A stretch of 64,000 bases of DNA from Vibrio sp. 16. Lineage in GTDB: Bacteria; Pseudomonadota; Gammaproteobacteria; Enterobacterales; Vibrionaceae. This document shows, in pieces, positions 1 through 64,000 of the stretch. Under the pieces are notes generated by a model. The model searched no databases. It was not told the DNA's origin and was given only the letters and a program-made list of their open reading frames with translations. Positions within the stretch are counted from its first letter, which is position 1. Every line of letters begins with the position of its first letter. Made by a program: the position numbers and the translations under genes. The stretch lies in contig NZ_OY808997.1 in NCBI RefSeq assembly GCF_963681195.1, forward strand, positions 558,001 to 622,000, given 5' to 3'.

Positions 1-2
1 AG

Positions 3-278
3 GATTATCAAGATTCAATGGATATCTACACCAATCGCTTGTTACATCCTATCACCTACAACATCGCTTATGACTTGCTGGTGCAAAAACAAACCAACAC
101 CTTGCTTGGTGGGTTCGATAAAGTAAACCAAGAAGCGGAACGCTTTGGTACCTCAGGGCGAGTTTATCGCCGAGCCGTAAAAGATTTGATGGATAAGGGA
201 TTGATCACAAAGGGAGAACAGGGGCTTGAGATTATTGATGAAGCGGCGTTAATAACGTTTCTTGATACCTACGAATAA
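3..278 (+). CDS. C-terminal end of an unrecognised protein (5' end outside window)
   Basis: The reading frame is open from the first base, so this is the last ~91 codons of a longer gene; the ATG at 18 is probably internal. The tail contains an alternating helix pattern (residues AERFGTSGRVYRRAVKDLMDKGLI, then a short strand ending LEII) that resembles a winged-helix DNA-binding or ATPase lid domain. I do not recognise the family, and the function cannot be judged without the missing part. A GC-rich hairpin follows 60 bp downstream. Confidence 0.55.
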   Translation, partial: DYQDSMDIYTNRLLHPITYNIAYDLLVQKQTNTLLGGFDKVNQEAERFGTSGRVYRRAVKDLMDKGLITKGEQGLEIIDEAALITFLDTYE

Positions 279-338
279 GCCGCCAGTTATCCCGCAGGCT
301 CTGCATAACAAGTGTTTAGTTGCACCGTTGTTTGGATA

Positions 339-369
339 AACAGCGACCGCCATTGCGGCGGTCGCTGTT
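339..369. terminator. GC-rich hairpin between convergent genes
   Basis: A perfect 13-bp inverted repeat (AACAGCGACCGCC / GGCGGTCGCTGTT) with a 5-nt loop lies between the end of the first gene and the end of the convergent chemoreceptor gene. The U-tract is poor on both sides, so it is a probable shared terminator or mRNA 3' end rather than a textbook one. Confidence 0.6.
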
Positions 370-390
370 CCAATCTGAAGTTTGTCAGGG

Positions 391-2010
391 TCAAACCTTA
401 AAATACTTCAGCTGATCATTGAGGTGTTCTGCGGTGTTGGCCATGGCTTGGCTGTCTTGTGCGAGCGATTGTGACGCTTGGAGCACTTCGTTTGCGGCGA
501 GGTGGATGCCTGTCACGTTTTCATTCATCTCTGTGGCAACAGCGCTTTGCTGTTCTGAGGCGGCGGCGATTTGTGCCACCATATCGTTGGCGTTTTGCAT
601 TTCAACCACAATTAAATCTAACTGCTTACGAGTATTTTCTGACGATTCAACGCTTTGAGCGACATTTTCATTACTTGTTTGCATTGCTTCGAAGGTTTTG
701 TTTGCTTGTTCGGTTAGCTTCTCGATGGTGTGCTGTACTTCATTGGTTGAATTTTGCGTGCGGCTCGCGAGATTGCGGACCTCATCCGCGACAACGGCAA
801 AGCCTCGGCCTTGCTCACCAGCACGTGCCGCTTCAATCGCCGCATTGAGTGCGAGTAGGTTGGTTTGCTCAGAGACGTCACGGATGACTTCAACCACATT
901 ACTGATTTCATTTACCCCCGCTTGCAAACCGCGAACCAAATCATTGGCGAGGGATATATTGTCAGAAACATGCGCAATCGACTTTGATGTGACCTTCATA
1001 GCTTCATCGTTGACTTGAACGTGGTTGACCACTTTGCCTGTACTTTCTGAGGTGTTTTCAGCATTCGTGGCAACATCCGAAATTGTCGCGCTCATCTCCG
1101 TCATTGCAGTTGAGAGCAACTCTAGCTGGCTATGCTGAGAGTTGACGCTGGTGGCAGCTTCTTCACTGGCTTGAGCAATTTGACTCGCCATGGTACTTGA
1201 TTGAATCGCCGAGTCATGGGCGGTGCTGAGGGTGGTTTGAAGCTTGTCGAGCATCTTGTCCATTTGTTTACCCATATCACCTAACTCATCTTTACGCGTA
1301 AGGTTAAGACGACCTCGCAAATCACCATCGGCAATGTTGTGCATGTGGGTGATGAGTTTTTCTAGAGGGGTAAGGATATTATTTGAGATCACGTAACCCA
1401 TGGCGAACAGAAGCCCAGTGAGGATAAGTGCTACGACGGTCTCTTTGATTGCCAGTGCGTAAAACGCCTCCTGAATGTCAGAGACCAGAATGCCAGAGCC
1501 AATAACCCATCCCCATTCAGGAAAAAGTTGCACGTAAGAGATCTTATCTTTCAGCGCGCCTTGAGGGCTTTTCCATTGATAGTCTAGAAAACCTTTCTGC
1601 GCTGGTGTGTTTGAAATGGCCACCATTTCTTGCCAGTGGTACTTGCCCGCTCCATCGGTAAAGTCTTTGGCCGTTTTGCCATTCAGCTCAGGTTTGAGCG
1701 GATGCTGAACGACACGTGTTTGCTGATCTACAATCCAGAAATAATTATTGCCATCGTATCGGATGGCTTCAATCGCTTTGAGCGCTTGCTGTTTAGCTGT
1801 CTCTTCTCCGAGGGTTTGACGTTGATTGTAGTAATGCTGAGTCAAACTGAGCACAGATTCGACCTGCGCTTGAAGTTTGTTTTGGCGCTCCAGCATTGAG
1901 GAGTTACGTTGTTGCAGTAGGTTGTATGCGCAAGCCATCGCGATAAGAATTGCCGACAATAAGACAATCGACGCGAGTTTGGATTTTATTGTTAGGTTAC
2001 TTAGTTTCAT
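391..2010 (-). CDS. Methyl-accepting chemotaxis protein with single Cache (sCache_2-like) sensor
   Basis: Inner-membrane chemoreceptor of 539 residues that should bind a small ligand in the periplasm and control CheA. Visible layout: a TM segment at ~10-30, a periplasmic domain ~31-185 with the sCache_2 hallmarks YFWIVD and the HP and GWVIGSGI motifs, a second TM at ~190-210, a HAMP region ~211-265 and the cytoplasmic signalling domain. The hairpin tip with the conserved [20 protein letters not shown] core is intact. sCache_2 receptors often bind small organic acids (family knowledge). It lies tail to tail with the first gene and head to tail with the neighbouring histidine kinase, 246 bp away. 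A shared ligand with that kinase or the TAXI transporter is possible but only inferred. Confidence 0.93.
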
Positions 2011-2256
2011 TATTGATCCGATATTATTGTTCTGACGTCACCGCGAACTTTAACAAGGATCCGTTTTCTTTGAGCGACTGAGTTCATAAAACCACACTGT
2101 TCATAAGTTTTCATATCAGTAAGGTGCATTTGATCAAACAATGCGCAAAATGAATAAAATACGGTAAATTTTCATGGCGTTAGGCACAGTTTGCTTCGGT
2201 AGGACGGCTGCGAGAGCTGACTAAGAGATGTGGTGAAGGAGAGAGCGGTAGGTTTG

Positions 2257-4323
2257 CTAGCGTCCGCTTGTGCAACTGTCCAACGTCAGGGTGAATGTCA
2301 TCCCTGATTCCGTGTTGAGCGAGGCGTGAATGGTGCCTCGCATGTCTCTGACATTATTGGCGGTGATGGCAAGACCCAAGCCAAGACCTTCGCCAATTTT
2401 TTTATTGGTTTGGAATGGTTCAAAGATGGAGCCCAGTTGGTCAGGGTCAATGCCGCAGCCATTATCGGAAACATCGAGAGTGACCTTATCACCGATGCGC
2501 TTGGCGTTGATGCTAATGGTTGGAGTAGCGCGACCTTTGAGCGCATCAATCGCGTTGCGAATCAGGTTACCAAGCACTTGACGCAGGCGTACCTCTTCTC
2601 CCAATACCCAATTGACATCTTGCGCCACCCGCACTCGAACATCGATTGATCTTAGGGCGTCTTGCTCTAGCCGGAGTACTTCTTCTAGGGCCAAGGTCAG
2701 AGAGACGGGCTCAGGCTTTTCCAGTTTCTGGAAGGCAAAGGATTTCAGCTGAGAGGTCATGTTAGCCATCCGATCAATTAGGGTGCTGACCAGTTCTAAA
2801 TTGGCTTGGGCCAGTTTTGTTTCACCCCGTTCGATAAGCAGTTGATTACTGGATAATAGCGTTCTCAATCCTGTCAACGGCTGGTTGAGTTCATGCGTAA
2901 TCGCGCTCGACATTCTACCTAATGCTGCTAATTTACTGGTTTCGATAAGCTCCTTCTGCGCTTCCTCTAGCGCTTGGCTTCGCTCTTCAACTCGTTGTTG
3001 CAGCAGTCGGTTTGCTGATTCCAGTGCGATTTCCGCCTTCTTACGTTTACTGATGTCCATGATGGTACATAAGTAGTAGGAGTGTGCATCCCAGCGGAAT
3101 TGGCTGATTGAAAATAGGACCGGGAAATGACTGCCATCACTGCGTCGGGCGAAGGTTTCGACGCTACTCAGTTCGGCGACCTCCCGATGTTGAGAAAGGT
3201 TTTTGAGCAGCCTAAGTGTGGTTGAGTTTGGATTTCCTGTATCGAACAGCTGCCAAGCATCCACTGAACCAATCATGGAATCAGCGAGGTTAAAGTAGCG
3301 TTTTGCCATCGAGTTAATGTCGGTGATCAAACCGTCTTTATTGACTAATAGTATCCCTACGTGAGTTTTGTTGATCATGGCATTGAGCCGCTTTTCAGAC
3401 TCGACTAATAATTTCTGAATTCTCACTTGGCTCAAGGCTTTTTGATGCTTCTGATAGCGAATGATGAGTAGTAAACAGACCACCACACAAGCCGCGGCAA
3501 TGCTCCAGCTTAACCAGGCAACATTGTTTTCCATTGTACTGATTGGGGTGAGATAGGTGAGCTCCCATTGCAGATCGTCTAGCAGGACAGATTGCGCGAG
3601 GTAACGCGTTTTACCGAGCGGCCAAATTGAAAAACGAGTGTCATCGAACAAAGTGGTTGGCTCGCTCATTTGTTGTTTGTCGAACGCATCATTAAACCAG
3701 TCCGCTGTGAAAGTCTTGCTACTAGAGAGAAAAACGTGGCTGTTGGGTTTCTCTGCCAAAATGATTTCTTCACTGGTAAGCCACTGTTCGGTGAGTAAGC
3801 TCAGGTCGATTTGAACGACGACAATGCCAGCAATATCGAGCCCCAAGTACATCGGCGCGGCGAGGAAATACTCAGCAAAGGTTCCCTTGTTTTTGGTGAC
3901 GACTGCCACGCCTTCACGTTGTTTATGGATTTGTTTAACAATGGATTCGATATCTGTGGGGGGGAGTTGGTATTGCTTTGAGCTTGATGCCAACACATCC
4001 CCGCTTGATGAGAGAATCGACCAACCGAGCGTATTGGCGGCTTTGTCGAGCTTGGCCAGTTGCTCTTCGATATCAGGTTGTAGTGTTAGGTTGCCTTTGA
4101 GGTAGTCGAGGCTTTGTGAGTCATTAGTCACAAGGTAAGGCAAATGGTAGAAACGTTGCAACGAGCGTCGCGCATCACCGATGTAGTCGAGCAATCGCTG
4201 CTCGGTTTGGCTTTGAATTGCGCTCAAGCTCCATTGAGTGGCGATCTCTCTGCTGGCGATCTGAATGGCGCTGATGGCCGAGATCACGAGAATCACTAGC
4301 CAATAACGATGACCTTTACTCAT
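2257..4323 (-). CDS. DctB-like sensor histidine kinase with PAS domain
   Basis: Membrane histidine kinase of 688 residues, divergent from its likely partner regulator. Layout: TM1 ~8-28; a large periplasmic sensor ~30-266 of the double-Cache type typical of DctB; TM2 ~268-290; a PAS domain ~307-430 with a C-terminal extension; a coiled linker; HisKA with the phospho-acceptor in AITHELNQPL (H477); HATPase_c with the N box near N590, the G1 box DNGCGI at 620-625 and the G2 box GEGLGLGLAI. All catalytic motifs are intact. DctB-type kinases sense C4 or other dicarboxylates outside the membrane (family knowledge). Because the downstream transporter is a TAXI TRAP rather than a DctP or DctA type, the ligand here may be a C5 acid such as 2-hydroxyglutarate (inference). 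Confidence 0.92.
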   Translation of the reverse strand: MSKGHRYWLVILVISAISAIQIASREIATQWSLSAIQSQTEQRLLDYIGDARRSLQRFYHLPYLVTNDSQSLDYLKGNLTLQPDIEEQLAKLDKAANTLGWSILSSSGDVLASSSKQYQLPPTDIESIVKQIHKQREGVAVVTKNKGTFAEYFLAAPMYLGLDIAGIVVVQIDLSLLTEQWLTSEEIILAEKPNSHVFLSSSKTFTADWFNDAFDKQQMSEPTTLFDDTRFSIWPLGKTRYLAQSVLLDDLQWELTYLTPISTMENNVAWLSWSIAAACVVVCLLLIIRYQKHQKALSQVRIQKLLVESEKRLNAMINKTHVGILLVNKDGLITDINSMAKRYFNLADSMIGSVDAWQLFDTGNPNSTTLRLLKNLSQHREVAELSSVETFARRSDGSHFPVLFSISQFRWDAHSYYLCTIMDISKRKKAEIALESANRLLQQRVEERSQALEEAQKELIETSKLAALGRMSSAITHELNQPLTGLRTLLSSNQLLIERGETKLAQANLELVSTLIDRMANMTSQLKSFAFQKLEKPEPVSLTLALEEVLRLEQDALRSIDVRVRVAQDVNWVLGEEVRLRQVLGNLIRNAIDALKGRATPTISINAKRIGDKVTLDVSDNGCGIDPDQLGSIFEPFQTNKKIGEGLGLGLAITANNVRDMRGTIHASLNTESGMTFTLTLDSCTSGR

Positions 4324-4486
4324 TGGCGTTTCCTAACTCAAACGGATGGGCTTCTCATTGGTTTTACTGTCAACACGCTAGCAAATTCCCAATTTTTTGT
4401 TAAGAACTTGTAGATGAAAAGTGGGAGCTAGCTCCTTTCCGTTGTTGACTTTTTCTCATACCGTTGCTGAAGGAGGAATGCATCGT

Positions 4487-5845
4487 ATGGAAGAAGTTAT
4501 GGAAGCATGTGTCGCACTGGTGGAAGATGATGCCATTGTTCGTCAAGCGACCAGTCAGTGGCTGCAGCTCGCTGGGTTTGAAGTGAGCCCGTTTGATGAT
4601 GGTGAGCAGTTGATGGTCTCGCTCCAGCACAGTGAATTCGACGTAATCGTCAGTGATGTAAGACTGCCCGGCATAGATGGCGTCGATCTGCTGAGCCAAG
4701 TTAAGCAGCGATTTCCAACTATTCCCGTGATATTGATTACCGGCCATGGTGATGTGGATATGGCGGTGAAAGCGCTGCAAATGGGCGCTTATGACTTTAT
4801 AGAAAAGCCGTTTGATCCTCAGCGTTTGTCCGATACCGTGTTAGCCGCGGCTGCCCATTATCAACAGGGCAAAGAGCGAGAAGATAGACGCTCTTATCTT
4901 GAGAGCGTCGACGGGATTGAAGAAATCATCATTGGTCGTAGTCAGGTGATGTGCGATCTTCGGGAGCAAATCGCCAAAGTGGCGACCATCGATACCAATG
5001 TGATCATATACGGCGATACGGGCTGTGGTAAGGAGTTGGTTGCGACATGTTTGCATCAGTTCAGTCGCCGGCAGCGTCATCCTTTCGTTCCCCTCAATTG
5101 CGGAGCAATTCCAGAAAACCTATTTGAGAGCGAGCTGTTTGGTCATGAAGCAGGGGCGTTTACAGGAGCGACCAAACGTCGCGTTGGAAAGCTGGAGTAT
5201 GCCAACAAAGGGACACTTTTTTTTGATGAAATCGAGAGTATGCCGCTCGCGATGCAAGTGAAAGTATTGCGCTCTTTGCAAGACCATATGGTTGAGCGAG
5301 TGGGAGGCAATCAGCCAATCTCAGTCGATTTGCGCGTTGTGGCTGCCGCCAAACACGATCTCATGAACCATCCTGATTTTCGCCAAGACCTTTACTATCG
5401 ATTGAACGTCGCTCAGCTTTATCTTCCGCCCCTTTGCGAACGCGAAGATGACGCCTTGCTGCTGTTTGAGCACTTTTCCCATCAAGCCAATCAGAATACG
5501 CGTTTAGCCAGTGAAGCAGACAGGCAAGCCCTATTGACCTACTCGTGGCCTGGCAATGTTCGTGAATTGCGCAATGTCGCGATCCGGTTTGCACTCGATG
5601 AATCGGTCACGGTGGGTGAGATTCTCTCTTCTCGACCGAATACTTTAAGCGAAACCTCTAACGCCGGAATTCCGTTAGCGATTCAGGTCCAGAGCTTTGA
5701 ACGCAAAGTGATTCATGATGCGCTGGTACGTCACAACGGCAAAATTACCCAAGTGATGCAAGAGCTCGATCTTCCACGGCGCACGCTCAACCAAAAAATG
5801 GCGCGCTATGCGTTGAATCGAAGTGATTATGTGAGTGGTGATTGA
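4487..5845 (+). CDS. DctD/NtrC-type sigma54-dependent response regulator
   Basis: Receiver-AAA-HTH activator of sigma54 RNA polymerase, 452 residues from the chosen start. REC ~6-120 has the acidic pair D14/D15, phospho-acceptor D57 and a switch lysine in EKPFDP. The AAA+ domain ~150-385 has Walker A GDTGCGKE and the sigma54 contact loop GAFTGA. A Fis-type HTH sits at the C-terminus (ITQVMQELDLPRRTLNQKM). An ATG at 4421 is also in frame, but the Shine-Dalgarno AAGGAGG at 4470-4475 and the family N-terminus favour 4487 (4478 and 4499 are alternatives). It probably receives phosphate from the divergent kinase and binds the three palindromes that start 19 bp after its stop codon. Confidence 0.93.
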   Translation: MEEVMEACVALVEDDAIVRQATSQWLQLAGFEVSPFDDGEQLMVSLQHSEFDVIVSDVRLPGIDGVDLLSQVKQRFPTIPVILITGHGDVDMAVKALQMGAYDFIEKPFDPQRLSDTVLAAAAHYQQGKEREDRRSYLESVDGIEEIIIGRSQVMCDLREQIAKVATIDTNVIIYGDTGCGKELVATCLHQFSRRQRHPFVPLNCGAIPENLFESELFGHEAGAFTGATKRRVGKLEYANKGTLFFDEIESMPLAMQVKVLRSLQDHMVERVGGNQPISVDLRVVAAAKHDLMNHPDFRQDLYYRLNVAQLYLPPLCEREDDALLLFEHFSHQANQNTRLASEADRQALLTYSWPGNVRELRNVAIRFALDESVTVGEILSSRPNTLSETSNAGIPLAIQVQSFERKVIHDALVRHNGKITQVMQELDLPRRTLNQKMARYALNRSDYVSGD

Positions 5846-5847
5846 GA

Positions 5848-5892
5848 CAAATTTGTGGCGGGATAAGCGAAATTTTGCTCACCACAAATTTG
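5848..5892. repeat. Inverted repeat enclosing operator copy 1
   Basis: CAAATTTGTGG at 5848-5858 is exactly repeated in inverse at 5882-5892, beginning three bases after the regulator stop codon. The 23-nt loop contains the first operator palindrome. As RNA it could form the 3' end of the regulator message; as DNA it could be an extra binding site. There is no U-run for a classic terminator. Confidence 0.55.
5864..5881. promoter_or_regulatory. Putative activator site copy 1 (TAAGCGA-N4-TTGCTCA)
   Basis: This 18-bp imperfect palindrome with 7-4-7 architecture matches two further copies closer to the sigma54 promoter. Its centre is about 229 bp upstream of the predicted transcription start. The left half differs from the TGAGCAA consensus at two positions, so it is the weakest copy. 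Confidence 0.6.
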
Positions 5893-5973
5893 CTGCGGTT
5901 TGTTTGAATGATCACATTTCTTTAACTTTTGAGTCATTAACAAGGGGTATATGGCCAATATGACCCTGTGAAA

Positions 5974-5991
5974 TGAGCGACTTTTTGCTCA
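5974..5991. promoter_or_regulatory. Putative activator site copy 2 (TGAGCGA-N4-TTGCTCA)
   Basis: Second copy of the 18-bp palindrome, one mismatch from perfect symmetry, extended by A/T to ATGAGC...GCTCAT. Its centre lies 34 bp from copy 3, roughly three helical turns, which suits cooperative binding of a dimeric NtrC-family regulator. Confidence 0.72.
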
Positions 5992-6002
5992 TCGCCCTCT
6001 TT

Positions 6003-6030
6003 GTAAATGAGCAAGATTTTGCTCATTTAC
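6003..6030. promoter_or_regulatory. Putative activator site copy 3, perfect 12-bp inverted repeat
   Basis: GTAAATGAGCAA and its exact inverse flank a 4-bp spacer, the best of three copies of TGAGCAA-N4-TTGCTCA (core 6008-6025). The centre is ~85 bp upstream of the predicted start, a normal distance for a sigma54 enhancer. The divergent/adjacent DctD-like regulator is the obvious candidate to bind it. Confidence 0.78.
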
Positions 6031-6074
6031 GTCACCATATGAGTTTCTATCTAAATAATTCAATAACTTACAAT

Positions 6075-6091
6075 TTGGCATCGCTTTTGCT
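6075..6091 (+). promoter_or_regulatory. Sigma54 (-24/-12) promoter of the TAXI operon
   Basis: TTGGCATCGCTTTTGCT matches the RpoN consensus TGGCAC-N5-TTGCA, with the GG (6077-6078) and GC (6089-6090) separated by exactly 10 bp. It lies ~60 bp upstream of the binding-protein start and downstream of three palindromic enhancer-like sites and a GAFTGA-containing activator gene, which makes the assignment strong. Confidence 0.88.
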
Positions 6092-6148
6092 CTTACAGAT
6101 TTGATTTAACAAAATAATAACGTGAACAACTCTACATGGAGAGTAAAG

Positions 6149-7159
6149 ATGAAATACAACAAACTGGTGAAAACCCTAGCGGTCGCGATGGCTTCTTTTG
6201 GTTTGGTATCGAATGCGGTAGCAGAAGATCGCAGCTACATCCTTGCAACGGCATCGACAGGGGGAACGTATTATCCAGTGGGGGTTGCTTTGGCGACCTT
6301 GAGCAAAGTGAAACTGGCACCTAAGCATCACTTCTCTTTGTCAGCGATCAGCTCAGCAGGATCTGGTGAGAACGTTAAGCTGCTGAATGAAAATGAAGCG
6401 CAATTTGCCATCCTGCAGGGGTTGTACGGCGCTTGGGCTTGGTCTGGTCAAGGTCCTTATGAGAAAAGTGGTCGCCAAGAAGGGCTACGCTCTGTGTCTA
6501 TGCTTTGGCAAAACGTTGAGCACTTCATCGTTCGTTCGGACCTTGTGGAAAGTGGGACGGTAAGCGATCTGAACAATCTAGATGGCAAGAAGTTTTCCAT
6601 CGGTAAGAAGAACTCAGGGACAGAGAACTCTGGTCGTCAAATCATGAAAGGCTTAGAGGTCGACCCAGACAAGTTTAATCTTGCCTACATGGGCTATGGT
6701 GGTAGTGCGAGTGCACTGCAAAATGGCACCATTGATGGCATGAACACGCCAGCGGGTGTTCCCGTCGGAGCGGTAACTCAAGCATTTGCAGCTCTGGGTG
6801 ATGATATCCAAATCCTATCGTTTACCGATCAGCAGATCAAAATGGCGAATGGCAAATACAACCTTTGGACGAAATATGAAATTCCAGCCAACACCTACCC
6901 GGGTGTCGACAAGCCGATCACAACCATTGCTCAACCTAACTTCTTAGCGGTTCGACAAGACATTTCTGAAGAAGATGTTTACCAACTAACCAAAACAATT
7001 TACGAAAACCTACCATTCCTACAAGGCATTCACAAAGCAACAAAAGCGATGGCGATTGAAAAAGCGATCGCGGGTTTGCCACTTCCTCTTCATCCGGGAG
7101 CTGCTCGTTACTACAAAGAAGTGGGTGTCGAGATCCCGTCTGAACTATTGATCAACTGA
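6149..7159 (+). CDS. TAXI-family TRAP transporter solute-binding protein
   Basis: Periplasmic substrate-binding protein of 336 residues. A GTG at 6122 gives a longer frame, but ATG 6149 has a GGAG Shine-Dalgarno 8 bp upstream and begins a clean signal peptide (MKYNKLVK, hydrophobic stretch, cleavage after AVA before EDRS). The mature N-terminus YILATASTGGTYYPVG is the TAXI hallmark that gives the family its name type, and GKKFSIGKKNSGTE and YMGYGGSASALQNGTIDG follow as in TAXI proteins. It delivers substrate to the fused membrane subunit encoded next. TAXI proteins have been linked to C4/C5 acids such as glutamate and 2-oxo or 2-hydroxy acids; the neighbouring oxidase points to 2-hydroxyglutarate (inference). 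Expression should depend on sigma54. Confidence 0.93.
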   Translation: MKYNKLVKTLAVAMASFGLVSNAVAEDRSYILATASTGGTYYPVGVALATLSKVKLAPKHHFSLSAISSAGSGENVKLLNENEAQFAILQGLYGAWAWSGQGPYEKSGRQEGLRSVSMLWQNVEHFIVRSDLVESGTVSDLNNLDGKKFSIGKKNSGTENSGRQIMKGLEVDPDKFNLAYMGYGGSASALQNGTIDGMNTPAGVPVGAVTQAFAALGDDIQILSFTDQQIKMANGKYNLWTKYEIPANTYPGVDKPITTIAQPNFLAVRQDISEEDVYQLTKTIYENLPFLQGIHKATKAMAIEKAIAGLPLPLHPGAARYYKEVGVEIPSELLIN

Positions 7160-7170
7160 TCACCTGATAA

Positions 7171-7194
7171 CGCGCACCCGATGAGCGGTGCGCG
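7171..7194 (+). terminator. Intercistronic hairpin between binding protein and permease
   Basis: CGCGCACC (7171-7178) pairs perfectly with GGTGCGCG (7187-7194) around an 8-nt loop, 11 bp after the binding-protein stop. No strong U-run follows, so it is more likely an mRNA-stabilising or partial-termination element that lets the binding protein outnumber the permease. Confidence 0.6.
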
Positions 7195-7250
7195 CTTCAA
7201 TTATTATTTGTTTTGCTCTACTGAGAAGTTGGAGTGCGTTGGAGTGGATT

Positions 7251-9386
7251 ATGAGCGATTCGATGCAAGAGGAATTGCAAAAATTTGAGTTACCTACCCG
7301 AACGGATTTTCCGTGGGTGGGCAAAGTCATTACCGCGTTTGGTGTGGTGCTATCGCTGTTACATATTTGGTTCAATACCTTGTCGACCTTACCCGAGTTA
7401 TGGATTTCAGCAACGCACTTTGCGGGTTTTGCTGTGATTTGTGCGCTGTGGTACCCAGCCCATATTTCGCTAAAAAAGAGTAAGTTCGCGCTTGGGATCG
7501 ATGTGCTGATTGCGATTGCGGCGCTTGCTTGTCTGGTGTACATCCCGTTTGCGGAAGATGCGCTGTATGAGCGAGGAGTCAAGTTTGTCGCCAGTGATTG
7601 GTTTTTTGCCATTCTTGCTATTGCCATTGTTATCGAATTGATTCGTCGAACCATGGGTTGGTTTATTCCCATGCTGATCTTGGTTTGTTTAAGCTACGTG
7701 GTGGTGTGGGGACAGTGGGCAAGTGGCATTTTCCATTTCCCGGGTTTAAGCCTTGAAACATTGCTGTACCGCAGCTTTTACTCTTCTGAAGGTATGTTTG
7801 GTTCGATCTCTCGGATCAGCTGGACCTTCGTTTTCATGTTCATCTTGTTCGGCGCCTTCTTAGTGCGTTCAGGGGTGGGCGATTACATTATTGATGTTGC
7901 TCGCGCGGCCGCGGGTAAAATCATTGGTGGTCCTGGGTTTATCGCCGTGATCGGCTCTGGTTTAATGGGATCTGTCTCTGGCTCGAGTGTCGCGAACACA
8001 GTGTCTACTGGCGTTATTAGTATCCCTTTAATGCAAAAAGCGGGCTTTCCATCTCGATTTGCTGCAGGGGTTGAAGCCGCGGCATCCACTGGTGGGCAAC
8101 TGATGCCTCCTGTTATGGGGGCGGGTGCCTTCATTATGGCCTCTTACACGCAGATTCCTTATGTCGACATCATCGCGGTGTCGTTTATTCCTGCGCTGAT
8201 TTACTTTCTATCCGTAGCGTTTTTTGTCCGTATCGAAGCAAAGCGCAGCGGGGTACAAAAAGTAACGACGAGCGATGAGTCTCTGTTTAAGGTGCTGATT
8301 TCCGGTTGGCACAATCTGATTCCATTGGCTGTGTTGGTCACGCTATTGGTTCAGGGTTTTACACCTACCTATGCAGCTGGGCTGTCTATCATTTCCGTGG
8401 TTGTCGCGTCGTGGTTTTCCAAAAATCACAAAATGGGCCCTAGAGCGATCATCGAAGCGCTTTCCCAAGGGGCGAAAAACATGGCAACGACGGCGGTGTT
8501 ACTGGTGGGAATTGGCTTGGTCATTAACGTTATCAGTACCACGGGGATCGGAAACACCTTCTCGCTTATGATTGATGGCTGGGCGAATGGTGATTTGTTT
8601 ACCATGATCGTGTTGATTGCACTTGCTTCATTGGTACTCGGTATGGGGCTTCCTGTTACCGCAGCGTATATTGTGCTGGGTACGCTTTCAGCCCCGGCGT
8701 TGTACAAGTTGCTGGCTGAGAATCAGCTACTTGATCTGCTTGTGGCTGGTCAACTGCCTGAACAAGCAAAAGCGATCTTTATGCTTGCCGCACCTGACAA
8801 GCTAGCGCTCTTGAGTGCACCTATGACCCTTGAAACGGCAAAAGAGATGATAGCGCTTGTTCCCGCTGATTTCATGGAAACGTTACTAGAGCAAAGCCTT
8901 GGTTTAGAAGCGGTTGGCCTAGCGCTGCTGTCGGCCCACTTAATCATTTTCTGGCTTTCTCAAGACAGTAACGTGACGCCGCCAGTATGTTTGACCGCGT
9001 TTGCGGCGGCGACGATCGCTAAAACGCCACCAATGCGCACAGGTTTAATGGCATGGAAAATCGCCAAAGGGCTTTACTTGGTGCCTCTGCTGATTGCGTA
9101 TACCGGATTGGTCAGTTGGGATGTGACGTCAGTGCTTGTCACGGGTGTGTTTGCCATTGTCGGCACTTACGCTTTTATCGGTGCAATCGAAGGATACCTT
9201 GAGGGAGAACTCAATGTGCTAGTTCGTATTGGGTTGGTTGCGATTGGTTTGGCGCTCGTTTGGCCTGATGTACCGATCTGGATTCGCTTAGTGTTAAGTG
9301 GTGTGTTCATTGCGATTTTCCTTCACAGTGGTCGCCAATCTTCGACATTGGGCGTGAAGGAACCAGCGGACAAGGTGGCCAATTAA
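7251..9386 (+). CDS. TRAP transporter fused permease subunit (DctQM-like, TAXI type)
   Basis: Integral membrane protein of 711 residues combining the small (4-TM) and large (12-TM) TRAP subunits. ATG 7251 with GGAGTGG upstream is preferred to an in-frame GTG at 7188 that lies inside the hairpin. The first ~170 residues contain four hydrophobic helices; then the large domain carries the typical GSGLMGSVSGSSVANTV and GGQLMPPVMGAGAFIMA segments and a second GMGLPVTAAYIVLG repeat, the duplicated re-entrant substrate/Na+ region. It should import the ligand using the sodium or proton gradient together with the preceding binding protein. It is followed after one base by the oxidase gene, so all three are one operon. 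Confidence 0.93.
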   Translation: MSDSMQEELQKFELPTRTDFPWVGKVITAFGVVLSLLHIWFNTLSTLPELWISATHFAGFAVICALWYPAHISLKKSKFALGIDVLIAIAALACLVYIPFAEDALYERGVKFVASDWFFAILAIAIVIELIRRTMGWFIPMLILVCLSYVVVWGQWASGIFHFPGLSLETLLYRSFYSSEGMFGSISRISWTFVFMFILFGAFLVRSGVGDYIIDVARAAAGKIIGGPGFIAVIGSGLMGSVSGSSVANTVSTGVISIPLMQKAGFPSRFAAGVEAAASTGGQLMPPVMGAGAFIMASYTQIPYVDIIAVSFIPALIYFLSVAFFVRIEAKRSGVQKVTTSDESLFKVLISGWHNLIPLAVLVTLLVQGFTPTYAAGLSIISVVVASWFSKNHKMGPRAIIEALSQGAKNMATTAVLLVGIGLVINVISTTGIGNTFSLMIDGWANGDLFTMIVLIALASLVLGMGLPVTAAYIVLGTLSAPALYKLLAENQLLDLLVAGQLPEQAKAIFMLAAPDKLALLSAPMTLETAKEMIALVPADFMETLLEQSLGLEAVGLALLSAHLIIFWLSQDSNVTPPVCLTAFAAATIAKTPPMRTGLMAWKIAKGLYLVPLLIAYTGLVSWDVTSVLVTGVFAIVGTYAFIGAIEGYLEGELNVLVRIGLVAIGLALVWPDVPIWIRLVLSGVFIAIFLHSGRQSSTLGVKEPADKVAN

Positions 9387-9387
9387 C

Positions 9388-10608
9388 ATGAGTATGGAAC
9401 GAGTGTACGACTATGTGGTTGTAGGTGGCGGGATCGTCGGTGTGTCTACCGCTTGGCAACTCAAACAGTCCCAGCCTGATAAAACCATCCTATTGATTGA
9501 AAAAGAGTCGGGATTTGCCCATCACCAAACGGGGCATAACAGCGGTGTTATTCACGCGGGTGTCTATTATCAACCGGGAAGCCTCAAAGCTGAGTTTTGT
9601 AAACGAGGGGTAGAGCGGACGATCGATTTCTGCCGTCAGCACAATATAGCGGTCGAGAACTGCGGTAAATTGTTGGTCGCGACAAATGATGTGGAGCTGC
9701 AACGGATGCATGCCCTCTACCAACGCTGTGATGAGAATGGGATTGAAGTTGACCTGTTGGACCAAGCTCAGCTAAGTTTGGCTGAGCCGAATATCACAGG
9801 GCTTGGTGCTATTTACGTTAAATCGACCAGCATAGTGGATTACAAACTAGTCACCGCTCAGATGGCCAAGGAGTTTGTCGAACTCGGTGGAGAGGTGCAA
9901 CTTGAATCGGAAGTGATTGCGGCTCAAGAGACCAGTGATGACATCTATCTCACTTGTATGAGCAAAGGCGAAAGCTCGGTGGTGGTGGGTAAGTTCTTAA
10001 TCACGTGTTCGGGTCTGATGGCCGATCGAATGACCAAGATGTTATCTATTGAGACTGACTTTCAAATCGTGCCTTATCGCGGGGAGTATTATCGACTTGA
10101 TTCCAAGCATAATGGCATAGTGAACCATCTTATATACCCCATTCCTGACCCTGATTTACCATTTCTGGGCGTACACCTCACCAGAATGATTGATGGTTCG
10201 GTGACGGTGGGGCCTAATGCCGTTCAGGGTTGGAAGCGGGAAGGGTATGGGGCGATCAATTTTAGCCTCAAAGACACTATGCAGATGCTGCGTTTCAGTG
10301 GCTTTTGGAAAGTGACAGCGAAACACCTCAAAACTGGGCTGGTGGAATTTAAAAACTCATGGTGGAAGCCCGGCTACTTGAAACTAGTTAACAAGTATTG
10401 CCCTAGCATTCAACTCAGTGATCTGAAGCCTTATCCTGCCGGCATTCGCGCTCAGGCGGTGATGAAAGATGGTACGCTCGTTCATGACTTTCTGTTTGCC
10501 GAAAGCCCTCGCAGTTTGCATGTTTGCAACGCACCATCTCCTGCTGCGACTTCAGCGATGCCTATTGGTGAATATATCTGCCAAAAGGTCATCGCTAAAG
10601 TGGGGTAA
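9388..10608 (+). CDS. lhgO: L-2-hydroxyglutarate oxidase (LhgO family)
   Basis: FAD-dependent oxidoreductase of 406 residues of the DAO superfamily. The N-terminal Rossmann motif VVGGGIVGVSTAWQL and the downstream HHQTGHNSGVIHAGVYYQPGSLKA segment are diagnostic of LhgO. The family oxidises L-2-hydroxyglutarate to 2-oxoglutarate at the membrane, passing electrons to quinone. The start codon sits 2 bp after the permease stop, and the upstream SD is weak (AAGGTGG), consistent with translational coupling. Placement in a regulated import operon, rather than next to a csiD/gab-type lysine degradation cluster, suggests use of external 2-hydroxyglutarate (inference). Confidence 0.9.
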   Translation: MSMERVYDYVVVGGGIVGVSTAWQLKQSQPDKTILLIEKESGFAHHQTGHNSGVIHAGVYYQPGSLKAEFCKRGVERTIDFCRQHNIAVENCGKLLVATNDVELQRMHALYQRCDENGIEVDLLDQAQLSLAEPNITGLGAIYVKSTSIVDYKLVTAQMAKEFVELGGEVQLESEVIAAQETSDDIYLTCMSKGESSVVVGKFLITCSGLMADRMTKMLSIETDFQIVPYRGEYYRLDSKHNGIVNHLIYPIPDPDLPFLGVHLTRMIDGSVTVGPNAVQGWKREGYGAINFSLKDTMQMLRFSGFWKVTAKHLKTGLVEFKNSWWKPGYLKLVNKYCPSIQLSDLKPYPAGIRAQAVMKDGTLVHDFLFAESPRSLHVCNAPSPAATSAMPIGEYICQKVIAKVG

Positions 10609-10614
10609 GTGAAG

Positions 10615-11070
10615 TTAAGGGGTTGGAATGGTGATGAAGGTTGCGTCAAATACGCTTCTATCACCTTCTGACAACTTAGCCTGATAATTAACTGCTTGCT
10701 GGTAGTGCTCTGCGGCTTGCGCGTTGTGATCGGATATAGATAACGCGTGGCTTAATACCGCGTTGGTGAATGCTTGAATCCAGTCTGCTCCTTCACCGTC
10801 AAAGTGTTCAAACGCGCTTTGGGCAAATGATAGGCTTAGCTCTGATCCGCTGATACAAAGCGCTCTTGCAACGGCGAGTTCAGCAAGATGTATGTTGTCT
10901 GCCGTACCGACGCTTGACCAATGATAGAGCGAAGTAAAGGCAACCGTGAGTAATCGTTGCTGCTCTTGTGTTGTACTGGCTTTTTCAGACAAGCTCCAAA
11001 ACTCATTATTACTTTCAATCGCGAAGTAGCGGTTTAGGCGAGTGATGTCATCCTGTGTCGGTTTTGCCAT
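10615..11070 (-). CDS. Conserved hypothetical protein, helical, TPR-like
   Basis: Soluble protein of 151 residues starting MAKPTQDDI. An upstream in-frame ATG at 11133 exists, but AAGGA lies 6 bp before the 11070 start. It is almost all helix, with repeated short helices of TPR spacing (LAELAVARALCISG, ALSHALSISDHNAQAAEHYQQAVNYQAKLSEGD) and no signal peptide or catalytic motif. I do not recognise a named family. It converges on lhgO with only 6 bp between the stop codons, and stands alone downstream of a PTS terminator, so context gives no function. Confidence 0.7.
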   Translation of the reverse strand: MAKPTQDDITRLNRYFAIESNNEFWSLSEKASTTQEQQRLLTVAFTSLYHWSSVGTADNIHLAELAVARALCISGSELSLSFAQSAFEHFDGEGADWIQAFTNAVLSHALSISDHNAQAAEHYQQAVNYQAKLSEGDRSVFDATFITIPTP

Positions 11071-11214
11071 GAGACGTCCTTTTGTTATTTTTGGATTGAT
11101 AGATATAGGCTGAACTTCCATGGTATTTATCATTAGCAGAAAAGTACGATTGCTAAATAAGTTGTTGGAAACACGTTAGGTTTTTAATGCAAGAGAGCTG
11201 CAAATGATGGAATG

Positions 11215-11245
11215 AAAAAGCCCGAGCATCTATATGCTCGGGCTT
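11215..11245 (-). terminator. Rho-independent terminator of the IIA-IIBC PTS operon
   Basis: A perfect 12-bp stem (AAGCCCGAGCAT / ATGCTCGGGCTT) with a 4-nt loop, followed on the minus strand by a U-run, lies 18 bp past the IIBC stop codon. Confidence 0.9.
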
Positions 11246-11262
11246 GTTTTTCATCGAGTGAG

Positions 11263-12660
11263 TTAAGCTTGAATTAACTCTGCGGCTTTCTTCATTGCTT
11301 CTTTGGTTGAGCACTCAACCACGTTCGCGTTAGCAAAGCGCTGTGCGTCTTTGACTTGAATGTCGTGAGCGAGAATTACCAGCTTCGCGTTTGCGACATC
11401 TAGGTCAGTGATGCGGTTCTGAATGCCGTTTTGACCTTGAGTTTCTACCTTAATCTTAATGCCTGCTGCGGCGCCTGCTTTCTCTAGCGCTTTCGCTGCC
11501 ATGAAAGTGTGTGCCACACCTGATGGGCAACATGTTACCGCTACTACGTCGTACTCACCTTCACCTGCTGCTGGAGCCGCTTGAGCTTGTACAGGTGCAG
11601 CTTGTTCGATTTCTTCATCTGACTCTTCAGCCACTGGTTTCCAGAAGCCTACGATAAGTGCAGTCGTTAGCGAGCCTAGTGCAATACCAACCACGTACAT
11701 TGGAATGTTGCTTGATACAGGCGCCGTGATTAGACCGCCCCATGGTGCGTGTAGTAGAACGTCTGTTAGGAAACCGAACACACAGCCAACGATACCACCG
11801 GCAACGATTGAAGGAAGTACGCGCATTGGGTCATTCGCTGCGAATGGAATCGCGCCTTCAGAGATACCGATAGAGCCCATGATTGCGGCAGCTTTACCTG
11901 CCTCTTGCTCTTGCTTAGTGAACTTCTTCTTGAATAGGAAGGTTGCTAGTGCCATGCCTAGAGGAGGCGTACAGATTGCGATACCAACACCACCCATTAG
12001 CCATGGTTGAGTGTCTACTTGAGTTTGAGCAAATAGCGTCGCGACTTTGTTGATTGGACCGCCCATATCGAACGCCGTCATACCACCAAGAATCGTACCT
12101 AGAACCACTTTAGAGGCGCCAGCCATTGAAGCTAGGAACTCGTTCATAGATGCCATGAACAGTTTGATTGGCTCACCGATACCCCATAAAACGATACCTG
12201 CGGAGATAAGCGTACCGATAAGTGGGTAGATGAAATAAGCGCCGAGCGCCGTCATGTTCGCTGAAAGTGGGATCTTCTTAAGTTGGAATACCACACCACC
12301 GGCAATGAAACCTGCAACGATACAACCTAAGAAACCGCCGCCCATATCCGCCATAATGCCAGAAGAGATCATCGCTGGTGCAAGTGCTGGTTTATCAGCA
12401 ATAGAATAGCCAATGAAGCCACCCAAAATAATTGGGAACAGCACCAGACCTTTAATACCGATATTAGAAATATCAGCCAATAAACCGTCTGCTGGAACCG
12501 CACCTTTACCTGATGCCATTACCGCTAATGCCAGAAGTACACCACCCGCAACAATAAATGGAAGCATATGAGAAGTACCAAATAAAAGGTGTCCTTTCAT
12601 GGTGCCGAGTAGTTTTTTAAAATCGCTATTGTTAGTAGCTTGAGTTGTTAGGGTACTCAT
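11263..12660 (-). CDS. PTS fructose-family permease, IIC-IIB order
   Basis: Sugar PTS permease of 465 residues. The IIC membrane domain occupies ~20-340 with typical HLLFGTSHMLPFIVAGG, DMGGPINKVA and GISEGAIPFAANDP motifs. An Ala/Pro/Glu linker leads to a IIB domain ~369-465 with the phospho-cysteine in VTCCPSGVAHT (about C377). It has no IIA, which is supplied by the gene 12 bp upstream. The domain order resembles FrwC/FrwB-type or split fructose-like systems. The substrate is uncertain: fructose, mannose or a related hexose or polyol. It is very similar in motif wording to the IIABC at 19078-20943, suggesting duplication. Confidence 0.9.
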   Translation of the reverse strand: MSTLTTQATNNSDFKKLLGTMKGHLLFGTSHMLPFIVAGGVLLALAVMASGKGAVPADGLLADISNIGIKGLVLFPIILGGFIGYSIADKPALAPAMISSGIMADMGGGFLGCIVAGFIAGGVVFQLKKIPLSANMTALGAYFIYPLIGTLISAGIVLWGIGEPIKLFMASMNEFLASMAGASKVVLGTILGGMTAFDMGGPINKVATLFAQTQVDTQPWLMGGVGIAICTPPLGMALATFLFKKKFTKQEQEAGKAAAIMGSIGISEGAIPFAANDPMRVLPSIVAGGIVGCVFGFLTDVLLHAPWGGLITAPVSSNIPMYVVGIALGSLTTALIVGFWKPVAEESDEEIEQAAPVQAQAAPAAGEGEYDVVAVTCCPSGVAHTFMAAKALEKAGAAAGIKIKVETQGQNGIQNRITDLDVANAKLVILAHDIQVKDAQRFANANVVECSTKEAMKKAAELIQA

Positions 12661-12672
12661 AATTACTACGCC

Positions 12673-13113
12673 TTATGAATTAGTTAAAATATTAAGGATT
12701 TGTTGTTCGTCTTTTGCGTTTTGGACCTCTTCAATAAACTCTTCGCTAAATTTTCCGAATAGTTCTTGAAGAACATAAATATGATGATCGGCGCCGTTAT
12801 CCGGTGATGCGATCATAAAAAATAGGCTGGGTTTGATGCCGTCTTCATCGCCGTATTCGATGCCTTCATGCTTTACGCCGACGGCAATAGCAGGGTTAGT
12901 AACGGCTTGGCTTTTGGCATGCGGGTAAGCAATGCCATCCATAGAGGTGACGCTTAAGGATTCACGCGTTTCAATATCATTCAAGAATGCGGATTTGTTA
13001 TTAATACGCTCGTTATTGAATAACATTTCTGCAAGCTCTTCGAAGGCTTCTTTTTTATTATTTGCTTGAAGGTTGACTTTAATTAAATTGACGTTGGTTA
13101 GTTCGGTAATCAT
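12673..13113 (-). CDS. PTS EIIA, fructose/nitrogen type
   Basis: Cytoplasmic phosphocarrier of 146 residues with the EIIA-Fru/Ntr fold. The active histidine is H65 in DGIAYPHAK, and the downstream FFMIASPDNGADHHI segment is typical of fructose-family IIA. It should pass phosphate from HPr or FPr to the IIB domain of the following gene. It is first in a two-gene operon (12 bp gap) whose upstream region has two CRP-like sites. Confidence 0.9.
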   Translation of the reverse strand: MITELTNVNLIKVNLQANNKKEAFEELAEMLFNNERINNKSAFLNDIETRESLSVTSMDGIAYPHAKSQAVTNPAIAVGVKHEGIEYGDEDGIKPSLFFMIASPDNGADHHIYVLQELFGKFSEEFIEEVQNAKDEQQILNILTNS

Positions 13114-13224
13114 TTGTTTTACTCATCAGTGCTTATGCAATGGAGTTAATTTAATCCTTGCCGCTAAACTCGGAAATAGTAAAAAAAATCCAACTACTAG
13201 ACTTTTGTATCCGCTAATTTTAAG

Positions 13225-13240
13225 TGTGATAGGCGTCATT
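13225..13240. promoter_or_regulatory. Putative CRP site (TGTGA-N6-TCATT)
   Basis: Eight of ten conserved CRP positions match. It is centred ~119 bp upstream of the EIIA start and 23 bp from a stronger site, about two helical turns, which fits catabolite control of a PTS operon. Confidence 0.5.
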
Positions 13241-13247
13241 TTTAGCC

Positions 13248-13263
13248 TGTGTTAACGGTCACA
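13248..13263. promoter_or_regulatory. Putative CRP site (TGTGT-N6-TCACA)
   Basis: TGTGTTAACGGTCACA matches nine of ten conserved CRP positions. It is ~142 bp upstream of the EIIA gene. A short palindrome CGTGAATCACG follows at 13271-13281 and may bind another regulator. Confidence 0.65.
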
Positions 13264-13296
13264 AAATAAACGTGAATCACGAAATAGAAAGAGATA

Positions 13297-13319
13297 AAAA
13301 AGCCCCGCATAAGCAGGGC
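13297..13319 (-). terminator. Terminator after manA
   Basis: On the minus strand GCCCTGC-TTAT-GCGGGGC forms a 7-bp stem with one U-G wobble followed by six U residues, 44 bp past the manA stop. The wobble pairs only in this orientation, which fixes the direction. Confidence 0.85.
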
Positions 13320-13362
13320 AATAAACGAGTGCTGACCTTGGGGGAAGGCAGGAGCACAGTCG

Positions 13363-14580
13363 TTAACTGTAAGCGCGAGCGACTCGACCTGCGCAAGCTA
13401 TGGTGTATTGCTCAGCGTAAGCAGGAATAAATACCGACTTGCCCTTTTCGATGACGCACTGCTCACCGCAAATGTGGGTTAGGAGCATGGCTTCATCCAG
13501 AGGAAGCAGTATTTCAGCGCCTTGTGTCTTAATTTCTCGCCGTTCGGAGTGTTCAATAATGGCGAATTTAAAATCTTCGACCGGAATTGGGTATTCGAGC
13601 ATGCCGTTGTTCTGTGTCGGCTCTAACAACAGGCTATCGAGTCGTTTTTCGTTAAAGCGAGTGCAAGAAACCAGCTCTTTCACATCCATGTATTTTGGCG
13701 TGAGTCCGGCGCGCAGCACATTGTCGGAGTTTGCCATGATCTCGAGTCCAGTACCTTTGATATAGGCATGAGGCGTTTCTGCATCTAAATACATTGCTTG
13801 GCCAGGTTTTAAAACGATCACATTGAGGATCAATGGAGCAAACAGACCCACATCGCCCGGGTACTGCTCTTCAAGTTCCACAATCAGGTTAAACAGTGGC
13901 GTTGGCGACTGCTTGGCTTTTATGATCAGCTTCATTAATGCCACTTCTCTCTGCTTACCTTGCAGTGATAACAAGGCTGAGAAGAAGTTTGCTAAACCAT
14001 TAGGGCTTTGATCGCCTGACAGATCGTTCACCAGCGAATTGAGTTCAGGAATATCAAGGTAGTTGAAATGGGCAAGGATCTCGTTAATCGGTCTAAAGCC
14101 ATTCATCGCCGTGTAGTCGGTTAACGCATAAACAAGCTCAGGTTTGTGGTTGGCATCTTTGTAGTTGCGCTGGCTTGCAGAAAGTGGAATACCTTGCTGC
14201 TCTTCACGTTTAAACCCAAACTCCGCCTGATGTTTGTTCGGATGGACTTGAATCGAGAGCGCTTTTTCGGCCGCGAGCACTTTAAACAGGTAAGGTAGTT
14301 CACCAAAGCGGCGAGCAATCTTATCACTCAAAAACAGATTAAGGTTTTGGCCGATTAGATTAGACAGTTTGGTCTGCTTGGTTCCAGTATCCACCAGTGA
14401 GCAACCATTTGGGTGTGCGCCCATCCAGATCTCGGCTTGTGGCTCACCTGACGCGTTTGCAGTGCCAAATAGTTGAGTAAACGAAGATGGGCTGCCCCAT
14501 GCGTAGTTTTGAATCACGTTTGTCATCGGGTAAAACACACGCTCAAACAACGATTCAGTATTGATAGGTAGTTCAGACAT
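13363..14580 (-). CDS. manA: Mannose-6-phosphate isomerase, class I
   Basis: Zinc-dependent cupin enzyme of 405 residues that converts mannose-6-phosphate to fructose-6-phosphate. Key segments are NYAWGSPSSFTQLFG at the N-terminus, the metal-binding QVHPNKHQAE, and ETPHAYIKGTGLEIMANSDNVLRAGLTPKY. MSELP at 14580 is chosen because GGTGA lies 6 bp upstream; the ATG at 14592 lacks an SD. It follows the IIABC permease gene by 64 bp on the same strand, so the pair looks like a mannose import and isomerisation operon (manPA-like). Confidence 0.94.
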   Translation of the reverse strand: MSELPINTESLFERVFYPMTNVIQNYAWGSPSSFTQLFGTANASGEPQAEIWMGAHPNGCSLVDTGTKQTKLSNLIGQNLNLFLSDKIARRFGELPYLFKVLAAEKALSIQVHPNKHQAEFGFKREEQQGIPLSASQRNYKDANHKPELVYALTDYTAMNGFRPINEILAHFNYLDIPELNSLVNDLSGDQSPNGLANFFSALLSLQGKQREVALMKLIIKAKQSPTPLFNLIVELEEQYPGDVGLFAPLILNVIVLKPGQAMYLDAETPHAYIKGTGLEIMANSDNVLRAGLTPKYMDVKELVSCTRFNEKRLDSLLLEPTQNNGMLEYPIPVEDFKFAIIEHSERREIKTQGAEILLPLDEAMLLTHICGEQCVIEKGKSVFIPAYAEQYTIACAGRVARAYS

Positions 14581-14644
14581 AGAGATCACCATAAAGAGAA
14601 AAGTGGCTTGGACGTGTTGCCCAAGCCAATATCAAAGGGAAGAG

Positions 14645-16549
14645 TTAAGCCGCAGCAGCGGTGTATTTCGCTTTGCGAAGGTTCTTTAAGGTGATGCAAG
14701 TTAGAGCGGTTACGCCCGCACCTGCTGCCATACAAACAAGGGCGAGCAGTGGGTAGTTCATTGCACCAAGTAGAGCGACAACTGGGCCACCGTGAGCAAC
14801 GCTGTTAGTAATGCCGAATGAGAACGCCATCACGGCAGCAACCATAGAGCCCAATACGTTGGCAGGAATTACCGACATAGGATCTTGCGCCGCAAATGGA
14901 ATCGCACCTTCAGAGATGCCAACTAAGCCCATTGCGCCTGCCGCTTTTCCTGCTTCAATTTCAGAAGATTCAAACAGCTCAAACTTACGACCCAGTACCG
15001 TTGCCAGAGCCATACCTAATGGCGCGACAGGGATTGCACATGCCATTGCACCCATAAATTGAGTTTGGCCGCTTGCAATCATGCCGACAGAGAATAGGAA
15101 CGCGACCTTGTTAAATGGACCGCCCATATCAAAGCCAGCCATGCCGCCGAGTACGATACCCAGTAGAACCACGTTGCCTGTGCTCATGCTAGTAAGCAGT
15201 GCGGTCAAACTGTCCATCAATCCTGCGATTGGAGCGCCAATAACAAAGATAAACAGACCGGCAATAAACAGTGAGCCTGTGATCGGGGCGATCATGATTG
15301 GCACAAGAGGTTGAATGAACTTGTGGTAGTTGATGGAGGTAATGAACTTAACGAAGTAGCCCACGAGTAGACCTGCAACGATAGCACCAATGAAGCCTGT
15401 TCCAGCTTCAGCGCCATAAAACGATCCGTTGTTGGCAATCCAGCCGCCAATCAGACCAGGTGCGAGTGCTGGGCGATCGGCGATGGCGTAGGCGATGTAA
15501 CCGGCAAGAATTGGGATCATCAGGGTGAAGGCAACCACGCCGACCTCTAAGATTTGATTCCACATGCTGCCTGCAGGAATTGCCATACCCGCTTCCGTTG
15601 GTTCACCACCAACTGCTAGAGCAAGAGCAATTAGAAGCCCCCCCGTCACCACGAATGGGATCATGTGTGATACGCCGTTCATTAAGTAACGGTATAGATC
15701 AGAACGTGCTTGAGACGCTTTATCAGAGACTGATTGCCCAGTGCTGGTGGCCTCGGCTTGGTAAGCTGGAGCATTCAGCGCTTGCGTAATCAAACCTTGC
15801 GCGTCACGAATCGGCGCTTTTACGTTCGTTTTTATGACTCGTTTACCAGCGAAGCGTGCCATATCCACTTGTTTATCACAGGCGACAACAATCGCATCCG
15901 CGCGAGCAATCTCTTCTTCGGTAGGGCTATTTTTCACGCCGATAGAGCCGTTGGTTTCGACTTTGACCTCAAAACCCATAGCATGTGCGCCTTTTTCTAA
16001 CGCTTCCGCTGCGAGGTAAGTGTGGGCAACGCCTGCGGGGCAGCCAGTAACGCCAATGATAAAGCCTTTGGTGCTGTCTAAAGGTTGCGCTTGTTCGGTT
16101 TGCGGTTTTTGAAGCAGCAACTCAAGTGCTTGCTGGGGAGAGGTTGCATTGATAAAGCGTTCAACAAAGCCATCTTCAATCAGCTTGGATGAGAGTTCTG
16201 CCAACACTTGGATATGGTGATCATCACCGCCATCAGGAGAAGCAATCATAAAAAAGAGTGTTGATGGCTGGCCGTCATCTGCGCCGTATTCGATACCTGC
16301 TTTGCGAACGCCGATAACAACGGCAGGTTCAAGCACGGCTGCACTTTTGGCGTGCGGGATGGCAATGCCTTCCTCAAAGCCCGTGTTACCCTCAGCTTCG
16401 CGTTTTAGAATGTCTGCCAAAAAATCGCTTTTATTGGAAATTCGACCTTGTTGGTATAGCACCTCGACAAGCTCTTCAAACACCTCTTGTTTGGAGGTGG
16501 CCTCAAGCTCAAGCTTAATTAGATTTTCATTGATCAATTTGGTGATCAT
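14645..16549 (-). CDS. manP: PTS fructose-family permease IIABC, probably mannose
   Basis: Complete PTS permease of 634 residues in the order IIA-IIB-IIC. IIA ~1-150 has H66 in EEGIAIPHAK; IIB ~162-260 has C170 in VTGCPAGVAHTYLAA; IIC ~285-625 carries GVSHMIPFVVTGGLLIALA, DMGGPFNKVA and GISEGAIPFAAQDP. It is encoded just before manA and divergently from an AraC regulator, the arrangement I know for a Vibrio mannose PTS. The symbol reflects that context; the sequence alone would only say fructose superfamily. Confidence 0.88.
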   Translation of the reverse strand: MITKLINENLIKLELEATSKQEVFEELVEVLYQQGRISNKSDFLADILKREAEGNTGFEEGIAIPHAKSAAVLEPAVVIGVRKAGIEYGADDGQPSTLFFMIASPDGGDDHHIQVLAELSSKLIEDGFVERFINATSPQQALELLLQKPQTEQAQPLDSTKGFIIGVTGCPAGVAHTYLAAEALEKGAHAMGFEVKVETNGSIGVKNSPTEEEIARADAIVVACDKQVDMARFAGKRVIKTNVKAPIRDAQGLITQALNAPAYQAEATSTGQSVSDKASQARSDLYRYLMNGVSHMIPFVVTGGLLIALALAVGGEPTEAGMAIPAGSMWNQILEVGVVAFTLMIPILAGYIAYAIADRPALAPGLIGGWIANNGSFYGAEAGTGFIGAIVAGLLVGYFVKFITSINYHKFIQPLVPIMIAPITGSLFIAGLFIFVIGAPIAGLMDSLTALLTSMSTGNVVLLGIVLGGMAGFDMGGPFNKVAFLFSVGMIASGQTQFMGAMACAIPVAPLGMALATVLGRKFELFESSEIEAGKAAGAMGLVGISEGAIPFAAQDPMSVIPANVLGSMVAAVMAFSFGITNSVAHGGPVVALLGAMNYPLLALVCMAAGAGVTALTCITLKNLRKAKYTAAAA

Positions 16550-16930
16550 AGTGGACCCCTAGTGCGTTTCTTGTTGTGTTAGGGGTATTTTGAAATCTAT
16601 CAGCAGTGCTCTGTAGTGAAGAAAAAACGCATTTACTGGAGGATTGTTGCGTCCCTTTTAGAGTGTGATTTCGATCGTTTCAGAGTGGTGATTGGTAAGG
16701 GTGTTGACAGTGGATAACCTTCCTTAATGCCTTTATTTATAGGGAGATTGGCAAACTGTTTAGCTCGACTTCTTGTCGATTTAAGGCTTTTTGATACTGG
16801 AAATTTATTGCTATTACTGGATTTTTGTAACCCAGATCTCGAATTGTGATTTTGCTCAATAGCGCTACTCTTCACTAAAGAGTATACCTAGGCTTCCAGC
16901 ACGCAGGGTGCAGTTTGAGATGATGCTACG
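16550..16930. other. Divergent control region between manP and the AraC gene (381 bp)
   Basis: No convincing gene is present; an 80-codon minus-strand frame at 16633-16875 is low-complexity Ser/Lys-rich and lacks an SD. The region must hold both promoters and AraC operators. One reasonable CRP-like site lies at 16845-16860, and a weaker one (TGTGATTTCGATCGTT) at 16664-16679. Confidence 0.6.
16845..16860. promoter_or_regulatory. Possible CRP site (TGTGA-N6-TCAAT)
   Basis: Eight of ten conserved CRP bases match. It lies ~80 bp before the AraC gene start, in the divergent manP/AraC control region. Confidence 0.4.
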
Positions 16931-17770
16931 ATGGTATTTCATGATTTAATTTCGTCCGTACTTAACGAACGAGAACCTTTCCACAACATCTGGTTTGCCG
17001 GAGATTTTCATACGCCTCCGGCGTTTAGCTATCAGGTTAACTTTCCGCGTTTAGAACTGGTGTTGGATGGGGAATACGTCAATGAAATGGAAACCCACGA
17101 ACGTAAAGTGACGAACATTGTCGCGAAAGCGGGCGACGCGATTTTCATCCCGCCCAACTGCTGGAACAAGCCTGACTGGGATACCAATTGCTCGGTATTG
17201 AGTATGTTGTTTGGGCGGCGTCAGTTAGGGTTAAGTTTGGTCAGTAAACGCAAGGGAGAAGCGAGTTTTTATGATATTCAAAAACACAGTATTCAAACCC
17301 GATCAGGCTTTGCCATCGATAATATTTTAGAAGCGCTCAGTTCATTGGCGAGAGAGAACAATAAGAAGCCGATGGATGAGCTATTGCTGCAAGCGCTGTT
17401 GCAATACAGCAAAACCATGCTTGATGCACCAATCGAGCAATCACACAGTCGCGTGCAAGATCTCTATCAGGGGATTTGTATCTATATCCAAGAGAACTTC
17501 CACCGCCAGATTACCCGAGACAGTATCGCGACACGCTTTAGTATCTCATCCAATCATCTTTCTCGGCTGTTTCGCCAGCAAGGGCATATGACGTTAGCGG
17601 ACTATATTACTTGGGTACGTATTGACCGCGCGAAGTTCATGCTCAAAAAGTACAACTTTAAGCTTAATGAAGTCGCGATGCGCTGTGGTTTTAAAGACGT
17701 GAACTACTTCTGCCGCGTGTTTAAAAATCGAACCGGAAGAACCCCAACCGAGTATCGTGGCTCTGTTTGA
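16931..17770 (+). CDS. AraC-family regulator of the PTS locus (ManR-like)
   Basis: Transcription regulator of 279 residues. The N-terminal ~120 residues form a cupin-like sensing domain (FHTPPAFSYQVNFPRLELVLDGEY, GDAIFIPPNCWNKPDW). The C-terminal ~100 residues hold the two AraC HTH motifs: DSIATRFSISSNHLSRLFRQ, then the second ending FKDVNYFCRVFKNRTGRTPTEYR. It is divergent from manP, so manP-manA is the likely target; the adjacent PTS genes on the other side may be controlled too. The stop codon is only 2 bp from the end of the convergent HPr-like/IIA gene. Confidence 0.9.
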   Translation: MVFHDLISSVLNEREPFHNIWFAGDFHTPPAFSYQVNFPRLELVLDGEYVNEMETHERKVTNIVAKAGDAIFIPPNCWNKPDWDTNCSVLSMLFGRRQLGLSLVSKRKGEASFYDIQKHSIQTRSGFAIDNILEALSSLARENNKKPMDELLLQALLQYSKTMLDAPIEQSHSRVQDLYQGICIYIQENFHRQITRDSIATRFSISSNHLSRLFRQQGHMTLADYITWVRIDRAKFMLKKYNFKLNEVAMRCGFKDVNYFCRVFKNRTGRTPTEYRGSV

Positions 17771-17772
17771 GT

Positions 17773-18549
17773 TCAGGACAACAGTTGCGACATGGAGTAC
17801 ATCAGCAGCGCTTGAAGATCGACGCTGCTACGTGTCAGCCTTAGGCGTTGAGAAAGTTGATCACAAAGTAGGTTGCGAGTCAGATTGGTTGCGGTAATGA
17901 TCTGCTCTCTCGTTGGTTTGGCAGGCATCACCAGTGCTATCGCAAGATGCACATTGCCCATTTGCGATGCCCAATCAATCGGGGTGTCACTGGCAATGAC
18001 AGCAATAGCGATATGATCGATATCGTCAAACATGACATGAGGCAGCGCAATTCCCGGCGTGACACAGGTTGATGAGCGCTCTTCTCGTTTAATAAAGGCG
18101 AGGAGCAGTTCGTCTGGATGGCCGGGATGGATTAGCTGGGCGAGTCCTTTTAAGCACTCAAACTTGGTTAATTCAGTATGTGCTTTCGCATAGTGCCATT
18201 TGGTTTCACTGGCAGGGCAGAGCTGCGGCAATCGCGTCGCAAGTTCGCTAGAAAACTCATAGTTAATCTTCGAACCAATAAGCGTGTAGTGCTCCGCAAT
18301 CACATCTTTGAGGACAAAGCAGGCGAGCTCAGCATCCATACCCATTGCGGTAATCTGGCACAGGTCTCCCTCGACCAATCCGACCTGTAACATAGCGACC
18401 GCTTTGGTAAGGTCGGCGCGACGATCTCGGGTGATGTTAATGATTTGAAGGGTACTTTTGAACTTTTTGGCTAGCACCCGAAGCGGCTGTGCTGCGAGGG
18501 CGTTGGCGTCTGAGTTTTCGACTAAGAAGGTCAGCTGGTATTCGTTCAT
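17773..18549 (-). CDS. HPr-like domain (no active His) fused to PTS EIIA
   Basis: Cytoplasmic protein of 258 residues. Residues 1-88 align along their whole length with HPr: the tail AVAMLQVGLVEGDLCQITAMGMDAELA matches the HPr helix, strand and GxDA pattern. Where HPr has GLHxRPAA, this protein has DANALAAQ, so the phospho-histidine is replaced by Asn16 and the arginine is lost. Residues ~115-258 form a fructose/nitrogen-type EIIA with H171 in PGIALPHVMFD. FruB/FPr proteins have the opposite order (IIA first, active HPr last). It could act as an adaptor or regulatory IIA rather than a full phosphotransfer pair. It follows a lone IIB gene by 24 bp. Confidence 0.8.
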   Translation of the reverse strand: MNEYQLTFLVENSDANALAAQPLRVLAKKFKSTLQIINITRDRRADLTKAVAMLQVGLVEGDLCQITAMGMDAELACFVLKDVIAEHYTLIGSKINYEFSSELATRLPQLCPASETKWHYAKAHTELTKFECLKGLAQLIHPGHPDELLLAFIKREERSSTCVTPGIALPHVMFDDIDHIAIAVIASDTPIDWASQMGNVHLAIALVMPAKPTREQIITATNLTRNLLCDQLSQRLRLTRSSVDLQALLMYSMSQLLS

Positions 18550-18573
18550 AGTTACCTGTTGTTTTGTTTGAGG

Positions 18574-18876
18574 TTAAGAGCGACAGTGCAAGAGAAACAC
18601 TTTGTCGACATTAACCAGTACATCCTCAATTGACACTCTAATCGCGTTGCAACCTTCAAAGCGAGCTGCCTGGTCAATTTCAATATCAGAGACGATAAGT
18701 ACTCTATCGGCTAGGGTTATGTCTTGTGGTGTCAGTTGATTTTCAATCCCCATTGCGCCTTGGGTTTCGACTTTGATTTGGACCTGATATTTAGGGGCAG
18801 CTTTGATGAGTGCATCTGCTGCCATATAGGTATGTGCAATGCCTGTTGGACAGGCGGTGACAGCGACTATTTTCAC
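18574..18876 (-). CDS. Stand-alone PTS fructose-family EIIB
   Basis: A single IIB domain of 100 residues with the phospho-cysteine in VTACPTGIAHTYMAADAL (C9) and the family segments KVETQGAMGIENQLT and ADRVLIVSDIEID. It is first in an operon with the HPr-like/IIA gene, and divergent from the large IIABC permease. No IIC accompanies it, so it either serves one of the neighbouring IIC domains or acts in regulation. Confidence 0.88.
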   Translation of the reverse strand: MKIVAVTACPTGIAHTYMAADALIKAAPKYQVQIKVETQGAMGIENQLTPQDITLADRVLIVSDIEIDQAARFEGCNAIRVSIEDVLVNVDKVFLLHCRS

Positions 18877-18998
18877 GACGTTTCTCAGTTTATAACGTTG
18901 CAGACATTAGCACAGCATACGGGGGAATCAGTGATTTGGCATCAGGATTTGAAAGACGCGCTTCACAGTTTGCTTTGGATGTTACAATAATCCAGTTA

Positions 18999-19028
18999 AT
19001 GGTGTTTTCGTCCTATATCTAACACCAT
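18999..19028. promoter_or_regulatory. Inverted repeat ATGGTGTT-N14-AACACCAT, possible operator
   Basis: Perfect 8-bp arms at 18999-19006 and 19021-19028 sit in the divergent region, ~50 bp before the IIABC start. The geometry suits a dimeric regulator or a two-turn operator. No regulator is assigned. Confidence 0.4.
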
Positions 19029-19077
19029 GGTCGGTGGTTAATCTATGTTCGAGCGCGAATCATTCAAGGCAGAGAAA

Positions 19078-20943
19078 ATGGACATTACGACTCTCATTGA
19101 GCCAGACACAATCTGTTTGGATCTAAAGGCAACCACCAAAGAGGGAGTGCTCAAAGAGTTGGTCGATATTCTTGATGCGGCAGGAAAGCTCGCGGATAAG
19201 ACGCAATTTCTCGACGATATCTGGCAACGCGAACAGATTGGGAATACCGGCTTTGAAGATGGTGTCGCGATCCCTCATGCAAAAAGTGATGCGGTCACAA
19301 AACCTGCGATCGCCGTAGGTATCAGTCGAACCGGTATCGATTATGGTGCTGAAGATGGGGAACTGTCCGATGTGTTTTTCATGTTGGCGTCACCGGATGG
19401 CGGCGATCATCATCACATTGAAGTGCTTGCCCAGCTCTCAACCAAGCTCATCGAAGAAGAGTTTATTAGCAAACTGAAAGCGGCGCAAAATATCGAAGAG
19501 GCACGCGCTCTACTCACCGATATTCAACAACCCTCGCATGAATTTTGGGATGAGCCGTCTATACCTAACCCAACACCACTAAGCCCTTGGAAACTCCATC
19601 TCGCAAGGGCCAAAGAGCATCTATTGTTTGGCACCTCTCACATGATTCCATTCATCGTCGCGGGAGGCGTCCTGCTTTCTCTCTCTGTGATGATCTCCGG
19701 ACATGGCGCCGTTCCAGAGACAGGAGTACTCGCGGATATCGCCAAAATGGGCATTGCAGGTTTGACTCTGTTTACCGCTGTGCTCGGTGGCTACATCGCG
19801 TACTCCATTGCCGACAAACCTGGATTAGCTCCGGGCATGATTGGTTCTTGGGTAGCAATAGAGCAGTACCATACCGGTTTTTTAGGCGCGATTGTGGTGG
19901 GTTTTTTCGCGGGCATTGTCGTGCGGATGCTAAAGAAGATCCCTTTGCCAGATAGCATGACGTCGCTAGGTTCGATTTTTATCTATCCACTGGTTGGCAC
20001 GTTTGCGACCTGTGGCTTAGTGATGTGGCTAATTGGCGCACCAATTTCCGCAGCCATGGCGGGGCTCAATGAATGGCTTACTGGTATGGCGGGAGCGAGT
20101 AAAGTGATGCTTGGTACGGTATTGGGCGCCATGACGGCGTTTGATATGGGCGGGCCAATTAATAAAGTGGCGACCTTATTTGCTCAAACTCAGGTCAACA
20201 CTCAACCGTGGCTGATGGGCGGTGTTGGGATAGCCATCTGTACACCGCCTCTGGGCTTAGCATTGGCAACCTTTTTGTCGCCGAAAAAATTTAAACGGGA
20301 CGAGCGTGAAGCAGGTAAAGCGGCAGGCATTATGGGCATGATTGGCATCAGTGAAGGTGCGATCCCGTTTGCTGCGGCCGATCCTGCCCGAGTATTACCG
20401 GCTATTGTGCTTGGTGGCATTGTCGGTAACGTTGTCGGTTTTATGTTTCATGTGATTAACCATGCCCCGTGGGGAGGCTGGATTGTTCTTCCGGTCGTCG
20501 ACGGCAAAATTGGCTACATCATTGGAACGCTCGCAGGAGCACTGACTACCGCATTCGTGGTTATTCTCCTAAAGAAAAATGTCCTTGACGAAGAACAAGA
20601 GGCGGCACTTGCACGGGCTTATCACGCGATGGAAGGTGAGGGGGAGGCGGAAATTCTTGCTGTCACGTCTTGCCCTTCTGGCGTAGCACACACGTTTTTA
20701 GCAGCAAAATCGCTAGAGAAAGCCGCCTACACCATGGGCGTGAAAATCAAAGTCGAGACCCAAGGTGCGAACGGGATAAACAACCGATTGACCGACAAGG
20801 ACATTCAACATGCCAGGCTGGTGATATTTGCCCACGATGTGGCGATTAAAGAGCCTGAACGCTTCAAAGGGTTAACGGTCATTGATGTACCCACCCGAGA
20901 TGCGATATTGAACCCACGCGCAGTGCTTTACAGTCGAAAATAG
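19078..20943 (+). CDS. PTS fructose-family permease, IIA-IIC-IIB order
   Basis: Complete permease of 621 residues: IIA ~1-150 (H67 in DGVAIPHAK), IIC ~175-505 (HLLFGTSHMIPFIVAGG, DMGGPINKVA, GISEGAIPFAAADP), IIB ~520-621 with the active cysteine in VTSCPSGVAHTFLAAKSLEKA. MDITTLIEPD matches the N-termini of sister IIA domains, so 19078 is preferred; an in-frame ATG at 19045 has the better SD (GGTGG) and cannot be excluded. The IIC-IIB half closely tracks the separate IIBC at 11263-12660. It looks like that system with its IIA fused on. Confidence 0.9.
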   Translation: MDITTLIEPDTICLDLKATTKEGVLKELVDILDAAGKLADKTQFLDDIWQREQIGNTGFEDGVAIPHAKSDAVTKPAIAVGISRTGIDYGAEDGELSDVFFMLASPDGGDHHHIEVLAQLSTKLIEEEFISKLKAAQNIEEARALLTDIQQPSHEFWDEPSIPNPTPLSPWKLHLARAKEHLLFGTSHMIPFIVAGGVLLSLSVMISGHGAVPETGVLADIAKMGIAGLTLFTAVLGGYIAYSIADKPGLAPGMIGSWVAIEQYHTGFLGAIVVGFFAGIVVRMLKKIPLPDSMTSLGSIFIYPLVGTFATCGLVMWLIGAPISAAMAGLNEWLTGMAGASKVMLGTVLGAMTAFDMGGPINKVATLFAQTQVNTQPWLMGGVGIAICTPPLGLALATFLSPKKFKRDEREAGKAAGIMGMIGISEGAIPFAAADPARVLPAIVLGGIVGNVVGFMFHVINHAPWGGWIVLPVVDGKIGYIIGTLAGALTTAFVVILLKKNVLDEEQEAALARAYHAMEGEGEAEILAVTSCPSGVAHTFLAAKSLEKAAYTMGVKIKVETQGANGINNRLTDKDIQHARLVIFAHDVAIKEPERFKGLTVIDVPTRDAILNPRAVLYSRK

Positions 20944-20995
20944 TGTGAATTGCTGGCGTGTTTGCATTGCCTTAATCGCTGAGTAGTTATCTTAC

Positions 20996-22090
20996 TTAAT
21001 CATCAGAGAACTCACTGGCGATTTTAATAAAGAGATCTTCCTGTGCGAGAAACGCTTCAATCACTAGCGGATCGAAATGCTGGCCATTGCCTTCCAATAT
21101 GATGCTTTTTGCCTTTTCATGAGTCATTGCATCTTTATAAACCCTTTTACAGATAAGCGCGTCATACACGTCTGCCACTGCCATTAAACGAGCACTGAGC
21201 GGAATATCATCGCCTGCATAGCCATTTGGGTAGCCAGAACCGTCCCATTTTTCATGATGCCCGTATGCGATCTCTTTCGCCGCGCTGATCAGATCGTTAT
21301 GCGCCCCAGAGAGTTGTTCCGCTCTCTCAAGCGCCTGCAATCCCAAGGTAGTGTGGGATTTCATGATCTCAAACTCCTCTTTGGTCAGCTTTCCAGGTTT
21401 AAGTAAGATCGAATCGATGATGCCGACTTTGCCAATATCGTGCAGTGGGGCAGCCTTGAAGTAAGTATCGATCTTTTTCGGGGTGAGTAACTCGCGGTAC
21501 TTTTCATTTTCTGCCAAGTATTCAGCAAGCAGCTTCACGTAATGTTGAGTTCGCAATATGTGGTTGCCGGTTTCTGGATCGCGAGTTTCCGCGAGGCTAG
21601 CAAGTGCAAATACTACCGCGTCCTGCATTCGGTCGAGTTCACTCGAACGTTTGAGCACTTCCGTTTCTAGATAGCCGTTTTGATCGCGCAAAAAATCTTT
21701 GGATCGTTTGTTCTGCAAATGGGTCCTGACCCGAGAGCGAAGAAGCGGAATACTGACAGGTTTGTGGATGTAGTCTGCCGCGCCTAACTCGAACCCCAGT
21801 TTTTCGTCCTCTTGCGAATCTTTCCCTGTTAGGAAGACCACTGGGATATGGCGTGTTTTGGGGTTGCTTGTGACAAAGCGAATGACGTCATAGCCGGACA
21901 TTTCGGGCATCACCACGTCGAGCAAAATCAAATCAACATCGAACTGTTCAAGTACATGCAGTGCCATTTGGCCCGATTTCGCTGCTTTAATCTGGTAGCG
22001 ACCTGCTAACCCTTGCGCCATAAAGGCGAGGTTATCTGGGGAATCATCCACCAATAAGACGGTGCAATCATCTAATTTTTCAATCGGCAT
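20996..22090 (-). CDS. Response regulator with HD-GYP c-di-GMP phosphodiesterase domain
   Basis: Cytoplasmic protein of 364 residues. REC ~8-125 has D15/D16-type acidic residues and phospho-acceptor D58 (LILLDVVMPEMSG). After a coiled segment, HD-GYP ~165-350 shows HDIGKVGI and HHEKWDGSGYPNG, all metal ligands apparently present. It should degrade cyclic di-GMP when activated by phosphorylation. It is divergent from a hybrid kinase with a C-terminal Hpt, 99 bp away, which is the likely phosphate source (inference). Confidence 0.93.
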   Translation of the reverse strand: MPIEKLDDCTVLLVDDSPDNLAFMAQGLAGRYQIKAAKSGQMALHVLEQFDVDLILLDVVMPEMSGYDVIRFVTSNPKTRHIPVVFLTGKDSQEDEKLGFELGAADYIHKPVSIPLLRSRVRTHLQNKRSKDFLRDQNGYLETEVLKRSSELDRMQDAVVFALASLAETRDPETGNHILRTQHYVKLLAEYLAENEKYRELLTPKKIDTYFKAAPLHDIGKVGIIDSILLKPGKLTKEEFEIMKSHTTLGLQALERAEQLSGAHNDLISAAKEIAYGHHEKWDGSGYPNGYAGDDIPLSARLMAVADVYDALICKRVYKDAMTHEKAKSIILEGNGQHFDPLVIEAFLAQEDLFIKIASEFSDD

Positions 22091-22189
22091 CTCGTGATCT
22101 CATGCAAAGTTTTTAAGCATCTTGTTAAGTACTTACTAAACTATAGTCAAGTAGTGCTGAAAATCACCTTAACTCATTAGTATTAGAAG

Positions 22190-25100
22190 ATGTCGATGCC
22201 ATCAATCCGAATTTTATTTACCGTACTGTTTTTGGCGATGGGCCTATGCTCTGTTGCCATGTTTGCCGTATCGGTAAAGCTGTCCGATTTGCATGTTGAT
22301 AGTCGCAATCACCAGAAGCAACTTCATTTGTTTTATCGACTTTCGCATGAGCTCAAGCAAAGCTCTGACAATTTGACCAAATTTGCGCGTGCATACAGCG
22401 TGACTGGTGATGAGCGTTGGGAAACCTTGTTCAATCGAGTTTTAAGTGTGCGGACTGGCCAAGCTCCCATACCTGAGGGTAACGAATATGAGTACTGGGA
22501 TGTGGTCGCCAATGCGGAGCTCGATTTAACCATATTGACCCTAGGTAGTAGTAAACCGCTGTTAGATAGAATCAGAGATTCAGGGATCAGTGCGGTCGAG
22601 TTTTTTGAGCTCAAAAATGCGCTGGCGTTGTCAGATTCTTTAGTTCAGCTCGAACGTGAAGCATTTCTGGCTATTAAGGGATATCAGCAAGTTGACGATG
22701 GAAAGTTGGTTTACATGGGGGAGCCCGACCTTGAAAAGGCGCAATCACTGCTTTATGGCAACGAGTACTTCGCCGAGAAAGAAAGAATCATGAAAGCCAT
22801 CGCCTCAGCAAATCAATCGATTCTAGACCGTATTGAAGGACAAATCGCTGAGGTAAACCTTCTTGCCGATAAGTATGAAGCGGTCAAGCGCGCCATATTG
22901 GGCATCCTCTTGCTCTCCATTGCAGTCTCGTTTTTATTGCTTTGGCGACTCTACATTAGCCCGTTAAGTCAATTGCTGCGCACCGTTGTTGGTCAAGTGA
23001 AACGGAAAGACTACGCGTTTACGATTACCCAAACCGCCTATGCGGAACTGCAAAAATTTATCGATAGCTTGAATGTGGTGTTCCATCACATATCCGAGCA
23101 ATTGAGCCACAATACCTTGGTCAAAGATTTCAATATTGTTTTGCGTACCAGTCAATCGACGCAAGCCCTAGCACGAGAGGTGACACAATTCCTCCTCCAC
23201 CAATTTCCTGTTCAACAGATTGGGGTCTATATCCACCAAGATGACGTGTTAACGCGCATTGCGGGAGTCGGTTTTGGTGAAGGAAGTGCCAATGTAATTC
23301 GAGATGATTCTGCGACCGAAATGAGTGTTTTGTTGTCAGGGGAGCCGTATAGCATGAAGTCTCTGAAAGGCAAATACGCTATGCAGGTGAATGGCGCGTC
23401 GTTGGAGTTGAACGAGATTTACTACTTCCCACTTTGCGTCAATGGTAAGCCAGTGGCGCTTCTTGAACTTGGCACAGTTGATGTTTTAATTCCGCAGCAA
23501 TACCAATGGCTGATTCAAATGCTCGATGATTTGTCTGTCAGTATTCAATTGAGCCAAAACGTGGAGTTGCAAAGAAAAGCAGAGAAAAAAGTGCTTGAGC
23601 AGTCCCAGCTCAATCAAGAGATTTTGAATGCGACACCAAACCCAATGTATTGCTTATCGCCTCACGGCAAATATCTCACCGTAAACGCGAAATTTTGTGA
23701 AATGTTTGGTTTAACGATGCAAGAGATCGTTGGCCGAACGCCCAATGAGGTGTTCAATGCCAGTACTGGTCAAGTGTTTACGACCGTTCACCAAGAGCTT
23801 CGTCAAACAAAAGGCAGTCGAAACTACGAGCTCTCTCTTTGTGATGGCAGTAGTCAAAACCGCGAAATGCTTGTGTATGAAGCGTCCTTCAGCAATGGGG
23901 ATGGCGAAATTTCTGGCATTGTCGGCATTCTACTCGATCTGACAGAGCGCAAGCAGTTTGAAAATGAGTTGCGAGAAGCAAAAGAACTGGCCGATGCCAT
24001 GAGCCAAGCGAAAGGGGATTTCTTGGCCAATATGAGTCACGAGATACGAACGCCAATGAATGCCATTCTTGGCATGGCGCATTTGGCACTCAATACAGAG
24101 CTTGATCCTTCGCAGAAAAAATACCTCACAAGGATTAATGAATCGGCCAAAAACCTGCTCGGTATTATCAACGACATTCTCGACTTTTCCAAAATTGAAG
24201 CCGGTAAACTTACTGTAGAGTCAATCGACTTCAGTCTTGATGAAGTATTCGACAATCTTGTCAATGTTGTTTCCTACAAAGCCCATGAGAAAGGGGTTGA
24301 GTTCTTGCTCGATATTGACCCTAAAGTCCCGATCGGCTTGGTGGGAGACCCACTTCGTTTAGGTCAGGTATTGGTTAACTTGTGCAGTAATTCGGTGAAG
24401 TTTACCGAAAAAGGCGAAATCGTTGTCTCTGCTTTGGTCGAGCAATTGGATGAGAATCGAGCAACGATCCGATTCTCGGTGAAAGATACCGGAATTGGCA
24501 TCGCGAAAGAGAAAATCCAGCATCTATTTAGAGCATTTTCTCAAGCAGACAGCAGCATTACGCGACAATTTGGTGGAACGGGGCTTGGGCTGAGCATCAG
24601 CAAACAGCTTGTCGAGCTTATGGGTGGCGAGCTTGTGGTGTCGAGTTCAGAAGGTACTGGGTCGGTATTCAGTTTCACCATCGATTGTGGTCTGCAAGAA
24701 GCCAAAATGCGTGACCTTTCTGAGCCAGTAAGTGCGCTCGCGGGTAAACGTGCGCTAATCGTTGATGACAATGATTCTGCACGCAGTATTTTGCGAACGT
24801 TGCTCACCGCCATGCACTTTGATGCCAAGGCAGTCAGCAATGCCTACGAAGCACTCGACGAGCTTAAAGAACGTGCCTACGACATGCTGTTTGTTGATTG
24901 GACTATGCCGGGTATGAATGGACTAGAACTGCTGCAAAAGGCCCATGATGAGCGCCTCCTACCTCATTGCAAAGTCTTCCTGGTTACCGCATATGGGCGC
25001 GAGCTTTCATTGACCGAGCAGAGCAGCAAACTTATCGATGCGCTTATCGTTAAGCCGGTCAATCCATCCAACTTGCTTGACGCTGTAATGGACAGCTTTG

Positions 25101-26149
25101 GCATTGAACACGTTACCAGCAAGGTCACCCCTTCTGATAATGTTCGACCTCGTTTCGAGAAGCAGACCGTGTTGCTCGTCGAAGATAACGAAGTGAATCA
25201 AGAAGTGGCGCTCGGACTATTGAGCGATACAAACCTAGACGTTTTGGTGGCCAATCACGGCCAAGAAGCGATAAAAATGCTTGGCCATCATAAGGTCAGT
25301 TTAGTGCTGATGGATATGCAAATGCCGGTGATGGATGGCATTACAGCGTGTCAAGAAATTCGCAAAAAAGACGAATGGCAAGAACTGCCGATTGTCGCCA
25401 TGACGGCCAATGCCATGCAAAGTGATGTCGAACGCTGCATTAACGCCGGGATGAATGGCCACATAGCTAAGCCGATCAATGTCGCCAACCTTTATCAAAC
25501 GTTACAGCAATATTTACCGCTTGAGGGCGATCAGCCGCCAAGCGTATCTCCACCTCAAGACAAAGAGTCTTCGACTGAATCCTACCCAGAGCTGACAGGG
25601 GTTGATGTTGCCCAAGCAATCTTCGACACGGGTGGTAACGCCGATTCGTATTTCTCCATATTGGAACGCTTTTTAGACGCTCAAAAAATAGATACGCACT
25701 CACTGCGAGCGATCATCGCCAAAGAAGATTGGGAAGGCGCCGAAAGAATGGCGCATACCCTGAAGGGAGCCTCAGCAAACTTAGGGATCCATGATTTGAC
25801 CGACTTAGCGATAACAATTGAAAAACGAGTGAAAGCGTGTGATGGCAGTGCCATTGAAGTGGCGGATCAAGCTCAGCATATGGTTCTTATGCTCAGAGGG
25901 CAAATGCAAGCGTGGCGCGGTAAACACACCACGTCTGATCAACCATCATGTGATGAGATGAAAGCAATGTACCTGAGCTTGGTGGATAAAGTTGAGAATT
26001 ATGATGTAACAGCATTGGATATTATCAATCAGGCTAAACATTGTGATTTATGGAATGAAAAAGAGAAACAACAACTTATCGAACTCATAGAGAACTTTGA
26101 GTTTGAGCAGGCAAAACAATTACTAGATAAGCTACCACAGCCAGAATGA
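22190..26149 (+). CDS. Hybrid sensor histidine kinase (sensor-GAF-PAS-HisKA-HATPase-REC-REC-Hpt)
   Basis: A 1319-residue membrane phosphorelay kinase. TM1 ~7-28; a helical periplasmic sensor ~30-230 containing ELKQSSDNLTKFARAYSVTGD and YWDVV; TM2 ~235-255; GAF-like ~310-455; PAS ~475-595; HisKA with H617 (NMSHEIRTPMNAIL); HATPase_c with DTGIGI and GGTGLGLSIS; REC1 ~855-970 with D903; REC2 ~993-1110 with D1042 (MDMQMPVMDG); Hpt ~1145-1245 with H1189 (MAHTLKGASANLG). Two receivers plus an Hpt indicate multistep transfer, with the separate HD-GYP regulator as a plausible final acceptor. The sensor is of the same type as that of the chemoreceptor 75 bp downstream. Confidence 0.93.
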   Translation: MSMPSIRILFTVLFLAMGLCSVAMFAVSVKLSDLHVDSRNHQKQLHLFYRLSHELKQSSDNLTKFARAYSVTGDERWETLFNRVLSVRTGQAPIPEGNEYEYWDVVANAELDLTILTLGSSKPLLDRIRDSGISAVEFFELKNALALSDSLVQLEREAFLAIKGYQQVDDGKLVYMGEPDLEKAQSLLYGNEYFAEKERIMKAIASANQSILDRIEGQIAEVNLLADKYEAVKRAILGILLLSIAVSFLLLWRLYISPLSQLLRTVVGQVKRKDYAFTITQTAYAELQKFIDSLNVVFHHISEQLSHNTLVKDFNIVLRTSQSTQALAREVTQFLLHQFPVQQIGVYIHQDDVLTRIAGVGFGEGSANVIRDDSATEMSVLLSGEPYSMKSLKGKYAMQVNGASLELNEIYYFPLCVNGKPVALLELGTVDVLIPQQYQWLIQMLDDLSVSIQLSQNVELQRKAEKKVLEQSQLNQEILNATPNPMYCLSPHGKYLTVNAKFCEMFGLTMQEIVGRTPNEVFNASTGQVFTTVHQELRQTKGSRNYELSLCDGSSQNREMLVYEASFSNGDGEISGIVGILLDLTERKQFENELREAKELADAMSQAKGDFLANMSHEIRTPMNAILGMAHLALNTELDPSQKKYLTRINESAKNLLGIINDILDFSKIEAGKLTVESIDFSLDEVFDNLVNVVSYKAHEKGVEFLLDIDPKVPIGLVGDPLRLGQVLVNLCSNSVKFTEKGEIVVSALVEQLDENRATIRFSVKDTGIGIAKEKIQHLFRAFSQADSSITRQFGGTGLGLSISKQLVELMGGELVVSSSEGTGSVFSFTIDCGLQEAKMRDLSEPVSALAGKRALIVDDNDSARSILRTLLTAMHFDAKAVSNAYEALDELKERAYDMLFVDWTMPGMNGLELLQKAHDERLLPHCKVFLVTAYGRELSLTEQSSKLIDALIVKPVNPSNLLDAVMDSFGIEHVTSKVTPSDNVRPRFEKQTVLLVEDNEVNQEVALGLLSDTNLDVLVANHGQEAIKMLGHHKVSLVLMDMQMPVMDGITACQEIRKKDEWQELPIVAMTANAMQSDVERCINAGMNGHIAKPINVANLYQTLQQYLPLEGDQPPSVSPPQDKESSTESYPELTGVDVAQAIFDTGGNADSYFSILERFLDAQKIDTHSLRAIIAKEDWEGAERMAHTLKGASANLGIHDLTDLAITIEKRVKACDGSAIEVADQAQHMVLMLRGQMQAWRGKHTTSDQPSCDEMKAMYLSLVDKVENYDVTALDIINQAKHCDLWNEKEKQQLIELIENFEFEQAKQLLDKLPQPE

Positions 26150-26223
26150 AGTAGGCACACCGAGTAGCTCCAAGATAAATAGACAACGTTAGGCGGTTTT
26201 CTTTAAGGATAGGGGAAATCAAT

Positions 26224-27960
26224 ATGAATATTAACAACACTATGAAATTGGTGTTTGTTGTAATAGGCCTCGGTATCATCATCAGTGTGGTTACGGTGTT
26301 ACAGCTCAATGGTCTACTGCAGCAAGTGGATACAATGGCTAAGGTGCGGTATCAATCGTACCAAGCGGCGGATGAGCTCAGACAGAGTTCGGATGACTTA
26401 ACACGTCTGGGTAGGACCTACGTACTGACAGGCGATGAGACCTACGAAAAAATGTACATGGACATCCTCGCGATTCGAAATGGGGATAAGCCAAGACCAC
26501 AAAACTATCACACCATCTACTGGGATTTGGTTCTAAATTACGGTGAAAAGCCCAAGCCAGATGGCAAGCGAGTCTCGCTTCAAGCCATGATGGAAGATCT
26601 CGGCTTCACTGATAAAGAGTTTCGGTTGCTGAAAGAAGCGCAAGGTAACTCTGATGCTTTGGTGAACATGGAAGTCAGAGCGATGAATGCGGTAAAAGGG
26701 CTCTATCCTGACGCGAGTGGCAACTACACCAAGCGAGGCGAACCTGATTTAGTTATGGCAGCGCAATTACTCCATAGTAAGCAATACCATCAAGAGAAAG
26801 CTAAAATCATGGCGCCGATTGATGAGTTTTTTACCGCTCTAGAAGCGCGAACCTCTTCTCAGTTCAACAACGCTGCTCAAGATGTGAGAACAACCGTGTT
26901 GATCGGTAACATCTCTTTGATTGCTGTGTTTGTTATTGCAATTGTGGGATACGTCATTGTCAATCGCAAAGTAGTAAAACCGATTGATGACATGGCGAAA
27001 GTCCTCAAGCAAGTTGATGTGGATTCCGATCTGACCTTGCGGGTTGAAGATGGAAGCCAAAATGAACTCGGCGTGATTGGCACGACCATCAATAAAGTAC
27101 TCGTTAGTTACGCCACGACCATCACTAAGATAAACCAAGTGAATTCGACCATTTCTCAGATTTCTGAAGCGATCCAAGGCATCACACAGCGCAACATCAC
27201 TATGGCGAACCAGCAGAACCAAGAGATGGAAATGGCCGCCACAGCAATGGAAGAGATGACAGCGGCGCTTTCGAACGTTGCACAAAGCACCAATATGGCA
27301 GAGGAGTATGCGGGCAGCGCAGAAAAAGAAGCCTCCACCAGTAAGCAAGTGTTTGATAAAACCACCTCAGAGTTTGGACAACTTGAGGGCGAGTTCCTCA
27401 ACACCGCAGAGATCATTCAACAATTGGCTGAAGAATCGAACAATGTTGGTAACGTGTTGGATGTGATTAAAGCCATTGCCGAACAAACGAATTTGTTGGC
27501 GCTGAATGCGGCGATAGAGGCAGCCCGTGCGGGTGAACAAGGTCGAGGATTCGCCGTGGTTGCTGATGAAGTTCGTTCCTTAGCGCAAAGAACCCAAGAT
27601 TCAACGGGTGAGATTGAAGGCATTATTCAAACGCTGCAAGAAAAAGCGAAGCAGTCGACGGTGACGATTCAAAGCAGCTCGGAAAAAATGCAGTCAACGC
27701 GAGAAAATATGGGCGTTGCGAACGATGCACTTGGCACCATCCAAGGCTCTGCAATTGAAATTCATAAACTCAATACGTCAATCGCCGCAGCGACTGAAGA
27801 GCAATTGACGGTCAGTGATGAGATCTCAGGTAACCTGTCTAATATCAAGAACTTGTCATCGGATATGAATGAGGCCATCAATCAGCTGGAACCGATAGTT
27901 CTCGATCTAAAACGCAATGTCGACGATCTAAATGGTGCGATTCACCATATTCGTACTTAG
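26224..27960 (+). CDS. Methyl-accepting chemotaxis protein with helical sensor shared with the upstream kinase
   Basis: Chemoreceptor of 578 residues: TM1 ~8-28, periplasmic sensor ~30-222, TM2 ~225-246, HAMP ~247-300, then a signalling domain with [32 protein letters not shown]. The sensor contains [31 protein letters not shown] and [18 protein letters not shown], which line up motif by motif with the hybrid kinase upstream. This sensor type is common in proteobacterial receptors, but I know no ligand. SD AGGGGA precedes the ATG. Its stop overlaps the end of the convergent DUF1496 gene by 4 bp. Confidence 0.93.
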
Positions 27961-28262
27961 CGTTTGTTGTCTGGCTCGGTTTGCTGTGGGGTGTAAGGCT
28001 CCCACAGTAAACTGCCATTGGTTTCGAACTTATTGGCTGCTTGGCAGATCAGATAGTGCTCACCAACTTGCAAAATAGCGCCAAGTGAGTAGGCCTGATC
28101 TTGATAGTAGCAGACTCGTTTACCTACTTGGTTGGCATCAACTCCGATGCCAATAACCGCTTTCGTCGCATCGGACTGGCTCGGTAGCCCCACCACTTTT
28201 TCTGCTTGTGCACCACTCGCGACACACAGCAGCAGACTGAGCATGCAAATTTTTGATTTCAT
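27957..28262 (-). CDS. DUF1496 (YnjH-like) periplasmic protein
   Basis: Small exported protein of 101 residues. The chosen ATG at 28262 begins a signal peptide ([20 protein letters not shown], cleavage before EKV); an in-frame start at 28346 would lie inside the upstream gene. The mature part has [28 protein letters not shown] and NGSLLWEPY, the conserved DUF1496 pattern with two cysteines likely disulfide-bonded. Function unknown. It follows the PLP enzyme by 4 bp. Confidence 0.85.
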
Positions 28263-28266
28263 GGCC

Positions 28267-29181
28267 TTACCACTCCTCATGTTGTGAGAAGACTCCGTAT
28301 TTTCGCTCGTATCGCGGCAGCATACTCTCGTTGCCAAGTAGCCCACCTTGATGAACGTAAATCAGTTTCTTGTCGAGATTCTCTGGGTACCAATAGTGTA
28401 GACATTGCCACATCATCGGATCGTATAGCAGGTCAAACTCGATGTGAGTTTGCTGTTTTAGTTCATGCCAGATTTCATAGTCTCGTTGATACAATTTACC
28501 AAAGTGGTGCTTAAACGGCAGCTCCAAAATGGTCGGAAAACTGGTTTCACCTAGATCCACAAATTGCTGCTTAAGGTATTCCTTACCGCCGACGCAAGGG
28601 CAAGTAATCACTTCTATTCCATGAGCTGCCAAATGTTTGTGAAGGTAGAGCGCAGTGGTGCCCGTTCCGGAGGGGAGCGCGACAACAAACTTTTGCCCGG
28701 CTTGAAACCGAGTCCAAGAAAGGATCTCTCGTGCTAACTGAGCGATGCCATGTTCAGCCTGTGCGAAACGCCCACCTTCTGGGACGATAAGGCAATGCTC
28801 ATCTGGTTGACGAACCTGCTTAATGTAAGTTTCAGGATGAAGATCAGACTGGCCAGTAACATGAATATTCGCACCAAGTTCAAGTGCTGCGCGATAGTTT
28901 CCGCGTGGGTGTTCGGCGAGCCATTGCGGTATATGGTCGACGTAGAATTCAAACTGCCACCCTTTGATTGCGCAAAGCGCTGACAAGGAGTACATCGCAT
29001 TCGACTGTGCACTTCCATAGCTGATGAGTGTCTTTATCTGCTCATGCGGTTGTTCAAGTAGCGCCATAAACTTTCGCGCTTTGTTTCCTGAAAAGTGGCT
29101 GTGCAGCTGGTCATCTCGCTTTAGATAAAACTCGATATCGTCAAATTGGTGTTGGGTTATTGGGGTGTCAGCTAATTTCAT
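28267..29181 (-). CDS. PLP-dependent ACC deaminase / D-cysteine desulfhydrase family enzyme
   Basis: Cytoplasmic tryptophan-synthase-beta-fold enzyme of 304 residues. The PLP lysine is in FSGNKARKF (~K34), with SYGSAQSNAMYSLSALC and the phosphate-binding LPSGTGTTALYLHK following. The family includes ACC deaminase and D-cysteine desulfhydrase. Most bacterial members near this length act on D-amino acids, but the true substrate is not readable from sequence. It is somewhat short (family usually 320-340). Confidence 0.85.
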   Translation of the reverse strand: MKLADTPITQHQFDDIEFYLKRDDQLHSHFSGNKARKFMALLEQPHEQIKTLISYGSAQSNAMYSLSALCAIKGWQFEFYVDHIPQWLAEHPRGNYRAALELGANIHVTGQSDLHPETYIKQVRQPDEHCLIVPEGGRFAQAEHGIAQLAREILSWTRFQAGQKFVVALPSGTGTTALYLHKHLAAHGIEVITCPCVGGKEYLKQQFVDLGETSFPTILELPFKHHFGKLYQRDYEIWHELKQQTHIEFDLLYDPMMWQCLHYWYPENLDKKLIYVHQGGLLGNESMLPRYERKYGVFSQHEEW

Positions 29182-29262
29182 AAATCGAAGCCGTCGAGGG
29201 TAAGCGGCCCGCTATTTTAGCTAAATCGGGCTAGTGGACCAAATGATCCTAATCATGAAGAT

Positions 29263-29293
29263 AAAAAAAGCCCAGAGCAACAGTGCTCTGGGC
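29263..29293 (-). terminator. Minus-strand intrinsic terminator in an intergenic region
   Basis: GCCCAGAGCA / TGCTCTGGGC, a perfect 10-bp stem with a 4-nt loop, is followed on the minus strand by seven U residues. On the plus strand there is no U-run. It lies upstream of the PLP enzyme start (29181), so it must end some transcript arising between 29293 and 29590. Confidence 0.85.
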
Positions 29294-29340
29294 GGATACA
29301 AACATAGGAGTTAATAAGAAAAAGCTGCGTAAATTAGTAG
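29263..29340 (-). ncRNA. Candidate small RNA ending in an intrinsic terminator
   Basis: On the minus strand a strong terminator ends at ~29263 although no minus-strand gene lies upstream of it before the divergent TetR gene. Ahead of the terminator is a U/C-rich unstructured stretch containing ACTCCTAT, complementary to a Shine-Dalgarno. A perfect -35 hexamer TTGACA lies at 29369-29374 with a poor -10 (TCTTAC) 17 bp later, giving a start near 29340 and an RNA of ~75-80 nt. The 5' end is uncertain and the transcript could be longer, up to ~280 nt. Confidence 0.4.
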
Positions 29341-29560
29341 CTTCAGTAAGAAAACAAGTTCGACGGCCTGTCAACTTAGGAAATGCTCTGCTAACTACAA
29401 TTAATCAGACTGGCGTAATTCAAAACAGTTCAATAAAAAACGGAAAAATTTTAATTTTTTTCTTTCAGCGGTTTAGCTGCTTGAAAAATGTTCTGGTCGG
29501 ACCAATGCGCAAAAATGTGATGTTAACAGCTTGTTGATTATTTGTGTCAGGTGTATATTT

Positions 29561-29574
29561 CAAACAGTTGTTTA
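29561..29574. promoter_or_regulatory. PsrA-like palindrome CAAAC-N4-GTTTA
   Basis: CAAACAGTTGTTTA lies 15 bp before the TetR start codon, where a bound repressor would block its own expression. The shape agrees with the fatty-acid regulator PsrA motif as I remember it (AAAC/GTTT half-sites). I saw no second copy immediately before fadE or fabV. Confidence 0.5.
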
Positions 29575-29589
29575 ATACGAGTGATTGAA

Positions 29590-30216
29590 ATGGCAGGCAG
29601 AAACAGTACCAAAGAAAAAATCCTTGATGTCGCCGAAGCGCTTTTTGCAGAGCACGGGTTTAATGATACTTCTCTACGTACGATAACCAGTAAAGCAGGG
29701 GTTAACCTTGCTTCGGTGAACTACCATTTCGGAGATAAGAAAACGTTAGTTCGAGCGGTACTAAATCGATACCTAGAAGCGTTTATGCCAGCGGTGCAGG
29801 ATGCTCTGATTACGCTGAACTTGAACGATCACTATGAAATGTCGGATGTGTTTGAGTCGCTCAGAGCACCGCTGCGCAACTTAAATGATGTCAGACCGAA
29901 TGGGACAAGCCGTTTTATGTTGCTGATCGGCCGCGGGTACACCGATGTTCAAGGTCACTTACGCTGGTTTATTACCACCCGATATCAAGACACCTTGTCT
30001 CTATTTACGGATTCAGTGATGAAAGCCAACCCTAAATTGACTCAAGAAGATTTGTTTTGGCGGCTGCATTTTACGCTCGGAACTTGCGTTTTCACTATGG
30101 CTTCGAGCCAAGCTCTGCTTGAAATCGCAGAAAATGATTATGGCAAATCGATGGATGCAAAATCGGTTGTCGACCAACTTATTCCATTTTTAGCAGCAGG
30201 CGTCGCTGCGGAATAA
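29590..30216 (+). CDS. TetR-family regulator, PsrA-like
   Basis: Transcription regulator of 208 residues from MAGRNSTKEK. In-frame GTG codons at 29542 and 29581 are possible, but the family begins at this point and the palindrome would otherwise be inside the gene. The N-terminal HTH is clear (AEALFAEHGFNDTSLRTITSKAGVNLASVNYHFGDKKTLVRAVLNRY); the rest is a helical ligand domain. TetR regulators of this type next to fadE are PsrA-like repressors that sense acyl-CoA (family and context). fadE begins 71 bp downstream and is probably co-transcribed. Confidence 0.87.
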   Translation: MAGRNSTKEKILDVAEALFAEHGFNDTSLRTITSKAGVNLASVNYHFGDKKTLVRAVLNRYLEAFMPAVQDALITLNLNDHYEMSDVFESLRAPLRNLNDVRPNGTSRFMLLIGRGYTDVQGHLRWFITTRYQDTLSLFTDSVMKANPKLTQEDLFWRLHFTLGTCVFTMASSQALLEIAENDYGKSMDAKSVVDQLIPFLAAGVAAE

Positions 30217-30286
30217 CGCACTAAAACTCTACGAATACATATAAGAAAAATATTGGAACACCTACAGTGAACAAAAGGATCGGATT

Positions 30287-32578
30287 ATGAGCTCTCTAAG
30301 ACAAAAATGGATCAGTGACCCAGCTTTCAAAATGTTTAAGAAAGTGCTACCACCACTATCCAGCACCGAAAAGGAAGCAATGGAAGCGGGTAGCGTTTGG
30401 TGGGATGGAGAGTTGTTCTCTGGTCGTCCTGATTTCACCAAACTACACCAATACCCAACACCAACGTTGACCGCAGAAGAGCAGTCGTTCATGGACAATG
30501 AACTGGAAACACTGCTGGCAATGCTGGATGACCATAAAATCGTGAAAGAAGATCGCGACTTACCGCCAGAGGTATGGGAATACCTGCGTAAAGAACGTTT
30601 CTTTTCACTGATCATTTCCAAAGAATACGGTGGGCGTGAGTTCTCATCATTGGCGAACTCGACCATCGTCTCGCGTATAGCAACACGCAGTATCAGTACC
30701 GCGGTTTCGGTGATGGTACCGAACTCGCTCGGCCCAGGTGAACTTCTTTCGCACTATGGTACCCAAGAGCAGAAAGACTACTGGCTACCGCGTTTAGCAG
30801 ACGGGACTGACATTCCTTGTTTTGCCTTGACGGGGCCGGAAGCTGGCTCAGATGCAGGCGGTATCCCAGACGAAGGCATTGTTTGTTACGGCGAGCATGA
30901 AGGCGAAGAAGTCCTTGGTATTCGTTTGAACTGGAACAAGCGTTACATCACGCTAGCACCTGTTGCGACGGTTCTTGGTCTTGCATTTAAAATGTACGAC
31001 CCTGACGGTTTGATGGGCGAGAAAAAAGAGCTCGGCATTACTTGTGCGTTGATTCCAGCAGACCATACCGGTGTGGAAATCGGTGAGCGACATGACCCAC
31101 TAGGTCTTGCATTCATGAATGGTCCAACACGCGGTAACGACGTGTTTATCCCAATGGAATGGTTAATCGGTGGCCAAGAATACGCAGGTAAAGGTTGGCG
31201 TATGCTGGTGGAGTGTCTTTCAGCAGGTCGTGGTATTTCACTACCGGCGCTAGGCACGGCAATGGGCCACTTAACAGCACGTACAACAGGTGCTTATGCT
31301 TATGTTCGCAAACAGTTCGGTATGTCGATTGGTAAATTTGAAGGTGTGGCCGAATCGCTTGGTCGTATCGGTGGATTAACGTATCTGCTTGAAGCTAGCC
31401 GCACATTAACGACGACGTCGCTCGACCTGAAAGAAAAACCAGGCATTGTCACCGCAATTGCCAAATACCACATGACCGAAATGGCGAGAACGATCCTTAA
31501 TGACTCGATGGATATCCACTCTGGTCGTGCTATACAAGATGGGCCAATGAACTACTTGGCAGCGCCTTACCTCGGTATCCCAGTTGCTATTACGGTCGAA
31601 GGCGCAAACATTCTGACCCGTAACCTGATGATCTTTGGTCAGGGCGCGACACGCTGTCATCCATACGTCCTTAAGGAGATGGAAGCGGCGGCAAATCCAG
31701 ATGAGAAGCAGGGCGCGAAAGAGTTTGATGATCTGCTGTTCAAGCACATTGGTCACGCAATGAAGAACACCTTCGGTGCATTTGGTGCAGCATTGACGGG
31801 CTCTCGCTTTATCAAAGCGAACATGAGCGGTCCAACTCAGACGTACTACAAAGAGATGACTCGCCTAAGCCGTGCTTTGGCGGTGAGTGCAGATATCGCG
31901 ATGGCAACTTTGGGTGGCGATCTGAAACGTAAAGAGATGATCTCAGCACGTTTAGGTGATGTGCTTGCTTACCTGTACATGGCGTCAGCGGCACTGAAGA
32001 AGTATGAAGACGAAGGGCGTCAGCAACAAGACTTAGACTATGTTCACTACGCAGTGCAGCACTGTTTGTTCCATGCTGCTCAGTCACTTCAAGAAGCGTT
32101 TACTAACTACCCACAGAGAGCGGTCGGTCGCCTATTGAAAGTTTTGGTATTCCCAATTGGTAATCACTATCATAAACCAAGCGATACCCTAACCGTCAAA
32201 TTGGCGGAAAGCTTAATGACTCCGGGCGCACACCGTGACCGTCTGACTCATCTTTGCTACATCGGTGCGGATGAAAACGACAGCGTAGGCTTAATGGAAA
32301 ATGCTTTCTTGGCTATGTATGGCGTGAAGAGCTTGGAGCGTAAACTGATGCGAGCTGCCAAAGAGGGTAAAGTCGCGCGTAAAGGGTTACTGAAAGACCG
32401 CTTGGCGCAAGCTTTGGAGGCGAATGTCCTAACGCAAGAGGAAGTGGATCAAATTGTCGAAGCGGACAAATTGCGCTACAAAGCGATTCAAGTTGACCAC
32501 TTTAGCCATGATTTCAGCGAAGTTCGCACTCATGGTGAGCCAAAAAAGCGTAAAGCGAAGCTAGATAGCGCAGCGTAA
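30287..32578 (+). CDS. fadE: Acyl-CoA dehydrogenase FadE
   Basis: Flavoenzyme of 763 residues that performs the first step of fatty acid beta-oxidation, making trans-2-enoyl-CoA. An N-terminal and middle ACAD domain (FALTGPEAGSDAGGIPDEG is the flavin/substrate segment; FGMSIGKFEGVAESLGRIGGLTYLLEASR follows) is joined to the long C-terminal DUF1974 extension found in gammaproteobacterial FadE. The length is near E. coli FadE (814) but ~50 residues shorter at the N-terminus, lacking its membrane helix. SD AAAAGGA lies 7-13 bp upstream. A terminator closes the unit. Confidence 0.94.
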   Translation: MSSLRQKWISDPAFKMFKKVLPPLSSTEKEAMEAGSVWWDGELFSGRPDFTKLHQYPTPTLTAEEQSFMDNELETLLAMLDDHKIVKEDRDLPPEVWEYLRKERFFSLIISKEYGGREFSSLANSTIVSRIATRSISTAVSVMVPNSLGPGELLSHYGTQEQKDYWLPRLADGTDIPCFALTGPEAGSDAGGIPDEGIVCYGEHEGEEVLGIRLNWNKRYITLAPVATVLGLAFKMYDPDGLMGEKKELGITCALIPADHTGVEIGERHDPLGLAFMNGPTRGNDVFIPMEWLIGGQEYAGKGWRMLVECLSAGRGISLPALGTAMGHLTARTTGAYAYVRKQFGMSIGKFEGVAESLGRIGGLTYLLEASRTLTTTSLDLKEKPGIVTAIAKYHMTEMARTILNDSMDIHSGRAIQDGPMNYLAAPYLGIPVAITVEGANILTRNLMIFGQGATRCHPYVLKEMEAAANPDEKQGAKEFDDLLFKHIGHAMKNTFGAFGAALTGSRFIKANMSGPTQTYYKEMTRLSRALAVSADIAMATLGGDLKRKEMISARLGDVLAYLYMASAALKKYEDEGRQQQDLDYVHYAVQHCLFHAAQSLQEAFTNYPQRAVGRLLKVLVFPIGNHYHKPSDTLTVKLAESLMTPGAHRDRLTHLCYIGADENDSVGLMENAFLAMYGVKSLERKLMRAAKEGKVARKGLLKDRLAQALEANVLTQEEVDQIVEADKLRYKAIQVDHFSHDFSEVRTHGEPKKRKAKLDSAA

Positions 32579-32622
32579 TATCGCGATTTTTGGTCAAAAC
32601 CGTGCTTAACCAGCACACCAAT

Positions 32623-32650
32623 AAGGCATCTCAACGAGGTGCCTTTGTTT
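32623..32650 (+). terminator. Terminator after fadE
   Basis: AAGGCATCTC and GAGGTGCCTT pair with one G-U wobble around a 3-nt loop and are followed by TGTTTT, 45 bp past the fadE stop. Confidence 0.85.
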
Positions 32651-32780
32651 TGCGTGGAATCTAGCAGAAGCGCTTGAAAGTGCTCCAACCACTTGCATTT
32701 TAGCGACATTTTTACAGAAATTAGATGCGATTTTATGTTGAACCTTTTATCCTAGCGGGGTTTTGTTAAGGAAGTTGAAT

Positions 32781-33983
32781 ATGATCATCAAACCTAGAAT
32801 TCGCGGATTTATCTGTACTACTACGCATCCTGTAGGCTGTGAAGCTAACGTAAAAGAACAAATTGCTTACACTAAAGCGCAAGGCCCAATCAAAAATGCA
32901 CCTAAACGTGTGCTTGTTGTTGGTGCTTCAAGTGGCTACGGTCTATCTTCTCGTATCGCTGCGGCATTTGGTGGCGGTGCTTCAACCATTGGTGTTTTCT
33001 TCGAAAAAGAAGGCACAGAGAAAAAGCCAGGCACAGCGGGTTTCTACAACTCAGTTGCCTTTGAAAAGCTTGCGCGTGAAGAGGGCCTTTACGCGAAAAG
33101 CCTTAACGGCGACGCGTTCTCAAACGAAGCAAAAGAAAAGACAATTGAGCTGATCAAACAAGATCTTGGCCAGATTGATATGGTGGTTTACTCACTGGCG
33201 TCTCCAGTACGTAAAATGCCTGAAACCGGTGAGCTTGTTCGTTCATCTCTAAAACCTATCGGTGAGACTTACACTTCAACAGCAGTTGATACCAACAAAG
33301 ATGTCATCATCGAAGCAAGCGTTGAACCTGCAACGGAAGAAGAGATCAAAGACACTGTTACTGTAATGGGCGGTGAAGATTGGGAACTTTGGATCAATGC
33401 ATTATCTGAAGCAGGTGTACTGGCTGACGGTTGTAAGACTGTGGCATACAGCTACATCGGTACTGAGCTAACTTGGCCAATCTACTGGGATGGTGCGCTA
33501 GGTAAAGCGAAGATGGACCTAGACCGCGCAGCAACAGCTCTTAATGAGAAACTAGCAGCAACTGGCGGCACAGCAAACGTTGCTGTTCTTAAGTCTGTAG
33601 TGACTCAAGCAAGTTCTGCAATTCCTGTAATGCCACTGTACATTGCAATGGTATTTAAGAAGATGCGTGAAGAAGGCGTTCATGAAGGTTGTATGGAGCA
33701 AATCTACCGTATGTTCAGCCAACGTCTGTACAAAGAAGATGGCAGCGCAGCAGAGGTGGATGAGAAAAACCGCCTACGCCTAGATGACTGGGAACTGCGT
33801 GATGACATCCAACAGCACTGTCGTGATCTGTGGCCACAAATCACTTCTGAAAACCTAAAAGAGCTTACTGATTACGTTGAGTACAAAGAAGAGTTCTTGA
33901 AGCTGTTTGGTTTCGGTGTGGAAGGTGTTGACTACGAAGCGGACGTTAACCCAGACTACAAAGCAGATTTCATCGCAATCTAA
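32781..33983 (+). CDS. fabV: Enoyl-[ACP] reductase FabV
   Basis: NADH-dependent trans-2-enoyl-ACP reductase of 400 residues, the last step of each fatty acid elongation cycle and a triclosan-tolerant alternative to FabI. The N-terminus [17 protein letters not shown], nucleotide site [17 protein letters not shown], and catalytic Tyr-X8-Lys (Y235, K244 in [11 protein letters not shown]) all match FabV. ATG 32781 with AAGGA upstream is preferred to an in-frame TTG or GTG earlier. It is monocistronic between two terminators, next to fadE, so synthesis and degradation of fatty acids sit side by side. Confidence 0.97.
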
Positions 33984-34010
33984 TCTAGATTAGCAGCGCG
34001 AGAAGTAAAA

Positions 34011-34038
34011 AAATCCGGAGTATGACTCCGGATTTTTG
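34011..34038. terminator. Bidirectional terminator between fabV and xthA
   Basis: AAAATCCGGAGT / ACTCCGGATTTT, a perfect 12-bp stem with a 3-nt loop and T-runs on both sides, lies between convergent genes. Confidence 0.93.
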
Positions 34039-34057
34039 TATTTGTCACTTTGAAAAA

Positions 34058-34864
34058 CTATTTAAACGTTGACCAAATTGGCGCATGGTCAGACGGTTTT
34101 TCAATGCCACGCAATTCGTAATCGATATCGGCTTCGATACATTTCGCTGCGAGCTTAGGTGTTGCCAATACCACATCAATGCGCAGTCCGCGATTGTCTG
34201 GGAAGCCTTTAGAGCGGTAATCAAACCACGAAAAACGGTCATTTACGTCAGGGTGAATCTGACGGAAAGTATCGACAAAGCCCCAATCTAACAAAGTTTG
34301 TAGCCACTGACGTTCTTCCGGTTGGAAAGAACACTTACCTGTTTTCAGCCAGCGCTTGCGGTTTGGTTCACCGATACCGATATCGGCATCGATTGGGCTA
34401 ATGTTAATGTCACCCATCACGATCAACTGCTCATCGTTGTTGTGATGATCGTTTAGGTAAGTCATCAAGTCTTTGTAAAACTGGCGTTTATACGGGAACT
34501 TTGTCTCGTGACCGATGTTGTCGCCTTGAGGAAAGTAACCATTCAGTACGGTGACTTTCTCACCGTTGTCATCTTCTAACGTCACCATAATCATGCGCTT
34601 TTGGTGCTCATCATTATCGGTCGGAAAGCCTTTTTGTATCGAAATTGGCTCCTTCTTACACAGCATCGCGACACCGTAATGGGCTTTTTGACCATGGAAG
34701 TAGACTTTGTAGCCCATCGCCTCGACGTCTTCGAGAGGGAAGGCTTCATCGTGTACTTTGATTTCCTGTAAACCAATCACATCAGGCTGATGCTTATCGA
34801 TGACCGCTTGCAGTTGGTGAAGTCTGGCGCGAAGCCCGTTGATGTTGAAGGAGATGACTTTCAT
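34058..34864 (-). CDS. xthA: Exodeoxyribonuclease III
   Basis: Mg-dependent AP endonuclease and 3'-5' exonuclease of base excision repair, 268 residues, same size as E. coli Xth[24 protein letters not shown] (metal Glu), [21 protein letters not shown] and the C-terminal SDHAPIW motif (catalytic His) are all present. Monocistronic. Confidence 0.97.
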
Positions 34865-35073
34865 CCGGATTCCTTTTTATTTTTCTGTGACGAAATTTAT
34901 TCGATGTTATCACTTTCTTTCTAAGGATACGAAAGTAACGCGAACGTTTGATTCGCATTAACACATTCGTAAACTTTTAATTGATATATCAGTGCATTGT
35001 GTTGTAATTAAATTGTTAATATTTTGCTCGCTGTGGTGTGGATGCACAAAGTGTCCGCTAAAAAGGATGTAAT

Positions 35074-37191
35074 ATGCGAACTCTATCTGTTCAATGGAAA
35101 ATCTCTTTATTAGCAGGGTGCTGCCTGCTCCTCACATCGTTATCTCTAATTGGATTCTCTATCTATAACGCGGTCACGAATCAACAATTGATCAAGCAAC
35201 AGAGCTCTCAATCGGTACTCAAGAAATCAGAGCAACTGATTGAGACACAAGCGCGCTTGAATGCGACGGTGGTGGCAGAATATCTGAATGAAGCGCTTTA
35301 CCGCGCAGAAATGCTCGCGGCGAGCGCTCTATTTCAAAAGACCAATAGCGAAGAAAATTTTGGTGATAGTGAAGAGCTCAGAACGGCGTTGGATGAGATG
35401 GTCAGAAAGTCGGTGCTTAACTTTGACTCGATTCAAGGTGCGTATTTGGTGTTTGAACCCAACATGCTCGACAATGAAGATGCCAATTATGAAGGGGCGG
35501 AATATGTGGGTTCGAATGAAAAAGGACGCTTTGCTCCGTACTGGGTGACCGCTGAGAATGGCGAAAACATCATCCCTAATGTGTTGGCTGAGTCCACCCT
35601 TGCTGCGAACGAAAATAGTGAACGTTTCTTTTGCCCGATTTCCAGTGGCGCATCGTGTATTTCCTCTCCCAAACAGGTTAATCATCAAGGCAGTTCATTT
35701 CTTGCCTCTTCGCTTTCCGTTCCTATTTTGATCGATGATATGGCCGTGGGATTTTTTGGTATCGATTTGCGCCTCGACCCGCTTAAGGCGTTGGCGGTTG
35801 AATCAGATGCAAAGTTGTTTGAAGGGCAGGGCTCGGTATCTATTGTCAGTCTCGATGGCACTTTGATCGCCAGTGATGATAGCAGCAAAACGCTTGGTCA
35901 GCCGTTTAACAGCGCTTATGTAACGGGTGATCAGCTGACCGATCTTCTCTTTGGACAATCGGTAGAAACTCATTGGAGTAGCGATGGCGAGCGCTTGACC
36001 GTATTTGCACCTATCGTGGTTGCCAACCAAACTTGGGGCGTGCTGTTTGATATGCCAAGAAGCAGCGTTTTAAGGGATGCAGTACAACTGGATAACATCA
36101 TCAGCGAGCAGGTGAGCGCCAGTATTCAGACTGAAATATTGGCAGGCTCGGCTTTGGTTATTTTCGGTTTGCTCACCGTGGCATTTATGGCGTCTCGTTT
36201 GGTTAAGCCGATACGCGAAGTGGTTGCAAGACTCGACGATATTGCGTCTGGCGAAGGCGACCTTACTCAAAGGATTGAAGTAAAATCAGGCGATGAAATT
36301 GGCCAGTTAGCCAACGGTTTCAACCTCTTTTTAGGTAAGCTGCAAGTAACAATTAAAGATATTATCGACAACACAATGCAGGTTGCGACAACTTCAGAGC
36401 AATCAAAAGTCGCGGCGCAAAATACCAGCAGCAGTAGTGACGCTCAGTTTAAAGAGGTCGATTTAGTCGCGACCGCGGCCGAGGAAATGACTCAGACCGC
36501 TGGACTTGTCGTACAAAATGCGCAAGTGGCTGTGAGAGAAGCGGAAAGAGCCAACGACGCAGCATCGGTTGGGCAGCAGGTTATCGAGAAGTCACAACAT
36601 GAAATGGAACGTTTGGTAGAGAGAATGACCTCGGCAGTCCCAGTGGTTGAAGACCTCGCCAAAAACAACGCGAATATCACCGAGATCTTAACGGTGATTG
36701 AAGGCATTTCTGAGCAAACAAATCTGCTTGCTCTCAATGCGGCAATTGAAGCGGCGCGAGCTGGCGATCAAGGCCGTGGTTTCGCGGTGGTTGCAGAAGA
36801 AGTGAGAAACTTGGCAAGTCGTACACAGTCTTCGGTGGGTGAAATTCGAGAAGTGATAGCCAGCGTTCAAACGGGTACCCAGGATGTGGTGTCAGCCATC
36901 CAAGAAGGGAATGAACTGGCGCAGCATTCATCAAATCAAGTTGAACAAGCGGTGGGCGAATTGAGCCATATATTTGAGTCGATTGCTTCGATCAATGATA
37001 TGAACAGCCAAATCGTTAAGGCAGCTGAAGAGCAGCAGTCGGTGTCTGGAGAGGTTAACCAAAGCGTCAGTAATATCAGAGATCTCAGCGCGCAGATATT
37101 ATCGCAAGCCGAAGAGTCTGAGACGGTCAGTGTGCAGATTGGCGAGCTTTCGAAAAACCAACAACAGCTCGTTAATCAGTTTAAAGTGTAA
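35074..37191 (+). CDS. Methyl-accepting chemotaxis protein with double Cache sensor
   Basis: Chemoreceptor of 705 residues. TM1 ~12-33; a long periplasmic sensor ~34-345 of dCache_1 type ([69 protein letters not shown]); TM2 ~352-374; HAMP ~375-430; signalling domain with [39 protein letters not shown]. Double Cache receptors often bind amino acids, amines or purines; the ligand is unknown here. It is a single-gene unit between a 209-bp leader and a terminator. Confidence 0.94.
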
Positions 37192-37193
37192 TG

Positions 37194-37219
37194 AAAAGCC
37201 GCAGTGTTGCGGCTTTTTT
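37194..37219 (+). terminator. Terminator after the dCache chemoreceptor
   Basis: AGCCGCA-GTGT-TGCGGCT hairpin followed by TTTTT, directly after the chemoreceptor stop codon. Confidence 0.88.
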
Positions 37220-37249
37220 GATCTTGAGGTAGTCAGATGCTCGGTAGAA

Positions 37250-38377
37250 TTAATCTAAATACCAGTATCCTAGGTTCACTAAGCGAGTCAGTAACGCGAT
37301 CCAAGACGGGGATTCAATTGAATAGCTATCGAGCGTGATAGATGCTTGGTCGCAAAGAATAGGCGCAAACGCGGGCTCCGCCACAGAAAACTCTTCACCG
37401 TTGATGAATACATGATTCGCGTTATTGGCGTGGTACAGCGCTCTCAAGCCCGATACTTTAACCACATGACCGAGCGCTTCTAAGTGAGCGTATACTTGCT
37501 CTTGCGATATGACTTCTTCAGGTTCGACAATATCAAGTTGGTGACGAGATTGGCTTAAGTTGAGGGCTAAGAAGTTTTCAATATCTTGCTTGGATTCAAG
37601 CGCAGACTGCAGCATTTGCGTCAGCAGGGTAAGATCAGAGCGTAAAATTTCACCATGATTGCGTTGAGTTTGCATTTGAGGGTTATGCAGATGCACATCG
37701 CCTTTTTCTTTGGCGAGGACATAATCAGCAAAATGGCTCAGCAATTCTTGCTCTTTAGGGGAGCGAAAACCCATTGAATAGCTCATGCTTGGCTCAATGG
37801 TATTGCCCTCATGCGGGAATCCGGGGGGAATGTAAAGAATATCTCCAGGTTCCAAGACTTCGTCGATTATTGCGTCAAAGCTCTCGATTTGGCGCAGGGC
37901 ACCTTGGATCGATTCTTGGTATTGACCTTCGTCGGCGGCGCCTACTCGCCAACGTCGTTTACCACTGCCTTGAATGATAAATACATCATATTGATCGATA
38001 TGTGGTCCAACGCCACCTTGTGGAGCGGAATAGCAGACCATCAGATCGTCAAACAACCATTGAGGCAGCGCTTTAAATGGAGCGACTAACTCTGCTGCGC
38101 CCAGATGCCAGTGATTACACGCTTGAACAATCAATTGCCAGTGGCTTTCCTCAAGTTGAGAAAAGAGTGACTCGGGTAGCGGGCCATGTTGCGCTTGCCA
38201 ATGACCGTTCTTATTGGTGACAAATCTAGAATCAACTTCTTCTTCCATCGCCAAGCCGGCAAGTTCTTCTGGCGAAATAGGATCGATAAAGTTGGTAATA
38301 CCATGCTTTATAACGGTCGGTTGCTTGTGCCAATATTTGGCCAAAAAAGAGTCGAGATCAAAAGAGAGTTGATACAT
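37250..38377 (-). CDS. roxA: Ribosomal oxygenase RoxA (L16 arginine hydroxylase, YcfD)
   Basis: Fe(II)/2-oxoglutarate oxygenase of the JmjC cupin type, 375 residues, that hydroxylates an arginine of ribosomal protein L16. The iron ligands are visible as H126 and D128 in GPHIDQYDVF and H189 in PPGFPHEGN. The C-terminal part is the dimerisation/winged-helix region of YcfD. The start ATG overlaps the stop of the small upstream gene by one base (TAATG), implying translational coupling. Confidence 0.93.
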   Translation of the reverse strand: MYQLSFDLDSFLAKYWHKQPTVIKHGITNFIDPISPEELAGLAMEEEVDSRFVTNKNGHWQAQHGPLPESLFSQLEESHWQLIVQACNHWHLGAAELVAPFKALPQWLFDDLMVCYSAPQGGVGPHIDQYDVFIIQGSGKRRWRVGAADEGQYQESIQGALRQIESFDAIIDEVLEPGDILYIPPGFPHEGNTIEPSMSYSMGFRSPKEQELLSHFADYVLAKEKGDVHLHNPQMQTQRNHGEILRSDLTLLTQMLQSALESKQDIENFLALNLSQSRHQLDIVEPEEVISQEQVYAHLEALGHVVKVSGLRALYHANNANHVFINGEEFSVAEPAFAPILCDQASITLDSYSIESPSWIALLTRLVNLGYWYLD

Positions 38378-38532
38378 TACTCTGCCTGTTCCAGTTTGCT
38401 TTCTAAATCAGACTTAACGATCTTGATCGCTTCGAGCGCGACTTTTGGATCGACTTCGTTGCTTTCCAATAAGTAAATCAGATCAACAGCGAGTTTGATT
38501 TCGTCAGGGGCATTATCGAGTCCGGAAGACAT
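38377..38532 (-). CDS. Small DUF2496 protein (YbaM-like), 51 residues
   Basis: Reading the minus strand gives a 51-residue acidic protein, MSSGLDNAPDEIKLAVDLIY to the end LESKLEQAE. It matches E. coli YbaM in layout (LDNAPDEIKLAVDLI corresponds to LENAPDDVKLAVDLI; ALEAIKIVKSDLESKL to the second helix). In E. coli ybaM is also the neighbour of priC, which strengthens the call. The start codon directly follows the priC stop and its stop overlaps the roxA start by 1 bp. Two helices, no known function. Confidence 0.9.
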   Translation of the reverse strand: MSSGLDNAPDEIKLAVDLIYLLESNEVDPKVALEAIKIVKSDLESKLEQAE

Positions 38533-39081
38533 TTATTGATTTCTCTCACGGTAAGTTATTTGGTTTTCAATTTTCAGCTTCGCCTCTTGGCAACGTTTTA
38601 AGCGTTGCTCGGTGGCGAGCAATTCCTGCTGAGCCGTTTGTTGCTGAAAGGGCGGGGCATACTGAAGTGCGAGCTCTTTGTCTCGTACCATTTCCATTAA
38701 ACGCCGCTCCCACTCTTGATGCTGAGATAGGTGTTGATAAAGCTCGTTGATGGGCTTTTGGAAGTAGCTTCGGTGCTTTGGCTCGTTCTTGCGTATTGTT
38801 ACCGTCGCAAGTTCTCGCTGAATCGCACTTATTTGAGATAAGAGGCGCTCGGTTAAGTATTCGGCACGTAAGGCGGTGAGTTTTCCTGCCGCTTCTTCGC
38901 GAATGATGCTATCTAGGGTCGATTGGGTCTCTTTGACGCAAGGGACCAAAAGCTTGGACCGACCTTTGAATAGGCGTTCGTCGAAAAGAGGCAAATGGTG
39001 CTCGCCTCTTTTTCTATCGACCGCGGCTGCTTGTTGTGCTAACTCATCGAGAGTATTGGAGAGTTGACTAATCCGGCTCAT
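38533..39081 (-). CDS. priC: Primosomal replication protein PriC
   Basis: Helical protein of 182 residues that helps reload DnaB at stalled forks. The N-terminal LDELAQQAAAVDRKRG, HLPLFDERLF and the C-terminal RLKRCQEAKLKIENQI region are typical PriC; the family diverges strongly, so the call also leans on the neighbouring YbaM-like gene. It overlaps the TauE/SafE gene by 4 bp. Confidence 0.88.
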   Translation of the reverse strand: MSRISQLSNTLDELAQQAAAVDRKRGEHHLPLFDERLFKGRSKLLVPCVKETQSTLDSIIREEAAGKLTALRAEYLTERLLSQISAIQRELATVTIRKNEPKHRSYFQKPINELYQHLSQHQEWERRLMEMVRDKELALQYAPPFQQQTAQQELLATEQRLKRCQEAKLKIENQITYRERNQ

Positions 39082-39857
39082 AAATTAACAAACCACGCTT
39101 CGTAGGCCAGTTTTACTGCAAGGATGCTGACAACAGTAACAAAGACTGGGCGAATAAACTTTGCGCCAAATCGGATTGCTGAGTGTGCGCCCACGAAGGC
39201 ACCAGCCATCAAACACAGACCCATGGTTAAGCCCAATACCCAATCGATATGGCCAAGAATGGCAAACGTCACCAAAGAAGTGAAGTTGCTGGTAAAGTTC
39301 ATTGCTTTTGATAGACCAGAAGCGAGCAAAATATTGAGCTTATAGAGTGCCATTGAGCTGACTGTCCAAAAAGCACCGGTTCCGGGTCCTGCGACACCAT
39401 CATAAAAACCGAGAATAAGGCCTTGTCCATACTGTTTCTTGTTCAGCACAGGGCATGGTTCTGGCATCTCGTTTTTAACTGCATTTGGTGTTTTATGCCA
39501 AATGGTGTAGACGGCAGCGGCTAATATGATCAGTGGAAGGATTTTCTCTAGCCACTCTGTCGAAATCAAATCGACAAACAAGGTACCAAGGGTGGCACCG
39601 ATTAGCGTAGAGACAAATGCCCGTTTCCAGCAGCGCGGTTTGAATAAGCGTTTGCGGTAATAAGTAAATGCCGCTGTTGAAGACGCGAAGGTAGCAGCAA
39701 GTTTATTGGTGCCGAGTGCGATATGCGGGGGTAAACCCAGTGATAGCAGTGCAGGGACAGTGAGCATCCCACCTCCACCAGCTACCGCATCAATGAATCC
39801 AGCAGCAAAAGCAACAAGGGCCAACACCAACAGCACGGTTGGCTCAAACAATTCCAT
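39078..39857 (-). CDS. TauE/SafE family membrane transporter (YfcA-like)
   Basis: Inner-membrane protein of 259 residues with about eight hydrophobic segments. The signature FAAGFIDAVAGGGGMLTVPALLSLGLPPHIALGTNKLAA and a second half-repeat FYDGVAGPGTGAFW / AMNFTSNFTSLVTF are diagnostic of TauE/SafE proteins, which export sulfite, sulfoacetate or other anions. The substrate is unknown. It is first in the tauE-priC-ybaM-roxA operon. Confidence 0.93.
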   Translation of the reverse strand: MELFEPTVLLVLALVAFAAGFIDAVAGGGGMLTVPALLSLGLPPHIALGTNKLAATFASSTAAFTYYRKRLFKPRCWKRAFVSTLIGATLGTLFVDLISTEWLEKILPLIILAAAVYTIWHKTPNAVKNEMPEPCPVLNKKQYGQGLILGFYDGVAGPGTGAFWTVSSMALYKLNILLASGLSKAMNFTSNFTSLVTFAILGHIDWVLGLTMGLCLMAGAFVGAHSAIRFGAKFIRPVFVTVVSILAVKLAYEAWFVNL

Positions 39858-39895
39858 AGAGTTATCTTTTTATAGTTGTTTTTGGTCAACGGACC

Positions 39896-41971
39896 TTAGT
39901 ATTCAATCACACGTTTAAACGGTGGTAGGGAGTCTAGCAATGATTTCCCATATCGTTTGGTTACAATACGGCGATCAAGGATGATGACTTTACCAGAATC
40001 CCTCTCTTTACGCAGCAAGCGTCCCACTGATTGAATCAGTTTTTTGCTTGCTTCTGGTACCGTGATTTGCATAAAAGGGTTGCCGCCACGGTTTTCAATA
40101 TATTCTGCATGTGCTTGCTCTACTGGTGAGGTCGGAACACCAAAGGGAATCTTGGTGATGATTAAGTTCTCTAATAGCTCTCCCGGTAAGTCGAGCCCCT
40201 CAGAAAAGCTCCCAGTCCCAAACAGCACACTGGTTTTTTTGCATTGAACGAGTGTTTTATGTTTTTTTAGTATTTCCGCCCTCGACTCTTGGCCTTGAAC
40301 TTGAAGTGCCCATCCGTTTTTAACGAAATATGTTGAGAGTGCTTCAGCAACCTGATTCATTTGCCAATAGGATGAGAATAAAACTAAATTGGCCTGTTTG
40401 TCCTCGATTAAGTTAGGCAAAATATCGATAAGATATTCTGTAAACTGAGGAGCCTGCGGTTCGTATTTCATTTTAGGTACTCGAAGCTCAGCTTGATTTT
40501 GATAATCAAACGGAGACGCGAGGGCTAAGAAACGTACGCCATCTTCCGGTTTTTCGCTGATGCCTGCTTGGCGGCAAAAAAAACTAAATGAGTTGAGTGC
40601 ACGCATTGTCGCAGAGGTGAGTACCGCACCAATACAGCGACTCCATAGTTGTTGATCGAGCTGCCAGCCCACTTCAAGAGGCGAAACATTGACAACAAAA
40701 TCGCCTTCGCGTTCTGGGCTTACTTCAAGCCATCTTGCAAGCGGAGCGCCTTTTTCCCGTTGAGGCTCTGCCATTAAATTCCAGACAGCTGCAAGGTTAT
40801 CCATCCTCTGAATATAGAAACCCAACTCCGCCAGTGCTGGCTCAGCCAACCGGTTGGTGAGTTCGCCATCTTTGACTCGCTCGGCAATCAAATCCGCAAT
40901 TTTCCCGACAGCTTGAGCCCCTTTTTGAGAGAGCTTCTTTAGTTCTTTAGACTCTTCATCAAGCCATGACGGCAGCTCACCATTTTCAAATCGATAGATA
41001 TTTTCTTCAAAATGAGCAGGGTCAAATCGGGTTGCCAACTGAGATAAAGAGGGTATCAACTGTTGAATCGCATCCTGTAGTTCGTTGCGAAATCGGCTGA
41101 CTCGTTTTTCATCGGCGAGATTGGCAAACTTGGTCACGGACTGGTTCAAACGCTCTAGCCAACTCGCAGCGCCTTTCAAGCTTGCAGCGGCGGAAGAGTG
41201 ATCCCGAGCGACATGGGGTAGGTGATGCGCTTCATCGAATACATAGATAGTGTTTTCTGGCTCAGGAAGTATGACGCCGCCACCAAGATCTGCGTCCGCC
41301 ATTACCAAACTATGATTGGCAATGATGATGTCGGCTTTATCCATTTCAGAACGCGCTTTCTGGAATGGACAACCTCTGTGAGCAGGCATACTCCCATTGC
41401 AGCTGTGCTTGTCACTGACGATGAGCTGCCAAATGGCATCATCAATAGGCTTTGGCCAAGAATCTCTGTCTCCGTCCCATTTGTTTTCGGCGAGTCTCTT
41501 ATACATCAACTCCAGCTGGTCGATCTCTTTCTTCTTTGGCTTGGTCTCAAACATCGCCAGTTGCCCGCCGTCCACACCCGAGGCTGCTGCCAGTTTTTCT
41601 GCGCAGCAATAACGTTGTCTGCCTTTGGCGAGTATAAAAGAGAACTCACGATCCGTGATGCGTCTATATAAAGGAAGGTCTTTATTCACCAACTGTTCTT
41701 GCAGTGCGACGGTTGCGGTCGATATGACAACCTTTCTGTTGTTGTGCAAGGCGACAGGAATAGTTGCCATCAAATAAGAAAGCGATTTACCGATTCCCGT
41801 ACCTGCTTCTGCGACAATCATCCGAGTTGATTTGTGATACTCACCACACAGTGTCTTTGTTATCTCTGCGACAAGGTAGTTCTGGGCACGTCGAGGTACA
41901 AAGTTATCTAACTGGAATTGGAGGTTTTGATAGCTGTTGCGAATGGATTGTTGGATTTTACTGGTTGTCAT
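39896..41971 (-). CDS. dinG: ATP-dependent DNA helicase DinG
   Basis: XPD-like superfamily 2 helicase of 691 residues that resolves R-loops and G-quadruplex or D-loop structures. Walker A (EAGTGIGKSLSYL), the DEAH box (VFDEAHHLPH) and the C-terminal QSVGRLLRKERDSGKV motif VI are intact. Cysteines in RYCCAEKL and in SCNGSMPAHRGCPF are the likely 4Fe-4S ligands. MTTSKIQQS at 41971 is taken as the start; the ATG 36 bp further upstream adds residues not typical of the family. Confidence 0.93.
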   Translation of the reverse strand: MTTSKIQQSIRNSYQNLQFQLDNFVPRRAQNYLVAEITKTLCGEYHKSTRMIVAEAGTGIGKSLSYLMATIPVALHNNRKVVISTATVALQEQLVNKDLPLYRRITDREFSFILAKGRQRYCCAEKLAAASGVDGGQLAMFETKPKKKEIDQLELMYKRLAENKWDGDRDSWPKPIDDAIWQLIVSDKHSCNGSMPAHRGCPFQKARSEMDKADIIIANHSLVMADADLGGGVILPEPENTIYVFDEAHHLPHVARDHSSAAASLKGAASWLERLNQSVTKFANLADEKRVSRFRNELQDAIQQLIPSLSQLATRFDPAHFEENIYRFENGELPSWLDEESKELKKLSQKGAQAVGKIADLIAERVKDGELTNRLAEPALAELGFYIQRMDNLAAVWNLMAEPQREKGAPLARWLEVSPEREGDFVVNVSPLEVGWQLDQQLWSRCIGAVLTSATMRALNSFSFFCRQAGISEKPEDGVRFLALASPFDYQNQAELRVPKMKYEPQAPQFTEYLIDILPNLIEDKQANLVLFSSYWQMNQVAEALSTYFVKNGWALQVQGQESRAEILKKHKTLVQCKKTSVLFGTGSFSEGLDLPGELLENLIITKIPFGVPTSPVEQAHAEYIENRGGNPFMQITVPEASKKLIQSVGRLLRKERDSGKVIILDRRIVTKRYGKSLLDSLPPFKRVIEY

Positions 41972-42489
41972 ACAGAGATCTCTAAAACGGGATGAGGATG
42001 ATAGCACACTTCTCTAAGCGCTACTCAGCTCACGAAATAGAATCCTTAATCCGCAAATGTGGATCTTGTTCACAAAAAAAAACTGAACCATCAGCGACTT
42101 AGATTAATTTCTAAATGTAAAAAATATATAACTCTATCTCATATAATATCGTGGTGATAAATATCATAAGTTTTACTTAAATGTCATCTTTTTGGTGTTT
42201 TGTTCTGTTTTTTATTTTTGTGCTTTTACGGATATTTGTCGGGTTTAGGGTATGAACTTGGTCGTAAAATGTGCGCAAAACAATGTAAGTCACTGTTATT
42301 AAATGTTTTTATGTTTTTTTACGTGAGATTTTTAGAACATTTGACACGCAGGGCATTCTTTTGCAATCTAGACCCCGCAATTTAGATGGCGATGGCATCA
42401 AACCCAAATAGAGGTGAGAGCCATCATCAAAAAACATAAAGGGAACCGGATAAGGATTTCCCAGTTTTAAGAAAAGGCAGTGGATTATT
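41972..42489. other. AT-rich leader region before the porin gene (518 bp)
   Basis: No gene is seen. It is very AT-rich from ~42080 to 42330. A possible porin promoter has a perfect -35 TTGACA at 42341-42346 but only a poor -10, which would give a ~110-nt leader. A GGGAA...TTCCC hairpin-like element lies in that leader around 42440-42465. Long leaders of Vibrio porins are common sRNA targets, but no specific site can be claimed. Confidence 0.5.
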
Positions 42490-43446
42490 ATGAAAAAGAC
42501 TCTAGTAGCTCTTTCAGTTCTAGCAGCAGCATCAGCACAAGCTGGTATTGAACTATACAACCAAGATGGCGTAACAGTAGCTCTTGGCGGTGACGTTGAA
42601 GTTGTTTACGTTAAAGACAAAGCAAAAGGTTCTGAAGCTGAGCAACAAATTCAAGACGCTGACATCAGCCTTGATGTTCGTTATGCAATCAACGACGCGC
42701 TTCAATTCGGTGGTTTCTGGCAAATCAACGATGTAGGTGTTGACAAAGACGCTGCAAACGATGGTGACGCTTACGTTGCTTTCTACTCAGATGATTACGG
42801 TTCAATCAAGTTTGGTCGTACTTGTGCAAACCTAGATGACGCTGGTATCGGTTCTGACTTCCAGTTCGGTCTAAGCACGTTCTTCGGCGGTGACGACAGC
42901 CACTTCTGTGCAGACGAAACAATCCGTTACGATCTTGACAAAGGCGCGTTTTACGGCGGCTTTGCTCTAGTACAAGACAAAAACGGTGACGAAGGTCTAA
43001 ACAACGACGCTACTTACTTCGATGGTAAACTAGGCTACCGCGTTGCAGACTTCGACTTTACTGCATTCTACGGTGCTGGTGAAGTTGGCGAGGGCGCAGC
43101 TGCTCATGATGAGAAGCTATGGTCTGCTCAAGCTCGTTACAACGGTGTAGAGAACCTAGAGCTAGCTGCTGCTTACTACAACATCGATGACTCTGACGTA
43201 TCAATCGATACTATCGGCCTAGCTGCAACATACACAATCGAAAAAGTTGTGTTTGCTGGTGGTTACAGCACTTCTAAGTCTGACGCTTCAGGCTCAGACA
43301 GCTTCAATGCTTGGTATGTAAACGCTGGTTACAAGCTAGCTCCAAACACTACAGCGTATGCTGAAGTTGGTGGTGACAACGGTGAAAACGACCAAGGCGA
43401 AAGCAACGAAACTGGCGTTGCTGTAGGTATCAAAGCTTACTTCTAA
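42490..43446 (+). CDS. Outer-membrane porin of Gram-negative general porin family
   Basis: Beta-barrel porin of 318 residues with signal peptide MKKTLVALSVLAAASAQA, mature start GIELY, acidic loops (many DGD/NDG turns) and the terminal phenylalanine (GIKAYF) needed for BAM assembly. It contains the GSIKFGR segment preceding loop L3. Two cysteines, C112 and C140, flank that constriction region and could form a disulfide. It is short compared with OmpU (~330-340) and resembles the OmpL-like porins of Vibrionaceae. Codon use is strongly biased, as in highly expressed genes. A terminator follows. Confidence 0.92.
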   Translation: MKKTLVALSVLAAASAQAGIELYNQDGVTVALGGDVEVVYVKDKAKGSEAEQQIQDADISLDVRYAINDALQFGGFWQINDVGVDKDAANDGDAYVAFYSDDYGSIKFGRTCANLDDAGIGSDFQFGLSTFFGGDDSHFCADETIRYDLDKGAFYGGFALVQDKNGDEGLNNDATYFDGKLGYRVADFDFTAFYGAGEVGEGAAAHDEKLWSAQARYNGVENLELAAAYYNIDDSDVSIDTIGLAATYTIEKVVFAGGYSTSKSDASGSDSFNAWYVNAGYKLAPNTTAYAEVGGDNGENDQGESNETGVAVGIKAYF

Positions 43447-43465
43447 GCCTAAATACTAGACACTT

Positions 43466-43490
43466 AAGCCACCCATAGGGTGGCTTTTTT
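43466..43490 (+). terminator. Terminator after the porin gene
   Basis: AAGCCACCC-ATA-GGGTGGCTT followed by TTTT; a 9-bp perfect stem. Confidence 0.92.
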
Positions 43491-43510
43491 AGTTCATAAA
43501 GAGGGATTAT

Positions 43511-44167
43511 ATGAAAGCTTTATCAATTGTGATTATGATGTTGCTAACGGCGAGTGTGAATGCTGCTAGCCTAGAGCCTAAAAAAGGCACAAACTTCTTG
43601 TTTCTTAACGGTGTCGAGCTTGATGATAAGCGTGAAGTTGTCGATATTCAGTCTGGGCCTATTCAGATAATTGTAAAATATAGTAAGAAGCTAAAAGACT
43701 CTGGAGAGGACCGAGTGTTCGACTCAAATCCATTTGTTATTAGCTTCGAAGCTACAAACGATGATATTTCTGTAGTTCCTCCTAAATTGTATACGTATGA
43801 GCAAGCAAATAGAGCATTCAAGAACAACCCAGAATGGGTGATTAGAACAGCAGATGGAAAACCAATAGAATACACTCAAGAAGCACTTGATCGTTCAGAA
43901 GGTTTTATGCCTTATTTTAATATGCCAGAACGAGTAGCAAAACATAATGAAGCGCGAGGTATCGTGTTCGGCTCTTCGGCAGCACTTGTAGCAAAAGCAG
44001 CTGTTGCAGAACAAGCAACTCCTGCAGTGCCAAATACACAGGCTAAGTCAGATAAAGTTATCAAGCCCCTAGACACCAACAACCTTGAACAACTAAAGGC
44101 TTGGTACGTTAAAGCGTCTAAGCAAGAGCGAAAAGAATTCCGACGTTGGATGATTGACCAAGAGTAG
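43511..44167 (+). CDS. DUF2057 (YccT-like) periplasmic protein
   Basis: Exported protein of 218 residues with signal peptide MKALSIVIMMLLTASVNA. The pattern NFLFLNGVEL, then a strand with IQSGPIQIIVKYSKKL, and the C-terminal LKAWYVKASKQERKEFRRWMIDQE match DUF2057/YccT, reported in enterobacteria as a curli-related periplasmic factor. The role in Vibrio is unknown. It has an SD (GAGGGA) and its own terminator. Confidence 0.85.
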   Translation: MKALSIVIMMLLTASVNAASLEPKKGTNFLFLNGVELDDKREVVDIQSGPIQIIVKYSKKLKDSGEDRVFDSNPFVISFEATNDDISVVPPKLYTYEQANRAFKNNPEWVIRTADGKPIEYTQEALDRSEGFMPYFNMPERVAKHNEARGIVFGSSAALVAKAAVAEQATPAVPNTQAKSDKVIKPLDTNNLEQLKAWYVKASKQERKEFRRWMIDQE

Positions 44168-44191
44168 TCATTCGCTGACGTTTACCATAAG

Positions 44192-44218
44192 AAAGGCTTC
44201 CGTTGCGGAAGCCTTTTT
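44192..44218. terminator. Bidirectional terminator between the DUF2057 gene and bioA
   Basis: AAAGGCTTCCG-TTG-CGGAAGCCTTTTT; a perfect stem of ~10 bp between convergent genes, stronger U-run for the plus strand. Confidence 0.9.
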
Positions 44219-44231
44219 GCGTATCAGCGCT

Positions 44232-45512
44232 TTAATACTGAAAACAATCGGGAGATGTTAACGCTGACTCAATTGCGGCAATGAGCTTCTCAATATCCGC
44301 AGGTTGGCTAATAAACGGAGGCATTATGTAGATGAGTTTACCAAATGGCCGTATCCAAATGCCTTGCTTAACAAAGTGTGCTTGAATGGCATCCATACTG
44401 ACGGGGTGAGTGGTTTCAACCACACCTATAGCGCCTAGCCAGCGAACGTCTTTCACTAGAGAGTATTTCATCAGGTTAGGTAATAGCTCTGAAAAAATAC
44501 TTTCGATCTGTTTGGTTTGCTTTTGCCAATTGCCGCTTTCTAATATCTCCATGCTCGCCGTAGCAACAGCGCACGCTAACGGGTTGCCCATAAAGGTCGG
44601 TCCATGCATAAAACATCCTGCCTCACCACCACATACCGTATCTGCGACCTCTTTTGATGCTAGGGTCGCCGATAATGTCATGTAACCCCCTGTTAAGGCT
44701 TTACCGACGCAAAGTATGTCTGGTTGGATGTTGGCGTGTTCGCAAGCAAACATCTTCCCAGTTCTGCCAAATCCAGTCGCAATCTCGTCCAAGATCAAAA
44801 GTAATCCATATTGATCACACAGATCTCTAACTCCTTTTAAGAACTCAGGGTGATAGATTCGCATTCCTCCAGCACCTTGTACTATCGGTTCTAAAATGAC
44901 AGCTGCGATGTCCTTATGATTCTCCTCGACTTTACGTGTGATATCGTCAAGGTCACTTGGTTGAAACTCCTGCCAGAAACCGGACTTTGGTGATGACGCA
45001 AAGATATGTTCAGGCAAGAAGCCTTTGTAAAGTGAGTGCATTGAATTATCGGGATCAGTGACAGACATTGCTGCAAAAGTATCACCGTGGTAACCGTCTC
45101 GTAAGGTAAGGAACTTTGCTCGCCTCTCACCCTTAGCATGCCAATACTGGAGTGCCATCTTTAAACTTACTTCGACCGCAACCGAGCCAGAATCGGCTAA
45201 AAATACGTGTTCTAAGTTATCCGGTGCAAAGTTGAGCAGTTTTTTGCAAAGCTCAATAGCTGGCTCGTGAGTGATTCCCCCAAACATAACATGTGACACC
45301 GTATCGATTTGGAGGTGCGCAGCCGCGTTGAGCTGAGGGTGGTTATACCCATGTATCGCACTCCACCATGACGACATTCCGTCAACGAGTTGATTTCCGT
45401 CTTCCAATTGAATCAATACACCATTAGCAGAGACAACAGGGTAGCAGGTCAGAGGTGTTAGCGTTGATGTGTAGGGATGCCAGATATGACGGCGGTCAAA
45501 GGCGAGATCCAT
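44232..45512 (-). CDS. bioA: Adenosylmethionine-8-amino-7-oxononanoate aminotransferase
   Basis: PLP enzyme of biotin synthesis, 426 residues, converting KAPA to DAPA with SAM as amino donor. HIWHPYTSTL at the N-terminus, SSWWSAIHGYNHP, DGYHGDTFAAMSV, LILDEIATGFGRTGK and the Schiff-base lysine in CVGKALTGGY are all present. It is divergent from bioB, with the BirA operator between them. Confidence 0.97.
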   Translation of the reverse strand: MDLAFDRRHIWHPYTSTLTPLTCYPVVSANGVLIQLEDGNQLVDGMSSWWSAIHGYNHPQLNAAAHLQIDTVSHVMFGGITHEPAIELCKKLLNFAPDNLEHVFLADSGSVAVEVSLKMALQYWHAKGERRAKFLTLRDGYHGDTFAAMSVTDPDNSMHSLYKGFLPEHIFASSPKSGFWQEFQPSDLDDITRKVEENHKDIAAVILEPIVQGAGGMRIYHPEFLKGVRDLCDQYGLLLILDEIATGFGRTGKMFACEHANIQPDILCVGKALTGGYMTLSATLASKEVADTVCGGEAGCFMHGPTFMGNPLACAVATASMEILESGNWQKQTKQIESIFSELLPNLMKYSLVKDVRWLGAIGVVETTHPVSMDAIQAHFVKQGIWIRPFGKLIYIMPPFISQPADIEKLIAAIESALTSPDCFQY

Positions 45513-45550
45513 AGATGTGCGTCCTATTTTATTGGTTAAAAAACAACCAT

Positions 45551-45583
45551 CTGTAAACTTTTAATTTTCTTAATTGTTGACAG
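45551..45583. promoter_or_regulatory. BirA operator in the bioA/bioB divergent promoter
   Basis: TGTAAAC (45552-45558) and GTTGACA (45576-45582) are near-inverse half-sites separated by 17 bp, as in the E. coli bio operator (TTGTAAACC ... GGTTTACAA). The right half-site contains the -35 TTGACA of the bioB promoter; TAGACT at 45599-45604 is a plausible -10 with 16-bp spacing. Biotinyl-AMP-bound BirA should repress both directions. Confidence 0.85.
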
Positions 45584-45640
45584 TCTACCTGCCGAGGTTA
45601 GACTAGCCAAGTAACAAATCTAATAACTAAAGGAATGCAC

Positions 45641-46693
45641 GTGGAAGTACGTCACAACTGGACTGTTGCAGAAGTTCGTGAGCTTATGGAAAAACCATTT
45701 ATGGACCTCCTCTTCGAAGCGCAACTGGTTCACCGTCAATACCAGCAACACAACCATGTTCAAGTCAGCACACTGCTGTCGATCAAAACAGGAGCATGTC
45801 CAGAAGACTGTAAGTACTGTCCGCAAAGTGCGCGCTATAAAACCGACGTAGAAAAAGAGCGCCTGATGGAAGTTGAGCGTGTTTTAGACGCTGCGCAAAA
45901 AGCGAAAAGTGCGGGGTCAACACGTTTCTGTATGGGAGCGGCTTGGAAGAATCCTAAAGAGCGTGACATGCCACACCTTAAAAAGATGATTGAAGGTGTT
46001 AAAGGCATGGGGCTGGAAACCTGTATGACGCTTGGTATGCTTACGCCAGATCAGGCAAACGAGCTAGCCGATGCGGGTTTGGATTACTACAACCATAACC
46101 TCGATACGTCACCAGAGTTCTACGGCAACATTATTACCACTCGTACTTACCAAGATCGCCTTGATACTTTGTCTCATGTCCGTGATGCCGGCATGAAGAT
46201 TTGTTCGGGTGGCATCATTGGCATGGGTGAAAGCGTCAATGACCGAGCGGGTCTTTTTGTAGAATTGGCAAACTTGCCGGTTCACCCAGAAAGCGTGCCG
46301 ATCAACATGTTAGTAAAGGTGAAAGGCACACCACTTGAAGAGGTGGATGATGTCGAGCCTTTCGACTTTATTCGCTTGATTGCCATTGCACGTATCATGA
46401 TGCCAAAGTCGGCGGTTCGCCTTTCTGCTGGCCGTGAGAACATGAATGAACAGATGCAAGCGCTCTGTTTTATGGCTGGAGCCAACTCGGTATTTTATGG
46501 CTGCAAACTGCTCACTACACCAAACCCTTCCGAAGACAAAGATATGCTGCTGTTTGATAAGTTAGGAATCAATAGTCAGCAAGTTTCTCAAAAACCAGAT
46601 GAGATACAAGAAAATGACCTTTTAGACCGAGTTGTCGAGCGCGTAGCTGCAAGACCGGCTAAAGATGATTTGTTCTACGATGCCAGCGTTTAA
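45641..46693 (+). CDS. bioB: Biotin synthase
   Basis: Radical SAM enzyme of 350 residues that inserts sulfur into dethiobiotin. The CxxxCxxC cluster ligands are C53, C57 and C60 ([10 protein letters not shown]); further conserved pieces are [14 protein letters not shown] and the Arg-containing RLSAGRENM near the 2Fe-2S cluster. The GTG at 45641 is chosen (AAAGGA 7 bp upstream, first residues MEVRHNW as in Vibrio BioB); the ATG at 45635 abuts the SD. Confidence 0.96.
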
Positions 46694-47828
46694 AGCGCGT
46701 ATAAAGCGCGAGTTGCAGCGTCGTCAAGAACTCGGGCTTTCTCGTCAAGTCAAAGAGGTCAATTTTGGCAACTGCCCCGTGCTTGAGCATGGGGGGACAT
46801 TCTTAAATTTTTCGAGTAATGATTATTTGGGCTTGGCTTGCGACGATGAACTGCGCAGGGCTTGGCAAAAAGGGCTTGAGATCTATGGCTGCGGAAGTGG
46901 TGCATCGCCACTGGTTACGGGTTTTAGCTCTGCCCATGCGGGGTTAAAGTCCGCGTTATGTGAATGGTTGGGCTTTGAGAGCGCAGTACTATTTGGTTCG
47001 GGCTTTGCGGCAAATCAGGCATTGATTTTTGGCTTATTAGAAAAGGGCGATTTATTGCTGCAAGATAAGCTCAATCATGCTTCTTTGATGGAAGCGGGTA
47101 TGCTTTCCCCTGCAACAATGAAACGCTTTAAGCACAATGATGTTGCATCGCTTAAGGCACTCCTGACCGACGATGCGTTTGTCATCACAGAGGGGGTCTT
47201 CAGCATGGATGGCGATCTGTCACCACTTGCAGATATCCGTGATGTGGTAAAGGAGGATTCCTTGCTGGCGGTCGATGATGCTCATGGCATCGGTGTACTG
47301 GGGAGTGAAGGCCAAGGCAGTTGTCATTTGGCTCAAATCACTCCTGACGTTTTGGTTGTCACGTTTGGTAAAGCATTTGGCCTTTCGGGCGCGGCAATTC
47401 TATGCAGTGAAGAAATGGGCGACTACCTAACTCAATTTGCTCGTCACCACGTTTACTCAACGGCGATACCGCCTTCACAAGCGTATGCCTTAACTTACGC
47501 GGTTACCATGCTGCAAACTCAGCATTGGCGTCGAGAAAAGCTCGCGGAGTTACAACATAGTTTCAAAGAGAACTTTAGTGGTTTTCCTGGTTATGTAGAA
47601 ACAGTAACCCCCATAAAACCGGTGCTACTTGGTGACAGTCACTTTGCTGTGGAAGTATCACAGGCTTTGAAAAGTAAAGGGTTATGGACCACCGCCATCC
47701 GTCCACCAACTGTGCCTCAAGGTACGGCGAGACTGCGAATTACATTGACGGCTAATCATGAGTTGTCGCATGTCGTGTCTTTGGTTGAGAACTTAGAACA
47801 ACTACTTGAGAATGGAAGTATAGGGTGA
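46680..47828 (+). CDS. bioF: 8-amino-7-oxononanoate synthase
   Basis: PLP enzyme of 382 residues that condenses pimeloyl-thioester with alanine. [38 protein letters not shown] and the PLP lysine in [13 protein letters not shown] are present. The start ATG lies 14 bp inside the end of bioB, so translation is likely coupled. Confidence 0.96.
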
Positions 47829-47832
47829 TGGG

Positions 47833-48636
47833 ATGGAACAAGCGTTAGCGGTACACGGGTCGTCATCCAATGATAAAACCGCCATAGCTGAGGCGTTTGG
47901 CAAAGCGGCTCAAACTTACGATGCTCACGCGGCGTTCCAGCGTGACGTCGGCCATCGGTTACTCGATTTGATGCCCGCAGACCTGACGGGGCGAGTTGTG
48001 CTCGACCTTGGTTGTGGCACTGGTTATTTTTCGCAGATGCTACAGCAAAGGGGCGCTCATGTTGTTTGTTGTGATTTATCGCAGCAGATGCTCGACACAG
48101 CTCGAAAACGCTGTGGCGAGCGCAATATGAGTTACCACTTGGGAGACGCAGAGAAGCTGCCATTTGAGGTTGAGCAGTTTGATTTGGTGTTTTCGAGCTT
48201 GGCACTGCAATGGTGTGAGGATCTTGCTGATCCACTTAGAGAGATTCACCGCGTACTAAAACATAACGGACAGGCCTATTTCTCTACGTTGCTGGATGGC
48301 TCATTGAGCGAGCTTAAGCAGTCGTGGGCAAAAATTGACTCATATCAACACGTGAATGACTTTATCAGTACCAATCAGGTAAAAATTGCGTTAGCGCAAT
48401 CCGGCTGCGTAAACCATCGACTAGACTTGCCCTCGATCACAGTTTGGTACACGACGGCTTTTTCTCTCATGCGTGATTTAAAAGGCATTGGAGCAACTCA
48501 TGTTCACGGTCGCTCTCATGGCTTGACAAGCCGTACAGCGCTTCGCCAAGTCGAGCAAGCATACCAGACGTTCAAAAACCATCAGGGTCTTCTTCCTGCC
48601 ACTTATCAGGTTTGTTTAGGGGTTATTCATCGATGA
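47833..48636 (+). CDS. bioC: Malonyl-ACP O-methyltransferase
   Basis: SAM methyltransferase of 267 residues that disguises malonyl-ACP so that pimelate can be built on the fatty acid machinery. [20 protein letters not shown] at the N-terminus and the SAM motif [15 protein letters not shown] are typical. It starts 4 bp after bioF and overlaps bioD by 4 bp. No bioH is seen in the window. Confidence 0.95.
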
Positions 48637-49319
48637 TTGATGCATTTTTTATAGCTGGTACGGATACCGATGTTGGAAAAACAGTTGCTTCAAAAGCAAT
48701 TTTAAACGCGCTTGCTGAAAATGGCTTAAATACTATTGGTTACAAACCAGTAGCAGCAGGCAGTGAACGAACAGAGCAAGGCTTTCGCAACTCTGATGCA
48801 CTGTATTTGCAAAGTGCAGCGACAGTTGATGTCGCCTACGATGATGTGAACCCTTATGCGTTAGAATTACCGGCGTCTCCGCATATTGCAGCGCGCCGTG
48901 AAGGGGTCGAAATCAATTACTCAGTGTTGAGTGCAAAGTTAACTGAGCACAAAGCGAATTCGGACATTGTTTTAGTCGAGGGGGCAGGCGGTTGGCGCGT
49001 TCCGGTATCAGACAGCGACTGCCTTTCATCATGGGTACAACAAGAAAAGCTGCCTGTCGTGTTGGTCGTCGGGATTAAGCTAGGCTGTTTGAGCCACGCA
49101 ATGCTTACGCTAGATGCGATCAAAGCAGATGGCTTAGAAGTAGTCGGTTGGGTTGCAAACCGTGTAAACCCAGGCACAGAACACTACGCTGAAATTATTG
49201 AAATGCTAGAGCAAAAAATTGATGCGCCAAAAATTGGTGAGATTCCTTATGTTCCTAGCGTCAAGCGTAAGGGCTTAGCAAAGTACATTAATGTCGAACC
49301 ATTAATTAAACGCAATTAA
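48633..49319 (+). CDS. bioD: ATP-dependent dethiobiotin synthetase
   Basis: P-loop ligase of 228 residues closing the ureido ring of dethiobiotin. [16 protein letters not shown] is the Walker [24 protein letters not shown] and ANRVNPG follow. The ATGA overlap with bioC fixes the start at 48633. Last gene of bioBFCD. Confidence 0.96.
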
Positions 49320-49326
49320 TACAAAA

Positions 49327-49353
49327 AAGGGCAGCCAAGTGGCTGCCCTTTGA
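49327..49353. terminator. Terminator after bioD, also usable by the convergent small gene
   Basis: AAGGGCAGCC-AAGT-GGCTGCCCTT, perfect 10-bp stem, with A-run upstream and T-rich sequence downstream. Confidence 0.9.
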
Positions 49354-49369
49354 CTTTTAGAGGGTCGAG

Positions 49370-49537
49370 CTATTTCTCGTTGCTCAATCCAATCATCGCT
49401 TGCTGCATTTCATTAACATGAGTTTGAGCGCCCTGTTCGGATGAAATGCCGAGTTGCTGTTTTGCTTCTTCCTCTGAAATACCAAGGTGACAGCAAAGTA
49501 AATCAATAGCCATTTGATAGTTGCTAGTTTCAACCAT
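49370..49537 (-). CDS. Small conserved hypothetical protein (55 residues)
   Basis: From ATG 49537, with AAGGGA 8 bp upstream, comes a 55-residue protein (MVETSNYQMAIDLLCCHLGI...). It is two amphipathic helices with a CC pair and a polar tail, and a pattern (ISEEEAKQQLGIS) that resembles a short UBA/CUE-like or DUF helix hairpin. A start at 49558 lacks an SD. It is convergent with bioD and shares its terminator. Function unknown. Confidence 0.65.
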   Translation of the reverse strand: MVETSNYQMAIDLLCCHLGISEEEAKQQLGISSEQGAQTHVNEMQQAMIGLSNEK

Positions 49538-49843
49538 GATGTTATCCCTTATTCCCATGGATTTATTATCTAAACAAAACTTAGCATGTTTCGCTAATTA
49601 GACAATAAGACCAAAGTCTAAAGTTAGATTTGAACGCTTATCTCTCGCTGGGTAGGTATAACTTGGCTGAATGTGAACTGTAGCTAAATGGCATTGACGA
49701 GAGATGGAAAACAAATGTTTCAATTTGAGACTTAACCTTGTTTTTAAAGCCGTTAGACTATATCTATATGTTAACTCTGCTGATGCCATCAATCGTGGCA
49801 CTTAGGGCCAATAATAATAAGCTTCCAGTTTCGGAGAAAAGTC
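49538..49843. other. Intergenic region before htpX (306 bp)
   Basis: It separates divergent genes and should hold both promoters. No gene is visible. A weak sigma70-like pair (TTGTTT at 49738 and TATATC near 49759) may serve htpX. I see no clear sigma32 or CpxR site. Confidence 0.4.
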
Positions 49844-50707
49844 ATGAAGCGTGTAATGTTGTTTCTCGCAACCAACTTAGCCGTTGTACTCGTGCTAAGT
49901 GTTGTACTAAATATTGTTTATGCTGTAACGGGGATGCAGCCTGGTAGCCTTTCTGGCCTACTTCTTATGGCTGCAGTGTTTGGTTTCGGCGGTTCTTTTA
50001 TCTCTTTGATGATGTCAAAGAGTATGGCTCTGCGCTCAGTTGGCGGTATGGTCATTGAAAGTCCTCGCAATGAGACCGAGCATTGGCTACTAGAGACGGT
50101 TCGTCGCCAATCAGAGCAAGTGGGCATTGGTATGCCTACGGTCGCGATCTATGACTCGGCTGATATCAACGCTTTTGCAACAGGCGCAAAGCGAGATGAC
50201 TCTTTGGTTGCAGTGTCAACGGGCTTGCTACACAACATGAGCCGAGATGAAGCGGAAGCGGTGCTAGCACATGAGGTTAGCCACATCGCAAATGGTGATA
50301 TGGTCACTATGACGTTGATGCAAGGTGTAGTGAACACCTTCGTAATTTTCTTGTCTCGTTTCATTGCTAACATTGTTTCTTCTAACAGTGACGAGGAAGA
50401 AGGCGGCAGCAACATGATGGTCTACTTCGGTGTTTCTATTGTACTTGAGCTTGTATTTGGCTTCTTGGCAAGCTTCATCACCATGTGGTACAGCCGCCAC
50501 CGTGAGTTCCACGCAGATGCAGGAGCGGCCCGACTAGTCGGTAAACATAAGATGATCGCGGCGCTAGAGCGTTTGAAAGTGAGTCACGAGTCTCAGCTTG
50601 AAGGCTCAATGATGGCGTTTGGTATTAATGGTAAACGTTCAATGACTGAATTGCTGATGAGTCACCCTCCACTCGATAAACGTATCGCAGCACTTAGAAA
50701 TTCTTAA
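49844..50707 (+). CDS. htpX: Membrane zinc metalloprotease HtpX
   Basis: Inner-membrane protease of 287 residues that degrades misfolded membrane proteins with FtsH. Two N-terminal TM segments (~5-28, ~35-56), the catalytic HEXXH as H143-E144-V-S-H147, further TM segments ~155-205 and the third zinc ligand in [15 protein letters not shown] are present, with the C-terminal [12 protein letters not shown]. Monocistronic. Confidence 0.96.
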
Positions 50708-50725
50708 CAGGTCTACAATGTATTG

Positions 50726-50756
50726 AAAAGGCTTGGCTTTATGCCAAGCCTTTTTT
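50726..50756 (+). terminator. Terminator after htpX
   Basis: AAAGGCTTGGC-TTTAT-GCCAAGCCTTT followed by TTT; 11-bp perfect stem. Confidence 0.92.
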
Positions 50757-50809
50757 GATCCAAATTTTTGAGTATTACGTAACAAATTAAGCAAGTGTAT
50801 GCATTTTAA

Positions 50810-50872
50810 TTTGTACAACGTTCTCTAATGTTCTAAGCTGAATTTGTTGTACAAAAATATCACTTGTATAAC
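50810..50872. promoter_or_regulatory. Three TTTGTACAAC-like boxes before the lipid operon (CarH/LitR-like)
   Basis: TTTGTACAAC occurs at 50810-50819, in inverse at 50846-50855 (GTTGTACAAA), and with one change at 50864-50872 (TTGTATAAC). The first box overlaps a possible -35. MerR-type B12 photoreceptors CarH/LitR bind repeated TGTACA-containing elements (family knowledge), and related lipid operons are photo-oxidative stress genes. The regulator gene is not in the window. Confidence 0.5.
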
Positions 50873-50888
50873 AAATTGAGAGGTAACG

Positions 50889-51308
50889 ATGAACGTAGAG
50901 TCTGTTGGCAACATTTATCAGTGTCTAAATAAAGCGAATTTGCACCTGCTAGAAGGTGTCTATCATCAGGACGTTGTTTTTGAGGATGCTGCCCATCGAT
51001 TGGAAGGCTGGGATGCGTTGCAAAAGTACTTTGCCTCATTATACGAGAACGTAAAGCGCTGCGATTTCGACATTGAGGAACACCAACAGGTCGGGGATGC
51101 TGGCTTTCTGACGTGGACGATGACGCTCGAACACCCGAAGTTGCAGCGGGGAAGTAAGGTCGAGGTGAAAGGAGTAAGTCACCTCAAGTTCGCTGACGGT
51201 AGAGTCGTCTACCACCGGGACTACTTTGATCTCGGTGAGATGCTTTATGAAAACTTGCCACTTCTTGGTTCTGTCATCAAGACCATCAAGCAGAGGTTAG
51301 GGCAATGA
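50889..51308 (+). CDS. NTF2/SnoaL-like protein, first gene of the lipid operon
   Basis: Cytoplasmic protein of 139 residues with the SnoaL/NTF2 cone fold pattern (YHQDVVFEDAAHRLEGWDALQKYF, VEVKGVSHLKFADGRVVYHRDYFDLGEML). Such proteins may be enzymes or binding partners. SD GAGAGG lies 7 bp before the ATG. It overlaps the SDR gene by 4 bp and begins an eight-gene operon. Confidence 0.82.
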   Translation: MNVESVGNIYQCLNKANLHLLEGVYHQDVVFEDAAHRLEGWDALQKYFASLYENVKRCDFDIEEHQQVGDAGFLTWTMTLEHPKLQRGSKVEVKGVSHLKFADGRVVYHRDYFDLGEMLYENLPLLGSVIKTIKQRLGQ

Positions 51309-52030
51309 ACCGAGTATTGATTACAGGCGCAACATCGGGCATCGGCCAGCGTTTGGCTCGAGATTATGCCGATGATGGCTGGGAGGTGGTTGCTTGTGGC
51401 AGAAACATAGCCAAGCTTTCCGAGTTGGAAATGTACTCTGACAGGATTCATTCTGTTGCCTTTGACGTAACAGATTTTGAAAACACTCGCGACGCTCTCG
51501 CTACTTTACCCTTTACTCCCACCCTTTGGATTATGAACGCTGGAGACTGTGAATACATTGACGATGGGCACGTTGACGCCTCTCTGGTGAAGCGAGTATT
51601 CGATATCAACGTTGTGGGATTAGCGAACGTGATCGAAGCGTGTCAGCATCACTTTGAATCTGGCCATCGTGTTGCAGTTGTTGGTTCCATCGCGAGTGAG
51701 TTGGCACTCCCTCGAGCTGAAGCCTATGGCGCGTCTAAAGCCGCGGTAAGTTATTTTGCTCGCGCTTTACAAGTCGATTTAAAAAGCAAATCAATTGACG
51801 TTTCTGTTATCTATCCGGGGTTTGTTGAAACACCACTCACCGACAAAAACACATTTCCTATGCCCATGCTTGTAAGTGTCGAATACGCCTCGAAAGCGAT
51901 ACGACTCGGGCTGGCTAAGGGCAAATCACATATTTACTTTCCAAGTAGATTTACTTCAATTTTAAGGTTACTTGGGTTACTGCCATACAGTTGGCAAAAC
52001 AAACTGACATCAAAGCTCATTTCTGGTTAA
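51305..52030 (+). CDS. Short-chain dehydrogenase/reductase
   Basis: NAD(P)-dependent SDR of 241 residues with the cofactor motif GATSGIGQRLARDYADD, the NAG-type motif MNAGDCEYID, the catalytic YGASKAAVSYFARAL (Tyr-X3-Lys) and a Ser upstream (VGSIASELALP). The substrate is unknown; in this operon it is likely lipid-related. Confidence 0.9.
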   Translation: MNRVLITGATSGIGQRLARDYADDGWEVVACGRNIAKLSELEMYSDRIHSVAFDVTDFENTRDALATLPFTPTLWIMNAGDCEYIDDGHVDASLVKRVFDINVVGLANVIEACQHHFESGHRVAVVGSIASELALPRAEAYGASKAAVSYFARALQVDLKSKSIDVSVIYPGFVETPLTDKNTFPMPMLVSVEYASKAIRLGLAKGKSHIYFPSRFTSILRLLGLLPYSWQNKLTSKLISG

Positions 52031-52040
52031 GGAGTCCAAA

Positions 52041-53321
52041 GTGAAAATTGCGATTATTGGTACAGGTATTTCAGGGCTTACTTGTGGTTACCATCTACAT
52101 AAAGAGCATGATGTTACCGTGTTTGAGGCCAACGACTACATTGGCGGTCACACTGCGACGATCGATGTCGAACTCGAAAATAAAACCTACGCCGTCGATA
52201 CTGGCTTTATTGTTTACAACGACCGAACGTATCCAAACTTTATTCAAATGATGAATGAAATTGGGGTAAAAGGTTTGCCGACGCAAATGAGCTTTAGTGT
52301 TCGCAATGATGCCACTGGACTCGAGTACAACGGCCACACTGTGACAACACTTTTTGCGCAAAAGCGAAACTGGTTCAACCCAAAATTCTACGCATTTATC
52401 TTTGAAATCCTTAAGTTTAACAAAGCAGTAAAACAGGTTGTGGAACTTAATAAAGGCCAGCAACAGACGCTGGGTGAGTTCTTAAACACTCAAGGCTTTA
52501 GTGACTATTTTTGCGATAACTACATTCTACCAATGGGGGCGGCGATATGGTCGTCAACGTTAGCCGATATGCGCGCCTTTCCTCTCGACTTCTTTGCGCG
52601 TTTCTTCCTAAATCATGGTCTGCTTGATGTCACCAATCGACCGCAATGGTATGTCATTGAAGGGGGCTCTCGAGCCTATGTTGAGCCGCTGATTTCCGGT
52701 TTTAAAGATCGTATTCGCCTGTCGACGCCTGTCGAGTCAGTAACAAGGGATTCATCTGGTGTTGTGATTAAAGCAAACGGATGCGTGGAGCGCTTCGATC
52801 ACGTTATTTTTGCTTGTCACAGTGACCAAGCAATGGCTCTGTTGCAAGATGCCAGTTCAACGGAAACCGATGTATTGACAGGATTGGACTATCAAGAGAA
52901 TGAAGTGATTCTTCACCACGATGAAGAACTGCTCCCCAAATCGAAAGCAGCATGGGCTTCTTGGAACTATCGATTGAGTGGCGGTCAAGATGAGCAAGAG
53001 AGAAGGCCAACACTCACTTACAACATGAATATACTCCAACATATTGAATCACCAAAAACCTTCTGCGTGTCGTTGAACAGTTCAGAGCAAATTTCTCCAG
53101 ACAAGATACTGCGTACCTTCCACTACGATCATCCGGTGTTTAATCAAAAGTCTCTGGCATCCCAGAAGCGCCGTAATGAAATCAATGGTATCAATCAAAC
53201 CTGGTTCTGCGGAGCATACTGGTATAACGGGTTCCATGAAGATGGTGTGCGAAGTGCGTTAGATGTGGTGAAAGGTCTACAATCTCAAACTGCTGCGGTG
53301 TCTCAAAAAGGGGCAGCCTAA
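52041..53321 (+). CDS. FAD-dependent oxidoreductase (amine-oxidase fold)
   Basis: Flavoprotein of 426 residues with the dinucleotide site IAIIGTGISGLTCGYHLHKEHDVTVFEA followed by GGHTATIDVE, as in phytoene desaturase/amine oxidase-like proteins. A GTG start at 52041 has AAGGAG 7 bp upstream. Homologous proteins occur with DUF1365 and Cfa in photo-oxidative stress regulons. It may desaturate or oxidise acyl chains (inference). Overlaps the next gene by 1 bp. Confidence 0.88.
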   Translation: MKIAIIGTGISGLTCGYHLHKEHDVTVFEANDYIGGHTATIDVELENKTYAVDTGFIVYNDRTYPNFIQMMNEIGVKGLPTQMSFSVRNDATGLEYNGHTVTTLFAQKRNWFNPKFYAFIFEILKFNKAVKQVVELNKGQQQTLGEFLNTQGFSDYFCDNYILPMGAAIWSSTLADMRAFPLDFFARFFLNHGLLDVTNRPQWYVIEGGSRAYVEPLISGFKDRIRLSTPVESVTRDSSGVVIKANGCVERFDHVIFACHSDQAMALLQDASSTETDVLTGLDYQENEVILHHDEELLPKSKAAWASWNYRLSGGQDEQERRPTLTYNMNILQHIESPKTFCVSLNSSEQISPDKILRTFHYDHPVFNQKSLASQKRRNEINGINQTWFCGAYWYNGFHEDGVRSALDVVKGLQSQTAAVSQKGAA

Positions 53322-54112
53322 TGAAGACAGATACACGGTCCACAAGCGCATTGCTCGTCGGCAGCGTCAGGCACCGTCGATTTTCGCCAATCAAACACCA
53401 GCTCAGTTATCCACTATTCATGCCTTGCTTAGATCTTGATGGCTTGGCAGAGCTAGAAAAGGATGTGTGGTGTTTTGGTCAGCGCTGGTGGCACTGGGCA
53501 CGGTTTAAGCGCGAGGACTACCTAGGGTCAGGTTGCCTAAAAACGGCTGTCCAAGACAAAGTGTACGAGCTTACTGGAGATCGGGTCGATGGTAAGGTCG
53601 AGGCCGTGGTTCACCTAAGATATCTAGGTATTTACTTCAGCCCGGTAAACTTTTACTACCTTTATAACAAACAGGGGCAGTGGTGTTACCTGCTGGCTGA
53701 AGTGAGTAACACTCCTTGGAACGAGAGACACTATTATGCAGTTCCAGCATCGAGCACGCAGGGTTTTGAACAAGATAAGGCTTTCCATGTCTCTCCTTTC
53801 AATCCCATCGAACAAAAGTATCAATGGCGAGTAAAACCTTTAGACAGCCGACTGTTTGTACATTTGGAATGTCACCGAGAAAACAAGGAGTTTGACGCGA
53901 CGTTGACGATGAAAAAGCATCCGTTGTCGTCTAAATTTTTACTTAAGCAACTGATCGTGACACCGATTATGGCAGTAAAAGTAGTTATTGGAATTTACTG
54001 GCATGCGCTAAAGCTATGGTTAAAAGGGGCGCCGTTCTATTCACACCCCAAATATCAGTCTGGCGATGACAAACAGGATAAGAGAAAAGAAGTCGAGGAG
54101 AATCGAACATGA
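53321..54112 (+). CDS. DUF1365 protein
   Basis: Protein of 263 residues starting with VGSVRHRRFSPIKHQLSYPLFMPCLDLD, the DUF1365 signature; HLRYLGIYFSPVNFYYLYN and EVSNTPWNERHYY also match. Function unknown, but the family is nearly always next to the flavoprotein and Cfa-like gene. Overlaps the Cfa-like gene by 4 bp. Confidence 0.9.
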   Translation: MKTDTRSTSALLVGSVRHRRFSPIKHQLSYPLFMPCLDLDGLAELEKDVWCFGQRWWHWARFKREDYLGSGCLKTAVQDKVYELTGDRVDGKVEAVVHLRYLGIYFSPVNFYYLYNKQGQWCYLLAEVSNTPWNERHYYAVPASSTQGFEQDKAFHVSPFNPIEQKYQWRVKPLDSRLFVHLECHRENKEFDATLTMKKHPLSSKFLLKQLIVTPIMAVKVVIGIYWHALKLWLKGAPFYSHPKYQSGDDKQDKRKEVEENRT

Positions 54113-55353
54113 TCAACTCTCAAGCAATACCTTTTAATGGGACACTGACGACTGGGCAAAAAACGGCAAGGTCTATCGCGTTTACTTGTTTATACAAAAT
54201 ATCTAAGGGCTGCCTCACCGTTGTCGAGTCATTTGATGGCGCTGAGAGCAACCAAAGAACAATGTTTGGTCGTCCGAAAAGTGGTGAGCCAAGCGCGCTT
54301 ATTGAAGTAAAAAATCCTGCATTTTATTCGCGTTTGTTAACGGGTGGTAGTATTGCGGCCGGTGAAGCCTACATGGAAGCTTGGTGGGACAGCCCTGACT
54401 TGACCGCGCTTATGGAGCTGATGGCACTGAATATGTCAACGCTGGATTCAATCGAAAACCGCACCAGTTTTATCTCCAAGCTCTCTTACAAGGTAGGGCA
54501 CTGGCTCAACCGTAATACGGTCGCCAACTCTCAGAAAAACATACATGCGCATTACGATTTAAGTAATGACCTTTACGACACCTTCCTCGATGAAAACATG
54601 TTGTATTCATCGGCGATTTTCTCATCTCCCAACGATACGCTGGAGCAAGCGCAAATCAATAAGATGGAGCGCTTGTGTCAGCAACTAAAGTTGCAATCGT
54701 CCGATCGTGTCGTTGAGATCGGTACGGGGTGGGGTGCAATGGCTATCTACATGGCAGAGAAGTATGGCTGTCATGTTACAACAACGACCATCTCTGAACA
54801 GCAATTTGACTATGCCCAAGCCCAAGTTAAAGCTCGAGGATTAGAAGACAAAATAACGCTACTCAAAGAAGATTATCGCAACTTAACGGGTGAGTTCGAT
54901 AAACTCGTGTCGATTGAAATGATCGAAGCGGTCGGCAAAGAGTACCTTAATTCATACATTCAGAAATGCCAGTCCCTACTTAAACCAAAGGGCCTAATGG
55001 CGATACAAGCAATTACCATTGCTGACCAACGTTACGATTACTACAGTAATAACGTCGATTTTATCCAAAAATATATCTTCCCGGGGGGATTCCTACCTTC
55101 AATTACGGCGCTAACACAAGCCGCGACCAAGCAGAGTGACCTTGTGTTGCGAGATTTGTTCGATATCGGTGAGGACTACGCCCATACATTGCGCCAGTGG
55201 TATCTCCGCTTCAATGCTGCGGAGGCGCGGGTTAGAGAGCTTGGCTTTGATGATACTTTCATTCGAATGTGGAACTATTATTTCTGTTATTGTGAGGGTG
55301 GCTTTAAAGCGAAAAGTATCAGCACCGTACATATGACATTTGAAAGACCCTAA
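54109..55353 (+). CDS. Cyclopropane-fatty-acyl-phospholipid synthase-like methyltransferase
   Basis: SAM-dependent fatty acyl methyltransferase of 414 residues. After an N-terminal lipid-binding domain come ENMLYSSAIFSSPNDTLEQAQ, the SAM motif VVEIGTGWGAMAIYMAEKYGC, IEMIEAVGKEYLNSYI and the C-terminal FDIGEDYAHTLRQWYLRFNA. It may methylate unsaturated phospholipid chains; in Rhodobacter a related enzyme set makes methylated and furan fatty acids (recalled knowledge, not shown here). Confidence 0.9.
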   Translation: MINSQAIPFNGTLTTGQKTARSIAFTCLYKISKGCLTVVESFDGAESNQRTMFGRPKSGEPSALIEVKNPAFYSRLLTGGSIAAGEAYMEAWWDSPDLTALMELMALNMSTLDSIENRTSFISKLSYKVGHWLNRNTVANSQKNIHAHYDLSNDLYDTFLDENMLYSSAIFSSPNDTLEQAQINKMERLCQQLKLQSSDRVVEIGTGWGAMAIYMAEKYGCHVTTTTISEQQFDYAQAQVKARGLEDKITLLKEDYRNLTGEFDKLVSIEMIEAVGKEYLNSYIQKCQSLLKPKGLMAIQAITIADQRYDYYSNNVDFIQKYIFPGGFLPSITALTQAATKQSDLVLRDLFDIGEDYAHTLRQWYLRFNAAEARVRELGFDDTFIRMWNYYFCYCEGGFKAKSISTVHMTFERP

Positions 55354-55354
55354 T

Positions 55355-55879
55355 ATGAGTGCTCGACGTTTAATCCTCTTATCCACATGGTTTCAGATCA
55401 TCTGGTTTCTTGCCATATTGGGTAGAGAAGAGTGGGTATGGCTGACGTTGAGCCTTGTGTTTGTTACCCAACTCTTGTCCGTTGGGCTCAGCCAAATTCG
55501 ATTGGGGGCATGGTTAGGGTTGCTAGTACTCGGTGTATGTACAGACTACGCCAACTACTATTTTGGCTTGTTTCAGTTTGAACCAAGCCGTTTTCCAATC
55601 TGGCTCATCCTCCTTTGGGCTATCTTCCTCTGGTATGCCAACTATTTAACGCCGATTCTGAACCAATACCACCCAGTTCTCGTATCAATAGTGAGTGGGA
55701 TAGCTGGCGCAATGAGTTACTTTGCCGGCATGAAACTCCAAGCGGTTGCCTTCCCACATGGTAACGTGACGACTCTATTGGTTCTGTTCATCGAGTGGTC
55801 ACTCCTTATTATTGTGATTAAGAAGGTGTATAGCCATGAGCCGAATCTTTCAGTTGATCAAAAGGGGGCTAACTTTTAG
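55355..55879 (+). CDS. DUF2878 membrane protein
   Basis: Integral membrane protein of 174 residues with five to six hydrophobic segments and the DUF2878 pattern (LGVCTDYANYYFGLFQFEPSRFPIWLILLWAIF, GAMSYFAGMKLQAVAFP). Start ATG 55355 lies 1 bp after the Cfa-like stop. It overlaps the next gene by 45 bp. Function unknown. Confidence 0.85.
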   Translation: MSARRLILLSTWFQIIWFLAILGREEWVWLTLSLVFVTQLLSVGLSQIRLGAWLGLLVLGVCTDYANYYFGLFQFEPSRFPIWLILLWAIFLWYANYLTPILNQYHPVLVSIVSGIAGAMSYFAGMKLQAVAFPHGNVTTLLVLFIEWSLLIIVIKKVYSHEPNLSVDQKGANF

Positions 55880-56396
55880 CCTGCTAGTCTCATCCACGAG
55901 CTATGCGGCACCAGTAGACAGCGAAACTGAATGGAACACGTGGCCAGCTGTGGGAGAAGCTCAGTTGTCGCTATTTATTTTTGATGTCTATCAATCACGA
56001 CTCCAAACGCCCAATGGAACTTATTCTGTTGATGCTGACATTACGCCTCATCCTCTAGCACTTTCGATCGATTACCAAAGAGATATAAGCCAGCAGCAAT
56101 TGCTTGATGCAACCGAGGACCAGTGGGAAGAAATGGGTTTCGATAAGCAACTCTCACAGAGATGGATTCAAGAGTTGGTGACCATCTTCCCAAATATCGA
56201 GAAGGGACAAAACCTCACTTACGTGACTGATGGCCAAAGCGGGCACTTTTATTTTCGTTCGAATGAAATGGCATCGCCGACACGTATCGGCTCAATCACC
56301 GACGAGAGCTTGAATGACGCCTTTCTCGCTATCTGGCTTTCACCCAAAACTACGTACCCTAAACTGCGAGCACAACTAATAGGACTTAGCCAATAA
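55836..56396 (+). CDS. Chalcone-isomerase-like exported protein
   Basis: Exported protein of 186 residues with a signal peptide (~1-24, cleavage near SYA-AP). WPAVGEAQLSLFIFDVYQSRLQTPNG and LSIDYQRDISQQQLLDAT correspond to the bacterial chalcone isomerase-like fold (fatty acid binding in plant relatives). Overlaps the DUF3833 gene by 1 bp. Confidence 0.82.
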   Translation: MSRIFQLIKRGLTFSLLVSSTSYAAPVDSETEWNTWPAVGEAQLSLFIFDVYQSRLQTPNGTYSVDADITPHPLALSIDYQRDISQQQLLDATEDQWEEMGFDKQLSQRWIQELVTIFPNIEKGQNLTYVTDGQSGHFYFRSNEMASPTRIGSITDESLNDAFLAIWLSPKTTYPKLRAQLIGLSQ

Positions 56397-56920
56397 TGAA
56401 ACTTTTGAAAACCTTTCTTCTAACGTTAGTTTTTGCCGTCACGGGGTGTTCCGCTGACTTAGACAGCTACCAAGCATCAAATCCACGCTTTGACCTTTTC
56501 GACTATTTTGAAGGTAAAGTGACCGCTTGGGGTATGGTTCAAGATTACACCGACAAGCAAACCCGTCGTTTTACGGTTGAGATTATTGGCAGCGTTGAAG
56601 GTGACACGCTCACACTGGTTGAAGATTTCGTGTTTGATGACGGAGAGATAGACCAGCGAATTTGGGTGATTAATCGAGATGGTGAAGGTAGTTATGTCGG
56701 TGAAGCAGATGATATCATCGGACAGGCAATGGGCAAAGAAGTCGGTAACGCGCTTCAGTGGCAGTACGACTTTGAACTAAAAATGGATGATTCATCCGTG
56801 GTGGTTGGGTTTGATGATTGGTTATATCGTCAAGACGAAAAGCACGTATTCAACTCAACCAAAATCAAAAAGTTTGGCATTGAGGTTGGAGCGATAACCC
56901 TCTTCTTTCAAAAGCAATAA
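56396..56920 (+). CDS. DUF3833 lipoprotein
   Basis: Predicted lipoprotein of 174 residues with lipobox VTGC at ~17-20. RFDLFDYFEGKVTAWGMVQDYTDKQTRRFTVEI and GEADDIIGQAMG are the DUF3833 pattern. Lipocalin-like strands suggest lipid binding (inference). Last gene of the operon. Confidence 0.87.
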   Translation: MKLLKTFLLTLVFAVTGCSADLDSYQASNPRFDLFDYFEGKVTAWGMVQDYTDKQTRRFTVEIIGSVEGDTLTLVEDFVFDDGEIDQRIWVINRDGEGSYVGEADDIIGQAMGKEVGNALQWQYDFELKMDDSSVVVGFDDWLYRQDEKHVFNSTKIKKFGIEVGAITLFFQKQ

Positions 56921-56948
56921 CGCTCAACTTAATCACACTGACAAACAA

Positions 56949-56978
56949 AAAGGGCTGATGTGTTTACATCAGCCCTTT
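56949..56978. terminator. Bidirectional terminator between the lipid operon and purB
   Basis: AAAGGGCTGATGT-GTTT-ACATCAGCCCTTT, 13-bp perfect stem between convergent genes. Confidence 0.94.
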
Positions 56979-56999
56979 GATATTTAACTGTTGAGAGGA

Positions 57000-59149
<2,150 letters not shown>

Positions 59150-59178
59150 GTAGTCATACTCCTAAATGTAAGCGTAAA

Positions 59179-60303
59179 TTAAATGCGTTTTTCGATAATT
59201 CCACCACCAAGACACACTTCGCCTTGGTAGAATACCGCAGATTGACCAGGGGTGACGGCGATCTGAGGCTCATCAAAAATAACTTTAATGTTTTCATCAT
59301 CAATTGGGATGATTGTACAAGGTATATCTGTTTGACGGTAACGTGTTTTTACTGTGCACTTCAAAACATCAGTAATTGGTGTGCGATCTACCCAGTGGAG
59401 TTGGGAAGCGATCAAGCCTTCTGATTTTAGAAGAGGGTGATCTTTACCCTGAACGGCAATCAATACGTTGCGTTTTAGGTCTTTGTCGCCAACAAACCAA
59501 GGCTCTTCATTACCACCGCCGCCTTTTTGACCACCGATGTGAAGCCCTTTACGTTGACCCAAAGTATGGTACATCAACCCTTGGTGTTTACCGATAACTT
59601 TGCCTTCAGGCGTTTCGATGTTGCCTGGCTGCGCGGGTAGGTATTTGCCAAGGAACTCAGTAAACTTACGTTCACCGATGAAGCAGATACCTGTTGAGTC
59701 TTTTTTCTTCGCGGTGATGAGATCTTGCTCTTCCGCGATGCGTCGAACTTCAGGCTTTTCAAGCTCACCAACAGGGAACAGACTACGGGCAACTTGGTCA
59801 CTGCTTAGTGTATATAGGAAGTAACTTTGGTCTTTATTACTGTCTAGACCACGCAGCATCTCAGGTTTTGCTCCCGCATCAAGCTCTTCCTGAGTTGGGA
59901 AAGTGCGGCGAACATAATGCCCCATGGCGATATAATCCGCGTCGAGTACCTCATCTGCAAACTCTAGGAAGGCTTTAAACTTGATTTCTTTGTTACAAAG
60001 AATGTCTGGGTTTGGCGTACGCCCAGCTTTGTATTCCGCAAGGAAATATTCGAATACATTATCCCAGTACTCAGCCGCAAAGTTGATGGTGTGAAGGTGA
60101 ATGCCTAACTTGTCACACACTGCTTGAGCGTCAGCTAGATCTTCAGCTGCCGTGCAATACTCCTCATTGTCATCTTCTTCCCAGTTCTTCATGAACAGGC
60201 CTTCTACTTGGTAACCTTGCTGTTGTAGCAGGTACGCAGAAACAGATGAATCAACGCCGCCGGACATACCGACGATGACTTTCTTTTGGCTGTTGTCAGA
60301 CAT
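59179..60303 (-). CDS. mnmA: tRNA 2-thiouridylase
   Basis: ATP-dependent thiouridylase of 374 residues for wobble U34 of Lys, Glu and Gln tRNAs. The PP-loop [29 protein letters not shown] (catalytic Cys), [13 protein letters not shown] (second Cys) and [11 protein letters not shown] are conserved. It is 29 bp before hflD, likely co-transcribed. Confidence 0.97.
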
Positions 60304-60498
60304 TACTTAACACCACTTAAATTAACTGGACGCAGATTCTAACAGAAAGCCGTTCGAGGTGACAGATCCGAGATCGGACTCACACTTCGAAAACAGAGCG
60401 AATTTTGTTCTGTTAATCACTATATCCTGCGCTTTTTTAACAATAGAGTGTCTATATATGGCATAGTTGCCGAAAATCAAGCCTAACGGGTTAAACAA

Positions 60499-60768
60499 AT
60501 GAGTGAAGAAAACCAAGTTTTAGAAGAATCCCATTTGATTGAAGTGGTCGAGAATCAATTGGAAGATGGCAACCCTATTAAAGTCAAAGAGACCCTCATG
60601 CGGTTGATGATGACAGGAACCCCGCGTGATGAAGCCGTAGCAATGATGGCCTGTGCCATGTCGATTGAAATATTCGATGTAATGAAAAACGACGGGGAAT
60701 TTAATCTTAAACGCTACTCTGAAAACCTAGATCGCTTACCTGATTTGAGCTTCATGGAAGGGGAATAG
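60499..60768 (+). CDS. Conserved hypothetical small acidic protein (89 residues)
   Basis: A helical, strongly acidic cytoplasmic protein. The middle segment VKETLMRLMMTGTPRDEAVAMMACAMSIEIFDVMKND resembles small DUF proteins conserved in Vibrio next to gsk or mnmA, but I cannot name a family. No signal or TM. Its own promoter must lie in the 195 bp before it. Good codon use and a family-like pattern support a real gene. Confidence 0.78.
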   Translation: MSEENQVLEESHLIEVVENQLEDGNPIKVKETLMRLMMTGTPRDEAVAMMACAMSIEIFDVMKNDGEFNLKRYSENLDRLPDLSFMEGE

Positions 60769-60817
60769 CTTCCTCTTATTTAAAACGTCCTGAATCGTTC
60801 GTAAATTAATTATGCCT

Positions 60818-60829
60818 GCAAACGTTTGC
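60818..60829. promoter_or_regulatory. PurR box of gsk overlapping the promoter
   Basis: GCAAACGTTTGC, a perfect PurR core, directly abuts a -10-like TATACT (60830-60835), so a bound repressor would block the promoter. The gsk start is 93 bp downstream. Confidence 0.85.
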
Positions 60830-60921
60830 TATACTTGCGATTGTTGCCGCGCCCAATTGTGCGCGGTAGAATCCGGCATCCTTTCATCCCTTACTCGAAT
60901 CCTTTACCACAGAATATAGCT

Positions 60922-62226
60922 ATGAAATTTCCTGGCCAACGTAAATCGAAACACTACTTTCCCGTACACGCACGCGATCCTTTGGTGAGCCAAGCACAAG
61001 AAAGCAAGAAAATGTCTCGCACCCACATTATCGGTATTGATCAAACCTTGGTTGATATTGAAGCAAAGGTGAGTTCAGAGCTAATCGAAAAATATAACTT
61101 GAGTAAGGGACACTCACTAGTTATCGACGATGTCACGGCAGAAGCTTTATATGTTGAGTTGAAACAAAACGAGCTTATCACCAATGAATATGCAGGCGGC
61201 ACCATTGGTAATACGCTACACAACTATTCTGTTCTTGCTGATGATCGTTCAACGTTACTAGGGGTGATGAGCCAAGATATTAAAATTGGCAGCTATGGCT
61301 ATCGTTATCTGTGTAATACATCCAGCCGAATGGATTTGAATTACCTGCAAGGGGTTGAGGGCGCGATTGGACGTTGCTTCGCACTCATTACCGAAGATGG
61401 TGAGCGTACTTTTGCGATCAGTGAAGGCCAGATGAACCAACTTCACCCTGATAGCATTCCTGAAAAAATCTTTAAAAACGCCTCTGCGCTGGTATTAACG
61501 GCCTATTTGGTACGTTGTAAAGAGGGCGACCCGATGCCAGAAGCGACAATGCGCGCGATTGAGTACGCTAAAAAGCATGACGTGCCGGTAGTGCTTACAT
61601 TAGGTACCAAATTTGTCATTCAAGATGATCCTCAATTTTGGCAAGCATTCTTGCGTGACCACGTTTCTGTTGTGGCCATGAATGAAGATGAAGCTGAAGC
61701 TCTGACGGGCGAGTCCGACCCATTGGCCGCGTCTGATAAAGCGCTTGATTGGGTGGACTTGGTGCTATGTACCGCTGGTCCTGTTGGCTTGTTTATGGCT
61801 GGCTACACTGAAGAAGCGGCTAAGCGAGAGACTTCTCTACCTTTATTGCCAGGTAGTATCGCAGAATTTAACCGTTTTGAATTTAGTCGACCAGCAGTAA
61901 AAGATAACTGCGAAAACCCAATTAAAGTGTATTCGCATATTTCACCTTATATGGGCGGGCCTGAGAAGATTAAAAATACAAATGGTGCAGGGGATGCAGC
62001 GTTATCTGCCTTACTGCACGACATGGCGGCAAACAAGTATCACAAAGAAAACGTGCCTAACTCAAGCAAACATGCCCATGCTTATTTGACTTACTCGTCG
62101 TTTTCTCAGGTATGTAAGTATTCAAACCGTGCTAGTTATGAAGTTCTGGTACAACACTCACCACGTTTGTCTAAAGGCTTGCCTGAAAGAGAAGACAGCT
62201 TGGAAGAAGCGTATTGGGAACGATAG
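60922..62226 (+). CDS. gsk: Inosine/guanosine kinase
   Basis: PfkB/ribokinase-family nucleoside kinase of 434 residues, the same length as E. coli Gsk, which phosphorylates guanosine and inosine in purine salvage. MKFPGQRKSKHYFPV fixes the start at 60922 (the in-frame upstream codons are non-homologous). GTIGNTLHNYSVLADD and the anion-hole/catalytic motif NTNGAGDAALSALLHD are present. Confidence 0.95.
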   Translation: MKFPGQRKSKHYFPVHARDPLVSQAQESKKMSRTHIIGIDQTLVDIEAKVSSELIEKYNLSKGHSLVIDDVTAEALYVELKQNELITNEYAGGTIGNTLHNYSVLADDRSTLLGVMSQDIKIGSYGYRYLCNTSSRMDLNYLQGVEGAIGRCFALITEDGERTFAISEGQMNQLHPDSIPEKIFKNASALVLTAYLVRCKEGDPMPEATMRAIEYAKKHDVPVVLTLGTKFVIQDDPQFWQAFLRDHVSVVAMNEDEAEALTGESDPLAASDKALDWVDLVLCTAGPVGLFMAGYTEEAAKRETSLPLLPGSIAEFNRFEFSRPAVKDNCENPIKVYSHISPYMGGPEKIKNTNGAGDAALSALLHDMAANKYHKENVPNSSKHAHAYLTYSSFSQVCKYSNRASYEVLVQHSPRLSKGLPEREDSLEEAYWER

Positions 62227-62231
62227 AAAAG

Positions 62232-62256
62232 AAAACCTCAAAATTATGAGGTTTTT
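62232..62256 (+). terminator. First hairpin after gsk
   Basis: AAAACCTCA-AAATTA-TGAGGTTTT with a following T; moderate 9-bp stem. Confidence 0.75.
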
Positions 62257-62262
62257 GACTTA

Positions 62263-62293
62263 TAAAAAAAGCGCCATGAAGGCGCTTTTTTTG
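62263..62293. terminator. Second, bidirectional terminator between gsk and hns
   Basis: AAAAGCGCC-ATGAA-GGCGCTTTT with A and T runs on both sides; serves hns on the minus strand and backs up the gsk terminator. Confidence 0.9.
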
Positions 62294-62305
62294 TTGTTAC
62301 TTATT

Positions 62306-62719
62306 TTAGATTAGGAAATCGTCTAGTGATTTACCTGCATCTAATTGTTCTTGAATTGCTGAAGGTGTACGACCTTGGCCAGTCCAAGTTTTTTCTTCGC
62401 CATTCGCATCTGTGTATTTGTACTTCGCAGGGCGAGGCGCACGCTTTGATTTCGCTTTAGTTTTTGCTTTTGAGTCACCAGCAAGCGCAGAAATCAATGC
62501 TTCTACATCGATGCCATCTTTTGCGATTTGCTCTGCAATAGCCGACAGTTTAGCTTCTTGCTCAGCTGCTGCCGCACGTTCTGCTTCTTCTGCTTCTCGG
62601 CGTTCTTCTACAACTGTCGTCAATTTTTCTAGTGCTTCTTCCAATTGCTCCAGTGTTAATTCACGAGAGAAAGCACGCAAGCTGCGAATGTTTAATAGTG
62701 TTTTTGTTAGTTCCGACAT
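62306..62719 (-). CDS. hns: H-NS family nucleoid protein
   Basis: DNA-bridging repressor of AT-rich DNA, 137 residues. N-terminal coiled-coil oligomerisation domain ~1-65 (TLEQLEEALEKLTTVVEERREAEE), an Ala/Lys linker and the C-terminal domain KYKYTDANGEEKTWTGQGRTPSAI with the Gln-Gly-Arg AT-hook-like loop. The extended Ala/Glu run (EEAERAAAAEQEA) is typical of Vibrio H-NS (VicH). An AT-rich upstream region suits autoregulation. Confidence 0.95.
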   Translation of the reverse strand: MSELTKTLLNIRSLRAFSRELTLEQLEEALEKLTTVVEERREAEEAERAAAAEQEAKLSAIAEQIAKDGIDVEALISALAGDSKAKTKAKSKRAPRPAKYKYTDANGEEKTWTGQGRTPSAIQEQLDAGKSLDDFLI

Positions 62720-63274
62720 ATTTAAATCTCACTTTTATAAGGAGTGCCTAATATGAAAGATAATAATCCTGAAAAATGGATATTACAATATATAGAATGT
62801 AAATTTAGTTAAATCCTGACAAATATAATTCATCGCAGAAGATTTGTATTTTTTTACGCAAGTTTTCGTGACCTAGTTTAGTTTTTACTGGCTGGTTTAG
62901 ACCATATTGATAAATAATCAACTCATGATTAAGTATTTGGTTTCATATATTGAAAACTGTTTCTAATTTAAGAATAAACAAATCGTCAAAAAATAGTCGG
63001 CGACAAACATTTGAATTTTTAGGTGCCACATTATTAGTGTCTATTTTAGATGCTTACCAAGATAGTCATTCCTTAGTTGTATGAGATGGTATGCAAAGAA
63101 TGTCTATGCACAAAAGTTGGAAGGTTAATCTTTCCGGTATAAAAATATTTTTAACAATAAATCTGGCACGATGTATTGAAAAGAAGTGTGACTTAAGTAC
63201 AATAAGCGGAACCTAATGCATTATGCTGGTTAAATTATTGTTAAAATGACTTTTCGATAGTTTAAAGTTTCAGC
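62720..63274. other. AT-rich intergenic region upstream of hns and the lysine riboswitch
   Basis: About 555 bp without a convincing gene, rich in A and T tracts as expected for an H-NS autoregulatory region. A 19-codon frame (62753-62812, plus strand) begins after AAGGAG but has no other support. The promoter of the riboswitch transcript should lie just before 63275. Confidence 0.6.
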
Positions 63275-63456
63275 ATGTGCGGTAGAGGCGCGGAATAAAT
63301 AAGTAATGCTTGTTGGGGTGATGCCAATGAACAAGTAGGAAAGGTTATTTCGCCGAAGTGGGCTATCAAATCAAAGATGCTTGCTGGGGTTACACTCGAA
63401 AGGGGTAACACTGCCATAGTCTATAATTTGTAAAACTATGGAGCGCTACTGTAGGG
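63275..63456 (+). ncRNA. Lysine riboswitch (L box)
   Basis: The ordered conserved blocks of the LYS element are all present: GTAGAGGCGCG, GTAATGCTTG, AGGAAAGG, CGCCGAAGTG, GCTGGGGTTA-loop CGAAAGG-TAACACTGCCA and CTATGGAGCGCTACTG. The 5' CGGTAG (63280-63285) pairs with CTACTG (63446-63451) as P1. It binds L-lysine and turns off the downstream gene. It precedes an NhaC-family transporter, a known target (LysW group) in Vibrio and Shewanella. Confidence 0.95.
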
Positions 63457-63487
63457 CTGGGTAAGCATTCGCTTGCCTGTCGCTTAT
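63457..63487 (+). terminator. Possible riboswitch-controlled terminator
   Basis: GGTAAGC-ATTC-GCTTGCC pairs with one wobble (63460-63466 with 63471-63477), and a U-rich tract TTATTTTT follows at 63484-63491. It starts right after the aptamer, so it may be the expression platform. The alternative antiterminator was not resolved by eye. Confidence 0.55.
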
Positions 63488-63569
63488 TTTTAGTTAATTG
63501 CTTGGAAATGAGTTCCATCAATTAGTCTGCAGTAGATCTCTAACCATTTATTACTGGTTTTTGAAGATC

Positions 63570-64000
63570 ATGAATTTAATTGATTTTGCATCATCTCCTT
63601 TATCTCTTTTGCCTCCTTTAGTGGCGTTGAGTCTTGCTATTGTTACGCGTCGCGTACTTGTTTCTCTAGGTGTCGGTATTGTTCTTGGTGCTGTCTTGCT
63701 TAATGACTACTCATTGGGTAATGCGCTTGGATATGTTGGCTCTACTGTATCTAGTGTGTTCATCGAAGACGGTGGGATTAACACTTGGAACATGAGTATT
63801 GTCGGCTTCCTATTGTTGCTCGGTATGATGACTGCGCTGTTAACACTGTCGGGTGGTACTCGCGCTTTTGCTGAGTGGGCGCAGACACGCGTGAAAAGCA
63901 AACGTGGTTCTAAGCTTTTGGCTGCGTTTCTTGGCGTGTTCATCTTCGTCGATGACTACTTTAATAGTTTAGCGGTAGGGGCAATCTCTCGACCTGTTAC
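63570..64000 (+). CDS. NhaC-family transporter, probably lysine uptake (3' end outside window)
   Basis: The first 143 codons of a membrane transporter. Hydrophobic segments alternate with short loops: LLPPLVALSLAIVT, VLVSLGVGIVLGAVLL, MSIVGFLLLLGMMTALLTLSGG, and LLAAFLGVFIFVDDYFNSLAVG, the last being the ion-binding motif of the NhaC superfamily (F-x-DDYFN-LxxG). The preceding lysine riboswitch places it in the LysW group of candidate lysine transporters. The SD is weak (GAAG). The gene runs off the right edge. Confidence 0.9.
   Translation, partial: MNLIDFASSPLSLLPPLVALSLAIVTRRVLVSLGVGIVLGAVLLNDYSLGNALGYVGSTVSSVFIEDGGINTWNMSIVGFLLLLGMMTALLTLSGGTRAFAEWAQTRVKSKRGSKLLAAFLGVFIFVDDYFNSLAVGAISRPV

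Follow-up and report, generated by a model that had tools for sequence, protein, structure and literature searches.

Five genes occupy positions 2257..10608 of the 64,000-nucleotide stretch of Vibrio sp. 16 DNA that was analysed (the window), and open reading frames together with profile searches establish, at the level of sequence, their identities and order: a sensor histidine kinase, a response regulator, a TAXI solute-binding protein (SBP), a fused TAXI-TRAP permease, and LhgO, the L-2-hydroxyglutarate oxidase/dehydrogenase. The DctB-like kinase, of 688 aa, lies on the reverse strand (2257..4323) and carries at its N-terminus a periplasmic tandem-PDC sensor domain flanked by two long helices, judged by eye to be membrane spans, with PAS, HisKA, and HATPase domains C-terminal to it. 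The other four genes are on the forward strand, beginning with an NtrC-type response regulator of 452 aa (4487..5845), which is made of a receiver, a sigma-54 AAA+ domain, and a Fis-type HTH (Pfam Response_reg, Sigma54_activat, and HTH_8). It is followed by the SBP of 336 aa (6149..7159; 342.7 bits against TIGR02122, cut-off 84.35, and 359.3 bits against PF16868, cut-off 27), the permease of 711 aa (7251..9386; 689.7 bits against TIGR02123, cut-off 320.65), which is a single fused protein having in the alignment an insertion of ~70 aa ahead of the TPPV motif, and LhgO of 406 aa (9388..10608; 601.6 bits against NF008726, cut-off 299), which is predicted to oxidise L-2-hydroxyglutarate to 2-oxoglutarate. 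Three of the starts were chosen by eye: ATG 4487, preceded by AGGAGG, is the probable start of the regulator, favoured over GTG 4421; ATG 6149, preceded by GGAG, is that of the SBP, favoured over GTG 6122; and ATG 7251 was judged the probable start of the permease instead of GTG 7188.

The first-pass annotation had treated all five genes as one operon-like module, with LhgO starting 2 bp past the permease stop. The five genes are indeed there, but the kinase gene diverges from the rest, and the regulator gene stands ~300 nt upstream of the SBP gene with a sigma-54 promoter in the gap, so a single five-gene operon is ruled out and the operon proper is SBP-permease-LhgO; the distance between the permease TAA (9384-9386) and the LhgO ATG (9388) is a single nucleotide. 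Between the SBP and permease genes, a GC-rich hairpin (7165..7199, forward strand; -18.5 kcal/mol when 70 nt were folded as RNA) may lower the expression of the genes downstream, and no Rfam matches were found in this gene set.

The upstream gap holds, on the forward strand, two near-identical palindromes set 34 bp apart, TGAGC-N6-TTGCTCA at 5974..5991 (candidate activator site 1) and TGAGCAAGATTTTGCTCA at 6008..6025 (candidate activator site 2), besides a degenerate copy, TAAGC-N6-TTGCTCA, at 5864..5881, and we infer that the paired palindromes would be binding sites of the NtrC-type regulator. Exact matches occur at five distinct places in the 4.66-Mb genome, two of them at this locus; the other three, considered as further regulon members, all fall inside mechanical ORFs and therefore add none. 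Ahead of the SBP gene stands a putative sigma-54 -24/-12 promoter, TTGGCATCGCTTTTGCT (6075..6091, forward strand), with one mismatch to YTGGCAYRNNNNTTGCW, and by hand count an equivalent site is present in 35 of 36 upstream regions having a linked regulator and in 0 of 16 without one, which ties promoter to regulator at the sequence level. Across the whole window, the sigma-54 pattern with three mismatches allowed showed no enrichment (171 found vs 185 expected), and what counts for the predicted promoter is the one-mismatch site and its conservation, not the loose pattern.

The known DctB-DctD system with DctPQM combines a DctB-type sensor, an NtrC-type activator, a sigma-54 promoter, and a TRAP-class transporter with the binding protein DctP. 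Judged from sequence, the present system shares with DctB/DctD two-component systems a sigma-54 activator whose target carries a sigma-54 promoter, along with the predicted sensor fold and the transporter class; it differs by a TAXI binding protein in place of DctP and a catabolic oxidase inside the operon. The predicted fold of the kinase sensor domain is DctB-like, with succinate- and malonate-bound DctB among its top fold matches, and this modelled likeness fits dicarboxylate sensing while naming no ligand.

The binding protein, the permease, and their characterised relatives

To our knowledge, only a minority of TAXI transporters have a known substrate. In the SBP tree (71 rows, a quick search with no bootstrap and with long branches flagged), the window clade and an enteric/Bacillota group fall together, apart from the rows of 18 other TAXI proteins, with an SH-aLRT of 99. 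Modelling of the SBP with AlphaFold2 gave mediocre confidence (pLDDT 73), and the model served only for finding solved relatives.

VcGluP/VcGluQM (VC0430/VC0429), which is specific for glutamate, is, like the window system, a TAXI SBP with a fused permease, and the window's genome has a paralogue of the VcGluP type, whose SBP is 27% identical to the window SBP. The C-terminal claw-like extension is absent in alignment from the window permease, in contrast to the genome's own VcGluQM-like permease (L078), where it is present. All 155 clade SBPs, that of P. mirabilis among them, carry W/N/T at the positions of VcGluP H123/E125/D157, and 154 of the 155, P. mirabilis again included, have P at the place of M201; the W and the P occur in 0 of the 18 other TAXI proteins, whereas the N and T are also seen in 6 of the 18, and M201 is itself variable among the VcGluP-like rows. 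The window SBP, with N122 and P201 at the places of E125 and M201, thus lacks the glutamate-type contacts with the amino group of the ligand that those two residues make in VcGluP, according to PMC11574862. Since 2-hydroxyglutarate has no amino group, the loss of these contacts is consistent with it as ligand. In that paper, only changes of Y45 or Q93 severely harmed VcGluP affinity, so the replacements of E125 and M201 are suggestive only; both Y45 and Q93 are kept in the window SBP.

A second point of comparison is P. mirabilis ATCC 29906, which has a single TAXI SBP in its genome, 42% identical to the window SBP and encoded in a SBP-permease-GntR-LhgO row. The two systems share a TAXI SBP with fused permease, the SBP superclade, the binding-site letters W/N/T/P, the presence of LhgO in the gene row, and permeases without the claw-like extension; they differ in that a GntR regulator stands between permease and LhgO in Proteus in place of the DctB/NtrC-type pair, and in that the Proteus permease lacks the 70-aa insertion. 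By eye, the window SBP begins with what resembles a cleavable signal peptide, unlike the P. mirabilis N-terminus, which looks uncleaved, and the title of Roden et al. (2023) describes the Proteus SBP as membrane-anchored. The P. mirabilis TAXI, whose permease is PMI1055 (via PMC11574862 and PMC12344293), is reported to be specific for 2-oxoglutarate and 2-hydroxyglutarate (PMC12344293) and has been described as an alpha-ketoglutarate-specific, proton-driven system (PMC11574862). The earlier view of the operon context as a strong clue to a TAXI substrate is supported, while the substrate question is less open than was then held, because a TAXI of such specificity is already published. Among the matches listed in open-licence PMC literature, no other paper besides PMC12344293 joined L-2-hydroxyglutarate with TRAP or TAXI transporters; further literature was drawn on in part (PMC8206213, PMC11770544, PMC7583248, PMC3161981).

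Association of LhgO with the transporter across genomes

In 121 Vibrionaceae genomes, window included, 43 SBP copies of at least 70% identity were found, 17 of them in a same-strand SBP-permease-LhgO order; in one more (L061), LhgO lies beyond the kinase gene. This linkage (18/43), which exceeds chance, compares with 0/18 within ~7 kb of the other TAXI loci, which were hand-picked among ~30% identity matches in the same Vibrionaceae genomes (Fisher p = 6e-4), and near those 18 loci there was likewise no match for a window-type kinase or regulator. Around the remaining 25 of these 43 copies, no LhgO lies within ~7 kb, and therefore the transporter is kept there without a linked LhgO. LhgO is nonetheless found elsewhere in the genome in 18 of 19 Vibrionaceae genomes with an unlinked TAXI of this kind, vs 30 of 84 that lack such a TAXI (Fisher p = 3e-6), and altogether it is present in 36 of 37 Vibrionaceae genomes having this TAXI (genus-stratified p = 3e-7), the exception (G051) having no LhgO above threshold.

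Outside Vibrionaceae, LhgO was linked in 8 of the 20 order-level loci fetched, in one of nine new loci from the class search (L120, with the gene order LhgO-SBP-permease), and in one of ten from the phylum search (L126). The gene order binding protein-permease-LhgO is met repeatedly within Vibrionaceae and also outside the family, in one case rearranged. Near the more distant LhgO-less SBPs, no other enzyme recurring as LhgO does was seen by eye among the matches listed. The LhgO tree requires seven changes for the TAXI-linked label, of which strongly supported branches force only two, with long branches meeting.

The window's genome has a second LhgO (L003), encoded behind csiD (CsiD, 468.5 bits against PF08943); no csiD stands beside the window lhgO, which is thus a separate, transporter-linked copy. 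In the CsiD-LhgO (glaH-lhgO) pathway of lysine and glutarate, as presented in PMC6265302, L-2-hydroxyglutarate is formed inside the cell from glutarate; the oxidase family and the reaction are the same here, but LhgO is tied to an importer.

A search with the Xenorhabdus SBP gave 80 loci: LhgO is present in 33 and a GlcD homologue in 43 (one locus with both), a LarA homologue alone in one, and none of the three in four. In most Bacillota loci, a GlcD-type hydroxyacid dehydrogenase fills the LhgO slot. The Bacillota GlcD proteins fell below the NCBIfam glcD cut-off in three of three tested, and among solved structures the GlcD of L168 is nearest to a glycolate oxidase and to lactate dehydrogenases, human D-2-hydroxyglutarate dehydrogenase coming lower in the list, so D-2-hydroxyglutarate as substrate of these proteins is only a guess. 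Two LarA homologues examined (L188, L210) belong to NCBIfam group 22; a term search of two papers on LarA turned up no function for this group, other groups being named there as 2-hydroxyglutarate racemases.

The probable substrate and its rivals

We consider it probable that the operon imports 2-hydroxyglutarate, and probably 2-oxoglutarate too, feeding LhgO under DctB-like/NtrC-type control. That 2-hydroxyglutarate belongs to the substrate range, in line with the first-pass proposal of it as imported ligand, is supported by the LhgO linkage in several lineages and two gene orders, by the P. mirabilis relative, by the GlcD substitution, and by the pocket letters. The genome-level co-occurrence of LhgO with this TAXI, the grouping in the SBP tree, the DctB-like sensor fold, and the existence of a separate csiD-linked LhgO also speak for the proposed import. 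We infer the ligand, the coupling ion, the direction of transport, and the inducer as follows. The periplasmic TAXI protein would bind a C5 dicarboxylate and pass it to the fused permease, which would drive import by an ion gradient, of protons if it resembles the P. mirabilis system; L-2-hydroxyglutarate would be the form usable by LhgO, which would convert it to 2-oxoglutarate and, like its E. coli counterpart, hand the electrons to quinones, and the product would enter the TCA cycle. The DctB-like kinase, in turn, would sense the same or a related periplasmic dicarboxylate and phosphorylate the NtrC-type regulator, which on the paired palindromes would fire the sigma-54 promoter ahead of the SBP gene.

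The strongest rival, unlikely though to be taken seriously, holds that the system really serves 2-oxoglutarate, as substrate and as inducer alike, with LhgO salvaging the 2-hydroxyglutarate formed in side reactions at plentiful 2-oxoglutarate. The alpha-ketoglutarate-specific description of the P. mirabilis system and the 25 of 43 close copies without linked LhgO speak for it, and 2-oxoglutarate may indeed be an equal or better substrate than 2-hydroxyglutarate; however, the LhgO linkage in different lineages and two gene orders, and its replacement by another hydroxyacid dehydrogenase in most Bacillota loci, suggest that a hydroxy acid is normally among the substrates. It is very improbable that the transporter is one for C4-C5 dicarboxylates broadly, with LhgO acting on endogenous L-2-hydroxyglutarate only: DctB-type sensors do bind non-C5 dicarboxylates, as the succinate- and malonate-bound fold matches illustrate, but the csiD-linked LhgO already covers the endogenous route in this genome, and SBP and permease are linked to LhgO across lineages. 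Slighter still is the chance of a glutarate importer, in which CsiD elsewhere in the cell would hydroxylate glutarate to L-2-hydroxyglutarate for LhgO to oxidise; the csiD-lhgO pair at the other locus of the same genome agrees with this, but no CsiD match appeared in the TAXI neighbourhoods listed, with CsiD among the queries, and in eight genomes of genera g3 and g7 that carry this TAXI, a LhgO gene (L229-L236, neighbourhoods only) stands with no csiD beside it. Finally, glutamate, which the Vibrio paralogue and the V. cholerae and Thermus TAXI proteins characterised as binding it (PMC11574862) would suggest, with LhgO then adjoining by chance or for osmolyte balance, was rejected as the ligand and is the least credible of all despite the conserved Y45 and Q93, given the replaced amino-group contacts, the grouping of the SBP with that of Proteus and not with VcGluP-like ones, the clawless permease, and a separate VcGluP-like TAXI in the same genome.

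Extending the favoured import of 2-hydroxyglutarate, we tentatively suggest, as a possibility with the balance somewhat against it, that a large Pseudomonadota/Bacillota TAXI clade is dedicated to this acid, one operon slot setting the handedness (LhgO for L, GlcD/GlcF-type dehydrogenases for D, and the nickel-pincer isomerase of LarA-type group 22 as a 2-hydroxyglutarate racemase in some Bacillota), and that 2-hydroxyglutarate is a common extracellular nutrient with its own sensor in Vibrionaceae. L-2-hydroxyglutarate is known mainly as an intermediate of lysine breakdown and as an oncometabolite; if the proposal is true, it would also be a nutrient, sensed and imported by bacteria, and in the kinase and its regulator nature would offer a ready biosensor for this acid or related ones. 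The analysis also provides a specific and cheap substrate prediction for the TAXI clade holding VCA0144 of V. cholerae, an SBP 80% identical to that of the window, whose structure (PDB 9ibp, released 2025-12-24) names no ligand in its entry title and which, in the one paper found, appears only as a row in a proteome table. By eye, VCA0144 and the SBP of one locus with no linked LhgO (L051) have a two-residue gap in common.

Layout and proposed role of the gene set

Most likely, the genes studied here form a regulated uptake-and-oxidation module for 2-hydroxyglutarate. Profile searches of the region, which lies in a 4.66-Mb genome of three contigs, identified a sensor kinase, encoded divergently from the other genes, followed by an NtrC-type regulator, the solute-binding protein (SBP) of a TAXI system, a fused TAXI-TRAP permease and L-2-hydroxyglutarate oxidase (LhgO), with the scores of the last three proteins far exceeding the curated cut-offs. 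The first-pass annotation had correctly placed LhgO directly behind the permease stop, while its spacing of 2 bp is replaced by the 1 nt found in the sequence. RNA folding gave a stable hairpin between the SBP and permease genes, and hairpins at such sites are common where the binding protein is made in excess. In the proposed pathway, 2-hydroxyglutarate would be taken up and oxidised, bringing 2-oxoglutarate into the TCA cycle, and the electrons from LhgO would pass to quinone by analogy with E. coli LhgO, for which quinone use is reported in PMC6265302. A second lhgO stands behind csiD elsewhere in the genome. A D-2-hydroxyglutarate dehydrogenase of the YdiJ type also scores above its cut-off, and because of this dehydrogenase the D form, if imported, could be used as well.

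The kinase gene adjoins a methyl-accepting chemotaxis protein (391-2010, minus strand) with an sCache_2/dCache_2 sensor, CtpM-like yet under the cut-off (310 vs 900 bits) and without a match in loci L036-L055; it may serve as a chemoreceptor that detects the same acid. A 172-aa ORF (10615-11133, minus strand), convergent with lhgO, has no family match in Pfam or NCBIfam. The permease (7251-9386) carries about 70 residues inserted ahead of its TPPV motif, an insertion that alignment also places in L036, L057, L120 and L126 and that is absent in the aligned Xenorhabdus, Proteus and Bacillota permeases. Farther along the window lie the VrrA small RNA (29262-29398, minus strand) and a lysine riboswitch (63275-63456, plus strand). 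The presence of VrrA, an RNA of Vibrio, and the 80% identity of the TAXI protein to VCA0144 of V. cholerae suggest that the genome belongs to Vibrionaceae.

Linkage of LhgO to the TAXI genes

Among 121 Vibrionaceae genomes, 37 contain a total of 43 SBP copies with at least 70% identity, and the remaining SBP matches listed are near 30%. SBP, permease and LhgO follow in this order in 17 of the 43 close copies, the window included, and in one more (L061) LhgO lies beyond the kinase; the other 25 have no LhgO within about 7 kb. None of 18 hand-picked other TAXI loci of the same genomes has LhgO in that range (18/43 vs 0/18, Fisher p = 6e-4). LhgO is also present somewhere in 36 of the 37 genomes with a close SBP vs 30 of the 84 without, a co-occurrence that persists when genomes with linked LhgO are left out (18/19 vs 30/84, p = 3e-6) and when the whole set is stratified by genus (p = 3e-7), with shared descent only partly removed from all these tests. 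Twenty unlinked LhgO loci were fetched: csiD adjoins LhgO in six (L222-L225, L227, L228) and does not in the other 14, including all eight from genomes of genera g3 and g7 (L229-L236). Six g3 genomes (G036, G046, G055, G063, G071, G078) each carry two close SBP copies in different neighbourhoods, about 80% and 73% identical to the window SBP.

At the order level, 37 of 394 genomes have a match to the SBP with an E-value no higher than 1e-40. Twelve of the 37 are Vibrionaceae; among 20 loci fetched from the other 25, LhgO stands directly behind the permease in eight (L096-L102, L111). The class search added one locus in nine with LhgO before the SBP (L120), whose rearranged order argues against mere inertia as the cause of the linkage, and the phylum search one in ten (L126, of the same class) with kinase, regulator, SBP, permease and LhgO on one strand. 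LhgO was not seen in the remaining loci fetched at these three levels, so the linkage is far from universal. One order-level locus (L110) has a clade SBP (54%) without a permease match, beside ORFs that by eye resemble a gamma-glutamyltransferase, an amidohydrolase and a kinase-regulator pair.

In quick tree searches without bootstrap, both with long-branch warnings, the window clade of SBPs (32 rows) received SH-aLRT 100, and together with the enteric-Bacillota rows it split from the 18 other TAXI rows with SH-aLRT 99. LhgO adjacency needs four changes on the SBP tree, three forced by starred branches; on the LhgO tree the TAXI-linked copies fall in several places, with seven changes, at least two of them forced.

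Binding site and control region

In VcGluP, the glutamate-specific TAXI protein of V. cholerae, Y45, Q93, E125 and M201 contact the amino group, as described in PMC11574862. Aligned to it, 155 SBPs of the clade, that of P. mirabilis included, nearly always keep Y45 and Q93, while H123/E125/D157 are replaced by W/N/T in 155/155 and M201 by P in 154/155 (W120, N122, T158 and P201 in the window SBP). Loss of the acidic partner at E125 would fit a ligand without an ammonium group; this E125/M201 argument is weakened by the report in PMC11574862 that only Y45 and Q93 changes had a severe effect in VcGluP. The 18 other TAXI proteins have E at the E125 position in 12 cases and N in six, the latter with T at D157, M at Q93, Y at H123 and V at M201; therefore, the clade is marked by W and P and not by N and T on their own.

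In the regulator-SBP gap, a palindrome of the form TGAGC-N6-TTGCTCA appears twice, at a spacing of 34 bp; the gap also contains a degenerate third copy and a -24/-12 site. Genome-wide, this pattern is matched exactly at five separate positions, of which two are in this gap and three within ORFs. We scored 52 upstream regions for -24/-12 sites that match at least 11 of 13 letters and lie more than 100 nt ahead of a reference codon near the mature N-terminus; shuffled sequence scores 11 anywhere in 480 nt in 1.2% of cases. By hand count, such a match occurs in 35 of the 36 loci where an NtrC-type regulator is linked and in none of the 16 where it is not (Fisher p = 2e-12, inflated by shared descent), and thus regulator and promoter travel together. 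The sole exception is L044, where the regulator gene is broken and there is no sigma-54 site; its SBP is preceded by two ORFs, each about 406 aa long and on the opposite strand, and its SBP-permease-LhgO genes are intact.

Proteus, other enteric and Bacillota loci

L111 belongs to Xenorhabdus griffiniae, with an SBP 42% identical to that of the window, and a scan of named genomes with this SBP found 172 relatives, from which 80 loci were retained. Of the 33 loci from enteric bacteria (Xenorhabdus, Serratia, Budvicia, Proteus and others), 30 have LhgO behind the permease, and in 20 of these 30 a GntR-like ORF lies between the two. One of the 30 is L164 of P. mirabilis ATCC 29906, where a domain check confirmed the GntR/FCD domains of that ORF. 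Its SBP, also 42% identical to the window SBP, is the only TAXI SBP in that genome, and we therefore infer that L164 corresponds to the PMI1055 system. This TAXI-TRAP transporter is described in PMC12344293, citing Roden et al. 2023, as specific for 2-oxoglutarate and 2-hydroxyglutarate; PMC11574862, which gives PMI1055 as its permease, describes it as driven by protons and specific for alpha-ketoglutarate.

A TAXI system of this dual specificity is, then, already in print (PMC12344293); among the open-licence literature matches listed, we found no paper joining LhgO and TAXI. New here are a TAXI branch that is LhgO-linked, DctB/NtrC-controlled and equipped with a soluble-looking SBP, the finding that LhgO recurs in several lineages, Proteus included, the replacement of LhgO by GlcD homologues in the majority of Bacillota loci, and a ligand proposed for testing on VCA0144 of V. 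cholerae, which is 80% identical to the window TAXI protein.

Over the 80 loci, LhgO occurs in 33 (30 enteric and 3 of 47 from Bacillota and others: L171, L175, L198), a GlcD homologue in 43 (L175 having both) and a LarA homologue in five. Four have none of the three: L139 with a truncated permease, L148 and L195, which end at a contig edge, and L144 with a whole permease. The LarA-type nickel-pincer isomerases lie beside the TAXI genes in L188, L194, L210, L212 and L214, together with GlcD in all except L214, where neither GlcD nor LhgO accompanies the isomerase, and are candidate 2-hydroxyglutarate racemases; L188 and L210 were assigned by testing against NF052515 (group 22), and L194, L212 and L214 by BLAST.
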